Notes under the pieces: generated by a model
Told to the model about the DNA's origin: nothing
The model's input: only the letters and a program-made list of their open reading frames with translations
Databases searched by the model: none
Shown: positions 1 through 64,000 of the stretch, piece after piece
How positions within the stretch are numbered: position 1 is the first letter of the stretch
Layout of the letters: each line of letters begins with the position of its first letter
Translations under genes and position numbers: made by a program
From: a virus
IMG/VR virus record: IMGVR_UViG_3300022890_000014
Span: 86,745 to 150,744 of that record
Length of the DNA: 64,000 nucleotides
Strand: one strand, 5' to 3'

Positions 1-1
1 A

Positions 2-145
2 ACTTTTGAGAGGAAGTCAGATCTTCACGAATCCAGAGAAAACAAATCTGTTGACAAATCGTATGAATTGAGAGATCATACAAAGGTAGCATACGGAATC
101 ACCGCTGAATCGATAAGAAAAGAGATAGGCACCTGTTCTAAGTAG
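2..145 (+). CDS. C-terminal fragment of an unidentified protein
   Basis: An open frame enters from the left edge and ends at TAG (143-145), giving 47 residues rich in Lys, Glu, Arg and Ser (for example ERKSDLHESRENKS). The start lies outside the window. A terminator-like hairpin follows about 28 bp later, which fits the end of a transcription unit. I do not recognise the family. Confidence 0.55.
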   Translation, partial: TFERKSDLHESRENKSVDKSYELRDHTKVAYGITAESIRKEIGTCSK

Positions 146-172
146 AGGCTGTCTGTCATAAAAACATTAATT

Positions 173-202
173 TGCGGAGTTAGCACCTTCGCATTTTTTT
201 TT
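173..202 (+). terminator. Rho-independent terminator fused to the next ribosome site
   Basis: TGCGGA (173-178) pairs with TTCGCA (188-193), with one G-T wobble, followed by nine T. The AGGAG ribosome site of the gene at 214 begins directly after the T run, so the element may attenuate rather than fully end transcription. Confidence 0.6.
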
Positions 203-213
203 AGGAGATACTA

Positions 214-609
214 ATGAGAAAAGGATCAGTAAGCACCAAGAGAGAGCTTAAACAAAACGTCCAAGGCAAGTGGAGAGAAAAGACTATCCATGAGCATGCT
301 CACGATGGCATCTCATTTATTCTCAAGAAGCTCAACGAAGAAGATGGCGTACAGTATCATCTGTGCAGAGAGAAAGAGACAGTCGAAGGTAAGCCTGAAA
401 CTGCGAAATACATGAACCAGTTCACTGTAAATGGTGATGAGAAAGCTATGTCTGTAACTGGTAACGCTGTTGTATCTTGGTTCGATATGGAAGGCAATCA
501 TCACGATAGAAAAACCAAAGTCACATACAAGTTTACTGGGTATATAGGAAGAGATAATCTGCATCAGAACACACTGATAGTAGAAGAATACGAAGTCGAT
601 GGAATCTAG
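214..609 (+). CDS. Hypothetical protein, 131 aa
   Basis: I do not recognise this family. The start ATG has AGGAG six bases upstream. The protein is soluble, charged and has a basic N-terminus (MRKGSVSTKRELKQN); the second half looks beta-rich. The ribosome site touches the T run of a terminator, so expression may depend on readthrough. A copy of the 17-bp palindrome follows the stop codon by four bases. Confidence 0.75.
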   Translation: MRKGSVSTKRELKQNVQGKWREKTIHEHAHDGISFILKKLNEEDGVQYHLCREKETVEGKPETAKYMNQFTVNGDEKAMSVTGNAVVSWFDMEGNHHDRKTKVTYKFTGYIGRDNLHQNTLIVEEYEVDGI

Positions 610-613
610 TGTT

Positions 614-630
614 TGCGTAAGCCTTACGCA
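614..630. repeat. 17-bp palindrome, exact
   Basis: TGCGTAAGCCTTACGCA between the genes at 214 and 668. One of 30 exact copies of the 15-bp core in the window. Confidence 0.97.
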
Positions 631-667
631 TGGACTGATATAACTTTTTTAGCATGGAGAATGTCAA

Positions 668-1735
668 ATGATTAGGTCAGAGGTTGTTATTAGTAATTGT
701 TCCGTCAAAGAAAACAAGGGTGGCGGCAAGTGGTATCTTCAAGGCAAGCTAAAACGGGTCGGAGAAGACGTTCTGGACTTCAAGTTCTGGGACTACAGAG
801 ATCCCGAAGATGCTAGTCAAGAGCCAAAAGCAGCGAAAGATGGTTTCTATCTCGTAGAGTTCAAGATTGATCAATGGAAAGGAATAAATCAGGCTGTCAT
901 AAGCGCGATGAAGGAGACTGAGCATCCAAGTCAAGAGCTTAGAAATTGCGCAGTCGTGAAGCCTATAGCAGATATAGACATCGAGGATGTTTTAAAGAGG
1001 CTTTCATTCTACATTTCGTCTATAGAGAATGAGGCGATAAAAGACCTAGTGAAGATGTGTCTTTCTGTGTCAGTTTTTGACTGGGACTCAAAATGGGAGC
1101 CTGAAGATATAGTTGATGTGCTTACCAGCGGTCCATCAAAATTCACAGAAATGTGGGGGGCACGAAGCCCTGGTCATCATTCGTACACCGGCGGGTGGCT
1201 TGTACATACATACGAGGTTCTTGATGGGGCAATGGGAATACTTAGTGCATCAGGCAGGATTTCTGAATTTCACAGATCTGCAACTGCTATTCCTGCTCCA
1301 ATGAAGGATGCAACGATAGCCTCTGCTATCTTACATGACATTGGCAAGTTTTTCGAGTACGATATATCAAGTGGTATGTCCTGTAAGAGATCTGACGTAG
1401 GAGACTTACATTCTGGACATCTATTCTTATCGGTTCGTGTCATAGATAGAGTAATTGATATGATAGACAATCTAAGAAATTCATCAGCAGGCTCATTAAG
1501 AAGTGGCGCAACTGGAGAAGTGATTGAGCATATCATGCATGCGGTAGCTTCGCATCATGGATTGGATGGTAATCCAGAGTCCTCACCAAGAACTATACCT
1601 GCCATATGCCTACACCACGCAGATGCCGCAACCTCGTCCATTACAAAAATCAAAGACAATATCTTTGAAGCCGAAGGAGGAAGAAAGAAACACTTTGGAG
1701 AAATGCTTGTTAAGATGAATGCAGGTTTATATTAA
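668..1735 (+). CDS. YhaM-like OB-fold/HD-domain 3'-5' exonuclease
   Basis: An N-terminal OB-fold-like region (about residues 1-90: self-contained beta strands such as GKWYLQGKLKRVG and DGFYLVEFKIDQW) is followed by an HD phosphohydrolase domain. The HD-type residues are visible as HHSYTGGWLVHTYEV, ILHDIGKFFEYD (about residue 221), HAVASHHG and CLHHADAA. This OB plus HD order and the 355-residue length match the YhaM family of 3'-5' exoribonucleases, which also degrade ssDNA. In a phage it probably serves RNA or nucleotide recycling; that role is inference. Start ATG has GGAG nine bases upstream. Confidence 0.75.
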   Translation: MIRSEVVISNCSVKENKGGGKWYLQGKLKRVGEDVLDFKFWDYRDPEDASQEPKAAKDGFYLVEFKIDQWKGINQAVISAMKETEHPSQELRNCAVVKPIADIDIEDVLKRLSFYISSIENEAIKDLVKMCLSVSVFDWDSKWEPEDIVDVLTSGPSKFTEMWGARSPGHHSYTGGWLVHTYEVLDGAMGILSASGRISEFHRSATAIPAPMKDATIASAILHDIGKFFEYDISSGMSCKRSDVGDLHSGHLFLSVRVIDRVIDMIDNLRNSSAGSLRSGATGEVIEHIMHAVASHHGLDGNPESSPRTIPAICLHHADAATSSITKIKDNIFEAEGGRKKHFGEMLVKMNAGLY

Positions 1736-1758
1736 AATTTTAGAGTGGAGAATACATT

Positions 1759-2475
1759 ATGAAGAATAGAGTAGGTGGCCTAACCATAAATCGCAAAACG
1801 ATAGTGGCTACTCTTTTCTTAAGCTTTGTTGCTATAGCTATCCCATTTTTGTATGTGTATGCAGCAGATACAAAAGCTGCTAGAACGATAAAGCATATTA
1901 AAGATACTATGACTGTAGAGTATATCGTTGCTGTAGTCGTAGCATCGTATGTAATTATTACCTTCTTCCTTGAGTTCTTTAAGAAGATGGGATGGGTAAA
2001 AAGCAAGGCTGATTCACAGACTGGAGATATTTTTGAACTAAAGAACGTTTTGATGCCCAAAGGAATTGACTTTAAAAAAACAGAGATAGGTGCTATAATA
2101 AAGCGCAGTGAAGATGTTGAGGATGCAGTAAAAGATATTGCTTCTCTTCTACACAGCTTGTCCTCTGTTAAAGAAGACTGCAAAGAGATAAAGTCAAGAC
2201 TAGAGGGGTGTGATGAGCACTATAGGAAAACCTCAAGGGTATACGATCTTCTGGAGACAGATGTAGGTTCAACTCCTAAATTCTGGTGTTCTGGTCATGA
2301 CAAGTTAGAAGCTGATAGCGATAGCCTTATAGTGCTATTGAAAGATCTAACTTCAAGGGTTGATGTTATGACCGAGAGCATAGAGAAGAATCAAGAAATC
2401 CAGAGGATGTATGTTCAGAATCAATCATCAATGACAGCTTTACTTGAACTTATCCTTCAGAAGAAAGCTGTGTAA
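1759..2475 (+). CDS. Membrane-anchored coiled-coil protein, 238 aa
   Basis: Two hydrophobic helices are visible: about residues 15-33 (VATLFLSFVAIAIPFLYVY) and 51-70 (VEYIVAVVVASYVIITFFLE). The remaining 165 residues are hydrophilic with heptad-like spacing (for example DLTSRVDVMTESIEKNQEIQ), suggesting a cytoplasmic coiled coil. The family is not recognised. Ribosome site GGAG lies upstream of ATG. An anchor for an inner-membrane or replication-associated complex is possible but not shown. Confidence 0.75.
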   Translation: MKNRVGGLTINRKTIVATLFLSFVAIAIPFLYVYAADTKAARTIKHIKDTMTVEYIVAVVVASYVIITFFLEFFKKMGWVKSKADSQTGDIFELKNVLMPKGIDFKKTEIGAIIKRSEDVEDAVKDIASLLHSLSSVKEDCKEIKSRLEGCDEHYRKTSRVYDLLETDVGSTPKFWCSGHDKLEADSDSLIVLLKDLTSRVDVMTESIEKNQEIQRMYVQNQSSMTALLELILQKKAV

Positions 2476-2495
2476 CTATCCCTGGAGTACAGAGA

Positions 2496-2693
2496 ATGCA
2501 ACGAACACTGGATGCCACTGGAATGTTTAGTTTGGTCTCTAGCACATCTGACAAACTGGACAAGCTAATGGAGAAGCATCTTCCAATTAACAGCCAAACA
2601 AGACGGAAGATAGTACTCTCGCCAAAGAGTGTTCCTTCTGGCAGCAAAAACCTTTCGCGTAAGGCTTACGCAGGAAAAGAAAACGGAGAATGA
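2496..2693 (+). CDS. Small protein carrying the palindrome in its coding sequence
   Basis: 65 residues, no recognised family. It starts at ATG with GGAG eight bases upstream. The palindrome at 2657-2671 lies inside the gene and is read as SRKAYAG close to the C-terminus. The stop TGA lies two bases before the next start (2695), so the two genes are probably translationally linked. Confidence 0.6.
   Translation: MQRTLDATGMFSLVSSTSDKLDKLMEKHLPINSQTRRKIVLSPKSVPSGSKNLSRKAYAGKENGE
2657..2671. repeat. 15-bp palindrome core, inside a gene
   Basis: GCGTAAGGCTTACGC, read in frame as RKAYA near the end of the gene at 2496-2693; the flanking base on the left is C instead of T. Confidence 0.97.
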
Positions 2694-2694
2694 T

Positions 2695-3138
2695 ATGAGC
2701 GGTTCCAAAAAGTTTGCAAGCAAGAGAAGCGGAAATATCTCGGCAAAAGGTCCGAGAACAACTACAGATAGTGACCAGACCAGAATTGAGAGACAAAAGA
2801 AGTCTGTCAAGTTATCTGAGAAGGCATATATCTGCGATCAGTGTGGAGGCAAAGGAACATTGATGCTTCCTGAGTTCCGAAAGGAAGACGAGGGGGTAAT
2901 ATGGTTCCTGAAGCTCAAGAAAGCTCTTGCTTGCAAGCCTGATGGATGGAACTTATTCATGACGGGAAAGGATATTATTGTTATAAGAGATCCAGAGAAT
3001 GTAAATGAACCTTTAGATGTCTCTGGATTACGTCTCAATCTAGGTCAAATCATAGCATATGAATCTGCTGCTCTTGACCTAGGCATAGACCTTCCAGACA
3101 TGGAACAACCAGAGGAGGGCGAACCTTCTGCTGAATAG
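2695..3138 (+). CDS. Hypothetical zinc-binding protein, 147 aa
   Basis: The start ATG at 2695 is chosen over an upstream ATG in the same frame because CGGAG lies seven bases before it and it begins just after the previous stop. A basic tail of about 40 residues precedes YICDQCGGKGTLML, a CxxCxGxG zinc-knuckle-like motif; only one CxxC is seen, so metal binding is uncertain. The C-terminus is acidic. The helicase gene follows after eight bases, suggesting a functional link to it. Confidence 0.7.
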   Translation: MSGSKKFASKRSGNISAKGPRTTTDSDQTRIERQKKSVKLSEKAYICDQCGGKGTLMLPEFRKEDEGVIWFLKLKKALACKPDGWNLFMTGKDIIVIRDPENVNEPLDVSGLRLNLGQIIAYESAALDLGIDLPDMEQPEEGEPSAE

Positions 3139-3146
3139 GAGTTGCC

Positions 3147-4961
3147 TTGAAGAAATTCATAGATGGACTAACCGAAGAACAGAAAGCCCCGATTGAGAAC
3201 TATCAGGGTGGTCCAACAAGGATAACAGCGATACCTGGTTCTGGAAAGACAAGAACCTTAGTAGCACTAGCTGCTTTCCTTTGGGATAAATATGGAGGAA
3301 CTAAAAGCAATCCAAAGACAAGGCTGATAACCTTCACGACAAAAGCTGCGAACGAAGCAAGAGAAAGACTAACCCTCCTGTGTGGACCTAAAGTTCTAAA
3401 CTCCGTAACAAATTTTCATCAGCTAGCAAGCAGAATATATAGGTCTAGCAAACCTGATTATTTCTGGCCGTCAGATTGCACATATACGGCTAACTCCATA
3501 GATAAGACTGTATACAACATGCTAATGGAGAAGTATGATTTAGACCTAGACAAGAACGAAGTCAATAGGAAATGGAGCGAAACAGTAAATGGAATAGCGT
3601 CTATAGAAGAAGCTGAGAATGAGTTTATGTTCTGCGGGTCAGAAGAATCACAGATAATATACGAGATGTTGCAAATATATAAGAAGAAAAAGATACTTCC
3701 GCTTGACCTACTAGTTCCTCTCGCCGTGTCACTACTCCGAAGAAGCTCAAGGCAAACATGTGAATACCTACTAGTTGATGAGTTTCAAGATTCAAACAAA
3801 TCACAAATGGAGTTCTGCAAGCTATTACTAGGTAATAGCAACAATATTATTGTAGCTGGTGACAAGAACCAGAGTATCTACCAATGGAGAGGAGCAAGAC
3901 CAGAGAACATTGGCTATGAGTTTGAGAAGAGATACAAGGGTTTTAGTTCCTATATGTTAACGAAAAACTTCCGTTCCACGCCAATCATTCTATCTGCTGC
4001 TAAAGGTGTGCTTGAGCAGCTACATGAAGATGTGCCTCAACATGTAGCACATAGTACAGACTGTAGTGGAAAGATATACTTTTCAGAGCCATACGGGATG
4101 AAAGAGGAGGCTTCTTTGGTATCTCGCTGGATAAACAAGAAAGTAGCCGAAGGATTGGAATACAAAGACTTCTACATATTATATAGAATGCATAGCAATA
4201 TGTACGAAGTTGAAAAGTCCTTGATAAACAATAGAATACCGTATATAATTCATAAAGGGTCGTCGTTCTTCAATAGGATGGAAGTACTAGATCTTATCGC
4301 ATACATCAAATGGGCCATAAATCCAAGAGATAGAGAGAGTGCTGAGAGAGTAATCAATAAACCGAGGAGAGGTATAGGCAAGGTGACTCTTGGCAAGATA
4401 AATCTAAACTACACTGATACTAGTGATTGGCCTAAGAAAGCTATGCCTCTGAATGATTTCATGGTAGGTTTAAACTGGTTAATCGAGAACCTATGTGCAG
4501 AACCAGACTCTCTTGTCGAAGAATTACTAGAGAAAACTGGACTGTACGAGTTCTATGAAAACGACCCTGATAGACAAGACTCAATGATGGCTATCCTTAC
4601 GATGGCTAAAGAAGCAAAAGAAGCTGGTCTTAGTCCAAAGGAGTTTCTTGACGAACTATTCCTGTGTCAACCAGCAGACTCGAACGACGATAACGCTGTC
4701 AGGCTTATGACTATGCATTCCGCAAAAGGTCTTGAGTCTAAGGCAGTAATATTAATACATGCCTGCGATGCTATCATCACAGCAGGAGATGAAGAGGAGT
4801 GTAATCTTGTATACGTAGCTGTTAGTAGAGCAGAAAAGGAACTGTTAATTTCTAGTCCACAGGTTGTGTACAGATTTGGTACTCCAATAGTAACAGACAG
4901 AACATGCTTTCTAGACCACATAAACAAAGAGACATTTGGAGATAGACTTGAGATACTATAG
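3147..4961 (+). CDS. UvrD/Rep-family superfamily 1 DNA helicase
   Basis: ATP-driven 3'-5' DNA unwinding enzyme. Canonical motifs occur in order: Walker A AIPGSGKTRT (residues 28-37), motif Ia TFTTKAANEARERL, Walker B LLVDEFQDSN, motif III GDKNQSIYQWRGA, motif IV LTKNFRST, motif V RLMTMHSAKGLE and motif VI VYVAVSRAEKEL. At 604 residues it is near the usual UvrD/Rep size. The start is TTG, with AGGAG five bases upstream and no nearby in-frame ATG. It probably supports phage DNA replication or repair together with the polymerase at 60.4 kb. Confidence 0.93.
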   Translation: MKKFIDGLTEEQKAPIENYQGGPTRITAIPGSGKTRTLVALAAFLWDKYGGTKSNPKTRLITFTTKAANEARERLTLLCGPKVLNSVTNFHQLASRIYRSSKPDYFWPSDCTYTANSIDKTVYNMLMEKYDLDLDKNEVNRKWSETVNGIASIEEAENEFMFCGSEESQIIYEMLQIYKKKKILPLDLLVPLAVSLLRRSSRQTCEYLLVDEFQDSNKSQMEFCKLLLGNSNNIIVAGDKNQSIYQWRGARPENIGYEFEKRYKGFSSYMLTKNFRSTPIILSAAKGVLEQLHEDVPQHVAHSTDCSGKIYFSEPYGMKEEASLVSRWINKKVAEGLEYKDFYILYRMHSNMYEVEKSLINNRIPYIIHKGSSFFNRMEVLDLIAYIKWAINPRDRESAERVINKPRRGIGKVTLGKINLNYTDTSDWPKKAMPLNDFMVGLNWLIENLCAEPDSLVEELLEKTGLYEFYENDPDRQDSMMAILTMAKEAKEAGLSPKEFLDELFLCQPADSNDDNAVRLMTMHSAKGLESKAVILIHACDAIITAGDEEECNLVYVAVSRAEKELLISSPQVVYRFGTPIVTDRTCFLDHINKETFGDRLEIL

Positions 4962-4986
4962 CTATCTATACTGAATGTAGAAGTAT

Positions 4987-5015
4987 CCTGCTCTATCAAG
5001 GGCAGGTATTTTTTT
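4987..5015 (+). terminator. Weak Rho-independent terminator
   Basis: CCTGC (4987-4991) pairs with GCAGG (5002-5006), followed by TA and seven T. The ribosome site of the gene at 5026 follows directly, the same terminator-to-ribosome-site layout seen at 173-214. Confidence 0.45.
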
Positions 5016-5025
5016 AGGAAAAACT

Positions 5026-5388
5026 ATGCCTGATGAAAAGTATATAAGGATAGTAGGATGCTTAAATGGACTGGACGGTGAGACGCCAGAGCTTCCAGAA
5101 GATGAGTGCTTAAATCCTTGCATGTGGAGGATTAATGCACCAGAGTATAACAATTGTTGCTGGGTTGTATCTGAAACAACAGAGGGGATTAATGATTTAA
5201 GAAAGCTTGGAAAGATGACTGGCATGGCTCATGAAAGTGTAAGGATTGTAATAAGGAATGCTTTAGAGAAGCTACCCAAGAACCTCGAAGAACTAGACGC
5301 AGCATGTAAAAAGATAGATGGAGAAGGTGTTAGGGATAGAGTTAGGATTGATAGATACATGAATGATATAATCACAAAACTAATGTAG
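5026..5388 (+). CDS. Hypothetical protein, 120 aa
   Basis: No family recognised. ATG with AGGA nine bases upstream, directly after a T-run. The protein is acidic in its first third (DGETPELPEDECLNP) and helical in the last two thirds (DLRKLGKMTGMAHESVRIV). The helix-turn pattern LGKMTGMAHESVRIVIRNAL is compatible with a DNA-binding helix-turn-helix, but this is only a shape resemblance. Confidence 0.7.
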   Translation: MPDEKYIRIVGCLNGLDGETPELPEDECLNPCMWRINAPEYNNCCWVVSETTEGINDLRKLGKMTGMAHESVRIVIRNALEKLPKNLEELDAACKKIDGEGVRDRVRIDRYMNDIITKLM

Positions 5389-5393
5389 TTTGC

Positions 5394-5401
5394 GGTATAA
5401 G
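5394..5401 (+). promoter_or_regulatory. GGTATAAG promoter-like motif
   Basis: GCGGTATAAGCC lies 5 bases after the stop of the gene at 5026 and 33 bp before a palindrome variant, upstream of the nuclease gene at 5454. Same octamer as at nine other sites in front of genes. Confidence 0.4.
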
Positions 5402-5426
5402 CCTTTTACGTGGAGAAACAAATTAA

Positions 5427-5443
5427 TGCGTAAGTCTTACGCA
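5427..5443. repeat. 17-bp palindrome, central-base variant
   Basis: TGCGTAAGTCTTACGCA: both arms intact, central base T instead of C or G. It lies 10 bp upstream of the nuclease start. Confidence 0.9.
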
Positions 5444-5453
5444 AGGATGTATC

Positions 5454-5960
5454 ATGGCTAAGATTACTAATGAGAAAATGTTCATGGATTGGTTCTCAAA
5501 GAACTTAATCAAAGTATTATCACCAGATTCTAAAGTAAAGAGGTTGTCGGACAGGTCTTCTTCTGGTTATCCAGACCTAATAATTATTACACCTAGCAAT
5601 GGTGTTGTTGCTGTTGAACTTAAGTTTATAAAACATGAGCCTTCACCTGGGAAAAGCCCATTCTCTCATAAACTATCTTCTCTACAGGAGAGGTTTCTGG
5701 ATGACTGGGGTAAATCATGTGGTGGTAAATCGTTTATGGTTACTGGGGTTCTTGCAAGAGGAAGCAGTGAAGATAGAATAATAGTTACGAGTCACAATAG
5801 ATTGGGTGAGCTTAATCTACGAGGCTGTTGCTCCATGAACGAGCTTGGGTTAGTATCTGATGTATTCTTTATTGACATTGGTGCTGATATTGCAGCATTA
5901 AATGATCCTTTCTATGAAGAAGAATGCTGCAACCTGAGAGCACTACTACTAGGAATGTAA
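5454..5960 (+). CDS. PD-(D/E)XK (VRR-NUC/resolvase-like) nuclease
   Basis: Nuclease fold shown by YPDLIII (Asp41), then AVELKF (Glu55, Lys57), followed by SSLQERFL (Gln78), the order D...ExK...Q seen in VRR-NUC and Holliday-junction-resolvase-like enzymes. Length 168 residues is typical for a stand-alone domain. It would cut structured or branched DNA with a divalent metal ion; the actual substrate is not evident. It sits between a helicase and other early genes, consistent with DNA metabolism. ATG follows GGATGT; the ribosome site is weak. Confidence 0.75.
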   Translation: MAKITNEKMFMDWFSKNLIKVLSPDSKVKRLSDRSSSGYPDLIIITPSNGVVAVELKFIKHEPSPGKSPFSHKLSSLQERFLDDWGKSCGGKSFMVTGVLARGSSEDRIIVTSHNRLGELNLRGCCSMNELGLVSDVFFIDIGADIAALNDPFYEEECCNLRALLLGM

Positions 5961-5961
5961 A

Positions 5962-6648
5962 ATGGTCAAGGTAAATAAAAAAAGATCTGGGATAGTCAAG
6001 CCTGAGAACCTTAGTCCCGCTGAATTTATGAAGTGGAGACATAAGGTTGTAGCAAAAAGAGGGCAGAGTATATTCAATGATATGGGCATACCTCTACCTG
6101 ATGAGTTTGAGGAAGTGTCAGAGTATCAACAAGGAGTGTTCAACGATAGTGTTGAGCAGGCGATCTCCGACAAGTCTAGAGAGATGAGAAGTCAAGATGA
6201 GGGAGCACTAGCCAGGAAGGAGTTCGATTTCGTGTCGGAGGACGACTGGTCAACATTACAATCGGGTTCTAAGTTTGAAGGCAATCAAGTTAGGTTTAAA
6301 GAGTTCAGGGGTAGGAACTACGACATGGAGTATGTTATATCGCCCCCAGATGTAGTATGGCATATATTCTATCCATCCAACACTATGATGAATAAAGAAG
6401 TCATGATGGAAATACACTCTATACTAAAGCCATTTGTGCCTAGGCAGTGGAGAGTATCGTTGTCGTTTGAGAGCAAAGTATCTCCATACTCATCTGCTGT
6501 AGAAGGCAGGGGTGATGACGTAATAGAGTGCTGTTCTTACTCAGTGAAGTTCCATGAGTTAAACCAAGAGCCAGGTGCAGCACATATAATGACTCAGATT
6601 CTCAATGAGTTCTTGCAGAAGTTTGTCATGATGGTTCATGCAATATAA
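5962..6648 (+). CDS. Hypothetical protein, 228 aa
   Basis: Starts one base after the nuclease stop, with AGGAA seven bases upstream inside the previous gene. N-terminus is basic and helical (SPAEFMKWRHKVVAKRG), followed by an acidic segment. The rest looks globular. No family recognised; tight coupling to the nuclease gene suggests joint expression. Confidence 0.7.
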   Translation: MVKVNKKRSGIVKPENLSPAEFMKWRHKVVAKRGQSIFNDMGIPLPDEFEEVSEYQQGVFNDSVEQAISDKSREMRSQDEGALARKEFDFVSEDDWSTLQSGSKFEGNQVRFKEFRGRNYDMEYVISPPDVVWHIFYPSNTMMNKEVMMEIHSILKPFVPRQWRVSLSFESKVSPYSSAVEGRGDDVIECCSYSVKFHELNQEPGAAHIMTQILNEFLQKFVMMVHAI

Positions 6649-6661
6649 TAGGAGAGTAATA

Positions 6662-6949
6662 GTGACACCGAATATGGAAATAGATGTAGTCACATCATTA
6701 ACCGCCAGATACTTAAGGGAAGAAGCGGAGGGTAAAAAGCTATGTGGATACGGTTCTATGCTTAATGGAATGGACACTGTGGTTCGCATAGAGCTTGAGG
6801 ATGGATACTTGCACAACCCGTGTATAGTATCTGGAATCGAGGAAGTTCCTGGCGGTTACACATATACAATGGTTCATGCGTTCCGTCCGATAGTATATAG
6901 AAATGTTCAGCCAGGACAGTTCAGGATAATGAAAACGTTTGATGCGTAA
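6662..6949 (+). CDS. Hypothetical protein, 95 aa, stop codon inside the palindrome
   Basis: The start is taken as GTG at 6662 because AGGAG lies seven bases upstream; the earlier in-frame ATG at 6638 lies inside the previous gene and has no ribosome site. The protein is a compact mixed alpha/beta sequence (EDGYLHNPCIVSGIEEVPGG). Its last codons are GCG TAA of the 17-bp palindrome. No family recognised. Confidence 0.65.
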   Translation: MTPNMEIDVVTSLTARYLREEAEGKKLCGYGSMLNGMDTVVRIELEDGYLHNPCIVSGIEEVPGGYTYTMVHAFRPIVYRNVQPGQFRIMKTFDA

Positions 6950-6959
6950 GCCTTACGCA
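6943..6959. repeat. 17-bp palindrome, exact, supplies a stop codon
   Basis: TGCGTAAGCCTTACGCA; its GCG TAA ends the gene at 6662-6949 with Ala-stop. Confidence 0.97.
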
Positions 6960-6970
6960 GGGGAATAGAA

Positions 6971-7201
6971 ATGCATGACAGTAAAGAAAGGAAAAGGTTG
7001 GCTAAGTATGGATTAAACATATACCTAGTAATGTTTGTTGACTGCTCTGACAGCAACAACATACTTAAAGAGTGCGTTGTTCAAGAAAGATCAGAATTTG
7101 AAGCAAGGATTCGTGCTAAAACACTATTCGATCACGATAGGCACTACTGTCCTAGGATTCGCAAAGCTGGCTGCTACAGAATAGAATCATGCGAGGTGTA
7201 A
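6971..7201 (+). CDS. Small hypothetical protein, 76 aa
   Basis: ATG with GGGG/GGAA just upstream after the palindrome. Basic N-terminus (SKERKRLAKYGL), then a beta-rich core and three Cys residues in the second half. The next gene starts directly after the stop (TAA then ATG). Not recognised. Confidence 0.6.
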   Translation: MHDSKERKRLAKYGLNIYLVMFVDCSDSNNILKECVVQERSEFEARIRAKTLFDHDRHYCPRIRKAGCYRIESCEV

Positions 7202-7420
7202 ATGATTTGTAAAAACAAAGAGTGCAAGAAAGAGTTTAAAGAATCAGAAATAGATGAGTTAGAATTCTTTCATTGCTGCGATTGCGACAATATAGAGTAT
7301 ATCATGAGGGTGTGCCCACACTGCGGCTGTGATGTAGATGAGGAACCTGATGATTCTGCTGATGATGACAGAAAAGCTTATTTAGCACCAGCGGTTCCTC
7401 CTGAAAAAATGAAGTTCTAA
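7202..7420 (+). CDS. Zinc-ribbon protein, 72 aa
   Basis: Contains MICKNKECKKEF, FHCCDCDN and VCPHCGCDVDEE, four Cys pairs or clusters that can form one or two zinc ribbons. The tail is acidic. It is directly adjacent to the gene before it. Such small phage zinc proteins often bind nucleic acid or host enzymes; no specific partner can be named. Confidence 0.65.
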   Translation: MICKNKECKKEFKESEIDELEFFHCCDCDNIEYIMRVCPHCGCDVDEEPDDSADDDRKAYLAPAVPPEKMKF

Positions 7421-7438
7421 ATACAAGAGGTTGTACAG

Positions 7439-7738
7439 ATGCCAACAGTTCGTGAAACAGTAGAAACAGAAGTGGAAGTAAGATTAGAGTTCCAAATGTG
7501 GTGTGGTATTTGTGGTGCTGGAATATGCCACAATACAGAGTATGTAGATGGGTCGGATAATCACTTCAATACTTACTGTGATAGCTGCAATGAAGAGAAG
7601 GAAAATCTGGAAACTGAGAGGGATGAACTAAAAGAGTCGTGCGAGAGCATGAAAGAAGAGAACGAAGAATTGGAAGAGAAAATTGAGGAGCTAGAGGAGA
7701 AGATCAAGGAATTGGAACTAGAATCAAAACTCGAATAG
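7439..7738 (+). CDS. Zinc-finger plus coiled-coil protein, 99 aa
   Basis: Residues about 22-45 hold WCGICGAGICHN and a second pair YCDSCNEE, a four-Cys zinc site. The remaining half is an almost uninterrupted coiled coil of Glu, Leu and Lys (EELEEKIEELEEKIKELE), so the protein probably dimerises. GAGG lies upstream of ATG. No family recognised. Confidence 0.7.
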   Translation: MPTVRETVETEVEVRLEFQMWCGICGAGICHNTEYVDGSDNHFNTYCDSCNEEKENLETERDELKESCESMKEENEELEEKIEELEEKIKELELESKLE

Positions 7739-7755
7739 ATTAACGGAGAAAGATA

Positions 7756-8049
7756 GTGATTAAAAAATACACAAAGATTCCAGTAGAAATCGAAGCGATC
7801 CAATTCACTGGATACAATAACGCTCATTGCCAAGCGTTTATCGGTGATAACTTTGACAACACAAGAAACTATCCAAACATCAAGACTGACAGAGGAGTGA
7901 TGAGAGTTAACAAGGGAGATTTTATTATCAAAGGTGTCGAAGGTGAATTCTATCCATGTGACCCAGATGTATTCAAGAAAACATATTCAAACTCAAATGA
8001 ATGTGACACGGAGAAAACTAGTGAAGATAACAGTGAGAACAAGATCTGA
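7756..8049 (+). CDS. Conserved phage protein with IIKGVEGEFYPC motif, 97 aa
   Basis: The start is GTG (7756) with CGGAG eight bases upstream. The sequence EIEAIQFTG near the N-terminus and GDFIIKGVEGEFYPCDPDVF at about 54-74 match a short protein very common in phages of many hosts, whose function is unknown. The C-terminus is a polar tail. It overlaps the next gene by 29 bases. Confidence 0.75.
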   Translation: MIKKYTKIPVEIEAIQFTGYNNAHCQAFIGDNFDNTRNYPNIKTDRGVMRVNKGDFIIKGVEGEFYPCDPDVFKKTYSNSNECDTEKTSEDNSENKI

Positions 8050-8266
8050 CGCAGAAGTTGAGAGATGTGGTGACAGATCTGCAATACAAATACATATTGA
8101 CGAGAGGAAAGTCTTTTCTGTATGTGATGGGGAGCCAGAAGACGCCACGTTGTCTAGGGACTACAATGATTGCTGGTTCATACCTGATTTGCTAGAGAAA
8201 GCTTACAATGCAGGTAAGGCTGGAGAAAAGTTTGAGCTTGTCTACGAAGACGATGACGGCATATAA
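8021..8266 (+). CDS. Hypothetical protein, 81 aa, GTG start
   Basis: GTG at 8021 is preferred over upstream ATG codons because CGGAG lies nine bases before it; those ATGs lie deep in the previous gene. The protein is acidic at its C-terminus (VYEDDDGI) with an amphipathic helix LLEKAYNAGKAGEKF. No family recognised. Confidence 0.6.
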   Translation: MKITVRTRSDAEVERCGDRSAIQIHIDERKVFSVCDGEPEDATLSRDYNDCWFIPDLLEKAYNAGKAGEKFELVYEDDDGI

Positions 8267-8287
8267 AGCACAAACGGAGAAATAACC

Positions 8288-8506
8288 ATGAAAAGATACC
8301 TACTTATCCTGTTCTACTCATTCTTCACGACGTACAGCATTGTTTTCGCAACTAAGTACACACTGATTGCCCAAGGTTTACTTAAGGGAGATGGTGATAG
8401 TAGTCACACTCTAGTACCTTCGTGGCTAGGTGCCATTGTATGGGTTGGTGCATGCCTTGTAGTATGTTCTTCTGGAGCGTTCGCTAAAAAGAAAGAGGAG
8501 AAGTAG
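8288..8506 (+). CDS. Small two-helix membrane protein, 72 aa
   Basis: Hydrophobic segments at about residues 4-22 (YLLILFYSFFTTYSIVFAT) and 45-65 (WLGAIVWVGACLVVCSSGA), with a polar KKKEEK tail, predict two membrane helices. CGGAG lies upstream of the ATG. The 2-TM architecture is compatible with holin-like or membrane-remodelling proteins, but no lysis gene is adjacent, so no role is assigned. Confidence 0.65.
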   Translation: MKRYLLILFYSFFTTYSIVFATKYTLIAQGLLKGDGDSSHTLVPSWLGAIVWVGACLVVCSSGAFAKKKEEK

Positions 8507-8512
8507 ATACTT

Positions 8513-8845
8513 ATGGCAAATATCAGCAAACAAAAACTCGCAGAATTGCTACGTGCAAAAGAAAAACTTAATGCCTTGGAAAATGGAGGCGTTGATAATT
8601 GGGAATGGTACGACAAATCACTGGAAGAATGGCACAAAAATAATGACCTCATCGAATCGAGAGAAGAGCTGCTCAACGAGCTTTCCGAGGTGTTTGGTGA
8701 ATGCGCCTATGAACCATCTGAACGCGGGGCTGGTATTGCATTCAACGACGATCTCATGGAAGCAGCCATGAACGTGCTAGAAAGACATGGTGTGACTTTC
8801 ACTAAAAACAAAGTGATTAGAATCTTGCTAGAGATGACATGGTAG
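8513..8845 (+). CDS. Hypothetical helical protein, 110 aa
   Basis: Starts six bases after the previous stop, with GGAG inside the previous gene end. Strongly helical and charged (KQKLAELLRAKEKLNALE), with repeated Trp residues (NWEWYDKSLEEWHK). No family recognised. Confidence 0.65.
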   Translation: MANISKQKLAELLRAKEKLNALENGGVDNWEWYDKSLEEWHKNNDLIESREELLNELSEVFGECAYEPSERGAGIAFNDDLMEAAMNVLERHGVTFTKNKVIRILLEMTW

Positions 8846-8875
8846 GTACTTGTCTAAAGAACAGATCGGGTACTT

Positions 8876-8941
8876 TGGGTTCGATTCCCATTCAATCTTG
8901 GTGACGTGAATACCTGATCATAGTGGGGTTCGAGTCCCCGC
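8876..8941 (+). other. Two tRNA T-arm-like hairpins, no complete tRNA
   Basis: TGGG-TTCGATT-CCCA (8876-8890) and GTGGGG-TTCGAGT-CCCCGC (8923-8941) both carry the TTCRAnT T-loop consensus. I could not find matching D arms, anticodon arms or 5' acceptor strands at the right distance for either. They may be remnants of recombined tRNA genes or a tRNA-mimicking leader before the kinase operon. The 128 bp up to 8973 hold no other gene. Confidence 0.4.
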
Positions 8942-8973
8942 CGCTAGCTTCACACAAGAGAGGTGAGAATATC

Positions 8974-9084
8974 ATGACTGATAACTAAAAGCCTGTGTTC
9001 GAGATAAAAGAAGAGCAGTTATCAAGAGAAGAGCTTTCTAGGTACGCAACCGAAAACGAAGAAAGGTTATCTAAAAAAGAATGA
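8974..9084 (+). pseudogene. 36-codon reading frame interrupted by one TAA
   Basis: A good ribosome site (AGGTGAG, six bases upstream) precedes ATG 8974, but codon five is TAA (8986-8988). After it the same frame stays open to TGA at 9082, giving a charged peptide with KEEQLSREELSRYATENEE, and it overlaps the kinase start as ATGA. A single base change from CAA would restore a continuous 36-residue protein. Alternatively translation restarts at GTG 8995. Nonsense mutation, readthrough or restart cannot be separated here. Confidence 0.5.
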
Positions 9085-9728
9085 CATACGACACTTCAGT
9101 TAGTCCGGCCTTTATTGGCATCTCAGGAATCATAGGCGTTGGAAAATCAACACTAACCAAAGCTCTATCAAAGAGACTTGGTATTCCTGCGCACTATGAG
9201 CCAGTAGAGGATAATGAATACCTCAAAGACTTTTACAAAGATCCAGCCAGGTATTCTTTCTCAATGCAGATCTATCTTCTCTCACGGAGGTTTGAGCAGC
9301 ATCAAAGAATTATCTGGTCTGGTCTTGGTGGTATTCAGGACCGGACTATCTACGAAGATACCGTATTCGCATCCATGCTAAAAAAAGATGGCCTCATGAG
9401 TGAGAGAGACTATGAGTGCTATGCTAGACTGTTCAAGAACATGGCTAACTTCATGTGTAAGCCAAGCCTAATCATCCATCTAGATGCAGCACCAGAAGAA
9501 GCCATATCAAGAGCAAGGCAAAGAAATCGTGAAGCAGAGAGCACTCTGTCTCTTGAGTACATGACAAAGTTGTATAATGAATATCAGGTGTTCATTAATG
9601 AGATTAGCGAGTCGATCAAAGTCATAAGAGTCAACTGGGGAATATCATCACTAGAGACAACAGATACGGTCGCAGACAAGATTCTCAAAGCTCTTGACCA
9701 AAAAACACTAAACAATATGGTGAAGTAA
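9081..9728 (+). CDS. Deoxynucleoside kinase (dNK/dGK family)
   Basis: Transfers phosphate from ATP to a deoxynucleoside, feeding dNTP synthesis for phage replication. P-loop GIIGVGKST at residues 16-24; the base-binding and catalytic segment GIQDRTIYED corresponds to the (E/D)RS/DRT motif of the family; an Arg-rich lid ISRARQRNREAE follows. At 215 residues it has the length of bacterial dAK/dGK and insect dNK. The start overlaps the preceding short frame as ATGA, and its stop overlaps the next start, so it is part of an operon. Substrate base is not decidable. Confidence 0.9.
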   Translation: MTYDTSVSPAFIGISGIIGVGKSTLTKALSKRLGIPAHYEPVEDNEYLKDFYKDPARYSFSMQIYLLSRRFEQHQRIIWSGLGGIQDRTIYEDTVFASMLKKDGLMSERDYECYARLFKNMANFMCKPSLIIHLDAAPEEAISRARQRNREAESTLSLEYMTKLYNEYQVFINEISESIKVIRVNWGISSLETTDTVADKILKALDQKTLNNMVK

Positions 9729-9988
9729 TGTCTGATGTGAAAAAGACGATATATGCCGAAAATAATGCCGACACGTTCAACAGAATCGCAAGAGACAAAG
9801 ATCAGAACCAAAACAGTGAGAGATTCAAGAAGAAAGATCCATATGGAAGGAAGTGGGACATCACCAACTACAAAGTTCATTACTGCGACATTGATTGCAA
9901 GATGAAGCTATACCTAAATGGCGCTGAAGTGGATCTTCCTAACAACACGAGAGAGCGATTCGCAACACATGTGAACGGAGCAGCATAA
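9728..9988 (+). CDS. Hypothetical protein, 86 aa
   Basis: The ATG overlaps the kinase stop (TAATG) with GGTGAAG upstream, so it is translationally coupled. Hydrophilic, rich in Asn, Asp and Lys (ARDKDQNQNSERFKKKD). No family recognised. A terminator lies about 40 bp downstream. Confidence 0.65.
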   Translation: MSDVKKTIYAENNADTFNRIARDKDQNQNSERFKKKDPYGRKWDITNYKVHYCDIDCKMKLYLNGAEVDLPNNTRERFATHVNGAA

Positions 9989-10015
9989 AGAAAGCGCAGG
10001 TGCTTTCAGTACCGT

Positions 10016-10321
10016 TTAGTGCCATACAGTGGGTATCATTTCGATGCCCATTTTTTTATGAACATACAACGATACCATTCCCTCTACTGCTATCAACTGT
10101 CCAGAGCCGCACCACTCTGGAATTCTCGCTCTCTTTCCTTCTGCCTTTCTCATGCTCCGGAGTGCCCCTGCTGTTGTAATAACTATTGGTCTCTTCTGCC
10201 CAAACTTATCTATTCGCCATTTCACTACCGACACTGTATCTGAATGATTAATGATTTGATCAAGAAGATCATTTTCCTCTACAAGAATGTCCTTTACTTC
10301 TCTCATGATAACTTTACTCAT
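10016..10321 (-). CDS. Small ParB/Srx-like protein, 101 aa
   Basis: Begins at ATG with AGAGGTGAG just upstream. The central region PIVITTAGALRSM and the C-terminal LYVHKKMGIEMIPTVW resemble the end of ParB/sulfiredoxin-like nuclease domains, where a helix is followed by a short strand ending in IP. The usual catalytic signature is not visible, so the match is weak. It is on the strand opposite its neighbours and forms a pair with the 55-residue gene at 10425, which has the same 16-base start region. Confidence 0.5.
   Translation of the reverse strand: MSKVIMREVKDILVEENDLLDQIINHSDTVSVVKWRIDKFGQKRPIVITTAGALRSMRKAEGKRARIPEWCGSGQLIAVEGMVSLYVHKKMGIEMIPTVWH
10030..10057 (+). terminator. Rho-independent terminator
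   Basis: TGGGTATC (10030-10037) pairs with GATGCCCA (10043-10050) over eight base pairs with one wobble, then seven T. It ends the rightward early transcripts and lies inside the 3' end of the leftward gene at 10016. Confidence 0.8.
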
Positions 10322-10399
10322 AACTCACCTCTGCGTTACGAACTTTTTTTAGATAAGCGAAGCAGAGTGCTACACGTCTCTATTGGTCTTATACTCATA

Positions 10400-10416
10400 T
10401 GCGTAAGCCTTACGCA
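10400..10416. repeat. 17-bp palindrome, exact
   Basis: TGCGTAAGCCTTACGCA, nine bases beyond the stop of the leftward 55-residue gene. A half-site TTTCTTACGCAT lies 20 bp to the right, inside that gene. Confidence 0.97.
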
Positions 10417-10424
10417 AGTAATAT

Positions 10425-10592
10425 TTACATGATATTTCTTACGCATGAAGTTAATTCTAGAAAGAACGCACGAATGCGCTCTAGTTGTCTTCCCACCTCT
10501 TCTTTTAACCATTCAGCACCAAAACACGTAGACTTGTATAATTTAGACACTAGCGATTTTGGGTCCACGAATACTATTTTAACATTTCTCAT
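10425..10592 (-). CDS. Small leftward gene, 55 aa
   Basis: ATG at 10592 has AGAGGTGAG upstream; the 16-base stretch around the start is nearly identical to that of the gene at 10321. The product begins MRNVKIVFVDPKSLVSKLYK and contains an amphipathic helix WLKEEVGRQLERIRAFFLEL. No family recognised. A GGTATAAG motif lies about 40 bp upstream on the same strand, so this is probably the first gene of the leftward pair. Confidence 0.6.
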   Translation of the reverse strand: MRNVKIVFVDPKSLVSKLYKSTCFGAEWLKEEVGRQLERIRAFFLELTSCVRNIM

Positions 10593-10631
10593 AACTCACC
10601 TCTATTGTTGTGATTAATTAGAACTATCATT

Positions 10632-10639
10632 CTTATACC
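10632..10639 (-). promoter_or_regulatory. GGTATAAG promoter-like motif, leftward
   Basis: On the minus strand it reads ATTGGTATAAGAATGATAG, matching the extended form seen at 46881 and 47577. It faces the gene at 10592 and lies in the divergent gap with the sigma70 promoter at 10663. Confidence 0.55.
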
Positions 10640-10662
10640 AATATAATAAATAAAAATAGTTC

Positions 10663-10691
10663 TTGACATCCATCTTGATATGATGTATACT
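10663..10691 (+). promoter_or_regulatory. Consensus sigma70 promoter
   Basis: TTGACA (10663-10668), a 17-base spacer, and TATACT (10686-10691). The expected start site is about 10698 and the regulator gene begins at 10733. This is the best host-type promoter in the window, suggesting early or constitutive expression by host RNA polymerase. Confidence 0.8.
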
Positions 10692-10732
10692 GTTAATCAA
10701 AGATCATAAAACACTGTAAGGAGTGATGCGAT

Positions 10733-10948
10733 ATGGGAAACAAATGGGGCGGTAAAAGAAAAGGTTCTGGCAGACCACTAGGAAGCGTTTCAGGGAATAA
10801 GAAGAAAGAGATAATATCTTTCAGGGTTGATGATGATGTGTACGAGCAATTGTCGGAACTAGGAAAGAAGAAGGGTGTGTCAGAAAACATAGTCTCTAGG
10901 GATATTATAAAATCAACACTAGTTAAGTTCAAGCTTGCTGGTGCGTAA
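10733..10948 (+). CDS. Ribbon-helix-helix DNA-binding regulator, 71 aa
   Basis: An N-terminal Gly/Lys/Arg tail (GGKRKGSGRPLGS, AT-hook-like GRP core) precedes a CopG/Arc-type ribbon-helix-helix: strand ISFRVDDDVYEQL, helix LSELGKKKG, turn, helix SENIVSRDIIKSTL. RHH proteins bind DNA as dimers and often repress their own promoter. The strong sigma70 promoter, AAGGAG ribosome site and divergent leftward pair suggest an early switch. The stop TAA is inside the palindrome at 10942, so the gene ends ...GA-stop. The target site is unknown; the palindrome is one candidate. Confidence 0.75.
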   Translation: MGNKWGGKRKGSGRPLGSVSGNKKKEIISFRVDDDVYEQLSELGKKKGVSENIVSRDIIKSTLVKFKLAGA

Positions 10949-10958
10949 GGCTTACGCA
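10942..10958. repeat. 17-bp palindrome, exact, supplies a stop codon
   Basis: TGCGTAAGGCTTACGCA; its TAA ends the RHH gene and its last base directly precedes the next ATG (10959). Confidence 0.97.
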
Positions 10959-11285
10959 ATGACTACATTAGAAGAAATTAAGAAATCCCATCCAGAAGTA
11001 GAATCAAAACTTGACTGTCAGTACGGGCAGTATCTCGGAGTAACAGCAGAAAGATGGAAGCAAGCTAAAGATGTCTACCTAGCAGAGATACTTACTGGAC
11101 ATCACAGCAACGATAAAATTAGTACATGGAAGGCAAGAGACCTAGTCAAGTCTGCATTGAACTTTGAGCCGAAAGGAATTTGCAGCACTTACGAAGAAGA
11201 TGACGAGATTTTTATGGAGGATGAGTTTTCTGGAAATGAGCTTAGAGGTGCATATCTTTCAGGAATACTTAGTGTCACTAAATAG
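10959..11285 (+). CDS. Hypothetical protein, 108 aa
   Basis: The start ATG at 10959 follows the palindrome directly; an upstream in-frame ATG at 10935 would translate the palindrome as RKAYA and lies in the previous gene, so it is less likely. No clear ribosome site precedes either, which suggests coupling to the RHH gene. Helical, with a conserved-looking WKARDLVKSALNF and an acidic tail. Family not recognised. Confidence 0.6.
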   Translation: MTTLEEIKKSHPEVESKLDCQYGQYLGVTAERWKQAKDVYLAEILTGHHSNDKISTWKARDLVKSALNFEPKGICSTYEEDDEIFMEDEFSGNELRGAYLSGILSVTK

Positions 11286-11302
11286 TTAATTGGAGAAAGT
11301 CT

Positions 11303-11974
11303 ATGAAAGAAGATCTAAACAAGTATGTGGCGCAAGCAGAACCTTACGACTTTACTATACAGAACAGAGTAGCGTATCATAAGAATCAAGCGTACTATGT
11401 CATAGTATCGAAAGAGAAAGGTTCACATCCTAAGATATGGAGAAACATAGCATTCACAGATGATATTATGGCTCAACTATTCTTTGACCAAGAAGCATTC
11501 GCTATACCATCAGTGTTTATGCCAAATAGGTATTCAATAGAGAGAATTCATAATCGAAGAATGGAAGAGTCCAAGGATATTGTAATATACGATTACCCGA
11601 AAGAACTCAATTTAGTTATGAATGCTGGGTTCGATGGTATGGGTATCAGTGTGAAGATGAAGATTCACCGTGGGGACAATGCGGATACAGTATATTATAC
11701 AGGAAGATTCTTCACGCTTGGCTTCGGTGAAAACAACGAAGTCATGAATATGAATGATAACTTTGATGAGGATGACTGTGAGAAGCAAGACAGAATGATA
11801 GAATCCCAGAGTCAGATGTTTGGCATACGACTTAGACCAGGGTGCTTTTCTCCTGAAAGAAAGTCATACATATCTATGAGAGCAGATGGTATTCCTGGGT
11901 TGTGGTATATATCTATAGGAGAAAGAAGAGAAAAGCTTAGAGATAGAATGAGGGTTTATCGAGAGAAACTTTAG
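11303..11974 (+). CDS. Hypothetical protein, 223 aa
   Basis: ATG with TGGAG nine bases upstream. A mixed alpha/beta protein with an aromatic-rich first half (YHKNQAYYVIVSKEKG), an acidic insertion (NFDEDDCEKQD) and a basic C-terminal helix (RREKLRDRMRVYREKL). No family recognised. It is the last rightward gene before the large leftward virion block. Confidence 0.7.
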   Translation: MKEDLNKYVAQAEPYDFTIQNRVAYHKNQAYYVIVSKEKGSHPKIWRNIAFTDDIMAQLFFDQEAFAIPSVFMPNRYSIERIHNRRMEESKDIVIYDYPKELNLVMNAGFDGMGISVKMKIHRGDNADTVYYTGRFFTLGFGENNEVMNMNDNFDEDDCEKQDRMIESQSQMFGIRLRPGCFSPERKSYISMRADGIPGLWYISIGERREKLRDRMRVYREKL

Positions 11975-11976
11975 TA

Positions 11977-11993
11977 TGCGTAAGGCTTACGCA
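11977..11993. repeat. 17-bp palindrome, exact
   Basis: TGCGTAAGGCTTACGCA, three bases after a rightward stop, in the convergent gap before the fibre-like cluster. Confidence 0.97.
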
Positions 11994-12010
11994 CTAGTCG
12001 CTCATTGGTT

Positions 12011-12079
12011 TTACACTATGTTTATTCCGCAGTTGATAATGCCTAGGGCTTCTTTTGTTAATACTACTATGTCAGTCAT
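12011..12079 (-). CDS. Possible 22-residue peptide at the end of the fibre cluster
   Basis: ATG at 12079 has TGAGG six bases upstream and encodes MTDIVVLTKEALGIINCGIN plus two residues before TAA. It directly follows the stop of the leftward gene at 12096. Short and unsupported by homology, so it may be chance. Confidence 0.3.
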   Translation of the reverse strand: MTDIVVLTKEALGIINCGINIV

Positions 12080-12095
12080 GACGGCCTCATGTTTG

Positions 12096-12884
12096 TTAGG
12101 GAATGTACTCAACGCCTTGTTGGATGGTGAAATTGGAAAAGTCTACATCCGCGTTAACCGCACCAATACCAAGTGCGGAAAGCTGGCAAAGACAGGGAAC
12201 CCCAACTTGATCCATCGCCTGAAACCCACTGATTGCTACCCAGCTTGATTCTGATGGTGCAGGAGTCTCAGCACTAAGGGAATAGTATATCTGAACGAAA
12301 TCACCGAGCAAGACTATCCGCACCCAGCACTCATGCACATTGGGCATTATGGTATTAACAAAACTGGCCCCTGCGTAGCTCTGCATATAGCTAGCAGTGT
12401 CCGAGGAGTTGCGAACTAGGGACGCTATTACTATATGACTACCGCTGACAGTGTTTGCTAGAGTGATTCTGTTCTGAGTGTTTGGGATTATGGAACTTAT
12501 GTAGCATTGTACAGATATAGGTAAATAAGTAATAACTTTACTACTGAGTTCTGCATAAGTAAATGGCGCACCTGCTACATCATAGATATGCAACCTGCTT
12601 GCAACTGCTGTGATAGTTGAACCTCCCGCAGTTGTCAGAGTCCAATCAGCATCAAGCAAAGCACCCGCCCCATCCACAATAGCCGACAGATCGTTTTCGT
12701 ACCGGCCATCCAGTGCCATTTTCTTATCAGCACTTGCGCCAGTAGGAAACGAAGCTTTTTGGTCAGCGGTAAGGAATTGAGTATCACTGGCTAGCGCCAC
12801 AGGGTCCGTGACATCTGCTGTATTGGGATATGAAGCTTTTTGGTCAGCAGATAAGGAGGAATATAGTGTGCTTATCTTTGTCAT
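12096..12884 (-). CDS. Fibre-like modular protein, paralogue 1 (262 aa)
   Basis: Last of four consecutive paralogues. The N-terminus has two copies of a 25-27-residue module (LSADQKASYPNTADVTDPVA; LTADQKASFPTGASADKKMA), ending in LDGRYENDLSAIVDGAG. The C-terminal part is beta-rich and shares GDFVQIYYS, PSESSWVAI and QQGVEYIP with its neighbours. Start ATG has a perfect AGGAGG five bases upstream, the strongest ribosome site of the set. Proximity to tail tube and sheath suggests a virion fibre or appendage; the function is inference. It lacks one N-terminal module present in the others. Confidence 0.7.
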   Translation of the reverse strand: MTKISTLYSSLSADQKASYPNTADVTDPVALASDTQFLTADQKASFPTGASADKKMALDGRYENDLSAIVDGAGALLDADWTLTTAGGSTITAVASRLHIYDVAGAPFTYAELSSKVITYLPISVQCYISSIIPNTQNRITLANTVSGSHIVIASLVRNSSDTASYMQSYAGASFVNTIMPNVHECWVRIVLLGDFVQIYYSLSAETPAPSESSWVAISGFQAMDQVGVPCLCQLSALGIGAVNADVDFSNFTIQQGVEYIP

Positions 12885-12893
12885 GGTAGCCTC

Positions 12894-13787
12894 CTATGGT
12901 ACGTACTGTACGCTACGCTGGATGGTTAAATTTGAGAAGGCATATGTAGACGCTAAAGCAACTGGACCTTGCAACATCAGGTTGAAATAAGATGGAGTCA
13001 TGATACTTGACACTGTTTGCGGAGCAACAGTTATCTTGATCCAGTCGGATTCCGAAGGAGGATCTGTCTCTAGGTTGGTAGAATAATAACCCTGTGCAAT
13101 CCCACCTAGGAGAACTGTCCTCAACCAACATCCCATGGCAGGTGCGCCATAAACTATAGTATTTACCCCTGTAACGGTGCTTGCCACGAAAAACCCTCCG
13201 GCTAGATTACCATACTGCAAAATTACTTTGTTTGCTATAGCCGTACCTGCAAATGAATTTAGATAGGCCCAAGCATACGAACCCAACACAGGAGCCGCAG
13301 AGTACATATATAGTTGCATCGATATTGGCAAATAATCAAAAGTCGGGCTATTTAAAGTCAGTCTCGGTAGACCTGCCCCCGCTCCGTGATGGAGTTGAAG
13401 CCTATTCGCAACGGTTGTGATAGTGGAACCAACGGGGACGTATAAACTCCAATCAGGATCAAGCAATGCCCCTGCTGCGTCCACGACAGCCGACAAATCA
13501 TTCTCGTATCTCCCATCCAGCATGATCTGATTGTCAGCATCAGCAGTGGCCGGAAAGCTCGCCTTCTGATCCGCTGTCGCAAATCTAGCATCACTGGCCA
13601 ATGCCAGCGGATTTGCTAAGTTAGCACCTACGGGAAAAGAGGCTGCTTGTGCAGCCGTAAGTATTTTGCTATTGCTCTTGATAGTCAACGGGTCTAGTGG
13701 TCCAGCGCCGTCTGGGAATGCGGCAACCTGATCAGCAGTAAGCCCGTTGGCTATTAACAGATATTCTTTACCATTTGTTCGAGACAT
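12894..13787 (-). CDS. Fibre-like modular protein, paralogue 2 (297 aa)
   Basis: Starts MSRTNGKEYLLIANG and then has three modules, LTADQVAAFPDGAGPLDP, LTAAQAASFPVGANLANP and ATADQKASFPATADADNQ, each with a Q-x-A-x-(F/Y)P core. The long C-terminal beta-rich domain carries GGIAQGYYSTNLETDPPSES and ends VQYVP. Only nine bases separate it from paralogue 1. AAGGA lies upstream of ATG. No enzyme motif is seen; the repeated modules could form a stalk and the C-terminal domain a receptor-binding or decorating unit. Confidence 0.7.
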   Translation of the reverse strand: MSRTNGKEYLLIANGLTADQVAAFPDGAGPLDPLTIKSNSKILTAAQAASFPVGANLANPLALASDARFATADQKASFPATADADNQIMLDGRYENDLSAVVDAAGALLDPDWSLYVPVGSTITTVANRLQLHHGAGAGLPRLTLNSPTFDYLPISMQLYMYSAAPVLGSYAWAYLNSFAGTAIANKVILQYGNLAGGFFVASTVTGVNTIVYGAPAMGCWLRTVLLGGIAQGYYSTNLETDPPSESDWIKITVAPQTVSSIMTPSYFNLMLQGPVALASTYAFSNLTIQRSVQYVP

Positions 13788-13799
13788 GTCTTTTCCTTA

Positions 13800-13816
13800 T
13801 GCGTAAGGCTTACGCA
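13800..13816. repeat. 17-bp palindrome, exact
   Basis: TGCGTAAGGCTTACGCA between fibre-like paralogues 2 and 3. The gaps 1/2 and 3/4 lack a copy. Confidence 0.97.
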
Positions 13817-13822
13817 CTAAGA

Positions 13823-14692
13823 TTATGGGACGTACTTGACGCCCTGCTGGACGGTTAGATTGGAAAAGTCAAACGTAGAAGCTACACCAACTCCATTTGT
13901 AGTATAGAATCTAAGTCTAAATGGAGTCACAAGTGAGCTTACTGTTTGGAATGTATTTATAGCTGTCCAGTCACTTTCTGATGGAGGATCGGCTTCCAGA
14001 TTGGTGGAATAAAAAACTTGTAGTTTCCCACCTAGTAAAACTAATCTTAACCAACAACCTGAAACAAGAGCTATATTAGTAGATACAAGTGTTGCACCCA
14101 CGTAACTGTTAATTTCACTATTTCCACCAGCATCTCTACCTAATGCTACAGATACTAAATTTGCTGCTGTTACTGGTGATGCTAATTCGATAGCTGCTTC
14201 GGTTTCATTTACAGGGATGACTGAGTTGACGTATGCCTGTACGGAGATAGGAAGGTATCCAAAAATAGGGCTATTAAGAGTGGCGACTGGCTCACCAGCG
14301 CCAGCATCTCGAAATATCCGAAACCTACCACCGACATTAGTTAGTGATGTATTAGCAATTGCTGTTTTAGTCCAGTTTACATCTGTCTCTGCTGTGGATA
14401 AATCATCTACATACAATCCGCTCAATGCCAACTGTTCATCAGCATCAACTCCTGTGGGGATACTTGCTTTCTCATCAGATGTTAGAAAACTAGAATCACT
14501 AGCTAAAGCTACAGGATTTATACCACTAGCCAATACTGGGATTGATGCTTTCTGATCTGCTGTGAGTATTTCGCCATCGCTCTCTAGCAATAATGGATCT
14601 GCTGCGCTTGCCCCTGTTGGGACTGACGCAATCTGGCTAGGAGTAAGCCCGTTGACTACATCGCTATACTCTATGCCGTCTGTTCTTGACAT
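13823..14692 (-). CDS. Fibre-like modular protein, paralogue 3 (289 aa)
   Basis: Begins MSRTDGIEYSDVVNG, followed by three modules with cores ASVPTGASAADP, ASIPVLASGINP and ASIPTGVDADEQ. The C-terminal domain repeats the family pattern (QVFYSTNLEADPPSES, GVKYVP). It lacks the ENDLSAVVD linker seen in the other three, having VDDLSTAETD instead, so the hinge has diverged. AAAGGA lies upstream of the ATG. Role as in the other paralogues: probable virion appendage. Confidence 0.7.
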   Translation of the reverse strand: MSRTDGIEYSDVVNGLTPSQIASVPTGASAADPLLLESDGEILTADQKASIPVLASGINPVALASDSSFLTSDEKASIPTGVDADEQLALSGLYVDDLSTAETDVNWTKTAIANTSLTNVGGRFRIFRDAGAGEPVATLNSPIFGYLPISVQAYVNSVIPVNETEAAIELASPVTAANLVSVALGRDAGGNSEINSYVGATLVSTNIALVSGCWLRLVLLGGKLQVFYSTNLEADPPSESDWTAINTFQTVSSLVTPFRLRFYTTNGVGVASTFDFSNLTVQQGVKYVP

Positions 14693-14738
14693 GACTTTTC
14701 CTTTTGGAGATATTGTTTACGTTGTTGCGACATAGTAT

Positions 14739-15626
14739 TTAAGGGATATATTCTACTCCGTGCTGGACTTTAAGATTTGAAAAGTCAGTTCTTGCATTTA
14801 GACCACCTAAGCCCAATGCTGAAAGTTGCAAGAAAGAAGGTGTTCCAACTCGGTCCATTGCCTGGAAACCATTAACTGATGTCCAGTCAGATTCAGAAGG
14901 AGGATTAGATTCTATATTAGTCGAGTAATACATCTGCACTGAATCTCCAAGAAGAACTAATCTTAACCAACATTCATAAATGTTAGCTATAGCTGTGCTA
15001 ACAAGTGAGCTACCTGCATAGCTTTGTATAGTGCTGATAGTATCAATAGTGTTTCTGTCTAGAAAAATTCTTGCCAATATAGTACCTGTGCTTGAGTATA
15101 ACCCTAAACTAGATTGCGTTCCACCTGCCGCTATTACAGAACTTACATAGCATTGAATAGCGATAGGTAAATAATTAAAGACTGGAGTACTGAGAGTTGC
15201 AGATGTTAGAGGCAGTGCCGTTATATCATAAAGACGCAGCCTGTTTGCAACAGTGATGATTGTTGATCCACCAGCAGTAGATAGAGTCCAGTTCGGATCT
15301 AATAAAACCCCTGCACCATCCACGACAGCCGACAGATCATTTTCGTACTTGCCATCTAGCTCAAGCTGTTTGCTCGCACTAGCGCCAGTAGGAATACTGG
15401 CTTTCTCATCAGCCGTAAGGAATCTCGCGTCACTAGCTAATGCCAATGGATTTATAGCTGTCGCCAACGCAGGAATACTAGCAGCCTGATCTAGTGTGAG
15501 TATCTTTGGATTACTCTCAAGTATCAGTGGATTTACAGCAGTAGCCAGTGCTGGTACGGATGCAACCTCATCAGGAGTAAGCCCAGTTGCTATGTCGCTG
15601 TACTCTTCTCCGCTTACTCTTCCCAT
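14739..15626 (-). CDS. Fibre-like modular protein, paralogue 4 (295 aa)
   Basis: First gene of the cluster in transcription order. MGRVSGEEYSDIATG is followed by three modules (ASVPALATAVNP, ASIPALATAINP, ASIPTGASASKQ) and LDGKYENDLSAVVDGAG. The C-terminal domain has QMYYSTNIESNPPSES and ends GVEYIP, closest to paralogue 1. GAGGAAA lies before the ATG. Conservation of the ends and divergence of the middle resemble duplicated host-recognition proteins, but no structural family is recognised. Confidence 0.7.
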   Translation of the reverse strand: MGRVSGEEYSDIATGLTPDEVASVPALATAVNPLILESNPKILTLDQAASIPALATAINPLALASDARFLTADEKASIPTGASASKQLELDGKYENDLSAVVDGAGVLLDPNWTLSTAGGSTIITVANRLRLYDITALPLTSATLSTPVFNYLPIAIQCYVSSVIAAGGTQSSLGLYSSTGTILARIFLDRNTIDTISTIQSYAGSSLVSTAIANIYECWLRLVLLGDSVQMYYSTNIESNPPSESDWTSVNGFQAMDRVGTPSFLQLSALGLGGLNARTDFSNLKVQHGVEYIP

Positions 15627-15637
15627 GATATTTCCTC

Positions 15638-15654
15638 TGCGTAAGCCTTACGCA
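15638..15654. repeat. 17-bp palindrome, exact
   Basis: TGCGTAAGCCTTACGCA just upstream of fibre-like paralogue 4 (minus strand), after the gene at 15685. Confidence 0.97.
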
Positions 15655-15684
15655 ATGAAAGGTTTGCCTGATATGTCTTACTCA

Positions 15685-16140
15685 CTAACCAATAGTATCT
15701 TGCCACTTGATGTATATTGTTGCTTTGCATGCCACAGTAGTAACACCGATACTGGTAAGTTCAAGCTTGTCACCAACCATAAGAGTTGGCAATTCATCTC
15801 TTGTCTCATTGAACGAAAAATCGCCAGCAGCAGCCGCAGTAAGAAGGATGAATTCGTCTGCTCCACGGATTCTTTTTAGGACCCACGATGTTGTGCCAGC
15901 ACCAAAGGTAAAGTCAATCTGTGTTACTTTGAGCGGCTTTGGATGTCCGAAAGTGAACAGTCCTGCTCTGTCGTTAACAGAGTCATGAGGGACTTTGAAT
16001 GTACCTTTATCGAATACACCAGCATCAGCATGACCTGCGGTGTCTTCATTTGTTGGTTGTAGTCCGTCAAAAACAATTCCTATGTCTAAGTTTTGTTCAT
16101 AGGCAACTGGATACACACTGCCCATTATTCGTCTAGCCAT
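15685..16140 (-). CDS. Hypothetical virion-region protein, 151 aa
   Basis: A beta-rich sequence with TFGHPKPLKVTQIDFTFGAG and an Ala-rich turn TAAAAGDFS, without a recognised family. It lies directly upstream of the four fibre-like genes in the same transcript and may be a structural adaptor or trimeric domain. AAAGATA precedes the ATG; the ribosome site is weak. Confidence 0.65.
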   Translation of the reverse strand: MARRIMGSVYPVAYEQNLDIGIVFDGLQPTNEDTAGHADAGVFDKGTFKVPHDSVNDRAGLFTFGHPKPLKVTQIDFTFGAGTTSWVLKRIRGADEFILLTAAAAGDFSFNETRDELPTLMVGDKLELTSIGVTTVACKATIYIKWQDTIG

Positions 16141-16145
16141 TATCT

Positions 16146-16499
16146 TTACCTATCTTGGTGAATGTTATACATCTTTAGGAGAGCACTCTTTAGTGAGTCA
16201 ATTATCTCTTTTTTTTGCTCTTCTGTCAATTCGCCACGGGTCGGAAACATCACCTGATAGCACTTTTTGCTGTTTGGTTCGCACACCATATCTCTATCAT
16301 CGATAACTCTCACATGTATACCAGATCTAGAGCCAGATATAGTTTCTATTTGTTCATTTGTAAAAAACGTTCCAGGCTCTTGCATTCTTTTAGTGAACCT
16401 TTGTGTCATAGGCAGACTGGATGCGTTTATAGGTGAGTTGCTTTCAATCCTGTCCATAAACATTTGATTGTATTCTTCTGCGGTTTTTTCTTTACTCAT
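16146..16499 (-). CDS. Hypothetical protein, 117 aa
   Basis: The ATG at 16499 is chosen because TTGGAG lies six to nine bases upstream; an earlier in-frame ATG at 16520 lacks one. Helical N- and C-termini (TEEQKKEIIDSLKSALLKM) flank a beta segment (GIHVRVIDDRDMVC). It may be a small tail or baseplate assembly protein given its position, but no family is recognised. Its start overlaps the end of the upstream short frame. Confidence 0.65.
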   Translation of the reverse strand: MSKEKTAEEYNQMFMDRIESNSPINASSLPMTQRFTKRMQEPGTFFTNEQIETISGSRSGIHVRVIDDRDMVCEPNSKKCYQVMFPTRGELTEEQKKEIIDSLKSALLKMYNIHQDR

Positions 16500-16725
16500 T
16501 ATCTTCTCCAAATCTAACATTCTTTAGAGTGATAGATTTTCCAAGACTTCTGCCACGTATAAACACACAGTTTTCAGATATTAGCATTTCAAAAATCTTT
16601 GTACTAAGATTTTACAGTCTCTCTTTTTCACTAACAGAAAAACTCTTAATCACACCAATCGGCATTGAGGGATCTACAACAACACCTATACCGTTGATTT
16701 CTTGATATTCTTTCTTGCTACTCAT
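16492..16725 (-). pseudogene. 77-codon reading frame split by one TAA
   Basis: ATG 16725 with AGGAGTGAG upstream encodes 37 residues ending FSVSEKERL, then TAA (16612-16614). The same frame continues open for a further 39 codons (NLSTKIFEMLISENCVFIRG and beyond) to TAA at 16492, overlapping the next gene. A CAA codon in place of the TAA would give one 77-residue protein. Internal ATG 16587 could instead start a separate 31-residue peptide, but has no good ribosome site. Confidence 0.5.
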
Positions 16726-16954
16726 CACTCACTCCTGTATTGGAAAGATAGCGTAAAAGATTCTCTTCGTTTACATACTCCTTGCTATGAACAAAGATTC
16801 CGTTTATCTTTTCAACATTTACTATTTCTGCAATACTTGATGCCACTACGCGGTCGGTTATAAGACTTTTTATCATATGTGAACAACTATCCTCCTTGTA
16901 GTGTTTAAGGAAATCTTCTTCACTATAGCAAGATCCAGGCATAGGAATACCCAT
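16718..16954 (-). CDS. Hypothetical protein, 78 aa
   Basis: ATG at 16954 is preferred because AAGG lies six to eight bases upstream; extension to GTG 17038 would put AAGGAG only one base from the start. The product is MGIPMPGSCYSEEDFLKHYK onward and ends GVSDE, overlapping the next start. Upstream, an AAGGAG site precedes an eight-codon frame (MTSYLHIY), a possible leader peptide. Function unknown. Confidence 0.55.
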   Translation of the reverse strand: MGIPMPGSCYSEEDFLKHYKEDSCSHMIKSLITDRVVASSIAEIVNVEKINGIFVHSKEYVNEENLLRYLSNTGVSDE

Positions 16955-17103
16955 TGCAACCTTGCCTGTATCCCCTCTGTTAATTTTATTGTATGTAACT
17001 AGAATTAATAGATATGAAGATATGAAGTCATACTGCACACTCCTTTTGGTTATTGGTGTATACAGTATATCATGTTCTGGATGGAATACAAGAGGGGGAT
17101 TTA

Positions 17104-17799
17104 TTAGACGGAAAGTTTCATTCTGGCAGGCACTACTCTATCAAACTGACCTGAGCCACCTTCCATAAGCAGGACGCTACCGGAAGAAATAGAGAGTTGG
17201 TGTCCTTGTACATATAGGTATTCGAGATAGAGTGCGCCAACATCTCTATTTGTCATATCTCTAAAGTACAAGAGGTTCCCAGTGGGTTGATTGAAAACGT
17301 CGGAGTACAGAGACATCCAGAAATTATCAAACCCAGGGTTAACCTTAAGTTCAGGAGGAGCCTGACCAGCGTTAGGAGCGTATTTGATATGGAGTTGTGC
17401 AGGATTGATGCTGAACTTAGTGCTCGTATAGTAAGCATACAAGGCTCTAAGAAGAGTAACACCATGATAGAAGACTCGACCCCAGTTCATAGAGCCAACG
17501 ACTCTACCAGGGATGAAGTAACTTCTTGCAGAACCAATCTCAAAGATTCGTTGAAGTTGTTTTGATTGAGAAAGTCCAGCATTTTCCATAACACCAATTG
17601 GATAAACTTGCTGGTCTACCAAACTTGAGTTGTCCATACCCTGAGTTGCACTCTGGTTGATATTGGACGTGATGTCCGGTGGTCCAGAGGCAAGCAGAGT
17701 AGACTCAGCAGATACAAACTGTCCACCTTCAAGTTCGCTTTGAACATGAAATGTGTGGAAGTTCCAAGTGCTGAGACTAGTCGTTGCGTTCTTTGCCAT
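17104..17799 (-). CDS. Tail tube protein (putative)
   Basis: 231 residues, directly downstream of the sheath gene, the standard sheath-tube order in myoviruses. The sequence is beta-rich with EIGSARSYFIPGRVVGSMNW and GSGQFDRVVPARMKLSV at the C-terminus, in line with tube proteins that pack as stacked hexamers. The residue-level match to a named family is not certain; the call rests mainly on size, composition and position. ATG is preceded by a weak GGA site. Confidence 0.65.
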   Translation of the reverse strand: MAKNATTSLSTWNFHTFHVQSELEGGQFVSAESTLLASGPPDITSNINQSATQGMDNSSLVDQQVYPIGVMENAGLSQSKQLQRIFEIGSARSYFIPGRVVGSMNWGRVFYHGVTLLRALYAYYTSTKFSINPAQLHIKYAPNAGQAPPELKVNPGFDNFWMSLYSDVFNQPTGNLLYFRDMTNRDVGALYLEYLYVQGHQLSISSGSVLLMEGGSGQFDRVVPARMKLSV

Positions 17800-17815
17800 T
17801 TTAAAAAAATCCTTC

Positions 17816-17832
17816 TGCGTAAGGCTTACGCA
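17816..17832. repeat. 17-bp palindrome, exact
   Basis: TGCGTAAGGCTTACGCA between the sheath and tube genes. Confidence 0.97.
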
Positions 17833-17841
17833 TTATGTCAT

Positions 17842-20800
17842 TTACGTTCTGACAGTCATCAACATTCTGTTGTGAGGCACAGGAGCATCGACATACCATT
17901 GATGCTCAGTTTGGTCTATCTCTGTCTCTGAAACGTCAAGCTTTTCAAGTCGCATTTCGTTGACAAGTTTACCTGCGCGTACATCACTGAACTCTTCACA
18001 GAAAGTGACTACGGCAGAGGCAGTAGTTCTCAACTGAGAGAGAAGCTCATCAGAGATATTATATTTACCTATCCAAACTGAGAATTCTTGACGGATAACT
18101 CTCGTTACATAGTCAATAATCTTAGTGATAGAAAGTTCTTGCTTCTTGATGCTGGAAATATCAGTTGTTAGCTGATGTCGAATATGAGGTGTATCACCTG
18201 AGTCATCCTGATGAATAATCATTACACCACCACCAGCGATAGTGTTTAGCTGCGCTCTTGTGAAATAGTTGTCGGATTTGCCATGAGGAGCACTAGTGAA
18301 GCCAGTGAATCCAAGCTTAGACAAACCTTGTTGTGGAGCTAGCCCAGCAACGAAAGCACCGACTGCAACTCCCCAGTAGTATCCTGGCGCTGTTACGGAG
18401 GCTCCTGCTACATCAAAGACTGACTGATCAGGCCAAACCAAAGTGGTTCGTCTGTCTGCGAATGAGGCAGCATAGTCTCTGATAGCTTCTGCTTGCTCAT
18501 CTTTTGTCTTCGGTTTAACTAACGTATATATCAGTGAGGATAAAACACCAGTAAAGATTGCTGTGAGACCAGTCATTGAGAACTCATCGCCAACCACTGT
18601 TTTCACTATCTCTTCCGACACAACAGTATCGATAACATAGTCACCAGCGATAGCTGTTGGAGAAGTGACTCTTATCACGTCACCAGCGATGAACCCCTTG
18701 GTTACAAAAGTCTCACCAGTAACAGTAAGCTCTCTAAAGTCTCTCTGTACAGAGTAGTCTATAGAGGATTCACTTACCATAGGAGTAAGAGTTTTATCTT
18801 CGAGGCTAAAGGTGTTGTTTCCAGGTGTACTGGAGAACTCCATCTCGAAACCACCAAGATCTTCGGCAGTAGAAGAAACACCTTGTGTAGCCACAGCACC
18901 GAAAGCGGTTGTGTTAGTAAGGATAAGTTCTTCTTGTTTCACAGATTGCACGGTATACGATTGACCTGCGTATGTTCCCGTAAGGATTCTTACAGTTCTA
19001 CCAGCGTCACCGAACCCGATTGTTCCGAAGCCAGCTATTGCAACAGAGCATAGGTTTGTTCCAGCGAACTTCTGTCCCCAGTCTTTGTTTGTAATAATGT
19101 AGTTGTGGCTCGCGTCCAACTCTGCAATTAAGAATGTCTCAGACACATAGTCTTGATCTGCGATTGAGGCAGACACGGCATTTGCGCCAGCAGGCCATAC
19201 GACCAGAAGATTTCCTAGTGTTACTTTTATATCAGAATCGATAGCAGTAATCTCTTGCACATCGATAGCTCCAGTCACATCATCAATGAATCTTAGTTCT
19301 CTTCCGATGTCTCCGAAGCCGAATGTTCCAGCAGCGAAACCACTTAGAGTTTTGGCTCCAACATCTTTAACCCCAACAAGAGCATTTCCTCTGCCAGAAT
19401 ATGACAGTGTATTACTCACCATTACTGTAGTCACGCCGTTGAACTCGCCAGCACCAGCGGCACCAGTTAGTTTAACAACAGAGACGGAGCAACTAGCTGT
19501 AGCATCATTAACAGTGATAGAGGCTACTGTACATGTACTTCCGTCACCAGGAGCAGTAACTATTGTATGAGACTTATTATCAGCAGGAGTAGCAGATCCG
19601 GACACTAGAACCTGAGCGCCGACAAGACCAGTGAATGTACCAGGAACACCTGAATCAACTAAGTTTGTTGCGGCTGTAAGAGCAACAGTACCAGCTATAG
19701 ATCTGTTTAGTCTTGAGGCTGTGACACCTGGGGTTGCGAATACGTCATCGTATCCAATAACAGACACCTGAGACATATTTGGAGTTGTGTATGCGACAGG
19801 AGGAACCACAGTATCATATGCTATATCAACATCAATACTAGAGTAGTCAGTAACATTTAATGCGCTAATCTCAGTAGACATAGCATTAGATGAAATAACA
19901 CCGTCCATTAGTGTGGGAAGCCAAGCAATGCACTTCAGACCTACGGGAGCTACGCCTTCGCTAGCAAGGTATCTGAATGTTCCAGCGGGTCCAGTAAGTC
20001 TGATTGTGTCTAGTGTTCCAGCTAGAGCACTACCAGAGTCAGAAGCAGTAAGACCGAATGTGCAAGAACGGATTCTATTTCCGTATGCTGCAACATAACC
20101 ACGATTTGGTGACACTTCAAGAAGAACTCCAGGATCTTTTATTTTAAGATGCTCAGAGTTATTGACCCCCCAGAAGCCGTCATTAGTAAGAGTACTTCCT
20201 GACGCCTTAACTAAGTCTGTTGAGTAATCAACTGGAAGAGGAGAGACTGTTCCGTCGAAATCGGGGAATTTAACAACGCCTCTACTCCAAAGCCTATTAC
20301 TCTTGTCGTTGAACTCTGCATCGTCGGAAGCTGCAACTTCTGTGACACCATTAATGTCCCATGCTACTGCTGTGTCTTTTGCATCGATAATGCTTTCGAC
20401 AATCAGAGAGGTGTTGATGACAACAATTCTGACTCTATTCCAGTCTTTAGTTGGGTCAGATACGTCTCTGGCATGAGTACTCATCAAAGAGTTGTGACCT
20501 GCGTTCTGCGTAAGGCCTACGAGGACATATGCATCTTCGTCTGCAATGCGTGTAAGCGAGTCGCCAAACCCAAGCTTTGCCATGCTGTCAAATTCATACA
20601 AACCTGACTTCACACCAGCGATAACATCCATGCCGCTAAAATAAATCTTAGAGGTAGTATTTTCTCTTGCTTTGGACAAGGCCATCGCGAGAGGGTTGTA
20701 CTCAGATGTGATACCAATCTTTGTGGCAATCTGTGTGCTTGCTTCGATGTAGCCAGTCTGATTAACCAAGCCAGTCTTAACTGAGCGGTAATTAACCTTG

Positions 20801-21696
20801 ATAGTTCCAGATACAATAGGTCCAGTAGGAGTATTGGTATCTTGGATTCCAGAGACCAAGGACAATTTGTCTCTTAGTACTGTGAAGTCTGTATCTCTTA
20901 CTAGCTTCACAGCATTAATGTTCTGTGTTGCAGAAACAGCTATACTATCTAGGATGGCTGTCACTCTCCAGGGATTATCATCTCCAGTAGGGGCAACACC
21001 CTGAGTAACATCTACGTAACTAGAGGTTGTTGCATCAACAGCAGAAATTGTGTAGCTAGTTGCGAACCCTGCTCCCATCTCAAGTTTGTCTAGGATTCTT
21101 GCGTCATCCAGCTTGGCTGAAGAGTAGAATCTTTGAACGACACCACTGGTTGGGATAATGGACGAATTTACAGTTTCAACAACAGTAAAGTTTGCACCGG
21201 TAAGAGTTACGGAATCTCCTGGTGCATTAACTGTACTGATAGTCCTAAGACCTCTATCAGCCGCAGTGCCAGAGTGAACATAGATGCTCTTGCCTACATC
21301 AGTAGGGCTGAATGTTCCTGTGGGAAATCCACTAAGAGTTGTAGATGCTAGACCTTTAGCTCCAACCGCGTAGTGTCTAGTTCCACCGAAGTATCCAGTA
21401 GCAAACGAGTCAATGACTTTTTTGCCATCAACAACATAGACTTCTACAGGATACTCAAGCTCATTTGTTTCCCAAGTGTCGGACGTTCCTTGGTCAACAT
21501 ACTCATTGCTTCCAAGGCTAGGATAATCAACATCCTTGGAACTTCCACTATACGCATCGACTGGGCTATTGGTCGCCAAAAACTGGACGTTGTACCCTGG
21601 GCCGACTACGTACAAGGGAAGGATTGGGTTCGTAATAGCAGTTGATGTCCCTGTAAACTGCTGAATGATTGTGATACCCAGTTCCTTATACGACAT
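17842..21696 (-). CDS. Contractile tail sheath protein, 1284 aa
   Basis: The C-terminal 200 residues hold the conserved sheath core: YYWGVAVGAFVAGLAPQQGL, RAQLNTIAGGGVMIIHQDD and a following helix TKIIDYVTRVIRQEFSVWIG. The N-terminus (GITIIQQFTGTSTAITNPIL) is the usual arm region. Sheath proteins polymerise around the tube and contract at injection. At 1284 residues it is about twice T4 gp18; the extra length is at least five beta modules of about 45-50 residues with a GF...DxGRxxxxxxG pattern (near residues 118, 687, 784, 887, 1002). A decayed palindrome (20507) lies inside. Start ATG has GGAG upstream. Confidence 0.88.
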   Translation of the reverse strand: MSYKELGITIIQQFTGTSTAITNPILPLYVVGPGYNVQFLATNSPVDAYSGSSKDVDYPSLGSNEYVDQGTSDTWETNELEYPVEVYVVDGKKVIDSFATGYFGGTRHYAVGAKGLASTTLSGFPTGTFSPTDVGKSIYVHSGTAADRGLRTISTVNAPGDSVTLTGANFTVVETVNSSIIPTSGVVQRFYSSAKLDDARILDKLEMGAGFATSYTISAVDATTSSYVDVTQGVAPTGDDNPWRVTAILDSIAVSATQNINAVKLVRDTDFTVLRDKLSLVSGIQDTNTPTGPIVSGTIKVNYRSVKTGLVNQTGYIEASTQIATKIGITSEYNPLAMALSKARENTTSKIYFSGMDVIAGVKSGLYEFDSMAKLGFGDSLTRIADEDAYVLVGLTQNAGHNSLMSTHARDVSDPTKDWNRVRIVVINTSLIVESIIDAKDTAVAWDINGVTEVAASDDAEFNDKSNRLWSRGVVKFPDFDGTVSPLPVDYSTDLVKASGSTLTNDGFWGVNNSEHLKIKDPGVLLEVSPNRGYVAAYGNRIRSCTFGLTASDSGSALAGTLDTIRLTGPAGTFRYLASEGVAPVGLKCIAWLPTLMDGVISSNAMSTEISALNVTDYSSIDVDIAYDTVVPPVAYTTPNMSQVSVIGYDDVFATPGVTASRLNRSIAGTVALTAATNLVDSGVPGTFTGLVGAQVLVSGSATPADNKSHTIVTAPGDGSTCTVASITVNDATASCSVSVVKLTGAAGAGEFNGVTTVMVSNTLSYSGRGNALVGVKDVGAKTLSGFAAGTFGFGDIGRELRFIDDVTGAIDVQEITAIDSDIKVTLGNLLVVWPAGANAVSASIADQDYVSETFLIAELDASHNYIITNKDWGQKFAGTNLCSVAIAGFGTIGFGDAGRTVRILTGTYAGQSYTVQSVKQEELILTNTTAFGAVATQGVSSTAEDLGGFEMEFSSTPGNNTFSLEDKTLTPMVSESSIDYSVQRDFRELTVTGETFVTKGFIAGDVIRVTSPTAIAGDYVIDTVVSEEIVKTVVGDEFSMTGLTAIFTGVLSSLIYTLVKPKTKDEQAEAIRDYAASFADRRTTLVWPDQSVFDVAGASVTAPGYYWGVAVGAFVAGLAPQQGLSKLGFTGFTSAPHGKSDNYFTRAQLNTIAGGGVMIIHQDDSGDTPHIRHQLTTDISSIKKQELSITKIIDYVTRVIRQEFSVWIGKYNISDELLSQLRTTASAVVTFCEEFSDVRAGKLVNEMRLEKLDVSETEIDQTEHQWYVDAPVPHNRMLMTVRT
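20507..20521. repeat. Decayed palindrome copy in the sheath gene
   Basis: TGCGTAAGGCCTACG: one arm has a T-to-C change and the final CA is lost. Located in coding sequence for GLTQN. Confidence 0.6.
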
Positions 21697-21711
21697 ATTA
21701 CTTTCTCCGTT

Positions 21712-21728
21712 TGCGTAAGGCTTACGCA
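21712..21728. repeat. 17-bp palindrome, exact
   Basis: TGCGTAAGGCTTACGCA just upstream (minus strand) of the sheath ribosome site. Confidence 0.97.
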
Positions 21729-21734
21729 GGCAAA

Positions 21735-22436
21735 TTAAGATATGATTACAATAGCTCTTTCACCATATATCGGATCAAAAACTTGCGATGATTTGAATAT
21801 CATATTCCTAAGTATAGGGAAGTGTGTTCTGTCAACAGACACTCCAACTTCCTTAACTATCCCCGCGCTTATAGTACATACCCAGCTTGCTGTTTTAGAA
21901 TCTTTCCTGACAGCCACTAAATCTGACATTGTAGGGCTACCAACTGAGTATATTGTAAACTTTTTTAGAGGTTCTGTCAGAAACGTTAGGGCATTAAAAA
22001 TTAACGAGGAATATAATTCGACATGACTATAATCGCCATAGACCCTTATGTTCAGTCCACAGCTAACTAGGTCTAGCTTTTTATATTTCTCACCAGTCAT
22101 GCTTATCTCTGAAAACCTACCTAAACCACCTCTGTTGAGCGCAGTTACAGGACCCCTTTTTATAACGATGATTGGGTCCATACCAAGGTCAAGTTGAGAG
22201 AAACCTAGGTGATCTATTATTTGAATCCTTCGTTCCGGTTCTACGTCTTTATCATTATATGAAAACTTATGCGGCAGATCATCACCTAAAAAAAGACCTT
22301 GAATAAATACAAGCATTGTCTCTGTTATCAAGGCCCCAATATTGAACCCAAATGGCAGAACTGTCTTTGGACCTTGTTGTGCCCGTGAGAACTGCACGTC
22401 TGGAAGGTGACTTCCTTCTTTGTTTTCTAAGCCCAT
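21735..22436 (-). CDS. Probable tail-completion or connector protein, 233 aa
   Basis: Lies between the head-tail region and sheath. Starts MGLENKEGSHLPDVQFSRAQ and contains beta strands with hydrophobic stretches (VLPFGFNIGALITETMLVFI). The position one gene before the sheath is where tail terminator or completion proteins are usually coded. No sequence family recognised, so the role is inferred from context. The start is one base from the upstream stop, so they are coupled. Confidence 0.5.
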   Translation of the reverse strand: MGLENKEGSHLPDVQFSRAQQGPKTVLPFGFNIGALITETMLVFIQGLFLGDDLPHKFSYNDKDVEPERRIQIIDHLGFSQLDLGMDPIIVIKRGPVTALNRGGLGRFSEISMTGEKYKKLDLVSCGLNIRVYGDYSHVELYSSLIFNALTFLTEPLKKFTIYSVGSPTMSDLVAVRKDSKTASWVCTISAGIVKEVGVSVDRTHFPILRNMIFKSSQVFDPIYGERAIVIIS

Positions 22437-22437
22437 A

Positions 22438-22758
22438 CTAGAAGCCCTCCTTGCTAGCTTGAGAGAGAGTTACTTTGAATGCCTTAGAAACCATCTTTGC
22501 CATGTCTGATTTCTTACCAAAAGAATCGTCTAGGTCTATATCTACCTGATCGTCAGTTGATTCATCGTCGTAGCTCTCGTATATTCTTACCTTGACTTTC
22601 TTACCATAAATGTATACTTCAGCCCTTCCAATCTTCTTGGACTTGTTTACTTCTGAATCAAGAATCTCCTGAAGGTTCTCTTTGTACTTAGTGAGAAACC
22701 TTTCGGACATCAAGTTCTTGCTTAGTTTTGTCTGTAGTCTCATTGATTTAAACCTCAT
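22438..22758 (-). CDS. Hypothetical basic/acidic protein, 106 aa
   Basis: Strongly basic N-terminus (FKSMRLQTKLSKNLMSERF), beta strand AEVYIYGKKVKVRIYE, then an acidic loop DDESTDDQVDIDLDD. Could be a minor neck or connector component; no family recognised. A palindrome lies 32 bp upstream at the boundary with the next gene. Confidence 0.6.
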   Translation of the reverse strand: MRFKSMRLQTKLSKNLMSERFLTKYKENLQEILDSEVNKSKKIGRAEVYIYGKKVKVRIYESYDDESTDDQVDIDLDDSFGKKSDMAKMVSKAFKVTLSQASKEGF

Positions 22759-22789
22759 GTGTGTCTATATACTACACTAGTTTTGAGGC

Positions 22790-22806
22790 TGCGTAAGGCT
22801 TACGCA
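22790..22806. repeat. 17-bp palindrome, exact, supplies a stop codon
   Basis: TGCGTAAGGCTTACGCA; read leftward, GCG TAA ends the metalloprotease-like gene at 22800. Confidence 0.97.
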
Positions 22807-23606
22807 CTGGGGAGAGGTGGTGTTTTTGACTTGTTTGCTCGCTCACTGATTACTTCTTCTATTATTACTGGTGCTTGTCCAAGAGCCATGCCAGCTAGTG
22901 CTCCTACTGGACCAAACATAGATCCAACCATAGTTCCTCCGACTGTACTAACGAGCCTTCCTCTGTTCTGATGGAAGTTTCTAAGGTAAGTTTTTCCAGT
23001 ATCTTCTTCGATTTGAGACTTCTCTTCTCCGTCTGCAACTTGAGACCAAGCAACTCTCTCCTTCTCCATTACATCTTCATCATGTATTTTCTTGGAGAAT
23101 AGTCTAGCTAGACCTCTTGGAATATTAGCTCCACCATATGCAGTAGCTAGCTCGCCATCATCTCTCTTCTTACTGAAGTCTGCTATATGCCCAATCTCAT
23201 GATCAATAACTACTGGATTCATCTTCTTTGGAGCAATGATGTAATCTCCAGTATCACCAGAGAACGCTAAGGCGTTACCACCATTAAGAACAACATTCTC
23301 CATGTATTCTTTAGGTCCGTTGCCCTTGAACTCTTTGTCCATTAGTACACCAACATCTTTGACTGAAGAGACTAGGTTGACTTTACTGTTAGCTTTCAAG
23401 ACTCTCTTCTTTACATTGGTTGCATTTCTACTCATGTGAGCGTCAATGTCTTCCTGTCTAGTTCTATTCTGAGACGAAGAATACACATCGTACAATCCAA
23501 GCCCTGTTAGCCCTAGGCCCACAGCACCTATGCCACCAGCAAGCCATGGATTGATTCCAGCCTGCTTTGTCATGCCGTAGAGTATTCCATTGTATATACT
23601 ATTCAT
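22800..23606 (-). CDS. Membrane-anchored zinc metalloprotease-like protein, 268 aa
   Basis: IDHEIGHIADF (His136, Glu137, His140) is an HExxH zinc motif, followed about 45 residues later by EKERVAW, whose first Glu could be the third ligand of a gluzincin. Residues 21-40 form a Gly-rich hydrophobic segment. The N-terminus IYNGILYGMTKQAG recurs in two other virion-block proteins (25335, 39742). It could cleave virion proteins or host wall crosslinks during entry; that is inference. The stop is in the palindrome. The start overlaps the upstream gene by eight bases. Confidence 0.65.
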   Translation of the reverse strand: MNSIYNGILYGMTKQAGINPWLAGGIGAVGLGLTGLGLYDVYSSSQNRTRQEDIDAHMSRNATNVKKRVLKANSKVNLVSSVKDVGVLMDKEFKGNGPKEYMENVVLNGGNALAFSGDTGDYIIAPKKMNPVVIDHEIGHIADFSKKRDDGELATAYGGANIPRGLARLFSKKIHDEDVMEKERVAWSQVADGEEKSQIEEDTGKTYLRNFHQNRGRLVSTVGGTMVGSMFGPVGALAGMALGQAPVIIEEVISERANKSKTPPLPSA

Positions 23607-24570
23607 CTGGATTTATCCTAGATGTTCTTGCTTTAGGAAGCCCAGTTCTGCAACCGAACCAAGTCTTCCTTGACCTTGCCCAAACAATGTCCATGTAGTC
23701 GCGTATAGCAGCTAGGTCATTAGTTAGGTTGAGTTGCTTCTGCTCTGGAGATGAGAACTCGACTGGCTTCAAATGTATCATTTGTATGACACCAATCTCT
23801 CCGCTCTCAGCAGCTATCCACTTTTTGTTCTCAACCCTATACATACCACCATTCAAGCCAGGGACTAGAACTACATCTCTCTTTTTGAAGTCTGGGTAGT
23901 TAACTGTCCAGAACTGCTTATCTTCTATCTCAAGCTCAAAATCGGCCATCTGTATAATTTCAACAGTGGGACTCATCGAACCATAGAACTTTGTTGGAGT
24001 TTCAGCATATGGATACATCCATCCAGTACCCATGCACAATGTGTGCTTCTCATCGTTTGGTCTACCCCTGACAGGATTCCAGCATGTACATCTTGAACCC
24101 CATTGTCTTTGGGGGAAGAAGTACGATAGAGATCCAACAGGGAACTTTTCAAGCATCATAAGGTGTCGTCGTATGATCTCAGATGCAACCTGAGAAGGCA
24201 CACTATTCTCATGAATACTTATAGGTCCAAACTCTGCTGTGTCTCCAGATGGAGTATGAGTCATCCTGAGCTTATAGAACATCTTTCTCCACAAGGAGAA
24301 GAGAGACTCTGGTTCATCTAGATATTCTGTGATACCAGTAAGCTCGTTTGTCACCTCATCGAATTCGCCTACATCAGTGAATCCTCTGAGGATTATAAAC
24401 GTGTAGTCATCTATGTCGAAGTCAGACCCAATTATGTTAGAGACACCCCATCTCAGCATTACCTGATGCCTGTTTATCACAGCGCATTGGAACTGCTCTA
24501 GTTCTGGTATGTTGTCACTTGCATAGGAGAAGTCCTCTCTAAGCACAGGCATTGTCTGAAATGTAGTCAT
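23599..24570 (-). CDS. Probable neck/baseplate structural protein, 323 aa
   Basis: The centre carries GSRCTCWNPVRGRP and later HTLCMGTGWMYPY, a C-x-C ... C-x-G-T-G-W pattern found in phage structural proteins near the neck. The rest is beta-rich (YTFIILRGFTDVGE). I infer a head-tail joining or baseplate role from this motif and the neighbours. ATG is just inside the palindrome boundary at 24571; no strong ribosome site is visible. Confidence 0.55.
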   Translation of the reverse strand: MTTFQTMPVLREDFSYASDNIPELEQFQCAVINRHQVMLRWGVSNIIGSDFDIDDYTFIILRGFTDVGEFDEVTNELTGITEYLDEPESLFSLWRKMFYKLRMTHTPSGDTAEFGPISIHENSVPSQVASEIIRRHLMMLEKFPVGSLSYFFPQRQWGSRCTCWNPVRGRPNDEKHTLCMGTGWMYPYAETPTKFYGSMSPTVEIIQMADFELEIEDKQFWTVNYPDFKKRDVVLVPGLNGGMYRVENKKWIAAESGEIGVIQMIHLKPVEFSSPEQKQLNLTNDLAAIRDYMDIVWARSRKTWFGCRTGLPKARTSRINPDE

Positions 24571-24586
24571 TGCGTAAGCCTTACGC
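24571..24586. repeat. Palindrome, exact core
   Basis: TGCGTAAGCCTTACGC followed by G, directly upstream of the leftward gene start at 24570, in the position of its ribosome site. Confidence 0.95.
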
Positions 24587-24627
24587 GCTAGCGTTGTTAG
24601 TCTTTTCCTAGGTGATGTCCAGCACCC

Positions 24628-25335
24628 CTAGTCGCTGAGTCCAGCATAAGCTAATCCACCCATTCCAGCCAACCCTGCTGTTCCAGCTAGAGCTTTTGCC
24701 CATGTAGGCATGCTGCTGATTCTAGACATAATGCCTTTGCCTACTGATTTTGCTTCTGGAGCGATAGCACTCTCTGTTCTACCTAGGTTTTCTGTGATAG
24801 ATGGCTTCATTGGTCCTGGTGCTATTGGCGCTACCGATGACTTTAGTGATGCTGGTTCTGGATGGCCGATATAGTTTCTTACTACGTTGCCAGTTCTCTC
24901 TTCAAGCTTCCTAGCTTTAATCACGTCGTTTACACTTATTCCTCCTGTTGGCCTAAGTGTAGATTCTGGATTAAAGAGGTTAATGTTTGGAAATGGTCTT
25001 TTGCGTTTAGTCTCTTGACCAAGCATTTGAGAGAGAGTTGTATCTGCTGCAATAGGAACTCTATCTAGGTGTTGAACTCTACCTCCGCCACCTCTTACTG
25101 TATTCTCAAGAATATTGACATCTTTAGCTAATGCCTGCTGTATATTTGTAGGCTGCTTTCGTAGAGTTAAATTTGCTCTAGCAGCAGGGGTTCCCTGTAG
25201 TCGATCATATTTAATCTGCTTTTTCGATCCGCTCCAGTTTCCAGCCTGTCTATCTGCCTGTTGCGCCTGAACTTCAGCAAATGCCTCTTCAACACCAGCA
25301 CGTTTCGTCATCCCAAGAAATATTCCGTTGTACAT
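24628..25335 (-). CDS. Hypothetical virion-block protein with C-terminal membrane helix, 235 aa
   Basis: ATG 25335 is chosen for its TTGGAG site seven bases upstream. It starts MYNGIFLGMTKRAG, the shared N-terminal motif. A charged, disordered middle leads to a C-terminal hydrophobic helix (WAKALAGTAGLAGMGGLAYA). The last 33 residues are nearly duplicated in the separate small gene just upstream (25337-25441). No family recognised; membrane contact during injection is a possibility. Confidence 0.65.
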   Translation of the reverse strand: MYNGIFLGMTKRAGVEEAFAEVQAQQADRQAGNWSGSKKQIKYDRLQGTPAARANLTLRKQPTNIQQALAKDVNILENTVRGGGGRVQHLDRVPIAADTTLSQMLGQETKRKRPFPNINLFNPESTLRPTGGISVNDVIKARKLEERTGNVVRNYIGHPEPASLKSSVAPIAPGPMKPSITENLGRTESAIAPEAKSVGKGIMSRISSMPTWAKALAGTAGLAGMGGLAYAGLSD

Positions 25336-25336
25336 A

Positions 25337-25441
25337 TTAGTCTCCAAATGTTGCGTACCCTAATCCACTTATTCCAGCCAATCCTGCTGTCCCAGCTAGA
25401 ACTTTTGCCCATGTTGGCATACCGCTAACTCTATTTTTCAT
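25337..25441 (-). CDS. 34-residue gene duplicating its neighbour's C-terminus
   Basis: ATG 25441 to TAA 25337 encodes MKNRVSGMPTWAKVLAGTAG followed by LAGISGLGYATFGD. It matches the last 33 residues of the next gene (SRISSMPTWAKALAGTAGLA...) at about two thirds of positions, also at DNA level. Its stop lies one base before the next ATG. It is a single hydrophobic helix. It may be a live small membrane protein or the remnant of a duplicated larger gene. Confidence 0.6.
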   Translation of the reverse strand: MKNRVSGMPTWAKVLAGTAGLAGISGLGYATFGD

Positions 25442-25457
25442 TGCGTAAGCCTTACGC
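25442..25457. repeat. Palindrome, exact core, supplies a stop codon
   Basis: TGCGTAAGCCTTACGC; leftward GCG TAA ends the gene at 25452. The 34-residue gene begins at its other edge. Confidence 0.95.
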
Positions 25458-25859
25458 GTTGTTGAATTTGTCAAACATTTTCTGTGCAGCGTCGAGTGCG
25501 TAGTTCATGTGTAGTTTAGACACCGGAACCTTGTTGCTTATGACATCTGCAATGCTTTTGTAGTACTTGTCAGCATCTTCGACTACTGCATAAGCGACCT
25601 TTCCACCTTCAACATTATACGACAGTTCGCGTATCATTGTCACTTTAGCTTTATTGGACAGGAACCATTTTACTGATTCCGAGGCAGTTTGTCGAGATAT
25701 GATTCCAGGTTCAGCAACATCTTGTTGTAAGTTAATTTCCCGTTCGCTCTGGACTGAGTTAGAACTATCTTCCTTGGTGACTGGTATATCTTTTTTAGAT
25801 GATCTCTGTTCTCGAAGGCAAAGGTTTCTTTGCTTCCAGGCATTAAGTGTGTCTGACAT
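25452..25859 (-). CDS. Hypothetical protein, 135 aa
   Basis: Hydrophilic N-terminal half (QRSSKKDIPVTKEDSSNSVQ), more ordered C-terminal half with LDAAQKMFDKFNNA at the end; the final Ala-stop comes from the palindrome. ATG has GAAA only, a weak site, 12 bases after the upstream gene. No family recognised. Confidence 0.6.
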   Translation of the reverse strand: MSDTLNAWKQRNLCLREQRSSKKDIPVTKEDSSNSVQSEREINLQQDVAEPGIISRQTASESVKWFLSNKAKVTMIRELSYNVEGGKVAYAVVEDADKYYKSIADVISNKVPVSKLHMNYALDAAQKMFDKFNNA

Positions 25860-25871
25860 TTCTTTGTTCTC

Positions 25872-26660
25872 TTAATTGTCATAGTTATCTATCATCCTTA
25901 GATTTGGCGCTGCCAGATGCTCAAGGTTTCCATTGTGATAGTCAGCGATGATGTCGTCGATTATCTTCTCGGAAAGATAGTCGCTTCGTTTGTCAGTAGC
26001 CATCCAGAGGTACATTGCTGTGCGGAAGAATAGATACGCACGAGCTTTATGTATGCCTTCCCATTCAATGAATTTATCTGGATCAACCATACATCTGACT
26101 TCTAATTGATTCCTATAAGCATGATACTCAATCCATTGTCTACCATATGCAAACTTGAACGGAAGCAGAGCGAATATATACAACCACACATATAGAGGGA
26201 TTATAATAGATTGAGCGATCCATCTCATGGGAGCAATTAGATCAGATATGAATGGCCTGAACGGTTCGTTGTGATTCAAATACATCATTTGGTTGACATG
26301 TACAAACTCGTGTCTAAATATCTCATATCTAGGCAGAGGATCTAGATCTCGGAGTTCATCAATGGTATATGGCACATACACAGTACGCAGGATAGTTGTC
26401 CAATACCTGTTCATGAACTTATCATTTACTCTCCAGTAGCTAGAGAATAACTTCAAGAAGAACGAGATAGCAATCATAAGCCAAGATTCGGACTTGGGCT
26501 TTACTTTTATTCTCCAGTAGTTCACAAGCTGATTATCTATCCATAACCAGTATAACTTCTGATCATAACCCTGTAGCTTTGCCGCCTGCATGTCTATAGG
26601 ATCTGTGGTGTTGAAGCCAAGAATTCGATAGAAACTTTCGGTTCTGCTATTTACTTTCAT
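25872..26660 (-). CDS. Membrane-associated HExxH metalloprotease-like protein, 262 aa
   Basis: FRHEFVHVNQMMY (His117, Glu118, His121) is a zinc-protease motif, and a Glu (IEYHAYRNQLE, about 178) could be the third ligand. Hydrophobic stretches at about 59-75 and 150-172 predict membrane association. This is the second HExxH protein in the head-tail block. Its location argues for virion assembly or cell entry rather than host metabolism. GAGG lies upstream of ATG; its start overlaps the upstream gene by 14 bases. Confidence 0.6.
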   Translation of the reverse strand: MKVNSRTESFYRILGFNTTDPIDMQAAKLQGYDQKLYWLWIDNQLVNYWRIKVKPKSESWLMIAISFFLKLFSSYWRVNDKFMNRYWTTILRTVYVPYTIDELRDLDPLPRYEIFRHEFVHVNQMMYLNHNEPFRPFISDLIAPMRWIAQSIIIPLYVWLYIFALLPFKFAYGRQWIEYHAYRNQLEVRCMVDPDKFIEWEGIHKARAYLFFRTAMYLWMATDKRSDYLSEKIIDDIIADYHNGNLEHLAAPNLRMIDNYDN

Positions 26661-27129
26661 CTATAACCTCCGTCATTACTGTTAGCACCTTGCTAGATAT
26701 TTCTCGGTTAAGTCTATCGAATGTATCCATACCCATGTATTCAATGATATGCATGATTTCTTTTGCAAAGTGAAGTTTTTCACTGAATACTCTTAAGTAG
26801 ACTTCACCTTCTATAAAACACAGTGTTGACATCTTTTCAAAGTTAAGGAACGTCATGTTTATATTTGATGTATCATCACCAGATATAGTGTGCCATCCAT
26901 TTTTTCTATCGCACACATTGTATCTGTACCAAATAGCACTAGCACCTTTTTCTGCGATACCAGTCTCTACGAACCCACCGTAGAGCATACCTCCTTTATC
27001 TTCTCTTACTGCTGTTTTTTTGCTATTGATTGAGTATGGAGAGAGCGACGTGAACTCTTTGAGCCACTTGATTGATTCTTCTGCGGTGTCGGGTAGCCAG
27101 TTAATCTTGTCTGTTACTGCTTGAAACAT
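26647..27129 (-). CDS. Hypothetical protein, 160 aa
   Basis: Mixed alpha/beta sequence with several aromatic residues (KGASAIWYRYNVCDRKNGWH) and a C-terminal helix. No family recognised. A GGTATAAG motif lies about 45 bp upstream on the same strand, and AGAGGTG precedes the ATG, so this gene probably begins its own leftward transcript within the virion block. Confidence 0.65.
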   Translation of the reverse strand: MFQAVTDKINWLPDTAEESIKWLKEFTSLSPYSINSKKTAVREDKGGMLYGGFVETGIAEKGASAIWYRYNVCDRKNGWHTISGDDTSNINMTFLNFEKMSTLCFIEGEVYLRVFSEKLHFAKEIMHIIEYMGMDTFDRLNREISSKVLTVMTEVIDESK

Positions 27130-27173
27130 GATTTCACCTCTAGTAATATGTTGATGTTTAGCACAGTAACAGA

Positions 27174-27181
27174 CTTATACC
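27174..27181 (-). promoter_or_regulatory. GGTATAAG promoter-like motif, leftward
   Basis: Reads GTGGTATAAGTCTG on the minus strand, about 45 bp before the gene at 27129. A palindrome with an extra half-site lies about 40 bp upstream of it. Confidence 0.5.
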
Positions 27182-27222
27182 ACTAGTTCACTGGTTGCGT
27201 AATGAATATCAAGTAAGCTTAC

Positions 27223-27237
27223 GCGTAAGCCTTACGC
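27223..27237. repeat. Palindrome with an extra half-site
   Basis: GCGTAAGCCTTACGC preceded by an overlapping half-site CTTACGC (27218-27224), giving three half-sites in 20 bp. The same arrangement occurs at 50314-50333. Confidence 0.95.
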
Positions 27238-27240
27238 AGA

Positions 27241-27735
27241 CTATATGGACAGCGTGTTCGAGAACCACCCCATAACACCATAAGGACTTCCGATACCTGT
27301 AGGACTACCTGTGATGTCAGCAATATTTAGTGCTTGTTTCAACTCATCTGCTTGCTGCTCAAACTTCTGCCAAAGCTCATTAGCTTTAGATCTGTAGCTA
27401 GCAGCCATAGAATGAGTATCAACTGTCATTCCAGCCGCAGAGTATCCGAGGTGGTTTCTATCGTGCAGGATTGCCGAAGATTCAAGGAGACGACTCATAG
27501 TACCAGTTATAAGAAGATCCTGTGATGGGAAGTCGTTGATTGTGGATGATCCGATAGGAGGAGGCATAGTATTGTACCTATCTATAGTATCCTCAATAGC
27601 ATTCTTTATTTCACTGTCAGTCTGCTCTTGTCTTCCTATTAGCTCATTAAGATGATCAAAGTCAATCATTCTTCTGCGAACTTTGTTTACGAACCATTCA
27701 AGAGCCTTTTCATACGTAGTCAATTCAGTTGACAT
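27241..27735 (-). CDS. Probable head-tail connector protein, 164 aa
   Basis: Helical protein (YEKALEWFVNKVRRRMIDFD; SYRSKANELWQKFEQQADEL) placed directly after the capsid gene in transcription order, the usual place of head-completion or adaptor proteins. No direct family match, so the role comes from position. ATG has CGGAG seven bases upstream. A transcription terminator lies between it and the capsid gene. Confidence 0.55.
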   Translation of the reverse strand: MSTELTTYEKALEWFVNKVRRRMIDFDHLNELIGRQEQTDSEIKNAIEDTIDRYNTMPPPIGSSTINDFPSQDLLITGTMSRLLESSAILHDRNHLGYSAAGMTVDTHSMAASYRSKANELWQKFEQQADELKQALNIADITGSPTGIGSPYGVMGWFSNTLSI

Positions 27736-27793
27736 TACATTTCTCCGTGGTTATTAGTTTCTGAAATAACATTGTATCACAAATGTAGTAGAT

Positions 27794-27831
27794 ACAAAAA
27801 TGCCCAACTCAGACTAGCCAAGTCGGGCATT
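27794..27831 (-). terminator. Rho-independent terminator after the capsid gene
   Basis: On the minus strand AATGCCCGACT pairs with AGTTGGGCATT over 11 bp with one wobble, followed by TTTTTG. It separates the abundant capsid transcript from connector genes. Confidence 0.8.
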
Positions 27832-27867
27832 CATGAACCACCAGCCTACCTAGAGGTAGTTACGTGA

Positions 27868-28794
27868 TTAGAGTCCTGTCAGTGGATTGGGTACATCGAT
27901 TGTGAGTTTGCATGTACCTTTGTTGTTTCCAAAGACCATGCTGATGTATTCCCAAGCCTTCATGAAGATCATGTCGTAATCTTTCTTGATAGCGAATCGG
28001 GTATCGCCCATAAGATAGAAGACTCCAAGCATTTCTGGCTTAGTGAACCCATAGATGGAACCAGGAGCAACGGTGTCCTTGATTGTGGTGACGAGCTTGT
28101 GACCTTGAATGGTCTCGTAGCTCCAACCGCCCACAGTCATTTCACCAGCGATTTTGTCTCCGACGACGGTAGCGGGGAGGCTACACCAGTCATCGAAGTC
28201 AACTTTGTGCATGAGGGTGCAGTCGAAGTTGAGGCTGTCACCGTCAATCATCTTAAACAATGCGGTAAGCAATTGTCGGTCAATCATTGTGGCAGGAGAG
28301 GTGATGAGCTTGCCAGTTGCGGCTGCGGCTGCATTGGAAAGTTCGATAAGCTTGTCATCTTCTACTTTTTCAATATCTTTGACGGAGATCTTTTCGATCC
28401 ACTCAGTCACGGGATAGTTGAAAGCAAGAAGGAGAGCTTCTTGAATCGAGTACTCAAGGGTCTCAATCTTATAGAGCTTTGCAGTGAAGCGGTCGCCTTC
28501 GATGAAGCGCCCATCGTGGGCACCCATGAAGTTAGCGGCCATAGCTTGTGTATCATCATAAGCTCTGTCAATGATCTTTTCGAGTTGATCATGAGTGGTT
28601 GAGCGTTGGCAGTCATCAGCGGTGATGATTTCGGGTGGAATAATACTTCTAGCGAATCCGCGTTCTCGAATCTTGAGTTGAATGAAGTTTCTTGTTGCGG
28701 CGGCTGCTTTATGTAATCCACCATTCTCACCAAGTCTCTTAACAAAAAGGCGATTGAACTGGCGGGGTTCCATGCCGGTTACTGTATCAAACAT
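27868..28794 (-). CDS. Major capsid protein (putative, HK97-like)
   Basis: 308 residues from ATG 28794, which has GAGG six bases upstream (an ATG four codons earlier lacks one). Helix-rich N-terminal part, then beta-rich segments (TVGGWSYETIQGHKLVTTIK, MLGVFYLMGDTRFAIKKDYD) typical of phage capsid subunits with HK97 fold. It is preceded by a small Ala/Thr-rich decoration-like gene and followed by a strong terminator, consistent with high expression. The call is from composition, size and context. Confidence 0.7.
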   Translation of the reverse strand: MFDTVTGMEPRQFNRLFVKRLGENGGLHKAAAATRNFIQLKIRERGFARSIIPPEIITADDCQRSTTHDQLEKIIDRAYDDTQAMAANFMGAHDGRFIEGDRFTAKLYKIETLEYSIQEALLLAFNYPVTEWIEKISVKDIEKVEDDKLIELSNAAAAATGKLITSPATMIDRQLLTALFKMIDGDSLNFDCTLMHKVDFDDWCSLPATVVGDKIAGEMTVGGWSYETIQGHKLVTTIKDTVAPGSIYGFTKPEMLGVFYLMGDTRFAIKKDYDMIFMKAWEYISMVFGNNKGTCKLTIDVPNPLTGL

Positions 28795-28870
28795 ATTTGA
28801 CCTCATTTATAAAAAAAGATAATTGGGGTTGAACCCCGCGTAAGGCGTGTTGCGTAAGGCTCTTAGTCTT

Positions 28871-28887
28871 TGCGTAAGCCTTACGCA
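28871..28887. repeat. 17-bp palindrome, exact, with two decayed half-copies
   Basis: TGCGTAAGCCTTACGCA; just left, CGCGTAAGGCGTG and TTGCGTAAGGCTC (28838-28862) look like two broken copies. Located between decoration-like and capsid genes. Confidence 0.95.
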
Positions 28888-28896
28888 GCCAACGAA

Positions 28897-29349
28897 CTAG
28901 GCGTTGATGCGAACCTTAAGAAGACCAGATGCGGGAACTTCAATGACAGTCCCCTTGATATTCGATTCGTCATCGCTTGCAGCCAAGTATGTCGTGATAA
29001 CGCCAGCAACAATAACGATAGGAAGGTCTTTTGCCCAAGCAGGACGGGCACCAGCAGGAGTAACTTCGTAGCCATCAGTGATAGCTTCGTGTGCGCCTTT
29101 ACCAACGGCAACGCCATTGACTGCATCAGAGTCGGGAGCTTCGGAACCGGAGATGACAGGAAAGAGAATATCTTTATGGTTCGCACCAACAGTAGTAGAA
29201 GCGGCAGGACTGACGATTGCTTCGTATGCTGCGTTCTGATATACCCACTGGCCTTTTGCCATAGCAGCAGTTGTAGAGGCAGCAGCAATGGTCCATTGGT
29301 GCCGTTCAAGCGTGGAGCCGAGGCCACGAGTAATTTTATAAATAGACAT
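28897..29349 (-). CDS. Capsid decoration-like protein, 150 aa
   Basis: Ala/Gly/Val-rich beta protein (ASTTAAMAKGQWVYQNAAYE; DLPIVIVAGVITTYLAASDD) ending VIEVPASGLLKVRINA. Size, composition and position next to the capsid gene fit head decoration proteins. The ribosome site is GGAG nine bases upstream of the ATG. A short G-C hairpin followed at some distance by T residues (28811-28837 on the minus strand) may reduce readthrough into the capsid gene. Confidence 0.65.
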   Translation of the reverse strand: MSIYKITRGLGSTLERHQWTIAAASTTAAMAKGQWVYQNAAYEAIVSPAASTTVGANHKDILFPVISGSEAPDSDAVNGVAVGKGAHEAITDGYEVTPAGARPAWAKDLPIVIVAGVITTYLAASDDESNIKGTVIEVPASGLLKVRINA

Positions 29350-29374
29350 TTAAGCTATCTCCTTTTGAGACTTA

Positions 29375-30454
29375 TTAAGAGCCTGGATAACTACCTGTGT
29401 TAATAGATCCAGATACGAAATCGTTCATGTAAGAATTTGCAGTCTTTCCAATCGGAACAGGCTGACCTGGGTGCTTTCTTCTTTCACTAATATCAACATC
29501 ACTAGTCTCGCCTTCGCCTTCATAAACCTCACCTATGCTTGCAGCATATTTTGGAATAGGTCTACTTGGTTCAGCTTCGACATAGTTGTTGTTGCTATTT
29601 ATGTTGCTGTATAGACTAGAAAGGTCGTCTTCTCCACTGCTTGTTTCTGCGATCTTTGGTTGGTGTGCTTCTGGCATAGAGCTAGACTGTATGCTTTGAC
29701 CAACCCAAACATCGATATTTTCAGGTCTTAGTACTTGGTTAGCTACAAGTGTGGCAGCTTCCTTGTACAGACCGATAACTTTACTTTGCGTGTTAGCAAG
29801 ATCTTGCAACCTAGTGATCTCATCTGATTGAGCCTTGAGTTGCATGCCTGCACTTTTCATAAGTTCTTGTTGTCTGCTCATCACTTCTTCGCTTTGTTTT
29901 GTTAATCCAGCATACTGACGAATTCTATTGAGCCTTCCTTTTGCTGCTACGTTTGCTTGATTTCTAGCAGGTGCTCCTGCCTGATAATTATCAAGTTTCT
30001 CATGGAGATACATAGTTCCAGCAAGTGGTAGAGCTATAGCTTTCACGGCACTAGATTCGAGAGGTGCTGTAATTCTGTGAGAAATAAGCTTTCCTTCTCC
30101 AGACTGAGCAAGAAGCTTTGATATATGTTCAGGTGAAAAGTTAAGCCTCTTGCTTGCATCAGCAACATCTTTGGGAGTGACCTTGTATTTGGTTAGTCCA
30201 CCGATACCAGGAATCTCACCAAGATACTTATTATATACTGAGCCTAGTCCAGTTGTCAGCTTCTCAGAGGGAGCAACGATACCATATTCAATAGCTTTTG
30301 AGCCTAGAGTATCTTTTGAGAGATACTTCTCTGCCGGATTGATAATCTTGCCTACAAGATCTCCAATCCACTTTATGGGCATGGTTGCGAATGAATCGAC
30401 ACCTCTTACACGAGTTGCCGCATCCATTACTGCTTTTCCAGAAGGCAGAGGCAT
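29375..30454 (-). CDS. Internal virion protein, 359 aa
   Basis: Helical, Lys- and Ala-rich protein with a coiled-coil-like middle (EVMSRQQELMKSAGMQLKAQ) and a disordered acidic/Ser C-terminal third. Contains several K-x-A motifs (LYKEAA, GLTKQS) like neighbouring proteins. No family recognised. Position in the capsid block suggests a scaffold, core or ejection protein. Confidence 0.6.
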   Translation of the reverse strand: MPLPSGKAVMDAATRVRGVDSFATMPIKWIGDLVGKIINPAEKYLSKDTLGSKAIEYGIVAPSEKLTTGLGSVYNKYLGEIPGIGGLTKYKVTPKDVADASKRLNFSPEHISKLLAQSGEGKLISHRITAPLESSAVKAIALPLAGTMYLHEKLDNYQAGAPARNQANVAAKGRLNRIRQYAGLTKQSEEVMSRQQELMKSAGMQLKAQSDEITRLQDLANTQSKVIGLYKEAATLVANQVLRPENIDVWVGQSIQSSSMPEAHQPKIAETSSGEDDLSSLYSNINSNNNYVEAEPSRPIPKYAASIGEVYEGEGETSDVDISERRKHPGQPVPIGKTANSYMNDFVSGSINTGSYPGS

Positions 30455-30457
30455 AAT

Positions 30458-31318
30458 CTATCTTCTTCCCATTCGTTGTTGCAATGCGTTTGCTAACTCT
30501 TGTTGTCCAGCTTCTTTTCCACCTGAGCGACCAGCTAGGTAAGCTCCACCACCAACAACAGGAAGTCCAACTACTCCCCATCTGCCAATGCTTCCAAGCC
30601 TAGTGTTAGGCTTTACATCTTTAGAAACAGAATCCACCAGTTGGTCAGTTGGTTTTTCAGTTGGTTTTTCACCTGGAACTTTACTTGGTGGTCCAGGCTT
30701 AGGCGCTACTTTTGGCGTAGTTTTAGCGGCACCAGATGCGAAACCAGTAGGAGTCGAGGCTTCCACTTTGGCAACTTCTTTACCCCAGTTTTTACCAACT
30801 CCAGAACTAAAAACACTAGGCTTAACTGGTTTCTGAACACTCTTAGCAGCCATTTGTTCTCCAGCACCAGCAACTCGCATGCCTATGTTAGACATTTGTC
30901 GACCTAGCCAGTTACCAATTCGGGCAGTCTTAAGAAGCTCTTCTTCTGCATGCGTAAGGCTTACGCCTGCTTCAGCTTTTTCGGAAGTGGACTCAATGAA
31001 ATCATTAAGCCAAGGAGAGGGCATACCTTGAAGATCGATGCCAGCCTCTTTTGTAATGAATGAGAAGTCTCGATCTTTGATAGGGCCAAATCTGCTACTA
31101 AGAGCTATCTGGCTCAGTTCAGATGAGATCTTCTCAAGCATTGACCTTCCGAGGTCTGACAATCCATCTCCAGAGGGAAGCGTATCATGCCATCTAGATT
31201 CCTCTTCCTTAATGAACAACGAGGATTGCTTCGCCTGCATACAAGAAAGAGCGGTGTTAGCCTCTACGTCTTGAGCAAAAGAATTAATTCCGTTCATATA
31301 GTTGTCGAATCCAGACAT
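30458..31318 (-). CDS. Internal virion protein with a palindrome in the gene, 286 aa
   Basis: Helical N-terminal half, a Pro/Lys-rich linker (PKVAPKPGPPSKVPGEKPTE) and a Gly-rich hydrophobic C-terminal stretch (WGVVGLPVVGGGAYLAG) ending in a basic QQRMGRR. The palindrome at 30951 is read as GVSLTHA, a different frame from the usual RKAYA. Three bases separate it from the next gene. Role unknown; architecture suggests a membrane-active injected protein. Confidence 0.6.
   Translation of the reverse strand: MSGFDNYMNGINSFAQDVEANTALSCMQAKQSSLFIKEEESRWHDTLPSGDGLSDLGRSMLEKISSELSQIALSSRFGPIKDRDFSFITKEAGIDLQGMPSPWLNDFIESTSEKAEAGVSLTHAEEELLKTARIGNWLGRQMSNIGMRVAGAGEQMAAKSVQKPVKPSVFSSGVGKNWGKEVAKVEASTPTGFASGAAKTTPKVAPKPGPPSKVPGEKPTEKPTDQLVDSVSKDVKPNTRLGSIGRWGVVGLPVVGGGAYLAGRSGGKEAGQQELANALQQRMGRR
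30951..30966. repeat. Palindrome, exact core, inside a gene
   Basis: TGCGTAAGGCTTACGC read leftward as GVSLTH in the 286-residue gene; uses the third open frame of the repeat. Confidence 0.95.
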
Positions 31319-31333
31319 GTTATCTCTCCGAGC

Positions 31334-31624
31334 TTATCCGCAAAAAAGGTTGAAGAGATTCCTGGCAGCTTGGGGTTGCCCAGTCTGCGAAGCGATCTTA
31401 TTGAGTTCGTTGGCGATGCCATGCTTGATGCCGTCAGAAACGATAATGCCGTAAGCTTGCTTATTTTCAGAAGCTTGCTTTGACATTTCTTCTTTTTGCA
31501 TTTGGGCTTCTGCAACTTTCTCAAGGTATTGTTCATTAGAGAGTCCGTGAGCAGCAGCGGTCTTCGCAAGCTGGTCATCGTGACCGGAAAACTCTCTGTC
31601 ATAAAGTTCAGCCAAAGTAATCAT
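31334..31624 (-). CDS. Small virion-block protein, paralogous domain A, 96 aa
   Basis: Contains AKTAAAHGLSNEQYLEKVAE followed by MSKQASENKQAYG and NELNKIASQ. The same pattern AAAxGLSxEQYxxK...MxKxAxxNxxxG occurs in the gene at 31740, showing a shared domain. The family is unknown. Repeated K-x-A steps are a feature of this block. GGAG precedes the ATG. Confidence 0.65.
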   Translation of the reverse strand: MITLAELYDREFSGHDDQLAKTAAAHGLSNEQYLEKVAEAQMQKEEMSKQASENKQAYGIIVSDGIKHGIANELNKIASQTGQPQAARNLFNLFCG

Positions 31625-31696
31625 TCTTTTATTCTCCGATTTATATACAGGCTATGTACATAAATGTTATTGCGTAAGATTCAACACGGAAGTCTT

Positions 31697-31712
31697 TGCG
31701 TAAGCCTTACGC
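31697..31712. repeat. Palindrome, exact core
   Basis: TGCGTAAGCCTTACGC between the two paralogous genes at 31334 and 31740; a half-site TTGCGTAAG lies about 25 bp to the left. Confidence 0.95.
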
Positions 31713-31739
31713 GACACCGAAATGCCGCGAAATTGTAGA

Positions 31740-32435
31740 CTAGGTAAGAGCTTCGTATCCACCGTAACCAGCACCGGCTAGACCAACAGCGGGAAGGCCA
31801 CCTTCAAGAGCAAGACGGCCAGCAGCTTCGCCACGACCCATCTGCTGAACAGCTTTTGCACCTTCTGTGCTAAATAGCGGCATTTGTGCAGCGCCACCCT
31901 CGCCGAGGCCAGTAGCTCTCTGCCCAAGGTTCTTCAAGCGGCTCATGTAGTTACCAGCGGCTTCACCTGTAGCGCGACCTGCATTGCCGATTGCTCCACC
32001 AGCACTACTAATCATTCTTGACAACCAGTTAGCCACTTCGGGCGTAACTGCTTCAGCGGCACTGGCACTCTTGATGAGTTCGGCAGCTTCACCGTAGCCA
32101 TTCAAGCGGAGCATATTTTCCATGAGACCGAGCTTGGCAACTTGGGCAAGCTTGACATGAACTTCAGAGACGCGATCTCGTACAGGATCGGCACAGGCGA
32201 ACTTGGTGAGTTCGTCAAAGTAACCAAGAGCCATAACTTCGCCAAGATACTCGTTCGTGGCGGCAACTTTGTTCATCATAGCTTCTTGGTTGACAACTTG
32301 GCTAGCTTTCTTGTCCATGTATTGTTCTACAGAAAGACCTTCAGCAGCAGCGGCTCTTGCCCAACCATCTCCCTGCTCAGGAGTTTGTTGTTGAGCAGTC
32401 TTGGTCATGGTATTATAAAGGGATAATAGACTCAT
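31740..32435 (-). CDS. Virion-block protein with paralogous domain A, 231 aa
   Basis: N-terminal part WARAAAAEGLSVEQYMDKKA followed by MMNKVAATNEYLG matches the 96-residue gene downstream. The second half is Gly/Ala-rich (ISSAGGAIGNAGRATGEAAG) and ends in a hydrophobic glycine stretch, a pattern repeated in several proteins of this block and suggestive of membrane insertion. AGGAG lies upstream of ATG. No family recognised. Confidence 0.65.
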   Translation of the reverse strand: MSLLSLYNTMTKTAQQQTPEQGDGWARAAAAEGLSVEQYMDKKASQVVNQEAMMNKVAATNEYLGEVMALGYFDELTKFACADPVRDRVSEVHVKLAQVAKLGLMENMLRLNGYGEAAELIKSASAAEAVTPEVANWLSRMISSAGGAIGNAGRATGEAAGNYMSRLKNLGQRATGLGEGGAAQMPLFSTEGAKAVQQMGRGEAAGRLALEGGLPAVGLAGAGYGGYEALT

Positions 32436-32495
32436 ATCTTCTCCTAGTTATAGAACTCAATCTTTTTGAAGATTGGTTTACTATATTGTTGCCGA

Positions 32496-32771
32496 CTACT
32501 TGGAAGCTTCTTCTTCCATCTTCTTTTTGTATTCGGGGTCTTTCTTCATCTTGGCGATGATTGCTTTCTTCTTGTCAGATTTCTTTTCGTCGTCGCTCTT
32601 GCTGTCTTCTTCAGTTGTGCCAGTTGCTTCTTCGGCAGCTTTCTGAAGCTCTGCACGAAGGACAGCTTGTCCGAGCTTGTACATGTTTTCGACTTTTTCG
32701 CCGAGGTTTTCTGTATTAACAGAAGCGACTTTTTGCTGAGAGCTATTATTGATCAAACCAAGGATACTCAT
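32496..32771 (-). CDS. Small charged scaffold-like protein, 91 aa
   Basis: A helical N-terminal half (NMYKLGQAVLRAELQKAAEE) followed by a highly charged Lys/Asp/Glu tail (SKSDDEKKSDKKKAIIAKMK). Such composition is common in scaffolding or core proteins of phage heads. GAGGTAAGAA precedes ATG. No family recognised. Confidence 0.6.
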   Translation of the reverse strand: MSILGLINNSSQQKVASVNTENLGEKVENMYKLGQAVLRAELQKAAEEATGTTEEDSKSDDEKKSDKKKAIIAKMKKDPEYKKKMEEEASK

Positions 32772-32809
32772 TTCTTACCTCTCGAATTATTTCTAGTAGA
32801 AATTCTCAT

Positions 32810-32826
32810 TGCGTAAGGCCTACGCA
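32810..32826. repeat. 17-bp palindrome, one-base variant
   Basis: TGCGTAAGGCCTACGCA: T-to-C change in the right arm. Lies between the genes at 32496 and 32834. Confidence 0.85.
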
Positions 32827-32833
32827 CATAAGA

Positions 32834-33313
32834 TTAGCTGTGGGAAATAGCCATGATTGCAGAAGTTCCTTGAGGGGAGCCACTAAGAGTGTGGATACCA
32901 TCATTGGAAATATCAGCCAAGCCAGCTTGCACTTTTCTCTGCTCAACTTTGGCAGCAAACAGATCGTTGTTGTACTGACTTCCATCATTTGGCTTCACGG
33001 TACTGAGAGTATCAGCTTGCCCAGGACCATCACCAGGAACTTCAATTCCACCCTTGGGGGACGTAACGGCAGCGGAGGGAGGAAGATTGGTGTTCATTCC
33101 AGAGAGTTCTGCACCAGCAACGACTGCGGCAGAGATCTTGGACATCATGTTGAGATAGCCCTTGCCAATAAAAGCGCCTTCGCCTTTGGCATGAGAAGCG
33201 ATCTTTTCGAGTTGGGATTCTTTTTCGACGATAATAGAAGCAATCTTTTCAAAGGTGCCTTCTGTGGTTCCGCCATTGGCTTGCTCTTGCAAGAAATTCA
33301 TTAAGCTAGACAT
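32834..33313 (-). CDS. Virion-block protein, 159 aa
   Basis: ATG 33313 is chosen because GAGGAG lies eight bases upstream; an earlier in-frame ATG at 33346 lacks one. N-terminus is helical with two consecutive FEKIAS/LEKIAS motifs. The rest is Gly/Pro/Ser-rich. It precedes the scaffold-like gene. Function not recognised; probably a head component. Confidence 0.6.
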   Translation of the reverse strand: MSSLMNFLQEQANGGTTEGTFEKIASIIVEKESQLEKIASHAKGEGAFIGKGYLNMMSKISAAVVAGAELSGMNTNLPPSAAVTSPKGGIEVPGDGPGQADTLSTVKPNDGSQYNNDLFAAKVEQRKVQAGLADISNDGIHTLSGSPQGTSAIMAISHS

Positions 33314-33411
33314 AACCGTTTCTCCTCGGTTTACTGTTTTAAACATTTGTCAATTTAGCTTCAACCATTATAATTTATATTTCACACTTTGTCTTTTTTG
33401 TAAAATGAAAT

Positions 33412-36400
33412 TTAATCGAAAGCTTTGTGCATTAGTTCTCCGTCAACCAGGCCAGCTAGCATCGTAGGTAGCGCAGCGGTAGGAGCCATAAGCGCCCATG
33501 TCAAACTACCAAGCGCCCTGTCTTGCCAATTATACGGGTTATGCGGAGCTTTAACTTTTTGTTCAGGTGGTCCTTCGATCTTATTTTGCAACTTCATGGC
33601 AAGGTTAGCTCCTTTCCTGAACACGTCAGCAGTTTTTATGCTACTGAGCTTTTTACCTATGAGTCCCTTTGCGGCTCTTGCAGTAGACGGCCCAGCAGCG
33701 AGATAGCCGAGAGATAGAATGTCAGGATTCATTGCAACCCATTTGTTTATATCTCCTATCTGCTCTCCTCTCATTGCTCTTCGTCTCTGATGCATAGAGT
33801 ATCCGTGGATAGCTGGCATTGTAGCTAGTGCTCCAAGATGAGCCTTGGCTATGTTCTCACTCCAGGGAAGAAATTCAGCTAATCCAGCGGTCTTCATTAG
33901 CTCGCTAGCAGTCTTCATTGATTCATAGATAGTTGGATCATCCCCACCATCAAAGAAGTTATCGTATGCTATACCAGCTAGACCAGTAAGAGCTACAATA
34001 GCTGCTGCTTCAGGTGACATCATTCCTGTTTGTTTGCTACCTGGAATATTAAGAGCCTTGACAGCAGCGTTTCTCAGGAATGGATAGGCCAATGCAGCAA
34101 TTCCCATCGTCTCTATTACACTCATGGGTTCTCTGCTATCTTCCACTTTCTGCTTGAATCTTTCAGAGTCAGCAAGCATAGCCGGATCGATACTGCCCTG
34201 CTTGAGCATAATGACTGCGCTTCTTGCTCTTGGGAAGTAATGAGTAGGCATCATGGATCTGTGAGCCATAATAGGTCTCAGGTCTTCCATCATGTCTTCA
34301 TTGGGAGAGCCAAACATAAGAGAGTTAATTCTAGGTGTAAGCCTAGCACTTACTCTTCCTAGAACACCTTGTCCAACTTCGCTTCCAAAGTCAAACTGGT
34401 CAAAGCACATATTCTTCTTATGGAGATGGTCAGAATACCCATCCATACCCATTCCATTAAGAAGCATGCGTTGAAATTCCATTGGTCTTGGTATGATTCG
34501 CATCTCTCTCATAGTGCTCATCACATTGCCACATGGAACAGTTCTTGATTTGTTTATGAAGTCTTCAGGAATATCATATGGCTCAGACTGCATATCCATA
34601 GTCAGCATGACTTCTCTTAGCTGTGCGAGAACCTTGTCTATAAATTCCTCACTAAGCTTAGTCTTTCCTACTTCTTGCCTTTCCTCTGGTGGAAGGTCAA
34701 TAGCTTCAGATCCACTGGTAGGAGCTTCTTTTTCAATGACTGCATGCTTTACTTCTTCTCCACCCTTAACAAAGTTAAGTAATGAGGATACCGCTGCTGT
34801 TTTACTCATTGAGTTCTCCACAAGAGATCCATCTTCACACGTAGCACTGTAAGTTTGCTCTGCGTAAGGCTTACGCACTGAAACAACGGAAGCAACTTTC
34901 ATCACTCCCTCAGAAACCTTATCAGCATTAATGAACACCTTAGATATATCAAACAGAGAGGGGAGATGGTTGATTGCAAAGACCTTTGTTCCATCCCTGT
35001 TTGTTCTGCCCATACTGTGTTTGAGGTGATCGCAATACTCTGTAGTCCAGCGACTAAGACCTGGAATATTTCTTCCATGAGTTCTATTGTACTCGCTGTT
35101 ATGCATAAGCACGTAGTCACCAGGAGATACATACTTCTCTCTAACAATTAGATCTGTATACCACTCGTGAATCCATCTCTCAACTTTGTCTCTCGTACCA
35201 TGTATTCTGTCACATTCTGAGCAGTTATGAACAGATATCCCATTAACAAGATAGGTCTCATCCACATCAACACTTAGATTATACACAAAGCCAGAATACT
35301 TTTCTTTTTTAATTCCAGATATAGGCGTGGCATAATACTTGTTTCCAGAAGGTGTAGTCCAGAAAAATCCAGAAGAGACGTTACGTTTTTTATATGATGT
35401 GACTTTCTCGGAATATTTAGAAAGAATCTCCGAATATCCCGCTGGTATACATACAGCATAAGAGACAACTTTATCTTCAGAATAAGAACCACCATTTCCT
35501 ATCCATTTATTTATTATTGCAGGAATTCCGCACTGAATTAACAGTTGTCTACACCCAACCATAAGTTGCTCATTTACACCATTTATACGAATAGAGCCAC
35601 ATCTGGTTCCGTGATCTTGACTTCCATCAGTATCTATCATTCCTCCAAGAAAATAAAGTTTCTCATAATAGCTGGCGTTAAAAAGATAAGGAGGAACGAT
35701 CTTGTTTACACCAACAGTTCCGCAAGCAGAAATAACTGCTCTTGCAAGTTCTTGATCGTAAATCCTGTAATATACTGCGTTTCTGTCATTCTGAACATAT
35801 TTTTTTATTGATGAATTAGACAAGCTACTTATTGTCTCATCAATATTCCTCATGTGTTCTACTTCACTAATATTACACGTAAATCCTAATCCTTGCAGCT
35901 TATGTCTTCCGTCTTTTTTTCTACCACTTTTTTGAATGATTCTGTGTCCATCTCCACAAAAATACCCAAAAAGCCTAGCTAGCATAACACTTCCACCAGT
36001 ACTAGGCTCTATTATGGGGGATAGAGTATAGTCTCCGACACGAAGATTTTCAGCATCTATCCATTCAGGACTAATTGTTATCTTCTCTGGAGGAAGCCTT
36101 CTTCCGTTGCCTGCTCTGGCAGATTCTTTTCTCACTGCAAGAATTGGATGATTTTTTGTTGCCTTTACTTTTCTATACGTACCGATGTGACTTATTTCGA
36201 TAATGTCATCATCAGCCTGAGCACTCTTAATTACTCTTAGGACCTTATGTGTCTCTCCAGTATGAGTGACCACACTATGAATATGCTCATTGATAGAATC
36301 TATCCTAACTTCACCCAAGTTGGTCTTTACAAGCGAATCTGGCGTGAAGCAAATATCGAACGGAACTCGCAAACCCATACTTGTGAGAGGAAGCTTGCCT

Positions 36401-36876
36401 GCATCTATCTGAGCGCATGTTTCTGGGTCTTTAGAGCGATCTATGGCAACAAGAACTCTAACAAGTCCCTGGTCTACATCATACGATGAAAACAGAACAT
36501 CGCCAGCAGCTTTGCTAGGATCTTTATTGTTGTGATGATGAAACCACTTGCCTTTCTGCTGATATGTTTTGTATCCGTGAGAAGAACTCTCACTAATAAG
36601 GCAGGGATCTCCGTACTTAGTTTCGCGAGGCATAGCATCGCCATTGACATTATCGCCAAAGGTCTCTTCGTCGCTCAATGCGTTGACAACTATGTAGCAA
36701 AACTTAGAAGGATCTGGATTCAAGCGATTAACAATGAAGTCTCTCAAATCTTCTTTTAGATGAGAGAGATGTTCAACTGACGCAACAATAGCACCTTTGC
36801 TACATACTGTTGCGGTCTTCTGTGATCGAAAATCGCTTATAGGCTCATAGTGGGTAAGTGCTATTTCTTTATACAT
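33412..36876 (-). CDS. Intein-containing head protein with protease-like N-terminus, 1154 aa precursor
   Basis: The N-extein (1-175) includes KGKWFHHHNNKDP, AGDVLFSSY and LPLTSMGLRVPFDI, a pattern I associate with prohead-protease-like and XkdF-like phage head proteins. An intein occupies residues 176-551. The C-extein begins CSECDRIHG and continues to EYCDHLKHSMG, a Cys/His cluster, then FDISKVFINADKV. The last 400 residues are a long helical structural part. After splicing the mature protein would be about 778 residues. A palindrome (34861) lies in the C-extein as RKPYA. The protease role is inferred; catalytic residues are not certain. The start at 36876 overlaps no gene. Confidence 0.7.
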   Translation of the reverse strand: MYKEIALTHYEPISDFRSQKTATVCSKGAIVASVEHLSHLKEDLRDFIVNRLNPDPSKFCYIVVNALSDEETFGDNVNGDAMPRETKYGDPCLISESSSHGYKTYQQKGKWFHHHNNKDPSKAAGDVLFSSYDVDQGLVRVLVAIDRSKDPETCAQIDAGKLPLTSMGLRVPFDICFTPDSLVKTNLGEVRIDSINEHIHSVVTHTGETHKVLRVIKSAQADDDIIEISHIGTYRKVKATKNHPILAVRKESARAGNGRRLPPEKITISPEWIDAENLRVGDYTLSPIIEPSTGGSVMLARLFGYFCGDGHRIIQKSGRKKDGRHKLQGLGFTCNISEVEHMRNIDETISSLSNSSIKKYVQNDRNAVYYRIYDQELARAVISACGTVGVNKIVPPYLFNASYYEKLYFLGGMIDTDGSQDHGTRCGSIRINGVNEQLMVGCRQLLIQCGIPAIINKWIGNGGSYSEDKVVSYAVCIPAGYSEILSKYSEKVTSYKKRNVSSGFFWTTPSGNKYYATPISGIKKEKYSGFVYNLSVDVDETYLVNGISVHNCSECDRIHGTRDKVERWIHEWYTDLIVREKYVSPGDYVLMHNSEYNRTHGRNIPGLSRWTTEYCDHLKHSMGRTNRDGTKVFAINHLPSLFDISKVFINADKVSEGVMKVASVVSVRKPYAEQTYSATCEDGSLVENSMSKTAAVSSLLNFVKGGEEVKHAVIEKEAPTSGSEAIDLPPEERQEVGKTKLSEEFIDKVLAQLREVMLTMDMQSEPYDIPEDFINKSRTVPCGNVMSTMREMRIIPRPMEFQRMLLNGMGMDGYSDHLHKKNMCFDQFDFGSEVGQGVLGRVSARLTPRINSLMFGSPNEDMMEDLRPIMAHRSMMPTHYFPRARSAVIMLKQGSIDPAMLADSERFKQKVEDSREPMSVIETMGIAALAYPFLRNAAVKALNIPGSKQTGMMSPEAAAIVALTGLAGIAYDNFFDGGDDPTIYESMKTASELMKTAGLAEFLPWSENIAKAHLGALATMPAIHGYSMHQRRRAMRGEQIGDINKWVAMNPDILSLGYLAAGPSTARAAKGLIGKKLSSIKTADVFRKGANLAMKLQNKIEGPPEQKVKAPHNPYNWQDRALGSLTWALMAPTAALPTMLAGLVDGELMHKAFD
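34861..34877. repeat. 17-bp palindrome, exact, inside a gene
   Basis: TGCGTAAGGCTTACGCA, read leftward as VRKPYAE in the C-extein of the intein-bearing protein. Confidence 0.97.
35224..36351 (-). other. Full-length intein with LAGLIDADG homing endonuclease (376 aa)
   Basis: Block A is CFTPDSLVKT with Cys1; block B is VKATKNHPILA with the T-x-x-H pair; the endonuclease has two LAGLIDADG helices, ARLFGYFCGDG and LYFLGGMIDTDGS; block F is FVYNLSVDVDETYLVNG; block G ends SVHN followed by Cys+1. All residues needed for class 1 splicing are present, so splicing is expected. The insertion site is within FDI/CSEC, a conserved CxxC. DNA homing to intein-free relatives is the known behaviour of such elements. 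Confidence 0.93.
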
Positions 36877-36879
36877 TAA

Positions 36880-37842
36880 TTACTGACCTATCATCTGCTT
36901 CATTACATTTTCCATAGACTCAGGATCTAGCTCTGTCTGTTGACTAAGGTTCTCATTTGGTATCTTTTGAACACCTGGGGTCTGACCTCCTGCTCTATTA
37001 TATAGTCTTTCGGACGGACCTTCCATTACTTCAGGTTGAACTGCTAGGTGAAGTGCTCTATTCTCATCCTTCAATTCGCGAATCTCATTCTCGTTCTTTT
37101 CTAGCTGGTCTTTGGATGCCTGTAGCTCTTGACTCAAGATGGATTCTTCAGGAGATGGACCTTGCTCCATCATCATCTGTTCTTGCATCATCTGCTCTTG
37201 CATAGCAGGATCTTGCGGTGCATTAGGGTCTTGCATGGCAGCATTGGGATCTTGAGGTGTGACAGCTTGTCCTTGAGGTGCTGCGGCTGGTGCTGCCTGA
37301 GCAGGAGCTTGGCCTCCCATTTGCGCTGCTGTTTGCTCAGATGCTTGCTGTGCAGCCATTTGCTCTCTGAGTTGAGTCTTTTCTTCTATTTGCTGACCAA
37401 GCAGTGATGCCATAGTGGAGGACTGTTTTCTTTCACCTTCAGCGGCAGCTTTAAGCAGTCTGTCTGCCCTGATGTTGTCAAAGGTCATATAGTCACATTT
37501 GTAATTAGAGTCCGTCTTCGCACCAGCAGTCTTGCAGAAACCAGAAGATGGATCTCTATGCGAACACATGTCGCAACTGTCACCAGCGCAACCTTCTCTA
37601 TAATTAATTGAAGCCACTTTATCTTCTCCTTGTATAAAGAATCTACATCTTGCAGTTTCGTGTATCTGGCCTTCGACTACTGTGCATGCGGAGCTTCTAA
37701 AGTGTGCACAGTTTCCACAATTCTTTGGCCCAGCACCCTTTCTATACTCTGCCTCAACCTTAGTCTTCTTGTCGCCCATGTCACCGAAATGCATTGGGTC
37801 AGACTCTATGAGTAAGCCGTAACCAGCTTCTTTACCTAACAT
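36880..37842 (-). CDS. Cys-rich, Gln-rich virion-block protein, 320 aa
   Basis: The N-terminal 120 residues carry KNCGNCAHFRSSACTVVEG, ARCRFF, GDSCDMCSHRD and GFCKTAG, a set of Cys pairs that could bind metal. The middle is low-complexity Ala/Gln/Pro (AAPAAAPQGQAVTPQDPNAA) and repeats DPNA; next comes a coiled coil (ASKDQLEKNENEIRELKDEN). It immediately precedes the intein-bearing gene. Cys-rich domains of this kind accompany head genes in several phages, but no name is certain. Confidence 0.65.
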   Translation of the reverse strand: MLGKEAGYGLLIESDPMHFGDMGDKKTKVEAEYRKGAGPKNCGNCAHFRSSACTVVEGQIHETARCRFFIQGEDKVASINYREGCAGDSCDMCSHRDPSSGFCKTAGAKTDSNYKCDYMTFDNIRADRLLKAAAEGERKQSSTMASLLGQQIEEKTQLREQMAAQQASEQTAAQMGGQAPAQAAPAAAPQGQAVTPQDPNAAMQDPNAPQDPAMQEQMMQEQMMMEQGPSPEESILSQELQASKDQLEKNENEIRELKDENRALHLAVQPEVMEGPSERLYNRAGGQTPGVQKIPNENLSQQTELDPESMENVMKQMIGQ

Positions 37843-37907
37843 GTTGAATCCTAATAAAAAACAACCCCACTATGAGTACACACAGAGAGGTTAGCTTTTT
37901 CTTTGTA

Positions 37908-37924
37908 TGCGTAAGGCTTACGCA
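37908..37924. repeat. 17-bp palindrome, exact
   Basis: TGCGTAAGGCTTACGCA between the Cys-rich gene and the gene at 37925. Confidence 0.97.
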
Positions 37925-38542
37925 CTAGTCATTCATTATTCTCCAGAGCATATCAGCAGATTTATCTCCGCTATTGATTTTCTGAACAACAACTGAGGCA
38001 ACTTTAGCAAGGTCCGAAGAAGGCAGTTTTTGCATCTCTTCGATACTGATATTGCCAAGTCTCCATCCTTCATACACTGCTTCTGCCATATCATTTGTTG
38101 ATGCGGTCTTGGTTGTGGGAATGCCGATTGCCCTATTGGGATTTCCCTGAGCTTGCATTCTTCGTGATCTCTCAACCATTGCGTTGCTAAATCTAGGAGA
38201 AGTGATAAGAGACTTGAACTGATTCATGTCTTGTCTCTTTTGTTGGGCGCGGCCATACTCATAGATCTTCTTACTAGCAGCACCAAATCTTTGCTTGTCT
38301 TGTTTAAGTTGAGCAGAGCGTCCGTAGTCAACTCCTCTAGCTTCGCCTTCATCTTCTCCGAACTCATGGCCGACACCGTAGGCAACACCGCCTACAGCAC
38401 CCAATCCAGTGATTCCACCTATGATCTTGCCAGCCATGCGACCCTTGTTTGCTTCTTTTTCAAGTTCTTCAGCAATGGGCATTCCACCAAGTATCATTCC
38501 TATTTTAGCCTGAACTTTGCTATCTTGAAACATTTTATACAA
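37925..38542 (-). CDS. Virion-block protein, 205 aa
   Basis: N-terminal Gly-rich hydrophobic stretch (AGKIIGGITGLGAVGGVAYG) then a charged helical part with KKIYEYGRAQQKRQDM. It shares the Gly-rich helix plus helical tail design of neighbouring proteins. AGGAG precedes ATG. No family recognised. Confidence 0.6.
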   Translation of the reverse strand: MYKMFQDSKVQAKIGMILGGMPIAEELEKEANKGRMAGKIIGGITGLGAVGGVAYGVGHEFGEDEGEARGVDYGRSAQLKQDKQRFGAASKKIYEYGRAQQKRQDMNQFKSLITSPRFSNAMVERSRRMQAQGNPNRAIGIPTTKTASTNDMAEAVYEGWRLGNISIEEMQKLPSSDLAKVASVVVQKINSGDKSADMLWRIMND

Positions 38543-38549
38543 CTCCTAG

Positions 38550-39473
38550 TTATCTGATATTTTCTCGTGCTTGCATCTCAAGATCCGACATTGGGTCTTT
38601 TCTACCCCTCTTATCTTTTCTATCGTCTGGATGTGTTAGATTTGCTTTAGAATAAGAACCTCGTTCCATTTTAAGCTTGGCAGCACCCTCGTCTTCATTC
38701 ATTGGTTGAAGACCCATTCCCATTCCTCTAGCCTTCATCTGACCTCTGTATGCCTGTTCTTCTTCTGCTTTTCTGGTAGCAGTAACATTAGCATTTGGTC
38801 TCATGGCATCTTCTATTCCAATTCTAGATGCATGCATAACATGCTGTCCAATTCCCTGCAAGCCTTGCTGAATAAGACCTTGAGAGAACTGAGTCCCAAT
38901 TGATGGACCTTTTCTATCTAGTGCTGCTTCTGCTCTAGCTAGCTGACCGACATCTTCAAATCCAACGCCACCATAGCTAGCTAAGTTTCTTTTCACAAAG
39001 TTAGCTGCCAGATGTGGATTCTTTGCCATAGTAGGTGAGGATGTTGAGAATATAGAGAAGTATTTGTCTACATCAGCCTTATCTGCATTCTTCAAGTCTG
39101 GATTATAGCTCATCATAGAGTCGTAAGCTTCTTCGTGTTGCTTCTTCTCTTTGCGCTCTGACATCCAGTCTGTTACAGCAGCACCAGCTAAACCAGCACC
39201 AGCCAGTCCTACCGTACTAAGTATAGCTGTTAGGATACCTTTGAACGGAGAAGACTTAGCAACCTCCAATCCCTCAGTAATACCCTGGGTTACAGCACTG
39301 CCTACTACCTCAGCAGTCTTATCGAAGTGTTGCATATTAACAGACATATTGTCATCGATAAACTCGCCTATCTTAACAAGTCTACCAACAACAGCTTCAA
39401 GGACTGCATCAGCTTCGGTGTGGCTAATACTTCCTTGTTTTACTAGTGTGTCTAGTTGTTGTATTGATTGCAT
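38550..39473 (-). CDS. Virion-block protein, 307 aa
   Basis: Helical protein with LDTLVKQGSISHTEADAVLE at the start, a hydrophobic Gly/Ala stretch (GILTAILSTVGLAGAGLAGA) near 85-105, and a charged, disordered C-terminal third. Only seven bases separate it from the gene at 37925. No family recognised; likely an internal head protein. Confidence 0.6.
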   Translation of the reverse strand: MQSIQQLDTLVKQGSISHTEADAVLEAVVGRLVKIGEFIDDNMSVNMQHFDKTAEVVGSAVTQGITEGLEVAKSSPFKGILTAILSTVGLAGAGLAGAAVTDWMSERKEKKQHEEAYDSMMSYNPDLKNADKADVDKYFSIFSTSSPTMAKNPHLAANFVKRNLASYGGVGFEDVGQLARAEAALDRKGPSIGTQFSQGLIQQGLQGIGQHVMHASRIGIEDAMRPNANVTATRKAEEEQAYRGQMKARGMGMGLQPMNEDEGAAKLKMERGSYSKANLTHPDDRKDKRGRKDPMSDLEMQARENIR

Positions 39474-39481
39474 ATCTGCCT

Positions 39482-39742
39482 CTAAAATAGTTTGCTTGTA
39501 CTTGAGCTTGGTTCTAAAAGACTAGATCTTGGCTTGAAAGATTTAGTTGTTGCCCCAACAAGACCTTTCTTGTATGCTCCAACTGCTCCAGGTACAACAA
39601 ACGCTGCTGTTAGTGAATGACCAGGATTCTTCACTATAGTCTTTGCTGTACCGCCAACGAGCTTGCCAATACCTTTTGCAGTAAGTGATCCTATAGTTCC
39701 TTGTTTAGTCATGCCTATAAAGATTCCATCATATATAGTCAT
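39482..39742 (-). CDS. Small virion-block protein with the shared N-terminal motif, 86 aa
   Basis: Starts MTIYDGIFIGMTKQGTIG, matching the I-Y-(N/D)-G-I-x-x-G-M-T-K motif of genes at 22800 and 24628. The rest is Gly/Val/Ala-rich with a basic tail. Starts two bases after the upstream stop. No family recognised. Confidence 0.6.
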   Translation of the reverse strand: MTIYDGIFIGMTKQGTIGSLTAKGIGKLVGGTAKTIVKNPGHSLTAAFVVPGAVGAYKKGLVGATTKSFKPRSSLLEPSSSTSKLF

Positions 39743-39744
39743 TA

Positions 39745-40842
39745 TTAACTCTCGTTAGATATTCTTGAGGAGTAGTTAAGTCTGTTCTCTTCGCCTTCCA
39801 CTGTTTTTAGTCCAATGTTCTTGACTTTGAGAGCTTTCTTTATTTCTCCAATATGATTGATGTGTTTGACGATAACTGAGTCACCGTTTAGAACTCTTAC
39901 TCTACCATCTAGACTCTTAGATAGCATACTCTCGCTAACCGGAAGACTAGTTCCGCCAGCAGTTTTTCTGAGATTGAGTACTCCTGAGCCAGAAATGTTA
40001 TCTATAGCTCTTCTCCACTCTTCAGCCTCATCACCTCTCATAGCTCCGTAGTTCTGCATGTAGACAGAAGCTTCTTTCAACAATACGGCTGTGTCATCAC
40101 TTTGCTCTGCCATCAATGCGCCTTGAATGACATCAAGGAAGTTTGTTCCTTCGTCAACATATGCCTTGGCAGTCTTGCAGAAAGCAAGTCTTGCTCCGTC
40201 TAATTGAAGTTCAAGCATCCCTACTTCACCCTCAAGAACATCTCTTGCCATAGCAGCATACTTACCTTGGTTATCAGGAAGTACTGTTTCGTTTAGGAAA
40301 GACATGTCATCTTCAGGCATCGAGTTGAACTGAATCTCATCACCTAAAGAAACTGGATCTATTAGGTAATCTTCGTAGTTTCCATCAGCCATGATGCCAG
40401 CAAACTTTTCGAGGTCATCGGCTTGGCTCCTTTTTATAATAGGGACTGATGGGCTGCTTTGCTGAGTGTTGACTGATGCAACCTTGACTGCTTTAACTGT
40501 CGAGTAATCCGACTCAGGCTTCATGTTTTTGCTAGCAACAATCTTTCTTACTTCTGACTTCTTAGCGGTACTCTTATTGGTTGCCTTAGAGTCAGACCTT
40601 AAAGACTTCTGCACCAGAGCTTTGTTTGTTGCCTCTACAAGCCTATCTGTGTAGTTACTATTGAGTCCAGCACTGATAGCTTTGTTTGCTATAGTAGTTG
40701 CTGTGTCTTTATTTACATCAGACTCAACATCGTTAGCGCACTCAGCGCCCATCATATCGATGTCAGTGTTGCTGCATCCAGCGGTCTTTCCCACAATAGC
40801 CATCTTAAACATGTCTTCTACTGAATATAGGATTGATGTCAT
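39745..40842 (-). CDS. Virion-block protein, 365 aa
   Basis: Repeated hydrophobic-x-K-x-A motifs (MFKMAIVGKTAG, LEKFAG, LLKEAS, NLRKTAG) are notable and may mark processing sites. The N-terminal third is charged and Lys-rich; the second half has amphipathic helices and a beta-rich end. ATG directly follows the stop of the upstream gene. No family recognised. Confidence 0.6.
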   Translation of the reverse strand: MTSILYSVEDMFKMAIVGKTAGCSNTDIDMMGAECANDVESDVNKDTATTIANKAISAGLNSNYTDRLVEATNKALVQKSLRSDSKATNKSTAKKSEVRKIVASKNMKPESDYSTVKAVKVASVNTQQSSPSVPIIKRSQADDLEKFAGIMADGNYEDYLIDPVSLGDEIQFNSMPEDDMSFLNETVLPDNQGKYAAMARDVLEGEVGMLELQLDGARLAFCKTAKAYVDEGTNFLDVIQGALMAEQSDDTAVLLKEASVYMQNYGAMRGDEAEEWRRAIDNISGSGVLNLRKTAGGTSLPVSESMLSKSLDGRVRVLNGDSVIVKHINHIGEIKKALKVKNIGLKTVEGEENRLNYSSRISNES

Positions 40843-41037
40843 TTATTTGCTGCTCCCTGAATTGCTTGCGTAAGCCTTACGCACTTCACTATTGTTCATG
40901 TCATTGCCATCAACATCGCAGTGACTACTTTTGGTTTTTTCTCTATTTGTCACACTGCATAAGCCTATGGATGTTCCATTAACGCTTCGTTTTAGTCTAT
41001 CGCAAAGATCACAGCGAAGTGCAGTTGTCTTTTTCAT
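40843..41037 (-). CDS. Small Cys-rich protein, 64 aa
   Basis: ATG 41037 is chosen for its AGGAG site (10 bases upstream). LRCDLCDRLKR, GLCSVT and SSHCDVDG supply four Cys in a possible zinc site. The C-terminus is extended by the palindrome (40867), read as VRKAYAS. Its stop abuts the next start. It is the first gene of the leftward virion transcript. Confidence 0.6.
   Translation of the reverse strand: MKKTTALRCDLCDRLKRSVNGTSIGLCSVTNREKTKSSHCDVDGNDMNNSEVRKAYASNSGSSK
40867..40883. repeat. 17-bp palindrome, exact, inside a gene
   Basis: TGCGTAAGCCTTACGCA, read leftward as RKAYA near the C-terminus of the 64-residue protein. Confidence 0.97.
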
Positions 41038-41107
41038 ATTAAAATCTCCTATTAAAGATAGTACCATATAGCTACAACGAATTCACTATACATAGTACGA
41101 ATAAAGT

Positions 41108-41115
41108 GGTAAAAG
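41108..41115 (+). promoter_or_regulatory. GGTAAAAG promoter-like variant
   Basis: AAGTGGTAAAAGAGTAGTAG, one base from the GGTATAAG octamer, 46 bp before the gene at 41162. A preceding AATTCACTATAC is shared with 47970, ahead of the gene at 48031. Confidence 0.35.
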
Positions 41116-41161
41116 AGTAGTAGGTGATAATTCTATCATCATAAACAATTGAGGTAAAGCA

Positions 41162-41965
41162 ATGAAGGATCGTAAAGAAAAGTTTCTCGACGGAACCGAA
41201 GTCACCGAAGAGTACAAGTCTGAGTTAGGTTCGATGGTCCAAGATTCGTGTATGGAAGAAGAAGAAGTCGGAATCGATGAGCTTGAAGCGTATGCAGACG
41301 CGCATCGTGATGAAGTAGAAGTGTATCCATCCACTTCTGACAGAGTAAGAGGGATTGAGCTTGATATGTCGAAACTGTACTCTGTTACTATCGTTGACAC
41401 GTTCGACAACACTGTTGTCACAGATAGCAAGCTAACTGTTGCTAATAGTCCAGAGGGTGCTATCTTAGCAAAACTAAAGGATATTAACTTTGATATTCCT
41501 GAGCTAGCACAATCTATACTCGACCCAGTTGGAATCATCAACTTCTATGCAAAAGAAGGGTATATCATTAGTATCGTAAGTATTGAAGCAGAAATCAACG
41601 CTGCCTACGCAGAGAACAAAGAGCTTGTTCATCCGAAGTCAAAGAATGAGCCTAGCTCTGGTGTTATTGATCTAAGAAAGATGTACTCTGTCTCACTGAC
41701 AGATGATAGCATAGGTGACTATATTGTTAACTCGACCTTTGTTTTTGCGGATAGTGGAGAAGACGCAGTAAGAAAAACTCTCTCTAGCACTTTCACAGAT
41801 GCAGAAATAGATAAGGGTATAGACAGCCTTATGGAGATGTATGACAAAAAGAACATGACTCTTACTGTTTGCAACATTGGTAAAGAAATCAAAAATGCAA
41901 AAGGTCAGAAGATTTATGTTGACGAAGATAGCAAGCTGAAGCGATGGGCTGTATCCTTCATCTAG
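41162..41965 (+). CDS. Hypothetical protein with internal duplication, 267 aa
   Basis: Two copies of an approximately 80-residue alpha/beta unit: DMSKLYSVTIVDTFDNTVV...EGYIISIVSIEAEIN and DLRKMYSVSLTDDSIGDYIV...NMTLTVCNIGKEI. The N-terminus is acidic. It is a lone rightward gene between leftward virion genes, and its stop interlocks with that of the terminase gene (shared CTAG). No family recognised. Confidence 0.7.
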   Translation: MKDRKEKFLDGTEVTEEYKSELGSMVQDSCMEEEEVGIDELEAYADAHRDEVEVYPSTSDRVRGIELDMSKLYSVTIVDTFDNTVVTDSKLTVANSPEGAILAKLKDINFDIPELAQSILDPVGIINFYAKEGYIISIVSIEAEINAAYAENKELVHPKSKNEPSSGVIDLRKMYSVSLTDDSIGDYIVNSTFVFADSGEDAVRKTLSSTFTDAEIDKGIDSLMEMYDKKNMTLTVCNIGKEIKNAKGQKIYVDEDSKLKRWAVSFI

Positions 41966-43872
41966 CCGTATTCAACTCCGTGGTATGCAAGTGCCACGTT
42001 TCTATTAAAGTTCACAGCATGAAAGAAGTCGTCGGTTAGTTCTGGATGCACCGAGTAAATCATTCTATCCCCTGAGTCACCACCTGAAGTTCTCAACTCC
42101 TGATGTATATTTAGTATGTCTTCAAAGAATGGCCTTTCCATATCTTCAAAGCACGGGAACTCAACGTCATACCTTCGTATAGCCTGGAACAGCTTATTCA
42201 TCGACCTTGTTCGTTGTAGTGAGTAAGCATCTGCCTTTTCATTCCATACTAATACTTCTCTCTGATTCGGTACGTAGTTAATAGGAAATATTCTTCTTTC
42301 GCTAAGATGGATGTCATATCTACCATGTATTGCAAAGGCAAGAATATCATTCTGAGCATATCCTATACCCTGGTCAAAACCGCATATAAGACTGTATTCG
42401 GTGATTAGCTCCTGAAGGTATGGGATAATGAATGAGTAGTCCTGTTCTCTGCCCTCGAATCTTTTAGCAAATATAACCTTCAGCTTGCCATTATCGAATA
42501 TAGATACAGAGATAATGCTATATGACTTCTTAGTCTTTGTCCCCCAGTCACCACCGAGAAACATCTGAATACCTCTAGACCTGTAGTGATCCATATTCTC
42601 TTTGACATTCCTCACCTCATCGTTACATCTATCCTTGAGTACAGCCATAGTAATAGGCTTCTCAGCATTATCGTGAGGAAGTCCAAGAACTTCGTTAGAG
42701 AACTTAGTCTCATCATATGTCTCAAGTTTATGTATGATTGATGGTGGTGCTGCTGGATCTGGCTCCCAAGGAATCCAAGGGACCATAAGTTGGCTAATTC
42801 TGAACCCGCGCCAATGAGCATCTTTGGGTCCAGTCCATCTCCATTCACCAAGCTGTGGGAATATAGGGTTTCCACACTTACTGCATATAAGCCCATGCTT
42901 GCCTATATTTTTTATATCTAAGCTCTGCCAAAACCACGACTCTTTTCTGTCTGCAAAACCATGTCTTAAGCAAGGAACGAACCATTCTCCCTTGGTTGAC
43001 ATACCCCAGTACGCATTTGCTGTATTATCTAATGACTTAGGCGTACATGCGTATATCCATCTAGGATAAGTGGCGTGAGCTAGGCACTCAGATACAACAT
43101 CAAGATTATCCTTTAGTTGATCCTGAATCTCATCACCACCAAGTAGGTATGCAGATATACCTCTAACTCTATCAGCGTTGAAGTATGCAGACCTTAGAAA
43201 GATATATGATCCGTTTGTGAATGATTTGTCAAACACTTGCGCTCTACACTTAGAATCAACAAAATATTTTCCAACCAGAGGAGATCGTGTAATTAGCGGT
43301 TCAAGCTTCTCTGATGAAAACGTAGATGTTTGAATGATAGATGGAGACAGGTATATGCTTTTATAATAGGGAGTAGCGATGCTGCTGGTCGTTATAACGT
43401 TGGCGAGTGTCTGAGACTTCTCGACCTGCCGCCCACACATGAAAAACACGCGCGGATGCTTGGTATTATAGATAGGATATAGATACCTTCTGTCTTCCCA
43501 TTCACCTCTGTCGTTATGTCTGTTGAGTCTAAACTTCTGACCATGAAGCATCAGCATTGATTCTGCTAGCTGAGACCTTGATAGTATGAATGCAGACTTC
43601 TTTCTTGTAGGTCTTGGTGGCTTATACTGAGTTACCCAGTTAGGTAGCTTGGTAGGAGCCTCCTTCTTTATCTCCTCTCCCATAGATGATAATGCATTCA
43701 GTCCATGACTAACAGCATAGTTAGTCACTCTATTTGCTGTACCTTTCGCTACGTTAGGTATATTCTTATTGTATTGATCGAACTTATAGTTCTCCACGAA
43801 CTTATCAAATTCTTTAGATGAGCCGAAGGAACTCCTCTTTATTTGTTCCTCCATTGCGCCTTTCTGAGCCAT
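41962..43872 (-). CDS. Terminase large subunit
   Basis: Packaging motor ATPase and nuclease. Residues near 145 hold MCGRQVEKSQTLANVI, the deviant Walker A typical of large terminases; YLLGGDEIQDQ near 240 is Walker B with catalytic Glu; a C-terminal RNase H-like nuclease begins at LGGDWGTKTKKSYSI (about 437) and continues CGFDQGIGY. The 636-residue length is normal. ATG 43872 is chosen for AGGA eight bases upstream; an upstream ATG in frame would read through the palindrome. No small subunit is evident next to it. Confidence 0.88.
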   Translation of the reverse strand: MAQKGAMEEQIKRSSFGSSKEFDKFVENYKFDQYNKNIPNVAKGTANRVTNYAVSHGLNALSSMGEEIKKEAPTKLPNWVTQYKPPRPTRKKSAFILSRSQLAESMLMLHGQKFRLNRHNDRGEWEDRRYLYPIYNTKHPRVFFMCGRQVEKSQTLANVITTSSIATPYYKSIYLSPSIIQTSTFSSEKLEPLITRSPLVGKYFVDSKCRAQVFDKSFTNGSYIFLRSAYFNADRVRGISAYLLGGDEIQDQLKDNLDVVSECLAHATYPRWIYACTPKSLDNTANAYWGMSTKGEWFVPCLRHGFADRKESWFWQSLDIKNIGKHGLICSKCGNPIFPQLGEWRWTGPKDAHWRGFRISQLMVPWIPWEPDPAAPPSIIHKLETYDETKFSNEVLGLPHDNAEKPITMAVLKDRCNDEVRNVKENMDHYRSRGIQMFLGGDWGTKTKKSYSIISVSIFDNGKLKVIFAKRFEGREQDYSFIIPYLQELITEYSLICGFDQGIGYAQNDILAFAIHGRYDIHLSERRIFPINYVPNQREVLVWNEKADAYSLQRTRSMNKLFQAIRRYDVEFPCFEDMERPFFEDILNIHQELRTSGGDSGDRMIYSVHPELTDDFFHAVNFNRNVALAYHGVEYG

Positions 43873-43887
43873 TAGTTTATTCCTATT

Positions 43888-43895
43888 GGTATAAG
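43888..43895 (+). promoter_or_regulatory. GGTATAAG promoter-like motif
   Basis: TATTGGTATAAGTTACTTG in the divergent gap between the terminase gene and the regulator at 43951, with a palindrome 25 bp downstream that could act as an operator. Confidence 0.55.
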
Positions 43896-43920
43896 TTACT
43901 TGAGTTAACAATATACACCA

Positions 43921-43937
43921 TGCGTAAGCCTTACGCA
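43921..43937. repeat. 17-bp palindrome, exact
   Basis: TGCGTAAGCCTTACGCA between the GGTATAAG motif and the HTH gene start; operator-like position. Confidence 0.97.
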
Positions 43938-43950
43938 ACCAGGAGATGTC

Positions 43951-44805
43951 ATGGCTACACCTAAAGTCGGAAGAATTAACATAAAGTTTTTTGTTACAAG
44001 AGAAACCAAGTTAGCTATACACGTATTGGCAGCGAAGACGGAGATGACTCCATTCACCTACCTATCCAACCTGCTAAACACATATTCATACTTGTGTGAA
44101 GATGTAGTAGTTAATACGAAGGCAAACAAGCCGTCATGTAAAATGCGAGCAATGATAATGGAAAAAGAACTACTCTACCTAGTTAAGAGAGTTGGAATAG
44201 GAGGAATTTTTGATAAGTGGATGTCTGGACTAATAATGAAAAAGATGTCTGACTCATTTGGAGATCCGGCAATAATAAACTGCGCATGTGGATGCTTAAA
44301 GCCACTTCTCTTCATCCATCCATCATATGGACATGCAAGAATATCACACATGGGTCATATGGGCGGAATGGCATCTAGTGGGAATAGACCAGTCCAAGAG
44401 GCTATATATGCCTATATGTCTGAGAACAGAAAAGAGGTGACTCCTATAGAGGTTGCTGAATCCATGGAATTATCGAAGAGTAACACTTCAAAATTAATGG
44501 GCATCATGGATCGAGACGGAGTAATCAAAAGAATAGTCACAGGATTCTACGTTACAAAGAATCACTTCATTGAAGACTACATGGATGGATGGAGGGGACT
44601 AAGAATGAATCACGAGAAGGTTATGAGTTCTATAGAGAGGATGGCTAAGTTTTGCGGATATGGGCGTTCAAAAACTGTGTCTCAAGATACCGGAATAGAA
44701 AGAAAAGAAGTTGTGCAGATCTTAGACTATCTGTATAAGAAAGGCTTCACCTACAGAGTTAGGTATGGTGGATACGCCCCAATAAAACTCTTGAACAAAA
44801 AGTAA
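43951..44805 (+). CDS. Winged-helix DNA-binding regulator (putative), 284 aa
   Basis: The N-terminal 50 residues resemble a ribbon-helix-helix (RINIKFFVTRETKLAIHVLA). The middle has AIYAYMSENRKEVTPIEVAE followed by SKSNTSKLMGIMDRDGVIKR, a winged helix-turn-helix; the C-terminus has a second HTH-like segment (GYGRSKTVSQDTGIERKEVV). A GGTATAAG motif and a palindrome precede it, so it may control itself or late genes. GGAG lies upstream of ATG. Not assigned to a named family. Confidence 0.65.
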   Translation: MATPKVGRINIKFFVTRETKLAIHVLAAKTEMTPFTYLSNLLNTYSYLCEDVVVNTKANKPSCKMRAMIMEKELLYLVKRVGIGGIFDKWMSGLIMKKMSDSFGDPAIINCACGCLKPLLFIHPSYGHARISHMGHMGGMASSGNRPVQEAIYAYMSENRKEVTPIEVAESMELSKSNTSKLMGIMDRDGVIKRIVTGFYVTKNHFIEDYMDGWRGLRMNHEKVMSSIERMAKFCGYGRSKTVSQDTGIERKEVVQILDYLYKKGFTYRVRYGGYAPIKLLNKK

Positions 44806-44811
44806 ACATCT

Positions 44812-44819
44812 GGTATAAG
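44812..44819 (+). promoter_or_regulatory. GGTATAAG promoter-like motif
   Basis: CTGGTATAAGTATCATATTGG, six bases after the regulator stop. The next gene starts 257 bp later, after a terminator, so it would drive a short RNA. Confidence 0.5.
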
Positions 44820-45040
44820 TATCATATTGGATAGAAATACAATGTTATTCTAGACATCATTGTATACCATATAATAGACCAGTTTGGTAAAGTGCCACGC
44901 TCGGTTCCAGGCCGACTGTGGTATTCGTATTCCCAATAACAGCAAAGGGGTAGATTATGTATTAGATTGACGGTAATGATTGTATCTGCAAAAAGAAGAG
45001 AAAATACCTTGGTGATTAGAGCGCCAGGGTATTTTTTTTA
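44820..45040 (+). ncRNA. Candidate small structured RNA
   Basis: Between a GGTATAAG motif (44812) and a strong terminator (45003-45040) there is no plausible reading frame. The segment contains a compact stem: TGCCAC (44893-44898) pairs with GTGGTA (44918-44923), and TCGG (44901-44904) with CCGA (44912-44915), closing a seven-base loop. A short autonomous transcript of roughly 200 bases is inferred. It could be a regulatory RNA or simply the leader of the gene at 45077. Confidence 0.45.
45003..45040 (+). terminator. Strong Rho-independent terminator
   Basis: AATACCTTGG (45003-45012) pairs with CCAGGGTATT (45024-45033) over ten base pairs including one wobble, extending into a run of T. It lies 37 bp before the gene at 45077. 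Confidence 0.85.
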
Positions 45041-45076
45041 TATCTATCGCTAACTATGTATCTTGGAGAAGAACTA

Positions 45077-45541
45077 ATGAATAGACCACAATCCCTAATT
45101 GAAAGAATGCATACACCTAAATATTGCGTTTTCACTGATGTATTAGACAGTATTGAAGAATTACGTGTGATGTACGCAAAAGCGGTGTCTATCAATTACC
45201 ACCTTCTTCTAACCGATTATGAGTTGGGGTTGGTCGAAAAGAGAATAGAGAAACACGACATGCCAGTTATTCGCAAGGACTTTAGGCGTGCTGCTAAGGG
45301 CTTAATTAAGATCAGCGATGCCTACAGTGCCGAATTGTATATTAAGATACCAACGTTGATTACTCGTGAAGCGGAATCTTTCTGCATGGATAATGCGGAG
45401 ACTGCACTGAGAGGGATTCTTGAAAGAAAATTCCCTACTGGAAAGTACTCTGTGCCATTCGTTCTGTCAGGTCTTATAAACGAAATTCTTCTTGAAAATA
45501 ATCATCATATATCCAAAGACAAATTCTCAATGTATATTTAG
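45077..45541 (+). CDS. Hypothetical protein, 154 aa
   Basis: ATG 45077 has TTGGAG eight bases upstream; an in-frame ATG at 45056 lacks a site. Helical protein with VLDSIEELRVMYAKAVSINY and LVEKRIEKHD. A weakly similar pattern (RELLKTYES...EFELRRIELRL) is present in the gene at 47622. No family recognised. Confidence 0.65.
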   Translation: MNRPQSLIERMHTPKYCVFTDVLDSIEELRVMYAKAVSINYHLLLTDYELGLVEKRIEKHDMPVIRKDFRRAAKGLIKISDAYSAELYIKIPTLITREAESFCMDNAETALRGILERKFPTGKYSVPFVLSGLINEILLENNHHISKDKFSMYI

Positions 45542-45550
45542 GACGCTACA

Positions 45551-45823
45551 ATGGAATTAGTAATCGAATTACTCAACATAGAGTCTAGGTACTCTGAAGA
45601 CTCCATAGTTGATGCTACAGCATCAGCAATAATGTTCATGACTAACAGTGGACATCTAGAGATCAGGAAGCATAAGAATGGATTCCTGTATGGTACTTGG
45701 ACGTTTGACGGAAGAGCACTAAGAGATAAGATTGACCAGATAGAAAGCGTGGTTTGGGTTAGCAGTAAGTACATGCATAACAACGACATGATTCTTAATG
45801 CTAAAGGGAAGCAAAAGAAGTAG
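45551..45823 (+). CDS. Hypothetical protein, 90 aa
   Basis: Starts nine bases after the previous stop; AGGACG precedes the ATG. Contains LEIRKHKNGFLYGTWTFDGR, a beta-rich core, and ends in a basic KGKQKK tail. A palindrome variant follows the stop. No family recognised. Confidence 0.6.
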   Translation: MELVIELLNIESRYSEDSIVDATASAIMFMTNSGHLEIRKHKNGFLYGTWTFDGRALRDKIDQIESVVWVSSKYMHNNDMILNAKGKQKK

Positions 45824-45840
45824 CACGTAAGGCTTACGCA
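45824..45840. repeat. 17-bp palindrome, variant
   Basis: CACGTAAGGCTTACGCA: left outer bases TGC changed to CAC. Directly after a stop codon and 18 bp before a GGTATAAG motif. Confidence 0.8.
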
Positions 45841-45857
45841 TTAGAGTTTCCTTTCAG

Positions 45858-45865
45858 GGTATAAG
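45858..45865 (+). promoter_or_regulatory. GGTATAAG promoter-like motif
   Basis: CAGGGTATAAGTATTATAGTTC, with the extended TATAGT downstream seen also at 63861 and 59438. It precedes the gene at 45910. Confidence 0.55.
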
Positions 45866-45909
45866 TATTATAGTTCTAAACACAATCATACTCTAGAAAG
45901 GAATTACTC

Positions 45910-46227
45910 ATGTCTAACGAACTAATGACAGAAATTCGCAAAGTCGTCGGCCTGTGTGGAAGCTGTATGCATCACTACATATCAGAAGACAACACGCAAG
46001 AGATGTGCGGCTTGGTGTATGACAGAAAGGAGGTGTTTGAAGACGTGATGATGGTGTCTTGGCCTGGTGTAAACATAGAGGAGTATGGATGTGTAGAGTG
46101 TGTTGATTACACGTCTGTTGACGACCCAGTTAACCAGATTGTGATGGATGAGATGGCAAGACCAGAATCACGCGAAAGTCGAAACCTGGAAATCGATTTC
46201 CGTGTGACTCTGGAAGCACTACAGTAG
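45910..46227 (+). CDS. Hypothetical Cys-containing protein, 105 aa
   Basis: LCGSCMHHY, MCGLVYD and YGCVECVDY supply two Cys pairs and a single Cys that may bind zinc. AAAGGA lies upstream of ATG. The last third is acidic. It is a single-gene transcript between a GGTATAAG motif and a terminator. No family recognised. Confidence 0.65.
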   Translation: MSNELMTEIRKVVGLCGSCMHHYISEDNTQEMCGLVYDRKEVFEDVMMVSWPGVNIEEYGCVECVDYTSVDDPVNQIVMDEMARPESRESRNLEIDFRVTLEALQ

Positions 46228-46235
46228 TCATAAAG

Positions 46236-46269
46236 AAAGTAGGCGTTTCACCTCGCGCTTACTTTTTTT
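46236..46269 (+). terminator. Rho-independent terminator
   Basis: AAAGTA (46236-46241) pairs with TACTTT (46260-46265), with an inner GCG/CGC pairing, followed by T residues. Lies in the convergent gap with the leftward gene at 46268. Confidence 0.6.
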
Positions 46270-46801
46270 AGTTCACATCGAAAATGAATATCTCAAGAGA
46301 CCCACCATTCTTTTCCCAGCACTGATTTAGCATAGTTACTGCCTTCTCAAACCATTGCTTCAAGATAGCGATACATCCAGTAGTAGAACCAGCAAGATGA
46401 ATCATAAACGGATAGCTCTGCCCAGTAAGCTTGTACGTCCTATCCCCGTACTCATCCATCTCCTCTTCGTACACAGGGTAGATACGAGCCATAGTCATTG
46501 GCTTTCTACCACTGTGTGGATGATCTCTCTTGCAGATCTTCTCAACCATACACCACGATATTGGCGGAGTTATATTGCTGAGTTTCTTTGGATTCAGCTT
46601 ATCCTTTGGCCCAGTTATTACTGGACAAGAGAAGATGACTTCACCATCAGGAGCGCCATCCCTATCTATTAGATACAGCATTCCTGGTCCGTAGGCTTCT
46701 CTATTGTCTCTCTCTATCTCAATGTAGTATCTCAGGTCTTTCTCTGGTCTTGCGAGATCTAGCGCATTACTTACTTGTTTCTCAAACTCTTGTACTTGCA
46801 T
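46268..46801 (-). CDS. L,D-transpeptidase (YkuD)-like protein, 177 aa
   Basis: The segment YPFMIHLAGSTTGCIAI (His135, Cys143) resembles the conserved catalytic motif of YkuD-type L,D-transpeptidases and related cell-wall enzymes, with a preceding beta region (YLIDRDG, FSCPVITGP). These enzymes link or attack peptidoglycan stem peptides. It is a single leftward gene with AGGAG before its ATG, isolated among rightward genes, as lysis or wall-modifying genes may be. No signal peptide is visible, so export would need a holin or virion route. Confidence 0.55.
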   Translation of the reverse strand: MQVQEFEKQVSNALDLARPEKDLRYYIEIERDNREAYGPGMLYLIDRDGAPDGEVIFSCPVITGPKDKLNPKKLSNITPPISWCMVEKICKRDHPHSGRKPMTMARIYPVYEEEMDEYGDRTYKLTGQSYPFMIHLAGSTTGCIAILKQWFEKAVTMLNQCWEKNGGSLEIFIFDVN

Positions 46802-46860
46802 GCCTTTCTCCTATATTATTAAGTCTAATATTATCTCACGTTATTTTGTATTCGTCCACA

Positions 46861-46877
46861 TGCATAAGGCTTACGTA
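46861..46877. repeat. 17-bp palindrome, two-base variant
   Basis: TGCATAAGGCTTACGTA: the G-to-A changes are symmetric in the two arms, so pairing is kept. It is followed directly by ATTGGTATAAG, as at 47557. Confidence 0.85.
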
Positions 46878-46880
46878 ATT

Positions 46881-46888
46881 GGTATAAG
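46881..46888 (+). promoter_or_regulatory. GGTATAAG promoter-like motif abutting a palindrome
   Basis: ATTGGTATAAGAATAGTAG; the palindrome ends three bases upstream, the same spacing as at 47577. It heads the hairpin-rich gene's transcript; the leader contains ATACCA-TAG-TGGTAT and CTGC-GTTAT-GCAG hairpins. Confidence 0.55.
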
Positions 46889-47015
46889 AATAGTAGAGAG
46901 GAAAATCCAGCCTCTTTATACCATAGTGGTATTTCTCGACTGGTTGTCTGCTCTGGGAATTCTCCCTGATTAGACATTCTGCGTTATGCAGTAAAATTAA
47001 AAGAAGGAGCTTGCT

Positions 47016-47507
47016 ATGAAAATCAGATTCACCACCACGTCGAACATAGACCTGGAAAAAGAAATTCTTATCGAAGGAGTGGGATTTGAATCAACTTTCG
47101 GCTCCTCCGCACGACTCAGACACGAGAAGAACGGTCTCCCAGTTTGGGAGACCGCCTGGAGCCAGTACACGTATACGTGTACTGGAATGTTCCAGTACAC
47201 GTACGTGGGGGCGGAACGAGGGTTCCTGAGTCAAGATCTACTCCCTGATTTTCAGGGAGTCCTCATACTTTCCGCAGAAGGATCCTACGGAAAATATGAG
47301 GGGAAGGACGCGCTACGGGCATACGCGTCTAAAAAGTCCTTCGCCTATGCTAAGGTAGAGGGGATAGTCCCCTACCTTAGAAACTTCAGTAATGACATTG
47401 ATGGGTATACAGTGGCGGCAATTGCCGCTACTGTATACGGCAAACGAGTCTCCAATAGGGCAACAACCAGACTAGCCAAGAAAGCGAAAGAAAAGCTTCG
47501 TGTCTAG
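47016..47507 (+). CDS. Hairpin-tiled gene, hypothetical 163-aa protein
   Basis: ATG has AAGGAG seven bases upstream and the frame is open for 163 codons. The DNA is an unusual chain of inverted repeats from 47133 to 47438: GGTCTCCCA with TGGGAGACC, a perfect 24-bp palindrome at 47162-47185, CTCCCTGA with TCAGGGAG, 14-base arms at 47261-47301, GAAGGAC with GTCCTTC, CTAAGGTA with TACCTTAG, and a 34-base near-palindrome at 47405-47438. The protein repeats YTYTCTG/YTYVG. It has its own promoter-like motif and terminator. Both a protein gene and a large structured RNA are possible. Confidence 0.65.
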   Translation: MKIRFTTTSNIDLEKEILIEGVGFESTFGSSARLRHEKNGLPVWETAWSQYTYTCTGMFQYTYVGAERGFLSQDLLPDFQGVLILSAEGSYGKYEGKDALRAYASKKSFAYAKVEGIVPYLRNFSNDIDGYTVAAIAATVYGKRVSNRATTRLAKKAKEKLRV

Positions 47508-47519
47508 TCTGTCGTCTGA

Positions 47520-47552
47520 AAGAACCTAGGATACAGTCCTGGGTTCTTTTTT
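47520..47552 (+). terminator. Strong Rho-independent terminator
   Basis: AAGAACCTAGGA (47520-47531) pairs with TCCTGGGTTCTT (47537-47548), 12 bp with one wobble, followed by T residues. Ends the hairpin-rich transcript. Confidence 0.9.
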
Positions 47553-47556
47553 AGCA

Positions 47557-47573
47557 TGCGTAAGCCTTACGCA
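47557..47573. repeat. 17-bp palindrome, exact, beside GGTATAAG
   Basis: TGCGTAAGCCTTACGCA followed by ATTGGTATAAG, the same composite as at 46861. Confidence 0.97.
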
Positions 47574-47576
47574 ATT

Positions 47577-47584
47577 GGTATAAG
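47577..47584 (+). promoter_or_regulatory. GGTATAAG promoter-like motif abutting a palindrome
   Basis: GCAATTGGTATAAGCAGAATAC, 38 bp before the gene at 47622. Confidence 0.55.
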
Positions 47585-47621
47585 CAGAATACACAGTGTA
47601 CTACAAATGAGGTTTGCCACT

Positions 47622-47918
47622 ATGAATAATTCATTGCCAATTAGACTACTTAATGCAATCAGGGAACTACTAAAAACATATGAGTCGTGCATTGTATTGG
47701 TAGCAGAAAGACCACCGTACATCACAGAGTTTGAACTCAGAAGGATCGAACTTAGGCTTTGCGGAGAAATGATGGTTCTGTATATTAGAATGAAGTCAAT
47801 CCCAGATAATAACGACTTCCTGCCAAAAAGATTTGTTTCTGAGCTTGGAAACATTCTGTCTTCAAGCGACTTCAAATATATTAATATATGCGACTGGATC
47901 GCAAGAGTGGAGAAGTAA
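47622..47918 (+). CDS. Hypothetical protein, 98 aa
   Basis: ATG 47622 is chosen because GAGG lies upstream; the longer frame from 47556 would translate the palindrome as RKPYA and include the promoter motif. Helical, with PIRLLNAIRELLKTYESCIV. The pattern is loosely like the gene at 45077. No family recognised. Confidence 0.6.
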   Translation: MNNSLPIRLLNAIRELLKTYESCIVLVAERPPYITEFELRRIELRLCGEMMVLYIRMKSIPDNNDFLPKRFVSELGNILSSSDFKYINICDWIARVEK

Positions 47919-48030
47919 ATGTAGTAATGCTACACAAAGCCTTGAACAACAAAAGGAGAAGTCGTAGATAATTCACTATACGCTCTATTCTTATTGGAAC
48001 ATGCAGGAATAAAACCAAGGAGAAGATACG

Positions 48031-48282
48031 ATGTCAGCCATGAATATTCTGTCAGACCCAGTTGCATCTATGATAGCCATAGACGATATGGTTCACTACT
48101 GGCAAGACAAGAGAGATGCGAAAACAACCAAAGTCTCTAATTATTGCACGAAAATAGAATACAGAGGCATCGTCGAGTCGCTGTATTTCCTGAACCAAAA
48201 CCAAACAAGAGATGCAGTAAAGAGATTCAAAAGAGATGTCGATACGTACCGACTCAGAATGCAGCTAAGAAGTGGATGGTAA
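48031..48282 (+). CDS. Hypothetical protein, 83 aa
   Basis: ATG with AAGGAG upstream (9 bases). Helical, basic at the C-terminus (AVKRFKRDVDTYRLRMQLRS). Leader contains AATTCACTATAC shared with the region before 41162. No family recognised. Confidence 0.65.
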   Translation: MSAMNILSDPVASMIAIDDMVHYWQDKRDAKTTKVSNYCTKIEYRGIVESLYFLNQNQTRDAVKRFKRDVDTYRLRMQLRSGW

Positions 48283-48284
48283 AT

Positions 48285-48566
48285 ATGAAAACAATCGCAA
48301 TGAAGAAGCAACGCTACATAGACATGAAATACAAGGGTGTGACTAGAATTAGTGTTTATCGTCACAAAGTGTTACCAAGAGACTACAGAAAAGATTTCAT
48401 GCGTGAAGTTGATGAAGAGTTATTCCTGAGAGAACTGGCTATGAACCATACTGTGTTAGGTGGACTAAGAAAGAGATTTGTGCCAGAAACCCATGTCTTT
48501 GTAAGTCGAGAGATTACTCCAATTCCAGAGAAAATAAAGCAACCAATTCGCAAGAAGTACATATAG
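48285..48566 (+). CDS. Hypothetical basic protein, 93 aa
   Basis: ATG 48285 lies two bases after the previous stop, with GGATGG upstream. Very basic throughout (MKTIAMKKQRYIDMKYKG; KIKQPIRKKYI), so nucleic acid or ribosome binding is conceivable. Upstream ATGs in frame lie in the previous gene. No family recognised. Confidence 0.6.
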   Translation: MKTIAMKKQRYIDMKYKGVTRISVYRHKVLPRDYRKDFMREVDEELFLRELAMNHTVLGGLRKRFVPETHVFVSREITPIPEKIKQPIRKKYI

Positions 48567-48582
48567 TCAACACGGAACTAAC

Positions 48583-48599
48583 TGCGTAAGCCTTACGCA
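48583..48599. repeat. 17-bp palindrome, exact, followed by a T run
   Basis: TGCGTAAGCCTTACGCA then AAGG and eight T. Folded as TGCGTA with TACGCA this single copy could work as a terminator. Confidence 0.97.
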
Positions 48600-48615
48600 A
48601 AGGTTTTTTTTAGAC

Positions 48616-48861
48616 ATGAAAAGATTTCAAGTTAAGGTTAAAAAAATAGGCGATAATATGTCTCTTTCGTGTGGCATGTTCTTTATGTTTATTGAGAAGA
48701 CAAATGACCCACTTCTGATACGTGATTACTGCAAGACAATGAGAAGGTTTGTTATTGACCACTCAAGAGGACATATTAACGGTCCTGCTAGAGTGGTGAC
48801 GAAACGTCAGAAGAAGTACATAAAGTGGCTTAAAAAAGAGAAGCAGAAGACTAATTTATAA
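48616..48861 (+). CDS. Hypothetical basic protein, 81 aa
   Basis: The ATG follows a T run and TAGAC; there is no clear ribosome site, which lowers confidence. The sequence MKRFQVKVKKIGDNMSLSCG is followed by a Lys/Arg-rich tail (KKYIKWLKKEKQKTNL). No family recognised. Confidence 0.5.
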   Translation: MKRFQVKVKKIGDNMSLSCGMFFMFIEKTNDPLLIRDYCKTMRRFVIDHSRGHINGPARVVTKRQKKYIKWLKKEKQKTNL

Positions 48862-49209
48862 TGCAAGAATGGTGCCAACTTCTCCAATAAGACCTAGTGA
48901 GGCAAATATCACCCTGGGTAAAAAATGACTCACTAACACAGCTAAGTACCTGAAGCGTAAGGCATTCTAAGCGCAAATCTCTCCCCCCAAACCAAGCCCC
49001 ATAGTAATACTATTAATATATATATATTTATTTATATTTAAATATATATATTCATATATACTATTCTTTTTTCTTCCTCGTCCCTCCAACCCCTGTATTA
49101 GTTTTACCCCTTGTATTAGTTTTCTCAAATAAACTGTTTTACTAGTTTAATCACTTTCCCCAATTTGGTTCTCATGACCTGTACCTTGGGCTGTATATAT
49201 GTCTGAGGT

Positions 49210-49280
49210 GGGTATTGTTTAGTAGCTGCGTAAGGATTAGCCTCGATTTCGAGCCTGTGCGCTACGCATACGAAATACCC
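49210..49280. other. Nested hairpin built around split palindrome arms
   Basis: GGGTATT (49210-49216) pairs with AATACCC (49274-49280); inside, TGCGTA (49227-49232) pairs with TACGCA (49263-49268), and CTCG (49242-49245) with CGAG (49250-49253). The middle pair are the outer arms of the dispersed palindrome, here separated by 30 bp. Confidence 0.6.
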
Positions 49281-49337
49281 AAGATGATATAGCTCAGAAT
49301 AGGTCTAAAAAATAACACAGAGAAAGGTTGAGAGTAG

Positions 49338-49415
49338 TTAGGGGTGGTACTCGATACAATATTCGTTGAGTATGGCATACGCATCGTCACGAAGCTATAT
49401 TGAGTCCACCCCTAA
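49338..49415. other. Long imperfect hairpin
   Basis: TTAGGGGTGG plus ACTC (49338-49352, one bulged T) pairs with GAGTCCACCCCTAA (49402-49415), continued inward by AATAT/ATATT and TCGT/ACGA. Size is tRNA-like but there is no T-loop, so it is not a tRNA. Confidence 0.6.
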
Positions 49416-49435
49416 GTTGGCACGGTTGTTGCATA

Positions 49436-49684
49436 CTACTGTTCGAGTCCATACCACCCGTCAACATACTTATGCATGTCTTTTTCCATAAGTATCCAAT
49501 TGGGACAAGTGATGTCGAATTCAGACCATCCTTCCTCTAATTCCTTAAGAAGCGGCACCTGACTGTATGGCAACCAAATCTCCTCCCCTTCTTCAAGTTC
49601 TACTAGTGCGGCTCTATCTAGCTTTTTTATCAGCATAACCACGTAGACTTCCGACCCTAACTTACCGAGTTGATACTCATCCAT
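49436..49684 (-). CDS. Conserved small phage protein, 82 aa
   Basis: VYVVMLIKKLDRAALVELEE is followed by EEIWLPYSQVPLL and ends with DITCPNWILMEKDM, matching a widespread short phage protein of unknown function with the pattern A-x-L-V...E-x-W-(I/L)-P-x-S-Q...W-x-x-x-x-K. No strong ribosome site is seen. Last gene of a leftward group. Confidence 0.65.
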   Translation of the reverse strand: MDEYQLGKLGSEVYVVMLIKKLDRAALVELEEGEEIWLPYSQVPLLKELEEGWSEFDITCPNWILMEKDMHKYVDGWYGLEQ

Positions 49685-49706
49685 TATAACTAACCCTTTG
49701 CTTCTT

Positions 49707-49722
49707 TGCGTAAGCCTTACGC
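49707..49722. repeat. Palindrome, exact core, supplies a stop codon
   Basis: TGCGTAAGCCTTACGC; leftward GCG TAA ends the gene at 49717. Confidence 0.95.
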
Positions 49723-50241
49723 TTTTGTTGCTCCCCAGTTCACATCTTCGTGACCAAAGCAGTCCTTAATATATTTCTCAGTTTCACCGCTCTCTAACAT
49801 CCATTTGACACAGCTAGGACATACACCATAACCACAATCTTGATTCCACCACTGCTGCCACGTCCCTGCATCGCAATCACAACAAGCACAGCGCAAACCT
49901 ACTTTTTTTACCATAGGATCATAGATGATATTTCTATCTGTATTTTCAACAGACCATTTTTTGGATTTTGCTTCACCTATGTATTCCAGTCCTTCATCAA
50001 CAGTAAAGTGTGCAATATTTTCACCCTCCTCTTCTTCTACGACACGTATAGCTTGAAGGGCAGTTCTTGCATTCTGAATAGGCACAAAGACAGAGTTTAC
50101 ATGAATCTCTTGCACTCTGACATAGAACCCAGCATTACCTTTTATTTCAGCACAGATAGGGCAGAATATGTCTCCTTGTAGTTTTCTTATATTCTTTGTC
50201 TCACCACCACACCCAGCACAGTTACAGTCAACGCTACTCAT
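49717..50241 (-). CDS. Zinc-ribbon protein, 174 aa
   Basis: ATG 50241 has AGAGGTG six bases upstream. N-terminal CNCAGCGGE with FCPICAE forms one zinc ribbon; CACCDCDAG with GVCPSCVKW forms a second. The middle has a helix and beta strands. It ends GATKA with stop from the palindrome. Two ribbons suggest nucleic acid or protein binding; no family recognised. Confidence 0.65.
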   Translation of the reverse strand: MSSVDCNCAGCGGETKNIRKLQGDIFCPICAEIKGNAGFYVRVQEIHVNSVFVPIQNARTALQAIRVVEEEEGENIAHFTVDEGLEYIGEAKSKKWSVENTDRNIIYDPMVKKVGLRCACCDCDAGTWQQWWNQDCGYGVCPSCVKWMLESGETEKYIKDCFGHEDVNWGATKA

Positions 50242-50318
50242 CTCAATCACCTCTAGGTTAGTTGTGTAAAAAATCGCGCAACCTAAGCTGCACGACTTCT
50301 TACTTATCTTTAGCTTAC

Positions 50319-50333
50319 GCGTAAGGCTTACGC
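50319..50333. repeat. Palindrome with extra half-site, supplies a stop codon
   Basis: GCGTAAGGCTTACGC with an overlapping half-site CTTACGC at 50314-50320, as at 27218. Leftward GCG TAA ends the gene at 50328. Confidence 0.95.
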
Positions 50334-51440
50334 GAGTAGTTCGCCAGCCTTAGATTCCAAGGCTTCTCTTCTGTCTGGAGCTTTGGACTTTGCAACAAGA
50401 CTGAATGCATTACTCAAACGCCATTTGTTGTCACCACCAGAACTACTTGGTAGCAGTTCGATGTTACTAGTGTTGTTATAGATAGTCTTGATTTCCGAGC
50501 ACTCCTCCTTAGTTATATTGCTTCTGATAGCACCCTTGAGGTACTTTTCAACATCAACCTTTGCTTCATGGGCTTCAGCGATCTTTGCGATGCTGGCGTC
50601 AATGGTTCTTGGCTGAAGAGCATTGGCAATGAAGTCTCTTGCTTTGAGGGAGATTGTTTTAGAGTTGGCCTCAATAGTATCCTTTGCCCATTCTATGTTA
50701 ACAGGAAGCTGCTTGCCCAGGTGTACGTTGCGCATGATGACATCGCGTGTGGCTAGGTTGCTACACCATAGGCGAACGATGAAGTTCTTTATTTCGAGGG
50801 CACCTTGTCCGAAGTCCGAGTTCGAGATCTGCAACCCATACATTACAACCTCATTCTTCACAGGCTCGAATACTTCTTTGACGACTAGGCGAATCCACCA
50901 CTTGAGGTCAGAGAAGTATGCACCGACTACAACAGCGTTGCTTTTAGAGAGAGTCTCAAGAAGATTGCTGAGAATGGAAACAGTATCGACAATCATGTAT
51001 TTGTCGGAGAGAGCAGCCATCACTGTATTATCGATGTTTCTGATAAGCAGGCGTTCGGTATTGATCTTCTGGTAGATTTCCTGAAGGTTTCGACACAGAA
51101 GCTCTTTACCCCAGTCACCTTGTGCGAAGAAGTGATTGACATTGCTCTTGCTGAGAATACCAGTTTTTGTTGCAATCTGAGTGACTGCATTCTGGTGCAT
51201 CATTCTTTTCTTGCCATCGCCTACATCGATAAGAAGACTGTCTCCTTCGTATCCGAAATCCATCTTATTGGTATTAGCAAGCATATCTCTTGGAATGGAA
51301 CTCATGACCATATCGATAAGCTCTTCGCCCTCATCTGCACCTTTTGAGATAATGTCTTCAAAGGACGCCCGTGTTTTCTGGCTGGCATTGTCCCATTCTA
51401 CTGAGTATGGGCGGCTGGAATCATTAGTTTGCATTTGCAT
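50328..51440 (-). CDS. DUF932-like protein, 370 aa
   Basis: ATG 51440 is chosen for GGAG nine bases upstream. KTGILSKSNVNHFF, ALSDKYMIVDTVSILSNLLE and later VMYGLQISNSDFGQGALEIK with NLATRDVIMRN resemble DUF932 proteins, which are common in phages and plasmids near ssDNA-binding proteins; the role is unknown. It is directly downstream of SSB here, supporting a part in replication or recombination. It ends GELLA with the stop from the palindrome. Confidence 0.6.
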   Translation of the reverse strand: MQMQTNDSSRPYSVEWDNASQKTRASFEDIISKGADEGEELIDMVMSSIPRDMLANTNKMDFGYEGDSLLIDVGDGKKRMMHQNAVTQIATKTGILSKSNVNHFFAQGDWGKELLCRNLQEIYQKINTERLLIRNIDNTVMAALSDKYMIVDTVSILSNLLETLSKSNAVVVGAYFSDLKWWIRLVVKEVFEPVKNEVVMYGLQISNSDFGQGALEIKNFIVRLWCSNLATRDVIMRNVHLGKQLPVNIEWAKDTIEANSKTISLKARDFIANALQPRTIDASIAKIAEAHEAKVDVEKYLKGAIRSNITKEECSEIKTIYNNTSNIELLPSSSGGDNKWRLSNAFSLVAKSKAPDRREALESKAGELLA

Positions 51441-51517
51441 TAGTATCTTCTCCATATAGAAATAGCCAAGGACCACAACGGAACTTAGCTATCAAGATGT
51501 GTTATTTGTTTACTTAT

Positions 51518-52276
51518 CTAGAAAGGAATGTCTTGGTCGTCATCATCAGCAGGAGGTGTATAGGAGTAATTGCTTTGGTTGTCATCGACATCCGACTTTG
51601 ATGGACCTGATTCGTGTCCAGTCTTTTGTGACTCATACTTAGGAGTATACATGTTCGTGAACTCGAAGTTCCTTACAGTTAGTTCTGTGGATTGCTTTTT
51701 GACTCCATCTTTGTCAACATAGGAGCGAACCTTTGTTATACCCTGAAGAGTGATCCATCTACACTTATCCTCTGTTGGTGTAAAGTACTGGTCTATGTGG
51801 TCTGCACTCTTCTTCCACGCTGTGAACCTTAACCAGTCGGCACTACTATGCTCGTTGCCATCCTTGTCCGTCCAATTTCTTGGACAACGGATTGTGCCGT
51901 TAGACACTGTATCTCCTGAGTCTGTATAGTCCGTCTTGAGTCTTTCGATTGCTCCTACCAAGAAGTGGACATTCATTCCTTCGTCGCCAACTCTTGATAT
52001 TTCGTCACAGACGTACTTCGTAAACTTTTCTTCTGGATGTAGTTCACAAAGAGCAACAACCTCATCACCCTTCTCGAACTTTGAGGCTTTCTCTGCGGCT
52101 CTTCCTGTTGCTGTGACAGCGAACGTATCTATTACTCTCTCTCTCTTTAGTCTATCGTATCTCCCAGAATCAATACGAAGAATAACTTGCAACATCTTTC
52201 TGCTTTCATCTTCACTAAAATCCTTGACAGATGGATTCGATGACAATTTACCAGCGACGATTCCTCTAAAACTCAT
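51518..52276 (-). CDS. Single-stranded DNA-binding protein with two OB folds, 252 aa
   Basis: Two beta-rich halves fit tandem OB folds: about 1-115 (FRGIVAGKLSSNPSVKDFSE, VIDTFAVTATGRAAEKASKF) and 130-210 (RFTAWKKSADHIDQYFTPTE, WITLQGITKVRSYVDKDGV). A disordered linker leads to an acidic tip DDDDQDIPF, the classic SSB C-terminal protein-interaction motif. It coats ssDNA during replication and recruits partners. A GGTATAAG motif lies upstream, with three palindrome-related units. The start lacks a strong ribosome site. Confidence 0.88.
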   Translation of the reverse strand: MSFRGIVAGKLSSNPSVKDFSEDESRKMLQVILRIDSGRYDRLKRERVIDTFAVTATGRAAEKASKFEKGDEVVALCELHPEEKFTKYVCDEISRVGDEGMNVHFLVGAIERLKTDYTDSGDTVSNGTIRCPRNWTDKDGNEHSSADWLRFTAWKKSADHIDQYFTPTEDKCRWITLQGITKVRSYVDKDGVKKQSTELTVRNFEFTNMYTPKYESQKTGHESGPSKSDVDDNQSNYSYTPPADDDDQDIPF

Positions 52277-52341
52277 AACAATATTACTCCGACAATGGTT
52301 ATGAAAAATTGCTTATGTTACTTGTTAACACACGCAAAAGA

Positions 52342-52349
52342 CTTATACC
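52342..52349 (-). promoter_or_regulatory. GGTATAAG promoter-like motif, leftward
   Basis: Reads ATAGGTATAAGTCTTTTGCG on the minus strand, about 65 bp before the SSB gene, with palindrome-derived repeats directly upstream. Confidence 0.5.
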
Positions 52350-52362
52350 TATTTTTGAACAA

Positions 52363-52435
52363 TGCGTAAGAAGTATCAGGTAAGCATTGCTGCGTAAGGA
52401 GTATCAGGTAAGCATTGCTGCGTAAGGCTTATGCA
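52363..52435. repeat. Two tandem 28-bp units plus a palindrome variant
   Basis: TGCGTAAG(A/G)AGTATCAGG followed by TAAGCATTGC occurs twice back to back (52363-52390, 52391-52418), one base different, then TGCGTAAGGCTTATGCA. Each unit begins with a palindrome half-site. Confidence 0.9.
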
Positions 52436-52810
52436 CTACCTGATTACATCTGAATTTGCAACAGACCCAACATCATTAGCAATATCCTTTATGACACTGC
52501 TGTCACCACTCATGTACAAATGCTCTCTGGTCTCGACTAGCACTACTGCCCCACTCTCGTATTCATCTTCACTAACGCAACTGTGCAATAGACTTGCTCG
52601 ATCTTCCTCGGATCTGAAGATGATAGCCCTCTTACATGCACCCCAGTTGATAGTATTCTTGTTGGCTCTAAGTCCTACGACTGACTCACCATCCACTGAT
52701 ATTACAGCATCATCCCATTTCCTAATCACCTTCCTTGCTGTGATCTCAATAAATCTACCGATAGTAGCGCGACCCGCGTTCAGTCTAATCTCGATTACAT
52801 CTGCGTTCAA
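52436..52810 (-). CDS. Hypothetical protein, 124 aa
   Basis: Beta-rich sequence with GRFIEITARKVIRKWDDAVI and a Ser/Glu-rich middle. AGGAG lies upstream of ATG. It is directly upstream of the SSB gene's control region. No family recognised. Confidence 0.6.
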   Translation of the reverse strand: MNADVIEIRLNAGRATIGRFIEITARKVIRKWDDAVISVDGESVVGLRANKNTINWGACKRAIIFRSEEDRASLLHSCVSEDEYESGAVVLVETREHLYMSGDSSVIKDIANDVGSVANSDVIR

Positions 52811-52857
52811 TTGTTTCTCCTAAAATATACGCACAGTAGCGTATAAGTTTTGAGTTG

Positions 52858-53355
52858 TTACGACTTACTCGGAGGCGGCTCATCCCACTTTAGAGTACTA
52901 GATGAGTAGCAGTCTCTATTATTTTTAGCTTTAGCCTCATCTTTATCTTTGATGATTTCTGCAATAGCACTTATACACATATAGCAGCCCATTTTGAAGC
53001 TGCTGCAATTGTATGGACGATAATCGTATATTGTACACTCCTTCTTTTCTTTGTCAAAGGCTGGACAACAACCGTCTTCTAGTGGCATGATGTAGTGAGT
53101 ATACTTTGATGAACCTGAGATTTCCTTGCTCATTTTCTCTACGAATTTATCTACGAAGACATTTCTGTCTTCTTCTAGAACAGGAATTCTGTAGTTGCAA
53201 GAGCAACACGCACCGCATCCTTTACAGTCTTTCATTTCTTCAACAAGTCTCCTTACAGCCTTTGATCTATAAGGTTCTTTTGACTCATGAAGTATAGATA
53301 TAACTGAGTTTATGATTAAGTCTTCCTTTGTCATCTCTTCATATGTCTTCTTCAT
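52858..53355 (-). CDS. YkgJ-family Cys-cluster protein, 165 aa
   Basis: KDCKGCGACCSCNYRIPVLE gives the CxxCxxCC-type cluster, with further Cys at GCCPAFD, ECTIYDYRPYNC and GCYMC, the typical arrangement of YkgJ family proteins, which bind zinc or an iron-sulfur cluster. Function in the phage is unknown. Its start overlaps the stop of the pentapeptide gene upstream, so they are coupled. Confidence 0.82.
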   Translation of the reverse strand: MKKTYEEMTKEDLIINSVISILHESKEPYRSKAVRRLVEEMKDCKGCGACCSCNYRIPVLEEDRNVFVDKFVEKMSKEISGSSKYTHYIMPLEDGCCPAFDKEKKECTIYDYRPYNCSSFKMGCYMCISAIAEIIKDKDEAKAKNNRDCYSSSTLKWDEPPPSKS

Positions 53356-53963
53356 GACTGCTCACTTGGAATTTTGGGCCAACCAGCATCTCTTGACATC
53401 TTAGCCATTTTCAGAACTTCATCTCTATGCTTTAGACACCAACGAATAATTCTACCTCCATCTGCTATATCTTCGTTCTCCATTCTTTGGGCATCCTTCC
53501 ACATGTCAATCTCTTCGAGTCCTTCGTTGTCTTTTTCAACGCATCCAACAAATACTTTGTCTGGAGTTGTATTAACTACCCACGGACCAAGTAGTGCTGT
53601 AAGAACACCAGTGTTCTTCATAAATTCTGGTAGTGGAAGATATGTCCTTCTAATATCTGCATCAACCAGTAGCGTGTTGTTTAGTGAGGAGCGATGAAGG
53701 TCTGACTCACTTATATTTGCCCCAGAAAGGTCGGCGTTGTTTAGTCCAACAGAAGTGATCGTTATAGATGAAAGATCTGCTCTTATCTTGAACTTTCTCC
53801 ATAAGTGACCAATAATAGTAATGTTCGTGTACAGAAGTGATTGCCAGCGAAACCTAGTTATTCTACTAGACTCCTTGCTGTTTATGCCAAAAACATATTT
53901 CCATGCTTCTACATGTCTATCCGAGAAATCATTATCTCTCAAAGTCTTTGCACTGATTTTCAT
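53352..53963 (-). CDS. Pentapeptide-repeat protein, 203 aa
   Basis: Contains IRADLSSITITSVGLNNADL and SGANISESDLHRSSLNNTLL, consecutive A(D/N)LxX-type pentapeptides expected to form a right-handed beta helix. The N-terminal leader KISAKTLRDNDFSD resembles the partial gene at 63939. Such proteins may mimic DNA or act as scaffolds; the target is unknown. The stop overlaps the YkgJ-like start. Confidence 0.72.
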   Translation of the reverse strand: MKISAKTLRDNDFSDRHVEAWKYVFGINSKESSRITRFRWQSLLYTNITIIGHLWRKFKIRADLSSITITSVGLNNADLSGANISESDLHRSSLNNTLLVDADIRRTYLPLPEFMKNTGVLTALLGPWVVNTTPDKVFVGCVEKDNEGLEEIDMWKDAQRMENEDIADGGRIIRWCLKHRDEVLKMAKMSRDAGWPKIPSEQS

Positions 53964-53981
53964 TTCAACCTCATTTGATGG

Positions 53982-54191
53982 CTAGTCAAGCATTGAACAT
54001 GCAAGTGTGTCGTTTTCAACAATCTCTCTTGCGGTATCCTTCGGTTCTTCATCGTTGTCGAATGCGTCACGAATAATGAAGTCCTCAAGGTCTTCAATTC
54101 CAAACCCACATAATACTTCAACTTCAAGGTCAACCAGTCTATACCATTCTTTGTAAGTTAGTCCGTACCTATTTGTTTCAGGCATTGGCAT
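53982..54191 (-). CDS. Hypothetical acidic protein, 69 aa
   Basis: Acidic and helical (LVDLEVEVLCGFGIEDLEDF), with NGLTYKEWYRL-like aromatic start (RYGLTYKEWYRL). GGAG lies within the upstream gene end; the start overlaps that gene by 14 bases. No family recognised. Confidence 0.6.
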   Translation of the reverse strand: MPMPETNRYGLTYKEWYRLVDLEVEVLCGFGIEDLEDFIIRDAFDNDEEPKDTAREIVENDTLACSMLD

Positions 54192-54450
54192 TCTCCTCTT
54201 TTCTGTCGTACTCAGCCATGTACTCTTCTATTGTAGTTGTGTAGAAGTATAGGTCATCATACTTCATATCGAATTTGAATTTGCAAGACTCTATTTTGAA
54301 GATTTCTCCAGAAAGATACCTTTCTCTCATCTTCTTTATTTCTTCAACAGAAAAAGTTGGGCCGTTGCAGTGTCTTACTCTGAATCCTTTTTGGCAAGTA
54401 TAGGTTCCAAAATATGAGCTTCCACACTCTGGGCACAAGAAGGTCTTCAT
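54178..54450 (-). CDS. Zinc-ribbon protein, 90 aa
   Basis: ATG 54450 has GAGGTG six bases upstream. FLCPECGSSYFGTYTC followed by VRHCNGP gives one zinc ribbon at the N-terminus. The rest is charged and helical. It overlaps the acidic gene downstream. No family recognised. Confidence 0.6.
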   Translation of the reverse strand: MKTFLCPECGSSYFGTYTCQKGFRVRHCNGPTFSVEEIKKMRERYLSGEIFKIESCKFKFDMKYDDLYFYTTTIEEYMAEYDRKEENANA

Positions 54451-54472
54451 AGCACACCTCATCTTTTGTTTA

Positions 54473-54489
54473 TGCGTAAGCCTTACGCA
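54473..54489. repeat. 17-bp palindrome, exact, supplies a stop codon
   Basis: TGCGTAAGCCTTACGCA; leftward GCG TAA ends the gene at 54483 with DIIA-stop. Confidence 0.97.
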
Positions 54490-55142
54490 ATAATGTCAAT
54501 ACTATCTCCTCCACACAAAGGACAACTAAGTCTTCCGTAACCTGAGTCAAAAGCAGACTTTGATTCTTTAAGCCCACACACGCACTTCCATTTCTCTTCC
54601 GACTCAGCAGGCTTCTCATCAAAGACTGACGCTGGTACTTTAGGAACAGGAACTCCTGCTTCCGATAGAGCCTTAGCTGAATTATTTAGAAAACTATCAC
54701 GCAGAACATTATCTATTCTGATTCCAGTTTCCATAATTCTGCATCTATCCGCATGTAACTCTTCTGCTGTTTTTGCAACACAAGCATCGCATACATGGTC
54801 GTATTTTGGGCCACTTGGTCCACTACAGTAGATGCATATATGAGGATTGGAATTCTTTTCCTTATTCTCTTCCTTAACTTTAGCTGGCCTGCCAGTCTTG
54901 CGGGTAGAGTCAACGAACACGAATCCTCTCTTTTTTACAACACTAAGCTCCAGGTGGTCGATTATCTCTGATAAGATAGCTCTAATACTCATTCCTGGTT
55001 CATTAGAAAAAGCAGAATCAGGTATCTCACTGAAAGACATAGACGAATTATCCTTGATTTTATCCTTGTTCAATATTTGTGGTAGCATCTGCTTTACCAC
55101 TTCTCTCACTGACGATAGCGTAGGCTTTGTTCTTGCTGTCAT
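54483..55142 (-). CDS. Two-zinc-ribbon protein, 219 aa
   Basis: A helical N-terminal part (SVREVVKQMLPQILNKDKIK) precedes ICIYCSGPSG with VCDACVAK, then a helical spacer and a second ribbon WKCVCGLKES with LSCPLCGGDS. The pattern is similar to phage-encoded transcription or replication adaptors, but no named family fits. It diverges from the spike-like gene at 55207. The stop comes from the palindrome. Confidence 0.65.
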   Translation of the reverse strand: MTARTKPTLSSVREVVKQMLPQILNKDKIKDNSSMSFSEIPDSAFSNEPGMSIRAILSEIIDHLELSVVKKRGFVFVDSTRKTGRPAKVKEENKEKNSNPHICIYCSGPSGPKYDHVCDACVAKTAEELHADRCRIMETGIRIDNVLRDSFLNNSAKALSEAGVPVPKVPASVFDEKPAESEEKWKCVCGLKESKSAFDSGYGRLSCPLCGGDSIDIIA

Positions 55143-55206
55143 TGCTAACTCCGTAATTGATGTGTTATAATAAGGCTATTATTCTTATGCCAATAAAGGA
55201 AAAGAT

Positions 55207-56298
55207 ATGCAACTAGATTTTGAACTAAGCGAACTCGATGTTATGGACATGGGAATGACTGTGCCTAACGATGAACCAGTAGACCCAGATGTCAGCTTAT
55301 TCTACGAGGATGATACTCTATATTCAGACCCAAGTAAAGGTTATTGGACAGACAACCTTTCTGATACAAAAAGAGGTATGTGTCTTGGTAGAATACTTAG
55401 TGTAAATAAACAAATGGGAACCATGCAGGTAATTGGTGTTGACTGCGATATAAACATAGAGATTCCATTGACTCACTGCCAAACATCTAAGAAGTTTGGT
55501 GGCGATGTTAGTATTCCTGCTAAGAACTCACAGGTTATACTTGCTGAGATAAATGGAGACTATTATCCTATTACATACATAAGGCCATTCTCTACAGAGT
55601 TCAACTGGTCATATGGAATACCTGATGAAATGGACTCAGGTGACATAGGCTGGGCTACAGAAGGTGGAGGAAAGCTACTTCTATTTGAGAATGGCTTCCT
55701 GCATATGGAGTCATCACCCAACTGTCTCAGGCAAATGTATCCGCTTGAAGACGGAGAAGGAATGCAGGATACATGCAGAGAGTACGGATTGTTCTCTGAT
55801 GCAGGAAGCATCAAAGCTGAAGAGAGAAACAAGCTGAACCCTCTCGGTGCATCACATATAATCTTTGAGGGTAACAAAAGGTTTGGTACTAACAAGTATT
55901 CGGTTGGAGTGCTAGAACTAGGTAGTCTAGATGAAGCATCAGTGAAATCTGGTGTTGAGCTACGAGTCAACATGGGGACATCAAAAACTCCCATACCTGG
56001 CCCAAGTCTTCGCATGACAGACGATGATATGATAGTAATGAAGTCTAAGGTTTCTGCTTCAATAGAGACAGCAAAACTTAGCATAGGATCTAGCACGGCA
56101 ACTGAGCCAGTAGTCCTTGGTAAAAAGCTACTAACAGAAATAACAAGATTGTCTAGTAAGCTCAATGCTTTTATAGCTACCTATAATTTACATACGCATC
56201 TGGCAGCAGGAACAGCAACAGCTATACCAGTAGGAGTTCAAACACCATATACTCCCAAAAATGACTGGCTTTCCACGCTAGCCTTTGTTTCAAGATGA
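55207..56298 (+). CDS. Baseplate spike-like protein, 363 aa
   Basis: An N-terminal OB-like region (MCLGRILSVNKQMGTMQVIG) is followed by beta-rich repeats and a C-terminal segment SIGSSTATEPVVLGKKLL with helix LLTEITRLSSKLNAFI and THLAAGTATAIP. That C-terminal layout is typical of phage baseplate/spike proteins of the gp5/gpV kind. The upstream gap has TATAAT (55166-55171). AAAGGAA precedes ATG. Assignment by domain resemblance only. Confidence 0.6.
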   Translation: MQLDFELSELDVMDMGMTVPNDEPVDPDVSLFYEDDTLYSDPSKGYWTDNLSDTKRGMCLGRILSVNKQMGTMQVIGVDCDINIEIPLTHCQTSKKFGGDVSIPAKNSQVILAEINGDYYPITYIRPFSTEFNWSYGIPDEMDSGDIGWATEGGGKLLLFENGFLHMESSPNCLRQMYPLEDGEGMQDTCREYGLFSDAGSIKAEERNKLNPLGASHIIFEGNKRFGTNKYSVGVLELGSLDEASVKSGVELRVNMGTSKTPIPGPSLRMTDDDMIVMKSKVSASIETAKLSIGSSTATEPVVLGKKLLTEITRLSSKLNAFIATYNLHTHLAAGTATAIPVGVQTPYTPKNDWLSTLAFVSR

Positions 56299-56336
56299 TA
56301 TAAAAATATTAGATGATATAATTTACTAAACTTTAC

Positions 56337-56353
56337 TGCGTAAGGCTTACGCA
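56337..56353. repeat. 17-bp palindrome, exact
   Basis: TGCGTAAGGCTTACGCA directly upstream of the CGGAG ribosome site of the gene at 56367. Confidence 0.97.
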
Positions 56354-56366
56354 AACGGAGAAATTG

Positions 56367-64000: not shown

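What the first reader, a model, noticed from the sequence alone, without database searches (positions are those of the whole stretch)
47016..47552. A gene whose coding sequence is tiled with long inverted repeats
Within about 300 bases (47133-47438) there are at least seven consecutive hairpins: arms of 9 bp at 47133-47153, a perfect 24-bp palindrome at 47162-47185 whose left half is repeated at 47192, 9-bp arms at 47240-47260, 14-base arms at 47261-47301, nested 7 and 6-bp arms at 47303-47342, arms at 47350-47380 with a bulge, and a 34-base near-perfect dyad at 47405-47438 whose only mismatch is a G-U pair in RNA. A further pair (47468-47475/47504-47511) brackets the stop. The leader also has hairpins, and a 12-bp terminator follows. 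Yet the frame is open with AAGGAG. No other gene here looks like this. It may be a large structured RNA that also codes, an mRNA protected from or targeted by nucleases, or a decoy for a host defence.
Basis: partly seen in the sequence, partly recalled or inferred. Interest (0 to 1): 0.88.

Follow-up and report, generated by a model that had tools for sequence, protein, structure and literature searches.

The report
Phage gene studded with perfect hairpins
One small orphan gene of a large DNA phage carries at least six near-perfect hairpins inside its protein-coding sequence, far beyond chance and unlike anything else in its genome, so its RNA or DNA may do a second job besides making a protein, but what that job is cannot be told without relatives or experiments.

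Summary
The hairpins are real. ORF 47016-47507 (163 aa, basic, AAGGAG start) folds 7 sd below synonymous-codon permutations on both strands. It holds five stems scoring 9 or more; 2000 synonymous permutations average 0.14 and never exceed two. It is the extreme of its 150.7-kb genome. About 1.35 Mb from other dsDNA phages and 82 ssRNA-phage records never exceed three such stems per 500 nt; here there are six.

All the excess lies in six discrete stems (69 codons). The other codons fold no better than their own synonymous shuffles. So this is an ordinary coding sequence with perfect hairpins set into it, not a globally structured RNA. The stems use all three codon registers and are about equally strong on both strands.

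The unit is moron-like: phage-type promoter, terminator, GC 0.49 against 0.415, raised outside the stems too. No homologue was found, so covariation is untestable. Capture from an ssRNA phage was tested and not supported. Best reading: an acquired orphan gene whose hairpins act in its transcript (0.4). Main rival: fold-back or template-switch palindromes without function (0.3). Function unproven.

The parts
46862..46898 (+). degenerate copy of the genome-wide dyad (46862-46876) followed by the presumed phage promoter GGTATAAG (46881-46888)
   Evidence: GGTATAAG occurs 24 times in the genome, often followed by a TAG/ATAG element; dyad list; promoter role inferred
46890..47015 (+). presumed leader, ordinary in structure, with Shine-Dalgarno AAGGAG at 47004-47009
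   Evidence: transcription start not mapped
47016..47507 (+). ORF of 163 aa, basic (pI 9.3), no homologue found
   Evidence: no internal stop; 4-10 stops in each of the other five frames; homology searches negative
47132..47154 (+). hairpin H1, 10 bp, 3-nt loop
   Evidence: -17.6 kcal/mol on either strand
47162..47203 (+). hairpins H2a/H2b: A-A'-A arrangement, 24-nt perfect palindrome (47162-47185) overlapping a 14-nt-arm hairpin (47174-47203); the two are mutually exclusive
   Evidence: -15.4 and -20.2 kcal/mol
47240..47260 (+). hairpin H3, 9 bp, 3-nt loop
   Evidence: -13.5 kcal/mol
47261..47301 (+). hairpin H4, 17-nt arms, better on the - strand
   Evidence: -16.7 on +, -26.7 on -
47303..47346 (+). 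weaker hairpin H5 with alternative pairings; not part of the significant core
47350..47380 (+). hairpin H6, 13 bp with a bulged A
   Evidence: -17.6 kcal/mol
47405..47438 (+). hairpin H7, 34-nt dyad, one G-U on +
   Evidence: -26.0 on +, -21.7 on -
47468..47511 (+). hairpin H8 around the stop codon; not part of the significant core
47517..47553 (+). intrinsic terminator-like hairpin and T run
   Evidence: -20.4 kcal/mol; activity not tested
47558..47584 (+). intact genome-wide dyad followed by the same promoter motif, serving the next gene; with 46859-46900 it forms a 42-nt direct repeat, 81% identical, flanking the unit

Best explanation
A lineage-specific, probably horizontally acquired, moron-like gene of a large dsDNA phage, with its own promoter, start, 163-aa orphan protein and terminator. 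Its coding sequence also carries at least six discrete, near-perfect, short-loop hairpins kept at the nucleic-acid level. Most likely they act in the transcript: each folds as the RNA leaves the polymerase, so that about 300 nt present stem after stem. That would shield the message from single-strand ribonucleases and Rho, or present many short duplexes to an RNA-binding host or phage protein, perhaps the basic protein that the gene itself encodes. Shown: the hairpins, their excess over synonymous controls, their independence of reading frame, their uniqueness in the genome, and promoter-like and terminator-like boundaries. Inferred: that they are selected, that they act as RNA, and every downstream role.
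For: Energy and stem count far outside synonymous controls. Excess confined to discrete stems inside one promoter-to-terminator unit, with the first codons left free. Stems in all three codon registers, so not a by-product of a repeated protein pattern. Most loops are 3-4 nt, fit for RNA. ORF open through all stems with a Shine-Dalgarno. GC 0.492 against 0.415, raised also outside the stems (0.487), and gene absent from nearest named kin, as for an acquired gene.
Against: No strand polarity: the antisense folds as well and H4 is better on the - strand. Few G-U pairs (2 of 75), although stems were picked by Watson-Crick matching, which biases that count. Two dyads have no spacer, as DNA palindromes do. 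No homologue, so no covariation. No expression data.
Confidence: 0.4

Rival explanations
1. Mutational origin without function: the palindromes were made by fold-back or template-switch replication, which copies a short stretch as its own inverse, in an orphan gene whose protein is under weak constraint.
For: Near-perfect arms with short spacers; the A-A'-A triple at 47162-47203; strand symmetry; no excess structure outside the discrete stems.
Against: All six lie in one gene of a genome that has only nine other such stems; every event would have had to leave the frame open; zero to three such stems per 500 nt in about 1.35 Mb from other phages.
Confidence: 0.3
2. DNA-level function: the dyads act as cruciforms or as hairpins in single-stranded DNA, for example in replication, recombination or protein binding.
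For: Symmetry between strands and two spacer-free palindromes of 24 and 34 nt.
Against: The dyads share no common motif; they lie inside an open frame within one transcription unit; a genome-wide dyad of uniform sequence exists elsewhere in this phage and is quite different; no sign of an origin here in the GC-skew profile.
Confidence: 0.15
3. A gene captured from an ssRNA phage (Leviviricetes), whose genomes are densely structured while coding.
For: Folding energy per base (-0.40) equals MS2 and Qbeta. A weak phmmer hit to an ssRNA-phage ORF of maturation-protein position (E 0.0066).
Against: The hit ranks second of 157 phage ORFs behind a small ORF, the best of 60 shuffled queries reached 0.022, and it vanished with maturation and coat profiles. 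ssRNA phages reach their energy without long perfect stems (at most 3 per 500 nt in 82 records), whereas here the excess is only in discrete stems.
Confidence: 0.04
4. Assembly or amplification artefact, or chance.
For: Single record; reads not available.
Against: z -7 and no permutation of 2000 near the observed stem count; the ORF is intact and neatly bounded by promoter-like and terminator-like sites; six different short hairpins are not the usual form of a chimera.
Confidence: 0.03

Closest known systems
Single-stranded RNA phages (Leviviricetes; MS2, Qbeta and 80 IMG/VR loci used as yardstick)
   Same: coding RNA with folding energy near -0.40 kcal/mol per base and similar z on 240-nt windows
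   Different: structure there is spread out and made of shorter, imperfect stems; here it is six discrete near-perfect stems; no protein relationship found
cabRNA of staphylococcal phages, sensed by the CBASS cyclase CdnE03 (PMC10686824)
   Same: structured phage RNA that overlaps protein-coding genes and can be changed at wobble positions without changing the proteins
   Different: comes from terminase genes and activates a defence; no sequence relation tested or claimed; role of the present RNA unknown
Rickettsia palindromic elements and similar palindromic inserts in coding genes (from general knowledge; related review PMC10969869 seen in search only)
   Same: palindromes inside open protein-coding genes
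   Different: those are dispersed families of similar copies; here each stem is unique and no second copy exists in the genome
Phage morons (from general knowledge)
   Same: single gene with its own promoter-like site and terminator, atypical GC, absent from the kin searched
   Different: hairpin-tiled coding sequence is not a feature of morons that I know of

Membership tests
Leviviricetes-derived gene | protein relationship to maturation, coat or replicase proteins | tested here: not met
   pairwise hit not above calibrated noise, profiles negative; sample limited to loci found with MS2/Qbeta replicase motifs
Leviviricetes-derived gene | structure spread through the coding sequence | tested here: not met
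   no excess outside six stems
Palindromic repeat element inserted in genes (RPE-like) | further copies of the element in the genome | tested here: not met
   DNA search of the own genome returns only the gene and its own palindromic arms; 24-nt palindrome absent from viral contigs
Phage moron | own promoter and terminator, atypical composition, absent from related phages | tested here: met
   promoter motif and terminator by sequence, GC in the top 1.2% of genome windows, no match in D181, D69 and Arash, which are distant; expression not tested
RNA activator or decoy of a host defence (cabRNA-like) | binding to or effect on a defence protein | not testable with these tools
   needs experiment; PMC10686824 read for comparison only
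Known RNA family | match to an Rfam model at its gathering score | tested here: not met
   only sub-threshold chance matches

The most novel reading that the evidence does not exclude
A dual-code phage gene: one transcript that both makes a basic protein and presents a tandem array of unlike but similarly shaped hairpins, used as a decoy, sponge or shield against a host RNA-sensing or RNA-cutting defence. This would be a kind of phage gene that I do not know to have been described.
Probability: 0.2. Interest if true: 0.85.

Novelty: new variant of a known kind. Interest (0 to 1): 0.6.

Why it matters
A single DNA-phage gene that reaches the folding energy of ssRNA-phage genomes through a few discrete perfect stems is not explained by any family searched here. 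If the stems are selected, it is a clean test case for a coding message with a second, structural job in phage-host conflict. If they are mutational, it is a hotspot of palindrome formation confined to one gene, useful for studying template switching. A stem-free synonymous version compared with the natural gene would tell the two apart.

Tried and rejected
Homology: tblastn against phages (E up to 10) and plasmids, peptide scans of viral contigs and genome contigs with the whole protein and parts of it, Pfam, PHROGs, PDB, Rfam, and direct searches of kin records: all without a relative.

Structure prediction from the single sequence failed (pLDDT 30), so no fold search was run.

ssRNA-phage capture: followed through 80 fetched ssRNA-phage loci with pairwise and profile searches; not supported.

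Protein-repeat explanation: rejected, because the stems use all three codon registers.

Restriction-site decoy: the gene has 9 six-base palindromes against a genome mean of 5.1 (sd 2.7, maximum 22 in other windows), not remarkable.

Relatives through the genome-wide dyad, or the dyad plus promoter string: none found.

Mobile cassette: the 42-nt flanking direct repeat first suggested one, but the dyad and the GGTATAAG motif recur across the genome, so the repeat is not evidence of mobility by itself.

Full report
What was checked. The window is positions 86745-150744 of a 150,744-bp virus record. The phage is a tailed dsDNA phage: terminase large subunit (PHROG 675, E 2e-45), a DNA polymerase (PHROG 405) and its own multi-subunit RNA polymerase. 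Its nearest named kin by RNA polymerase are Vibrio phages D181, D148 and D69 and Salmonella phage Arash, at about 30% identity, so it is far from every named phage in that collection.

The observation. Between a presumed phage promoter (GGTATAAG at 46881, one of 24 such sites in the genome) and an intrinsic terminator-like site (47517-47553) lies an ORF of 163 codons with AAGGAG before its ATG. Free energy of the CDS is -199.8 kcal/mol. Synonymous permutations (300) give -149.2 +/- 7.1, and resampling from the codon usage of six other window ORFs gives -135.2 +/- 8.4. The antisense strand gives the same picture (z -7.4 and -9.2). The full transcript has z -11.4, from only 20 shuffles, and the next gene -0.2. 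With a plain stem counter (score 9 or more, loop 3-11) the CDS has 5 stems, against a mean of 0.14 and a maximum of 2 in 2000 synonymous permutations. The gene with its terminator holds 6 of the 15 such stems of the 150.7-kb genome, and its windows are the most structured of the genome relative to GC.

How rare it is. About 1.35 Mb from other dsDNA phages (small overlaps between fetched stretches are possible) never shows more than 3 such stems in 500 nt; this gene with its terminator shows 6. Eighty-two ssRNA-phage records (264 kb) show at most 3. No hairpin-tiled gene was seen in D181 or in Arash. This is a sample, not a survey of all phages.

Where the structure lies. When codons outside the six core stems (H1, H2, H3, H4, H6, H7) were permuted or resampled among synonyms and the stems were held, the energy hardly changed (z -0.3 and -0.6 on +, +0.4 and -0.2 on -). 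Resampling only the 69 codons of the stems removed all of the excess (mean -150.7, z -7.1). So the gene is an ordinary coding sequence with discrete hairpins in it. The stems fall in all three codon registers, so they are not a shadow of a repeated protein pattern.

Strand. H1, H2 and H3 are perfect and therefore equal on both strands. H7 is better on + (-26.0 against -21.7), H4 better on - (-16.7 against -26.7), H6 equal. There is no polarity that would show selection on the mRNA alone. G-U pairs are 2 of 75 in the core, below the 9-10% of all predicted pairs in MS2 and Qbeta; but the stems were picked by Watson-Crick matching, so this is weak evidence.

Origin. GC is 0.492 against 0.415 for the genome (top 1.2% of windows) and is raised also outside the stems (0.487). 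Codon choice fits the phage less well than that of four neighbouring ORFs. The gene has its own promoter-like site and terminator and has no match in D181, D69 and Arash. This is the anatomy of a moron, though those kin are distant. The protein is basic (pI 9.3) and has no relative in any collection searched. A weak hit to an ssRNA-phage ORF in the position of the maturation gene (E 0.0066) was calibrated: it ranks second of 157 phage ORFs, behind a small ORF, and the best of 60 shuffled queries reached 0.022. It vanished with profiles. Those profiles were built from ORFs assigned by position and length, from loci found with MS2 and Qbeta replicase motifs, so the test is limited; within it, capture from an RNA phage is not supported.

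Mechanism. I rate a role of the hairpins in the transcript highest (0.4), because they lie inside one transcription unit, mostly have RNA-compatible short loops, and are set at the codon level while the frame stays open. A purely mutational origin (0.3) fits the near-perfect arms, the A-A'-A triple and the strand symmetry, but not the confinement to one gene. A DNA-level role (0.15) fits the symmetry, but there is no shared motif and no sign of an origin. Phage RNA hairpins inside coding genes are known to be sensed by a bacterial defence (cabRNA and CBASS, PMC10686824), which makes the decoy or sensor idea plausible but does not show it. The ribosome-binding site is predicted to be paired in the full-length fold, but its partner appears to differ between the minimum-energy and centroid structures, so I do not build on it.

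Limits. There are no homologues, no reads, no expression data and no usable protein model (pLDDT 30). Some collections may leave out records very near this genome, as the tools state. The novelty label follows the nearest known kind, coding sequence that carries hairpins; the tiled arrangement itself had no match in what I searched.

Noticed in passing
whole record; in the window e.g. 613, 5426, 43920, 47556, 62114: A uniform palindrome GCGTAAGSCTTACGC occurs 85 times (up to 2 mismatches) across the 150.7-kb record, mean spacing 1767 bp, 67 between genes and 18 inside ORFs, often just before a ribosome-binding site. Kin phages lack it and viral contigs hold only three stray copies. Role unknown.
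   Followed up: partly
46881, 47577, 43888, 44812, 45858, 59438, 60324, 63861 and others: GGTATAAG, often followed by a TAG/ATAG element, occurs 24 times in the genome and looks like a promoter of the phage's own RNA polymerase.
   Followed up: partly
L015:2278-9861, - strand (outside the window): A 2527-aa ORF joins the beta-type (Rpb2) and beta-prime-type (Rpb1) RNA polymerase domains in one chain, with a LAGLIDADG domain at residues 1088-1141 inside the beta part, possibly an intein.
   Followed up: partly
window 63829-63852 and record positions near 351-374 (L015): The 24-nt string AAGAGACTTCACATCTCTTTTTAT precedes a GGTATAAG site near both ends of the record.
   Followed up: no
46859-46900 and 47555-47596: 42-nt direct repeat, 81% identical (dyad plus promoter motif), flanks the hairpin gene.
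   Followed up: partly
47003-47020 and 47073-47090: The ribosome-binding region GAAGGAGCTTGCTATGAA is echoed 70 nt downstream inside the ORF (GAAGGAGTGGGATTTGAA, 72%).
   Followed up: no
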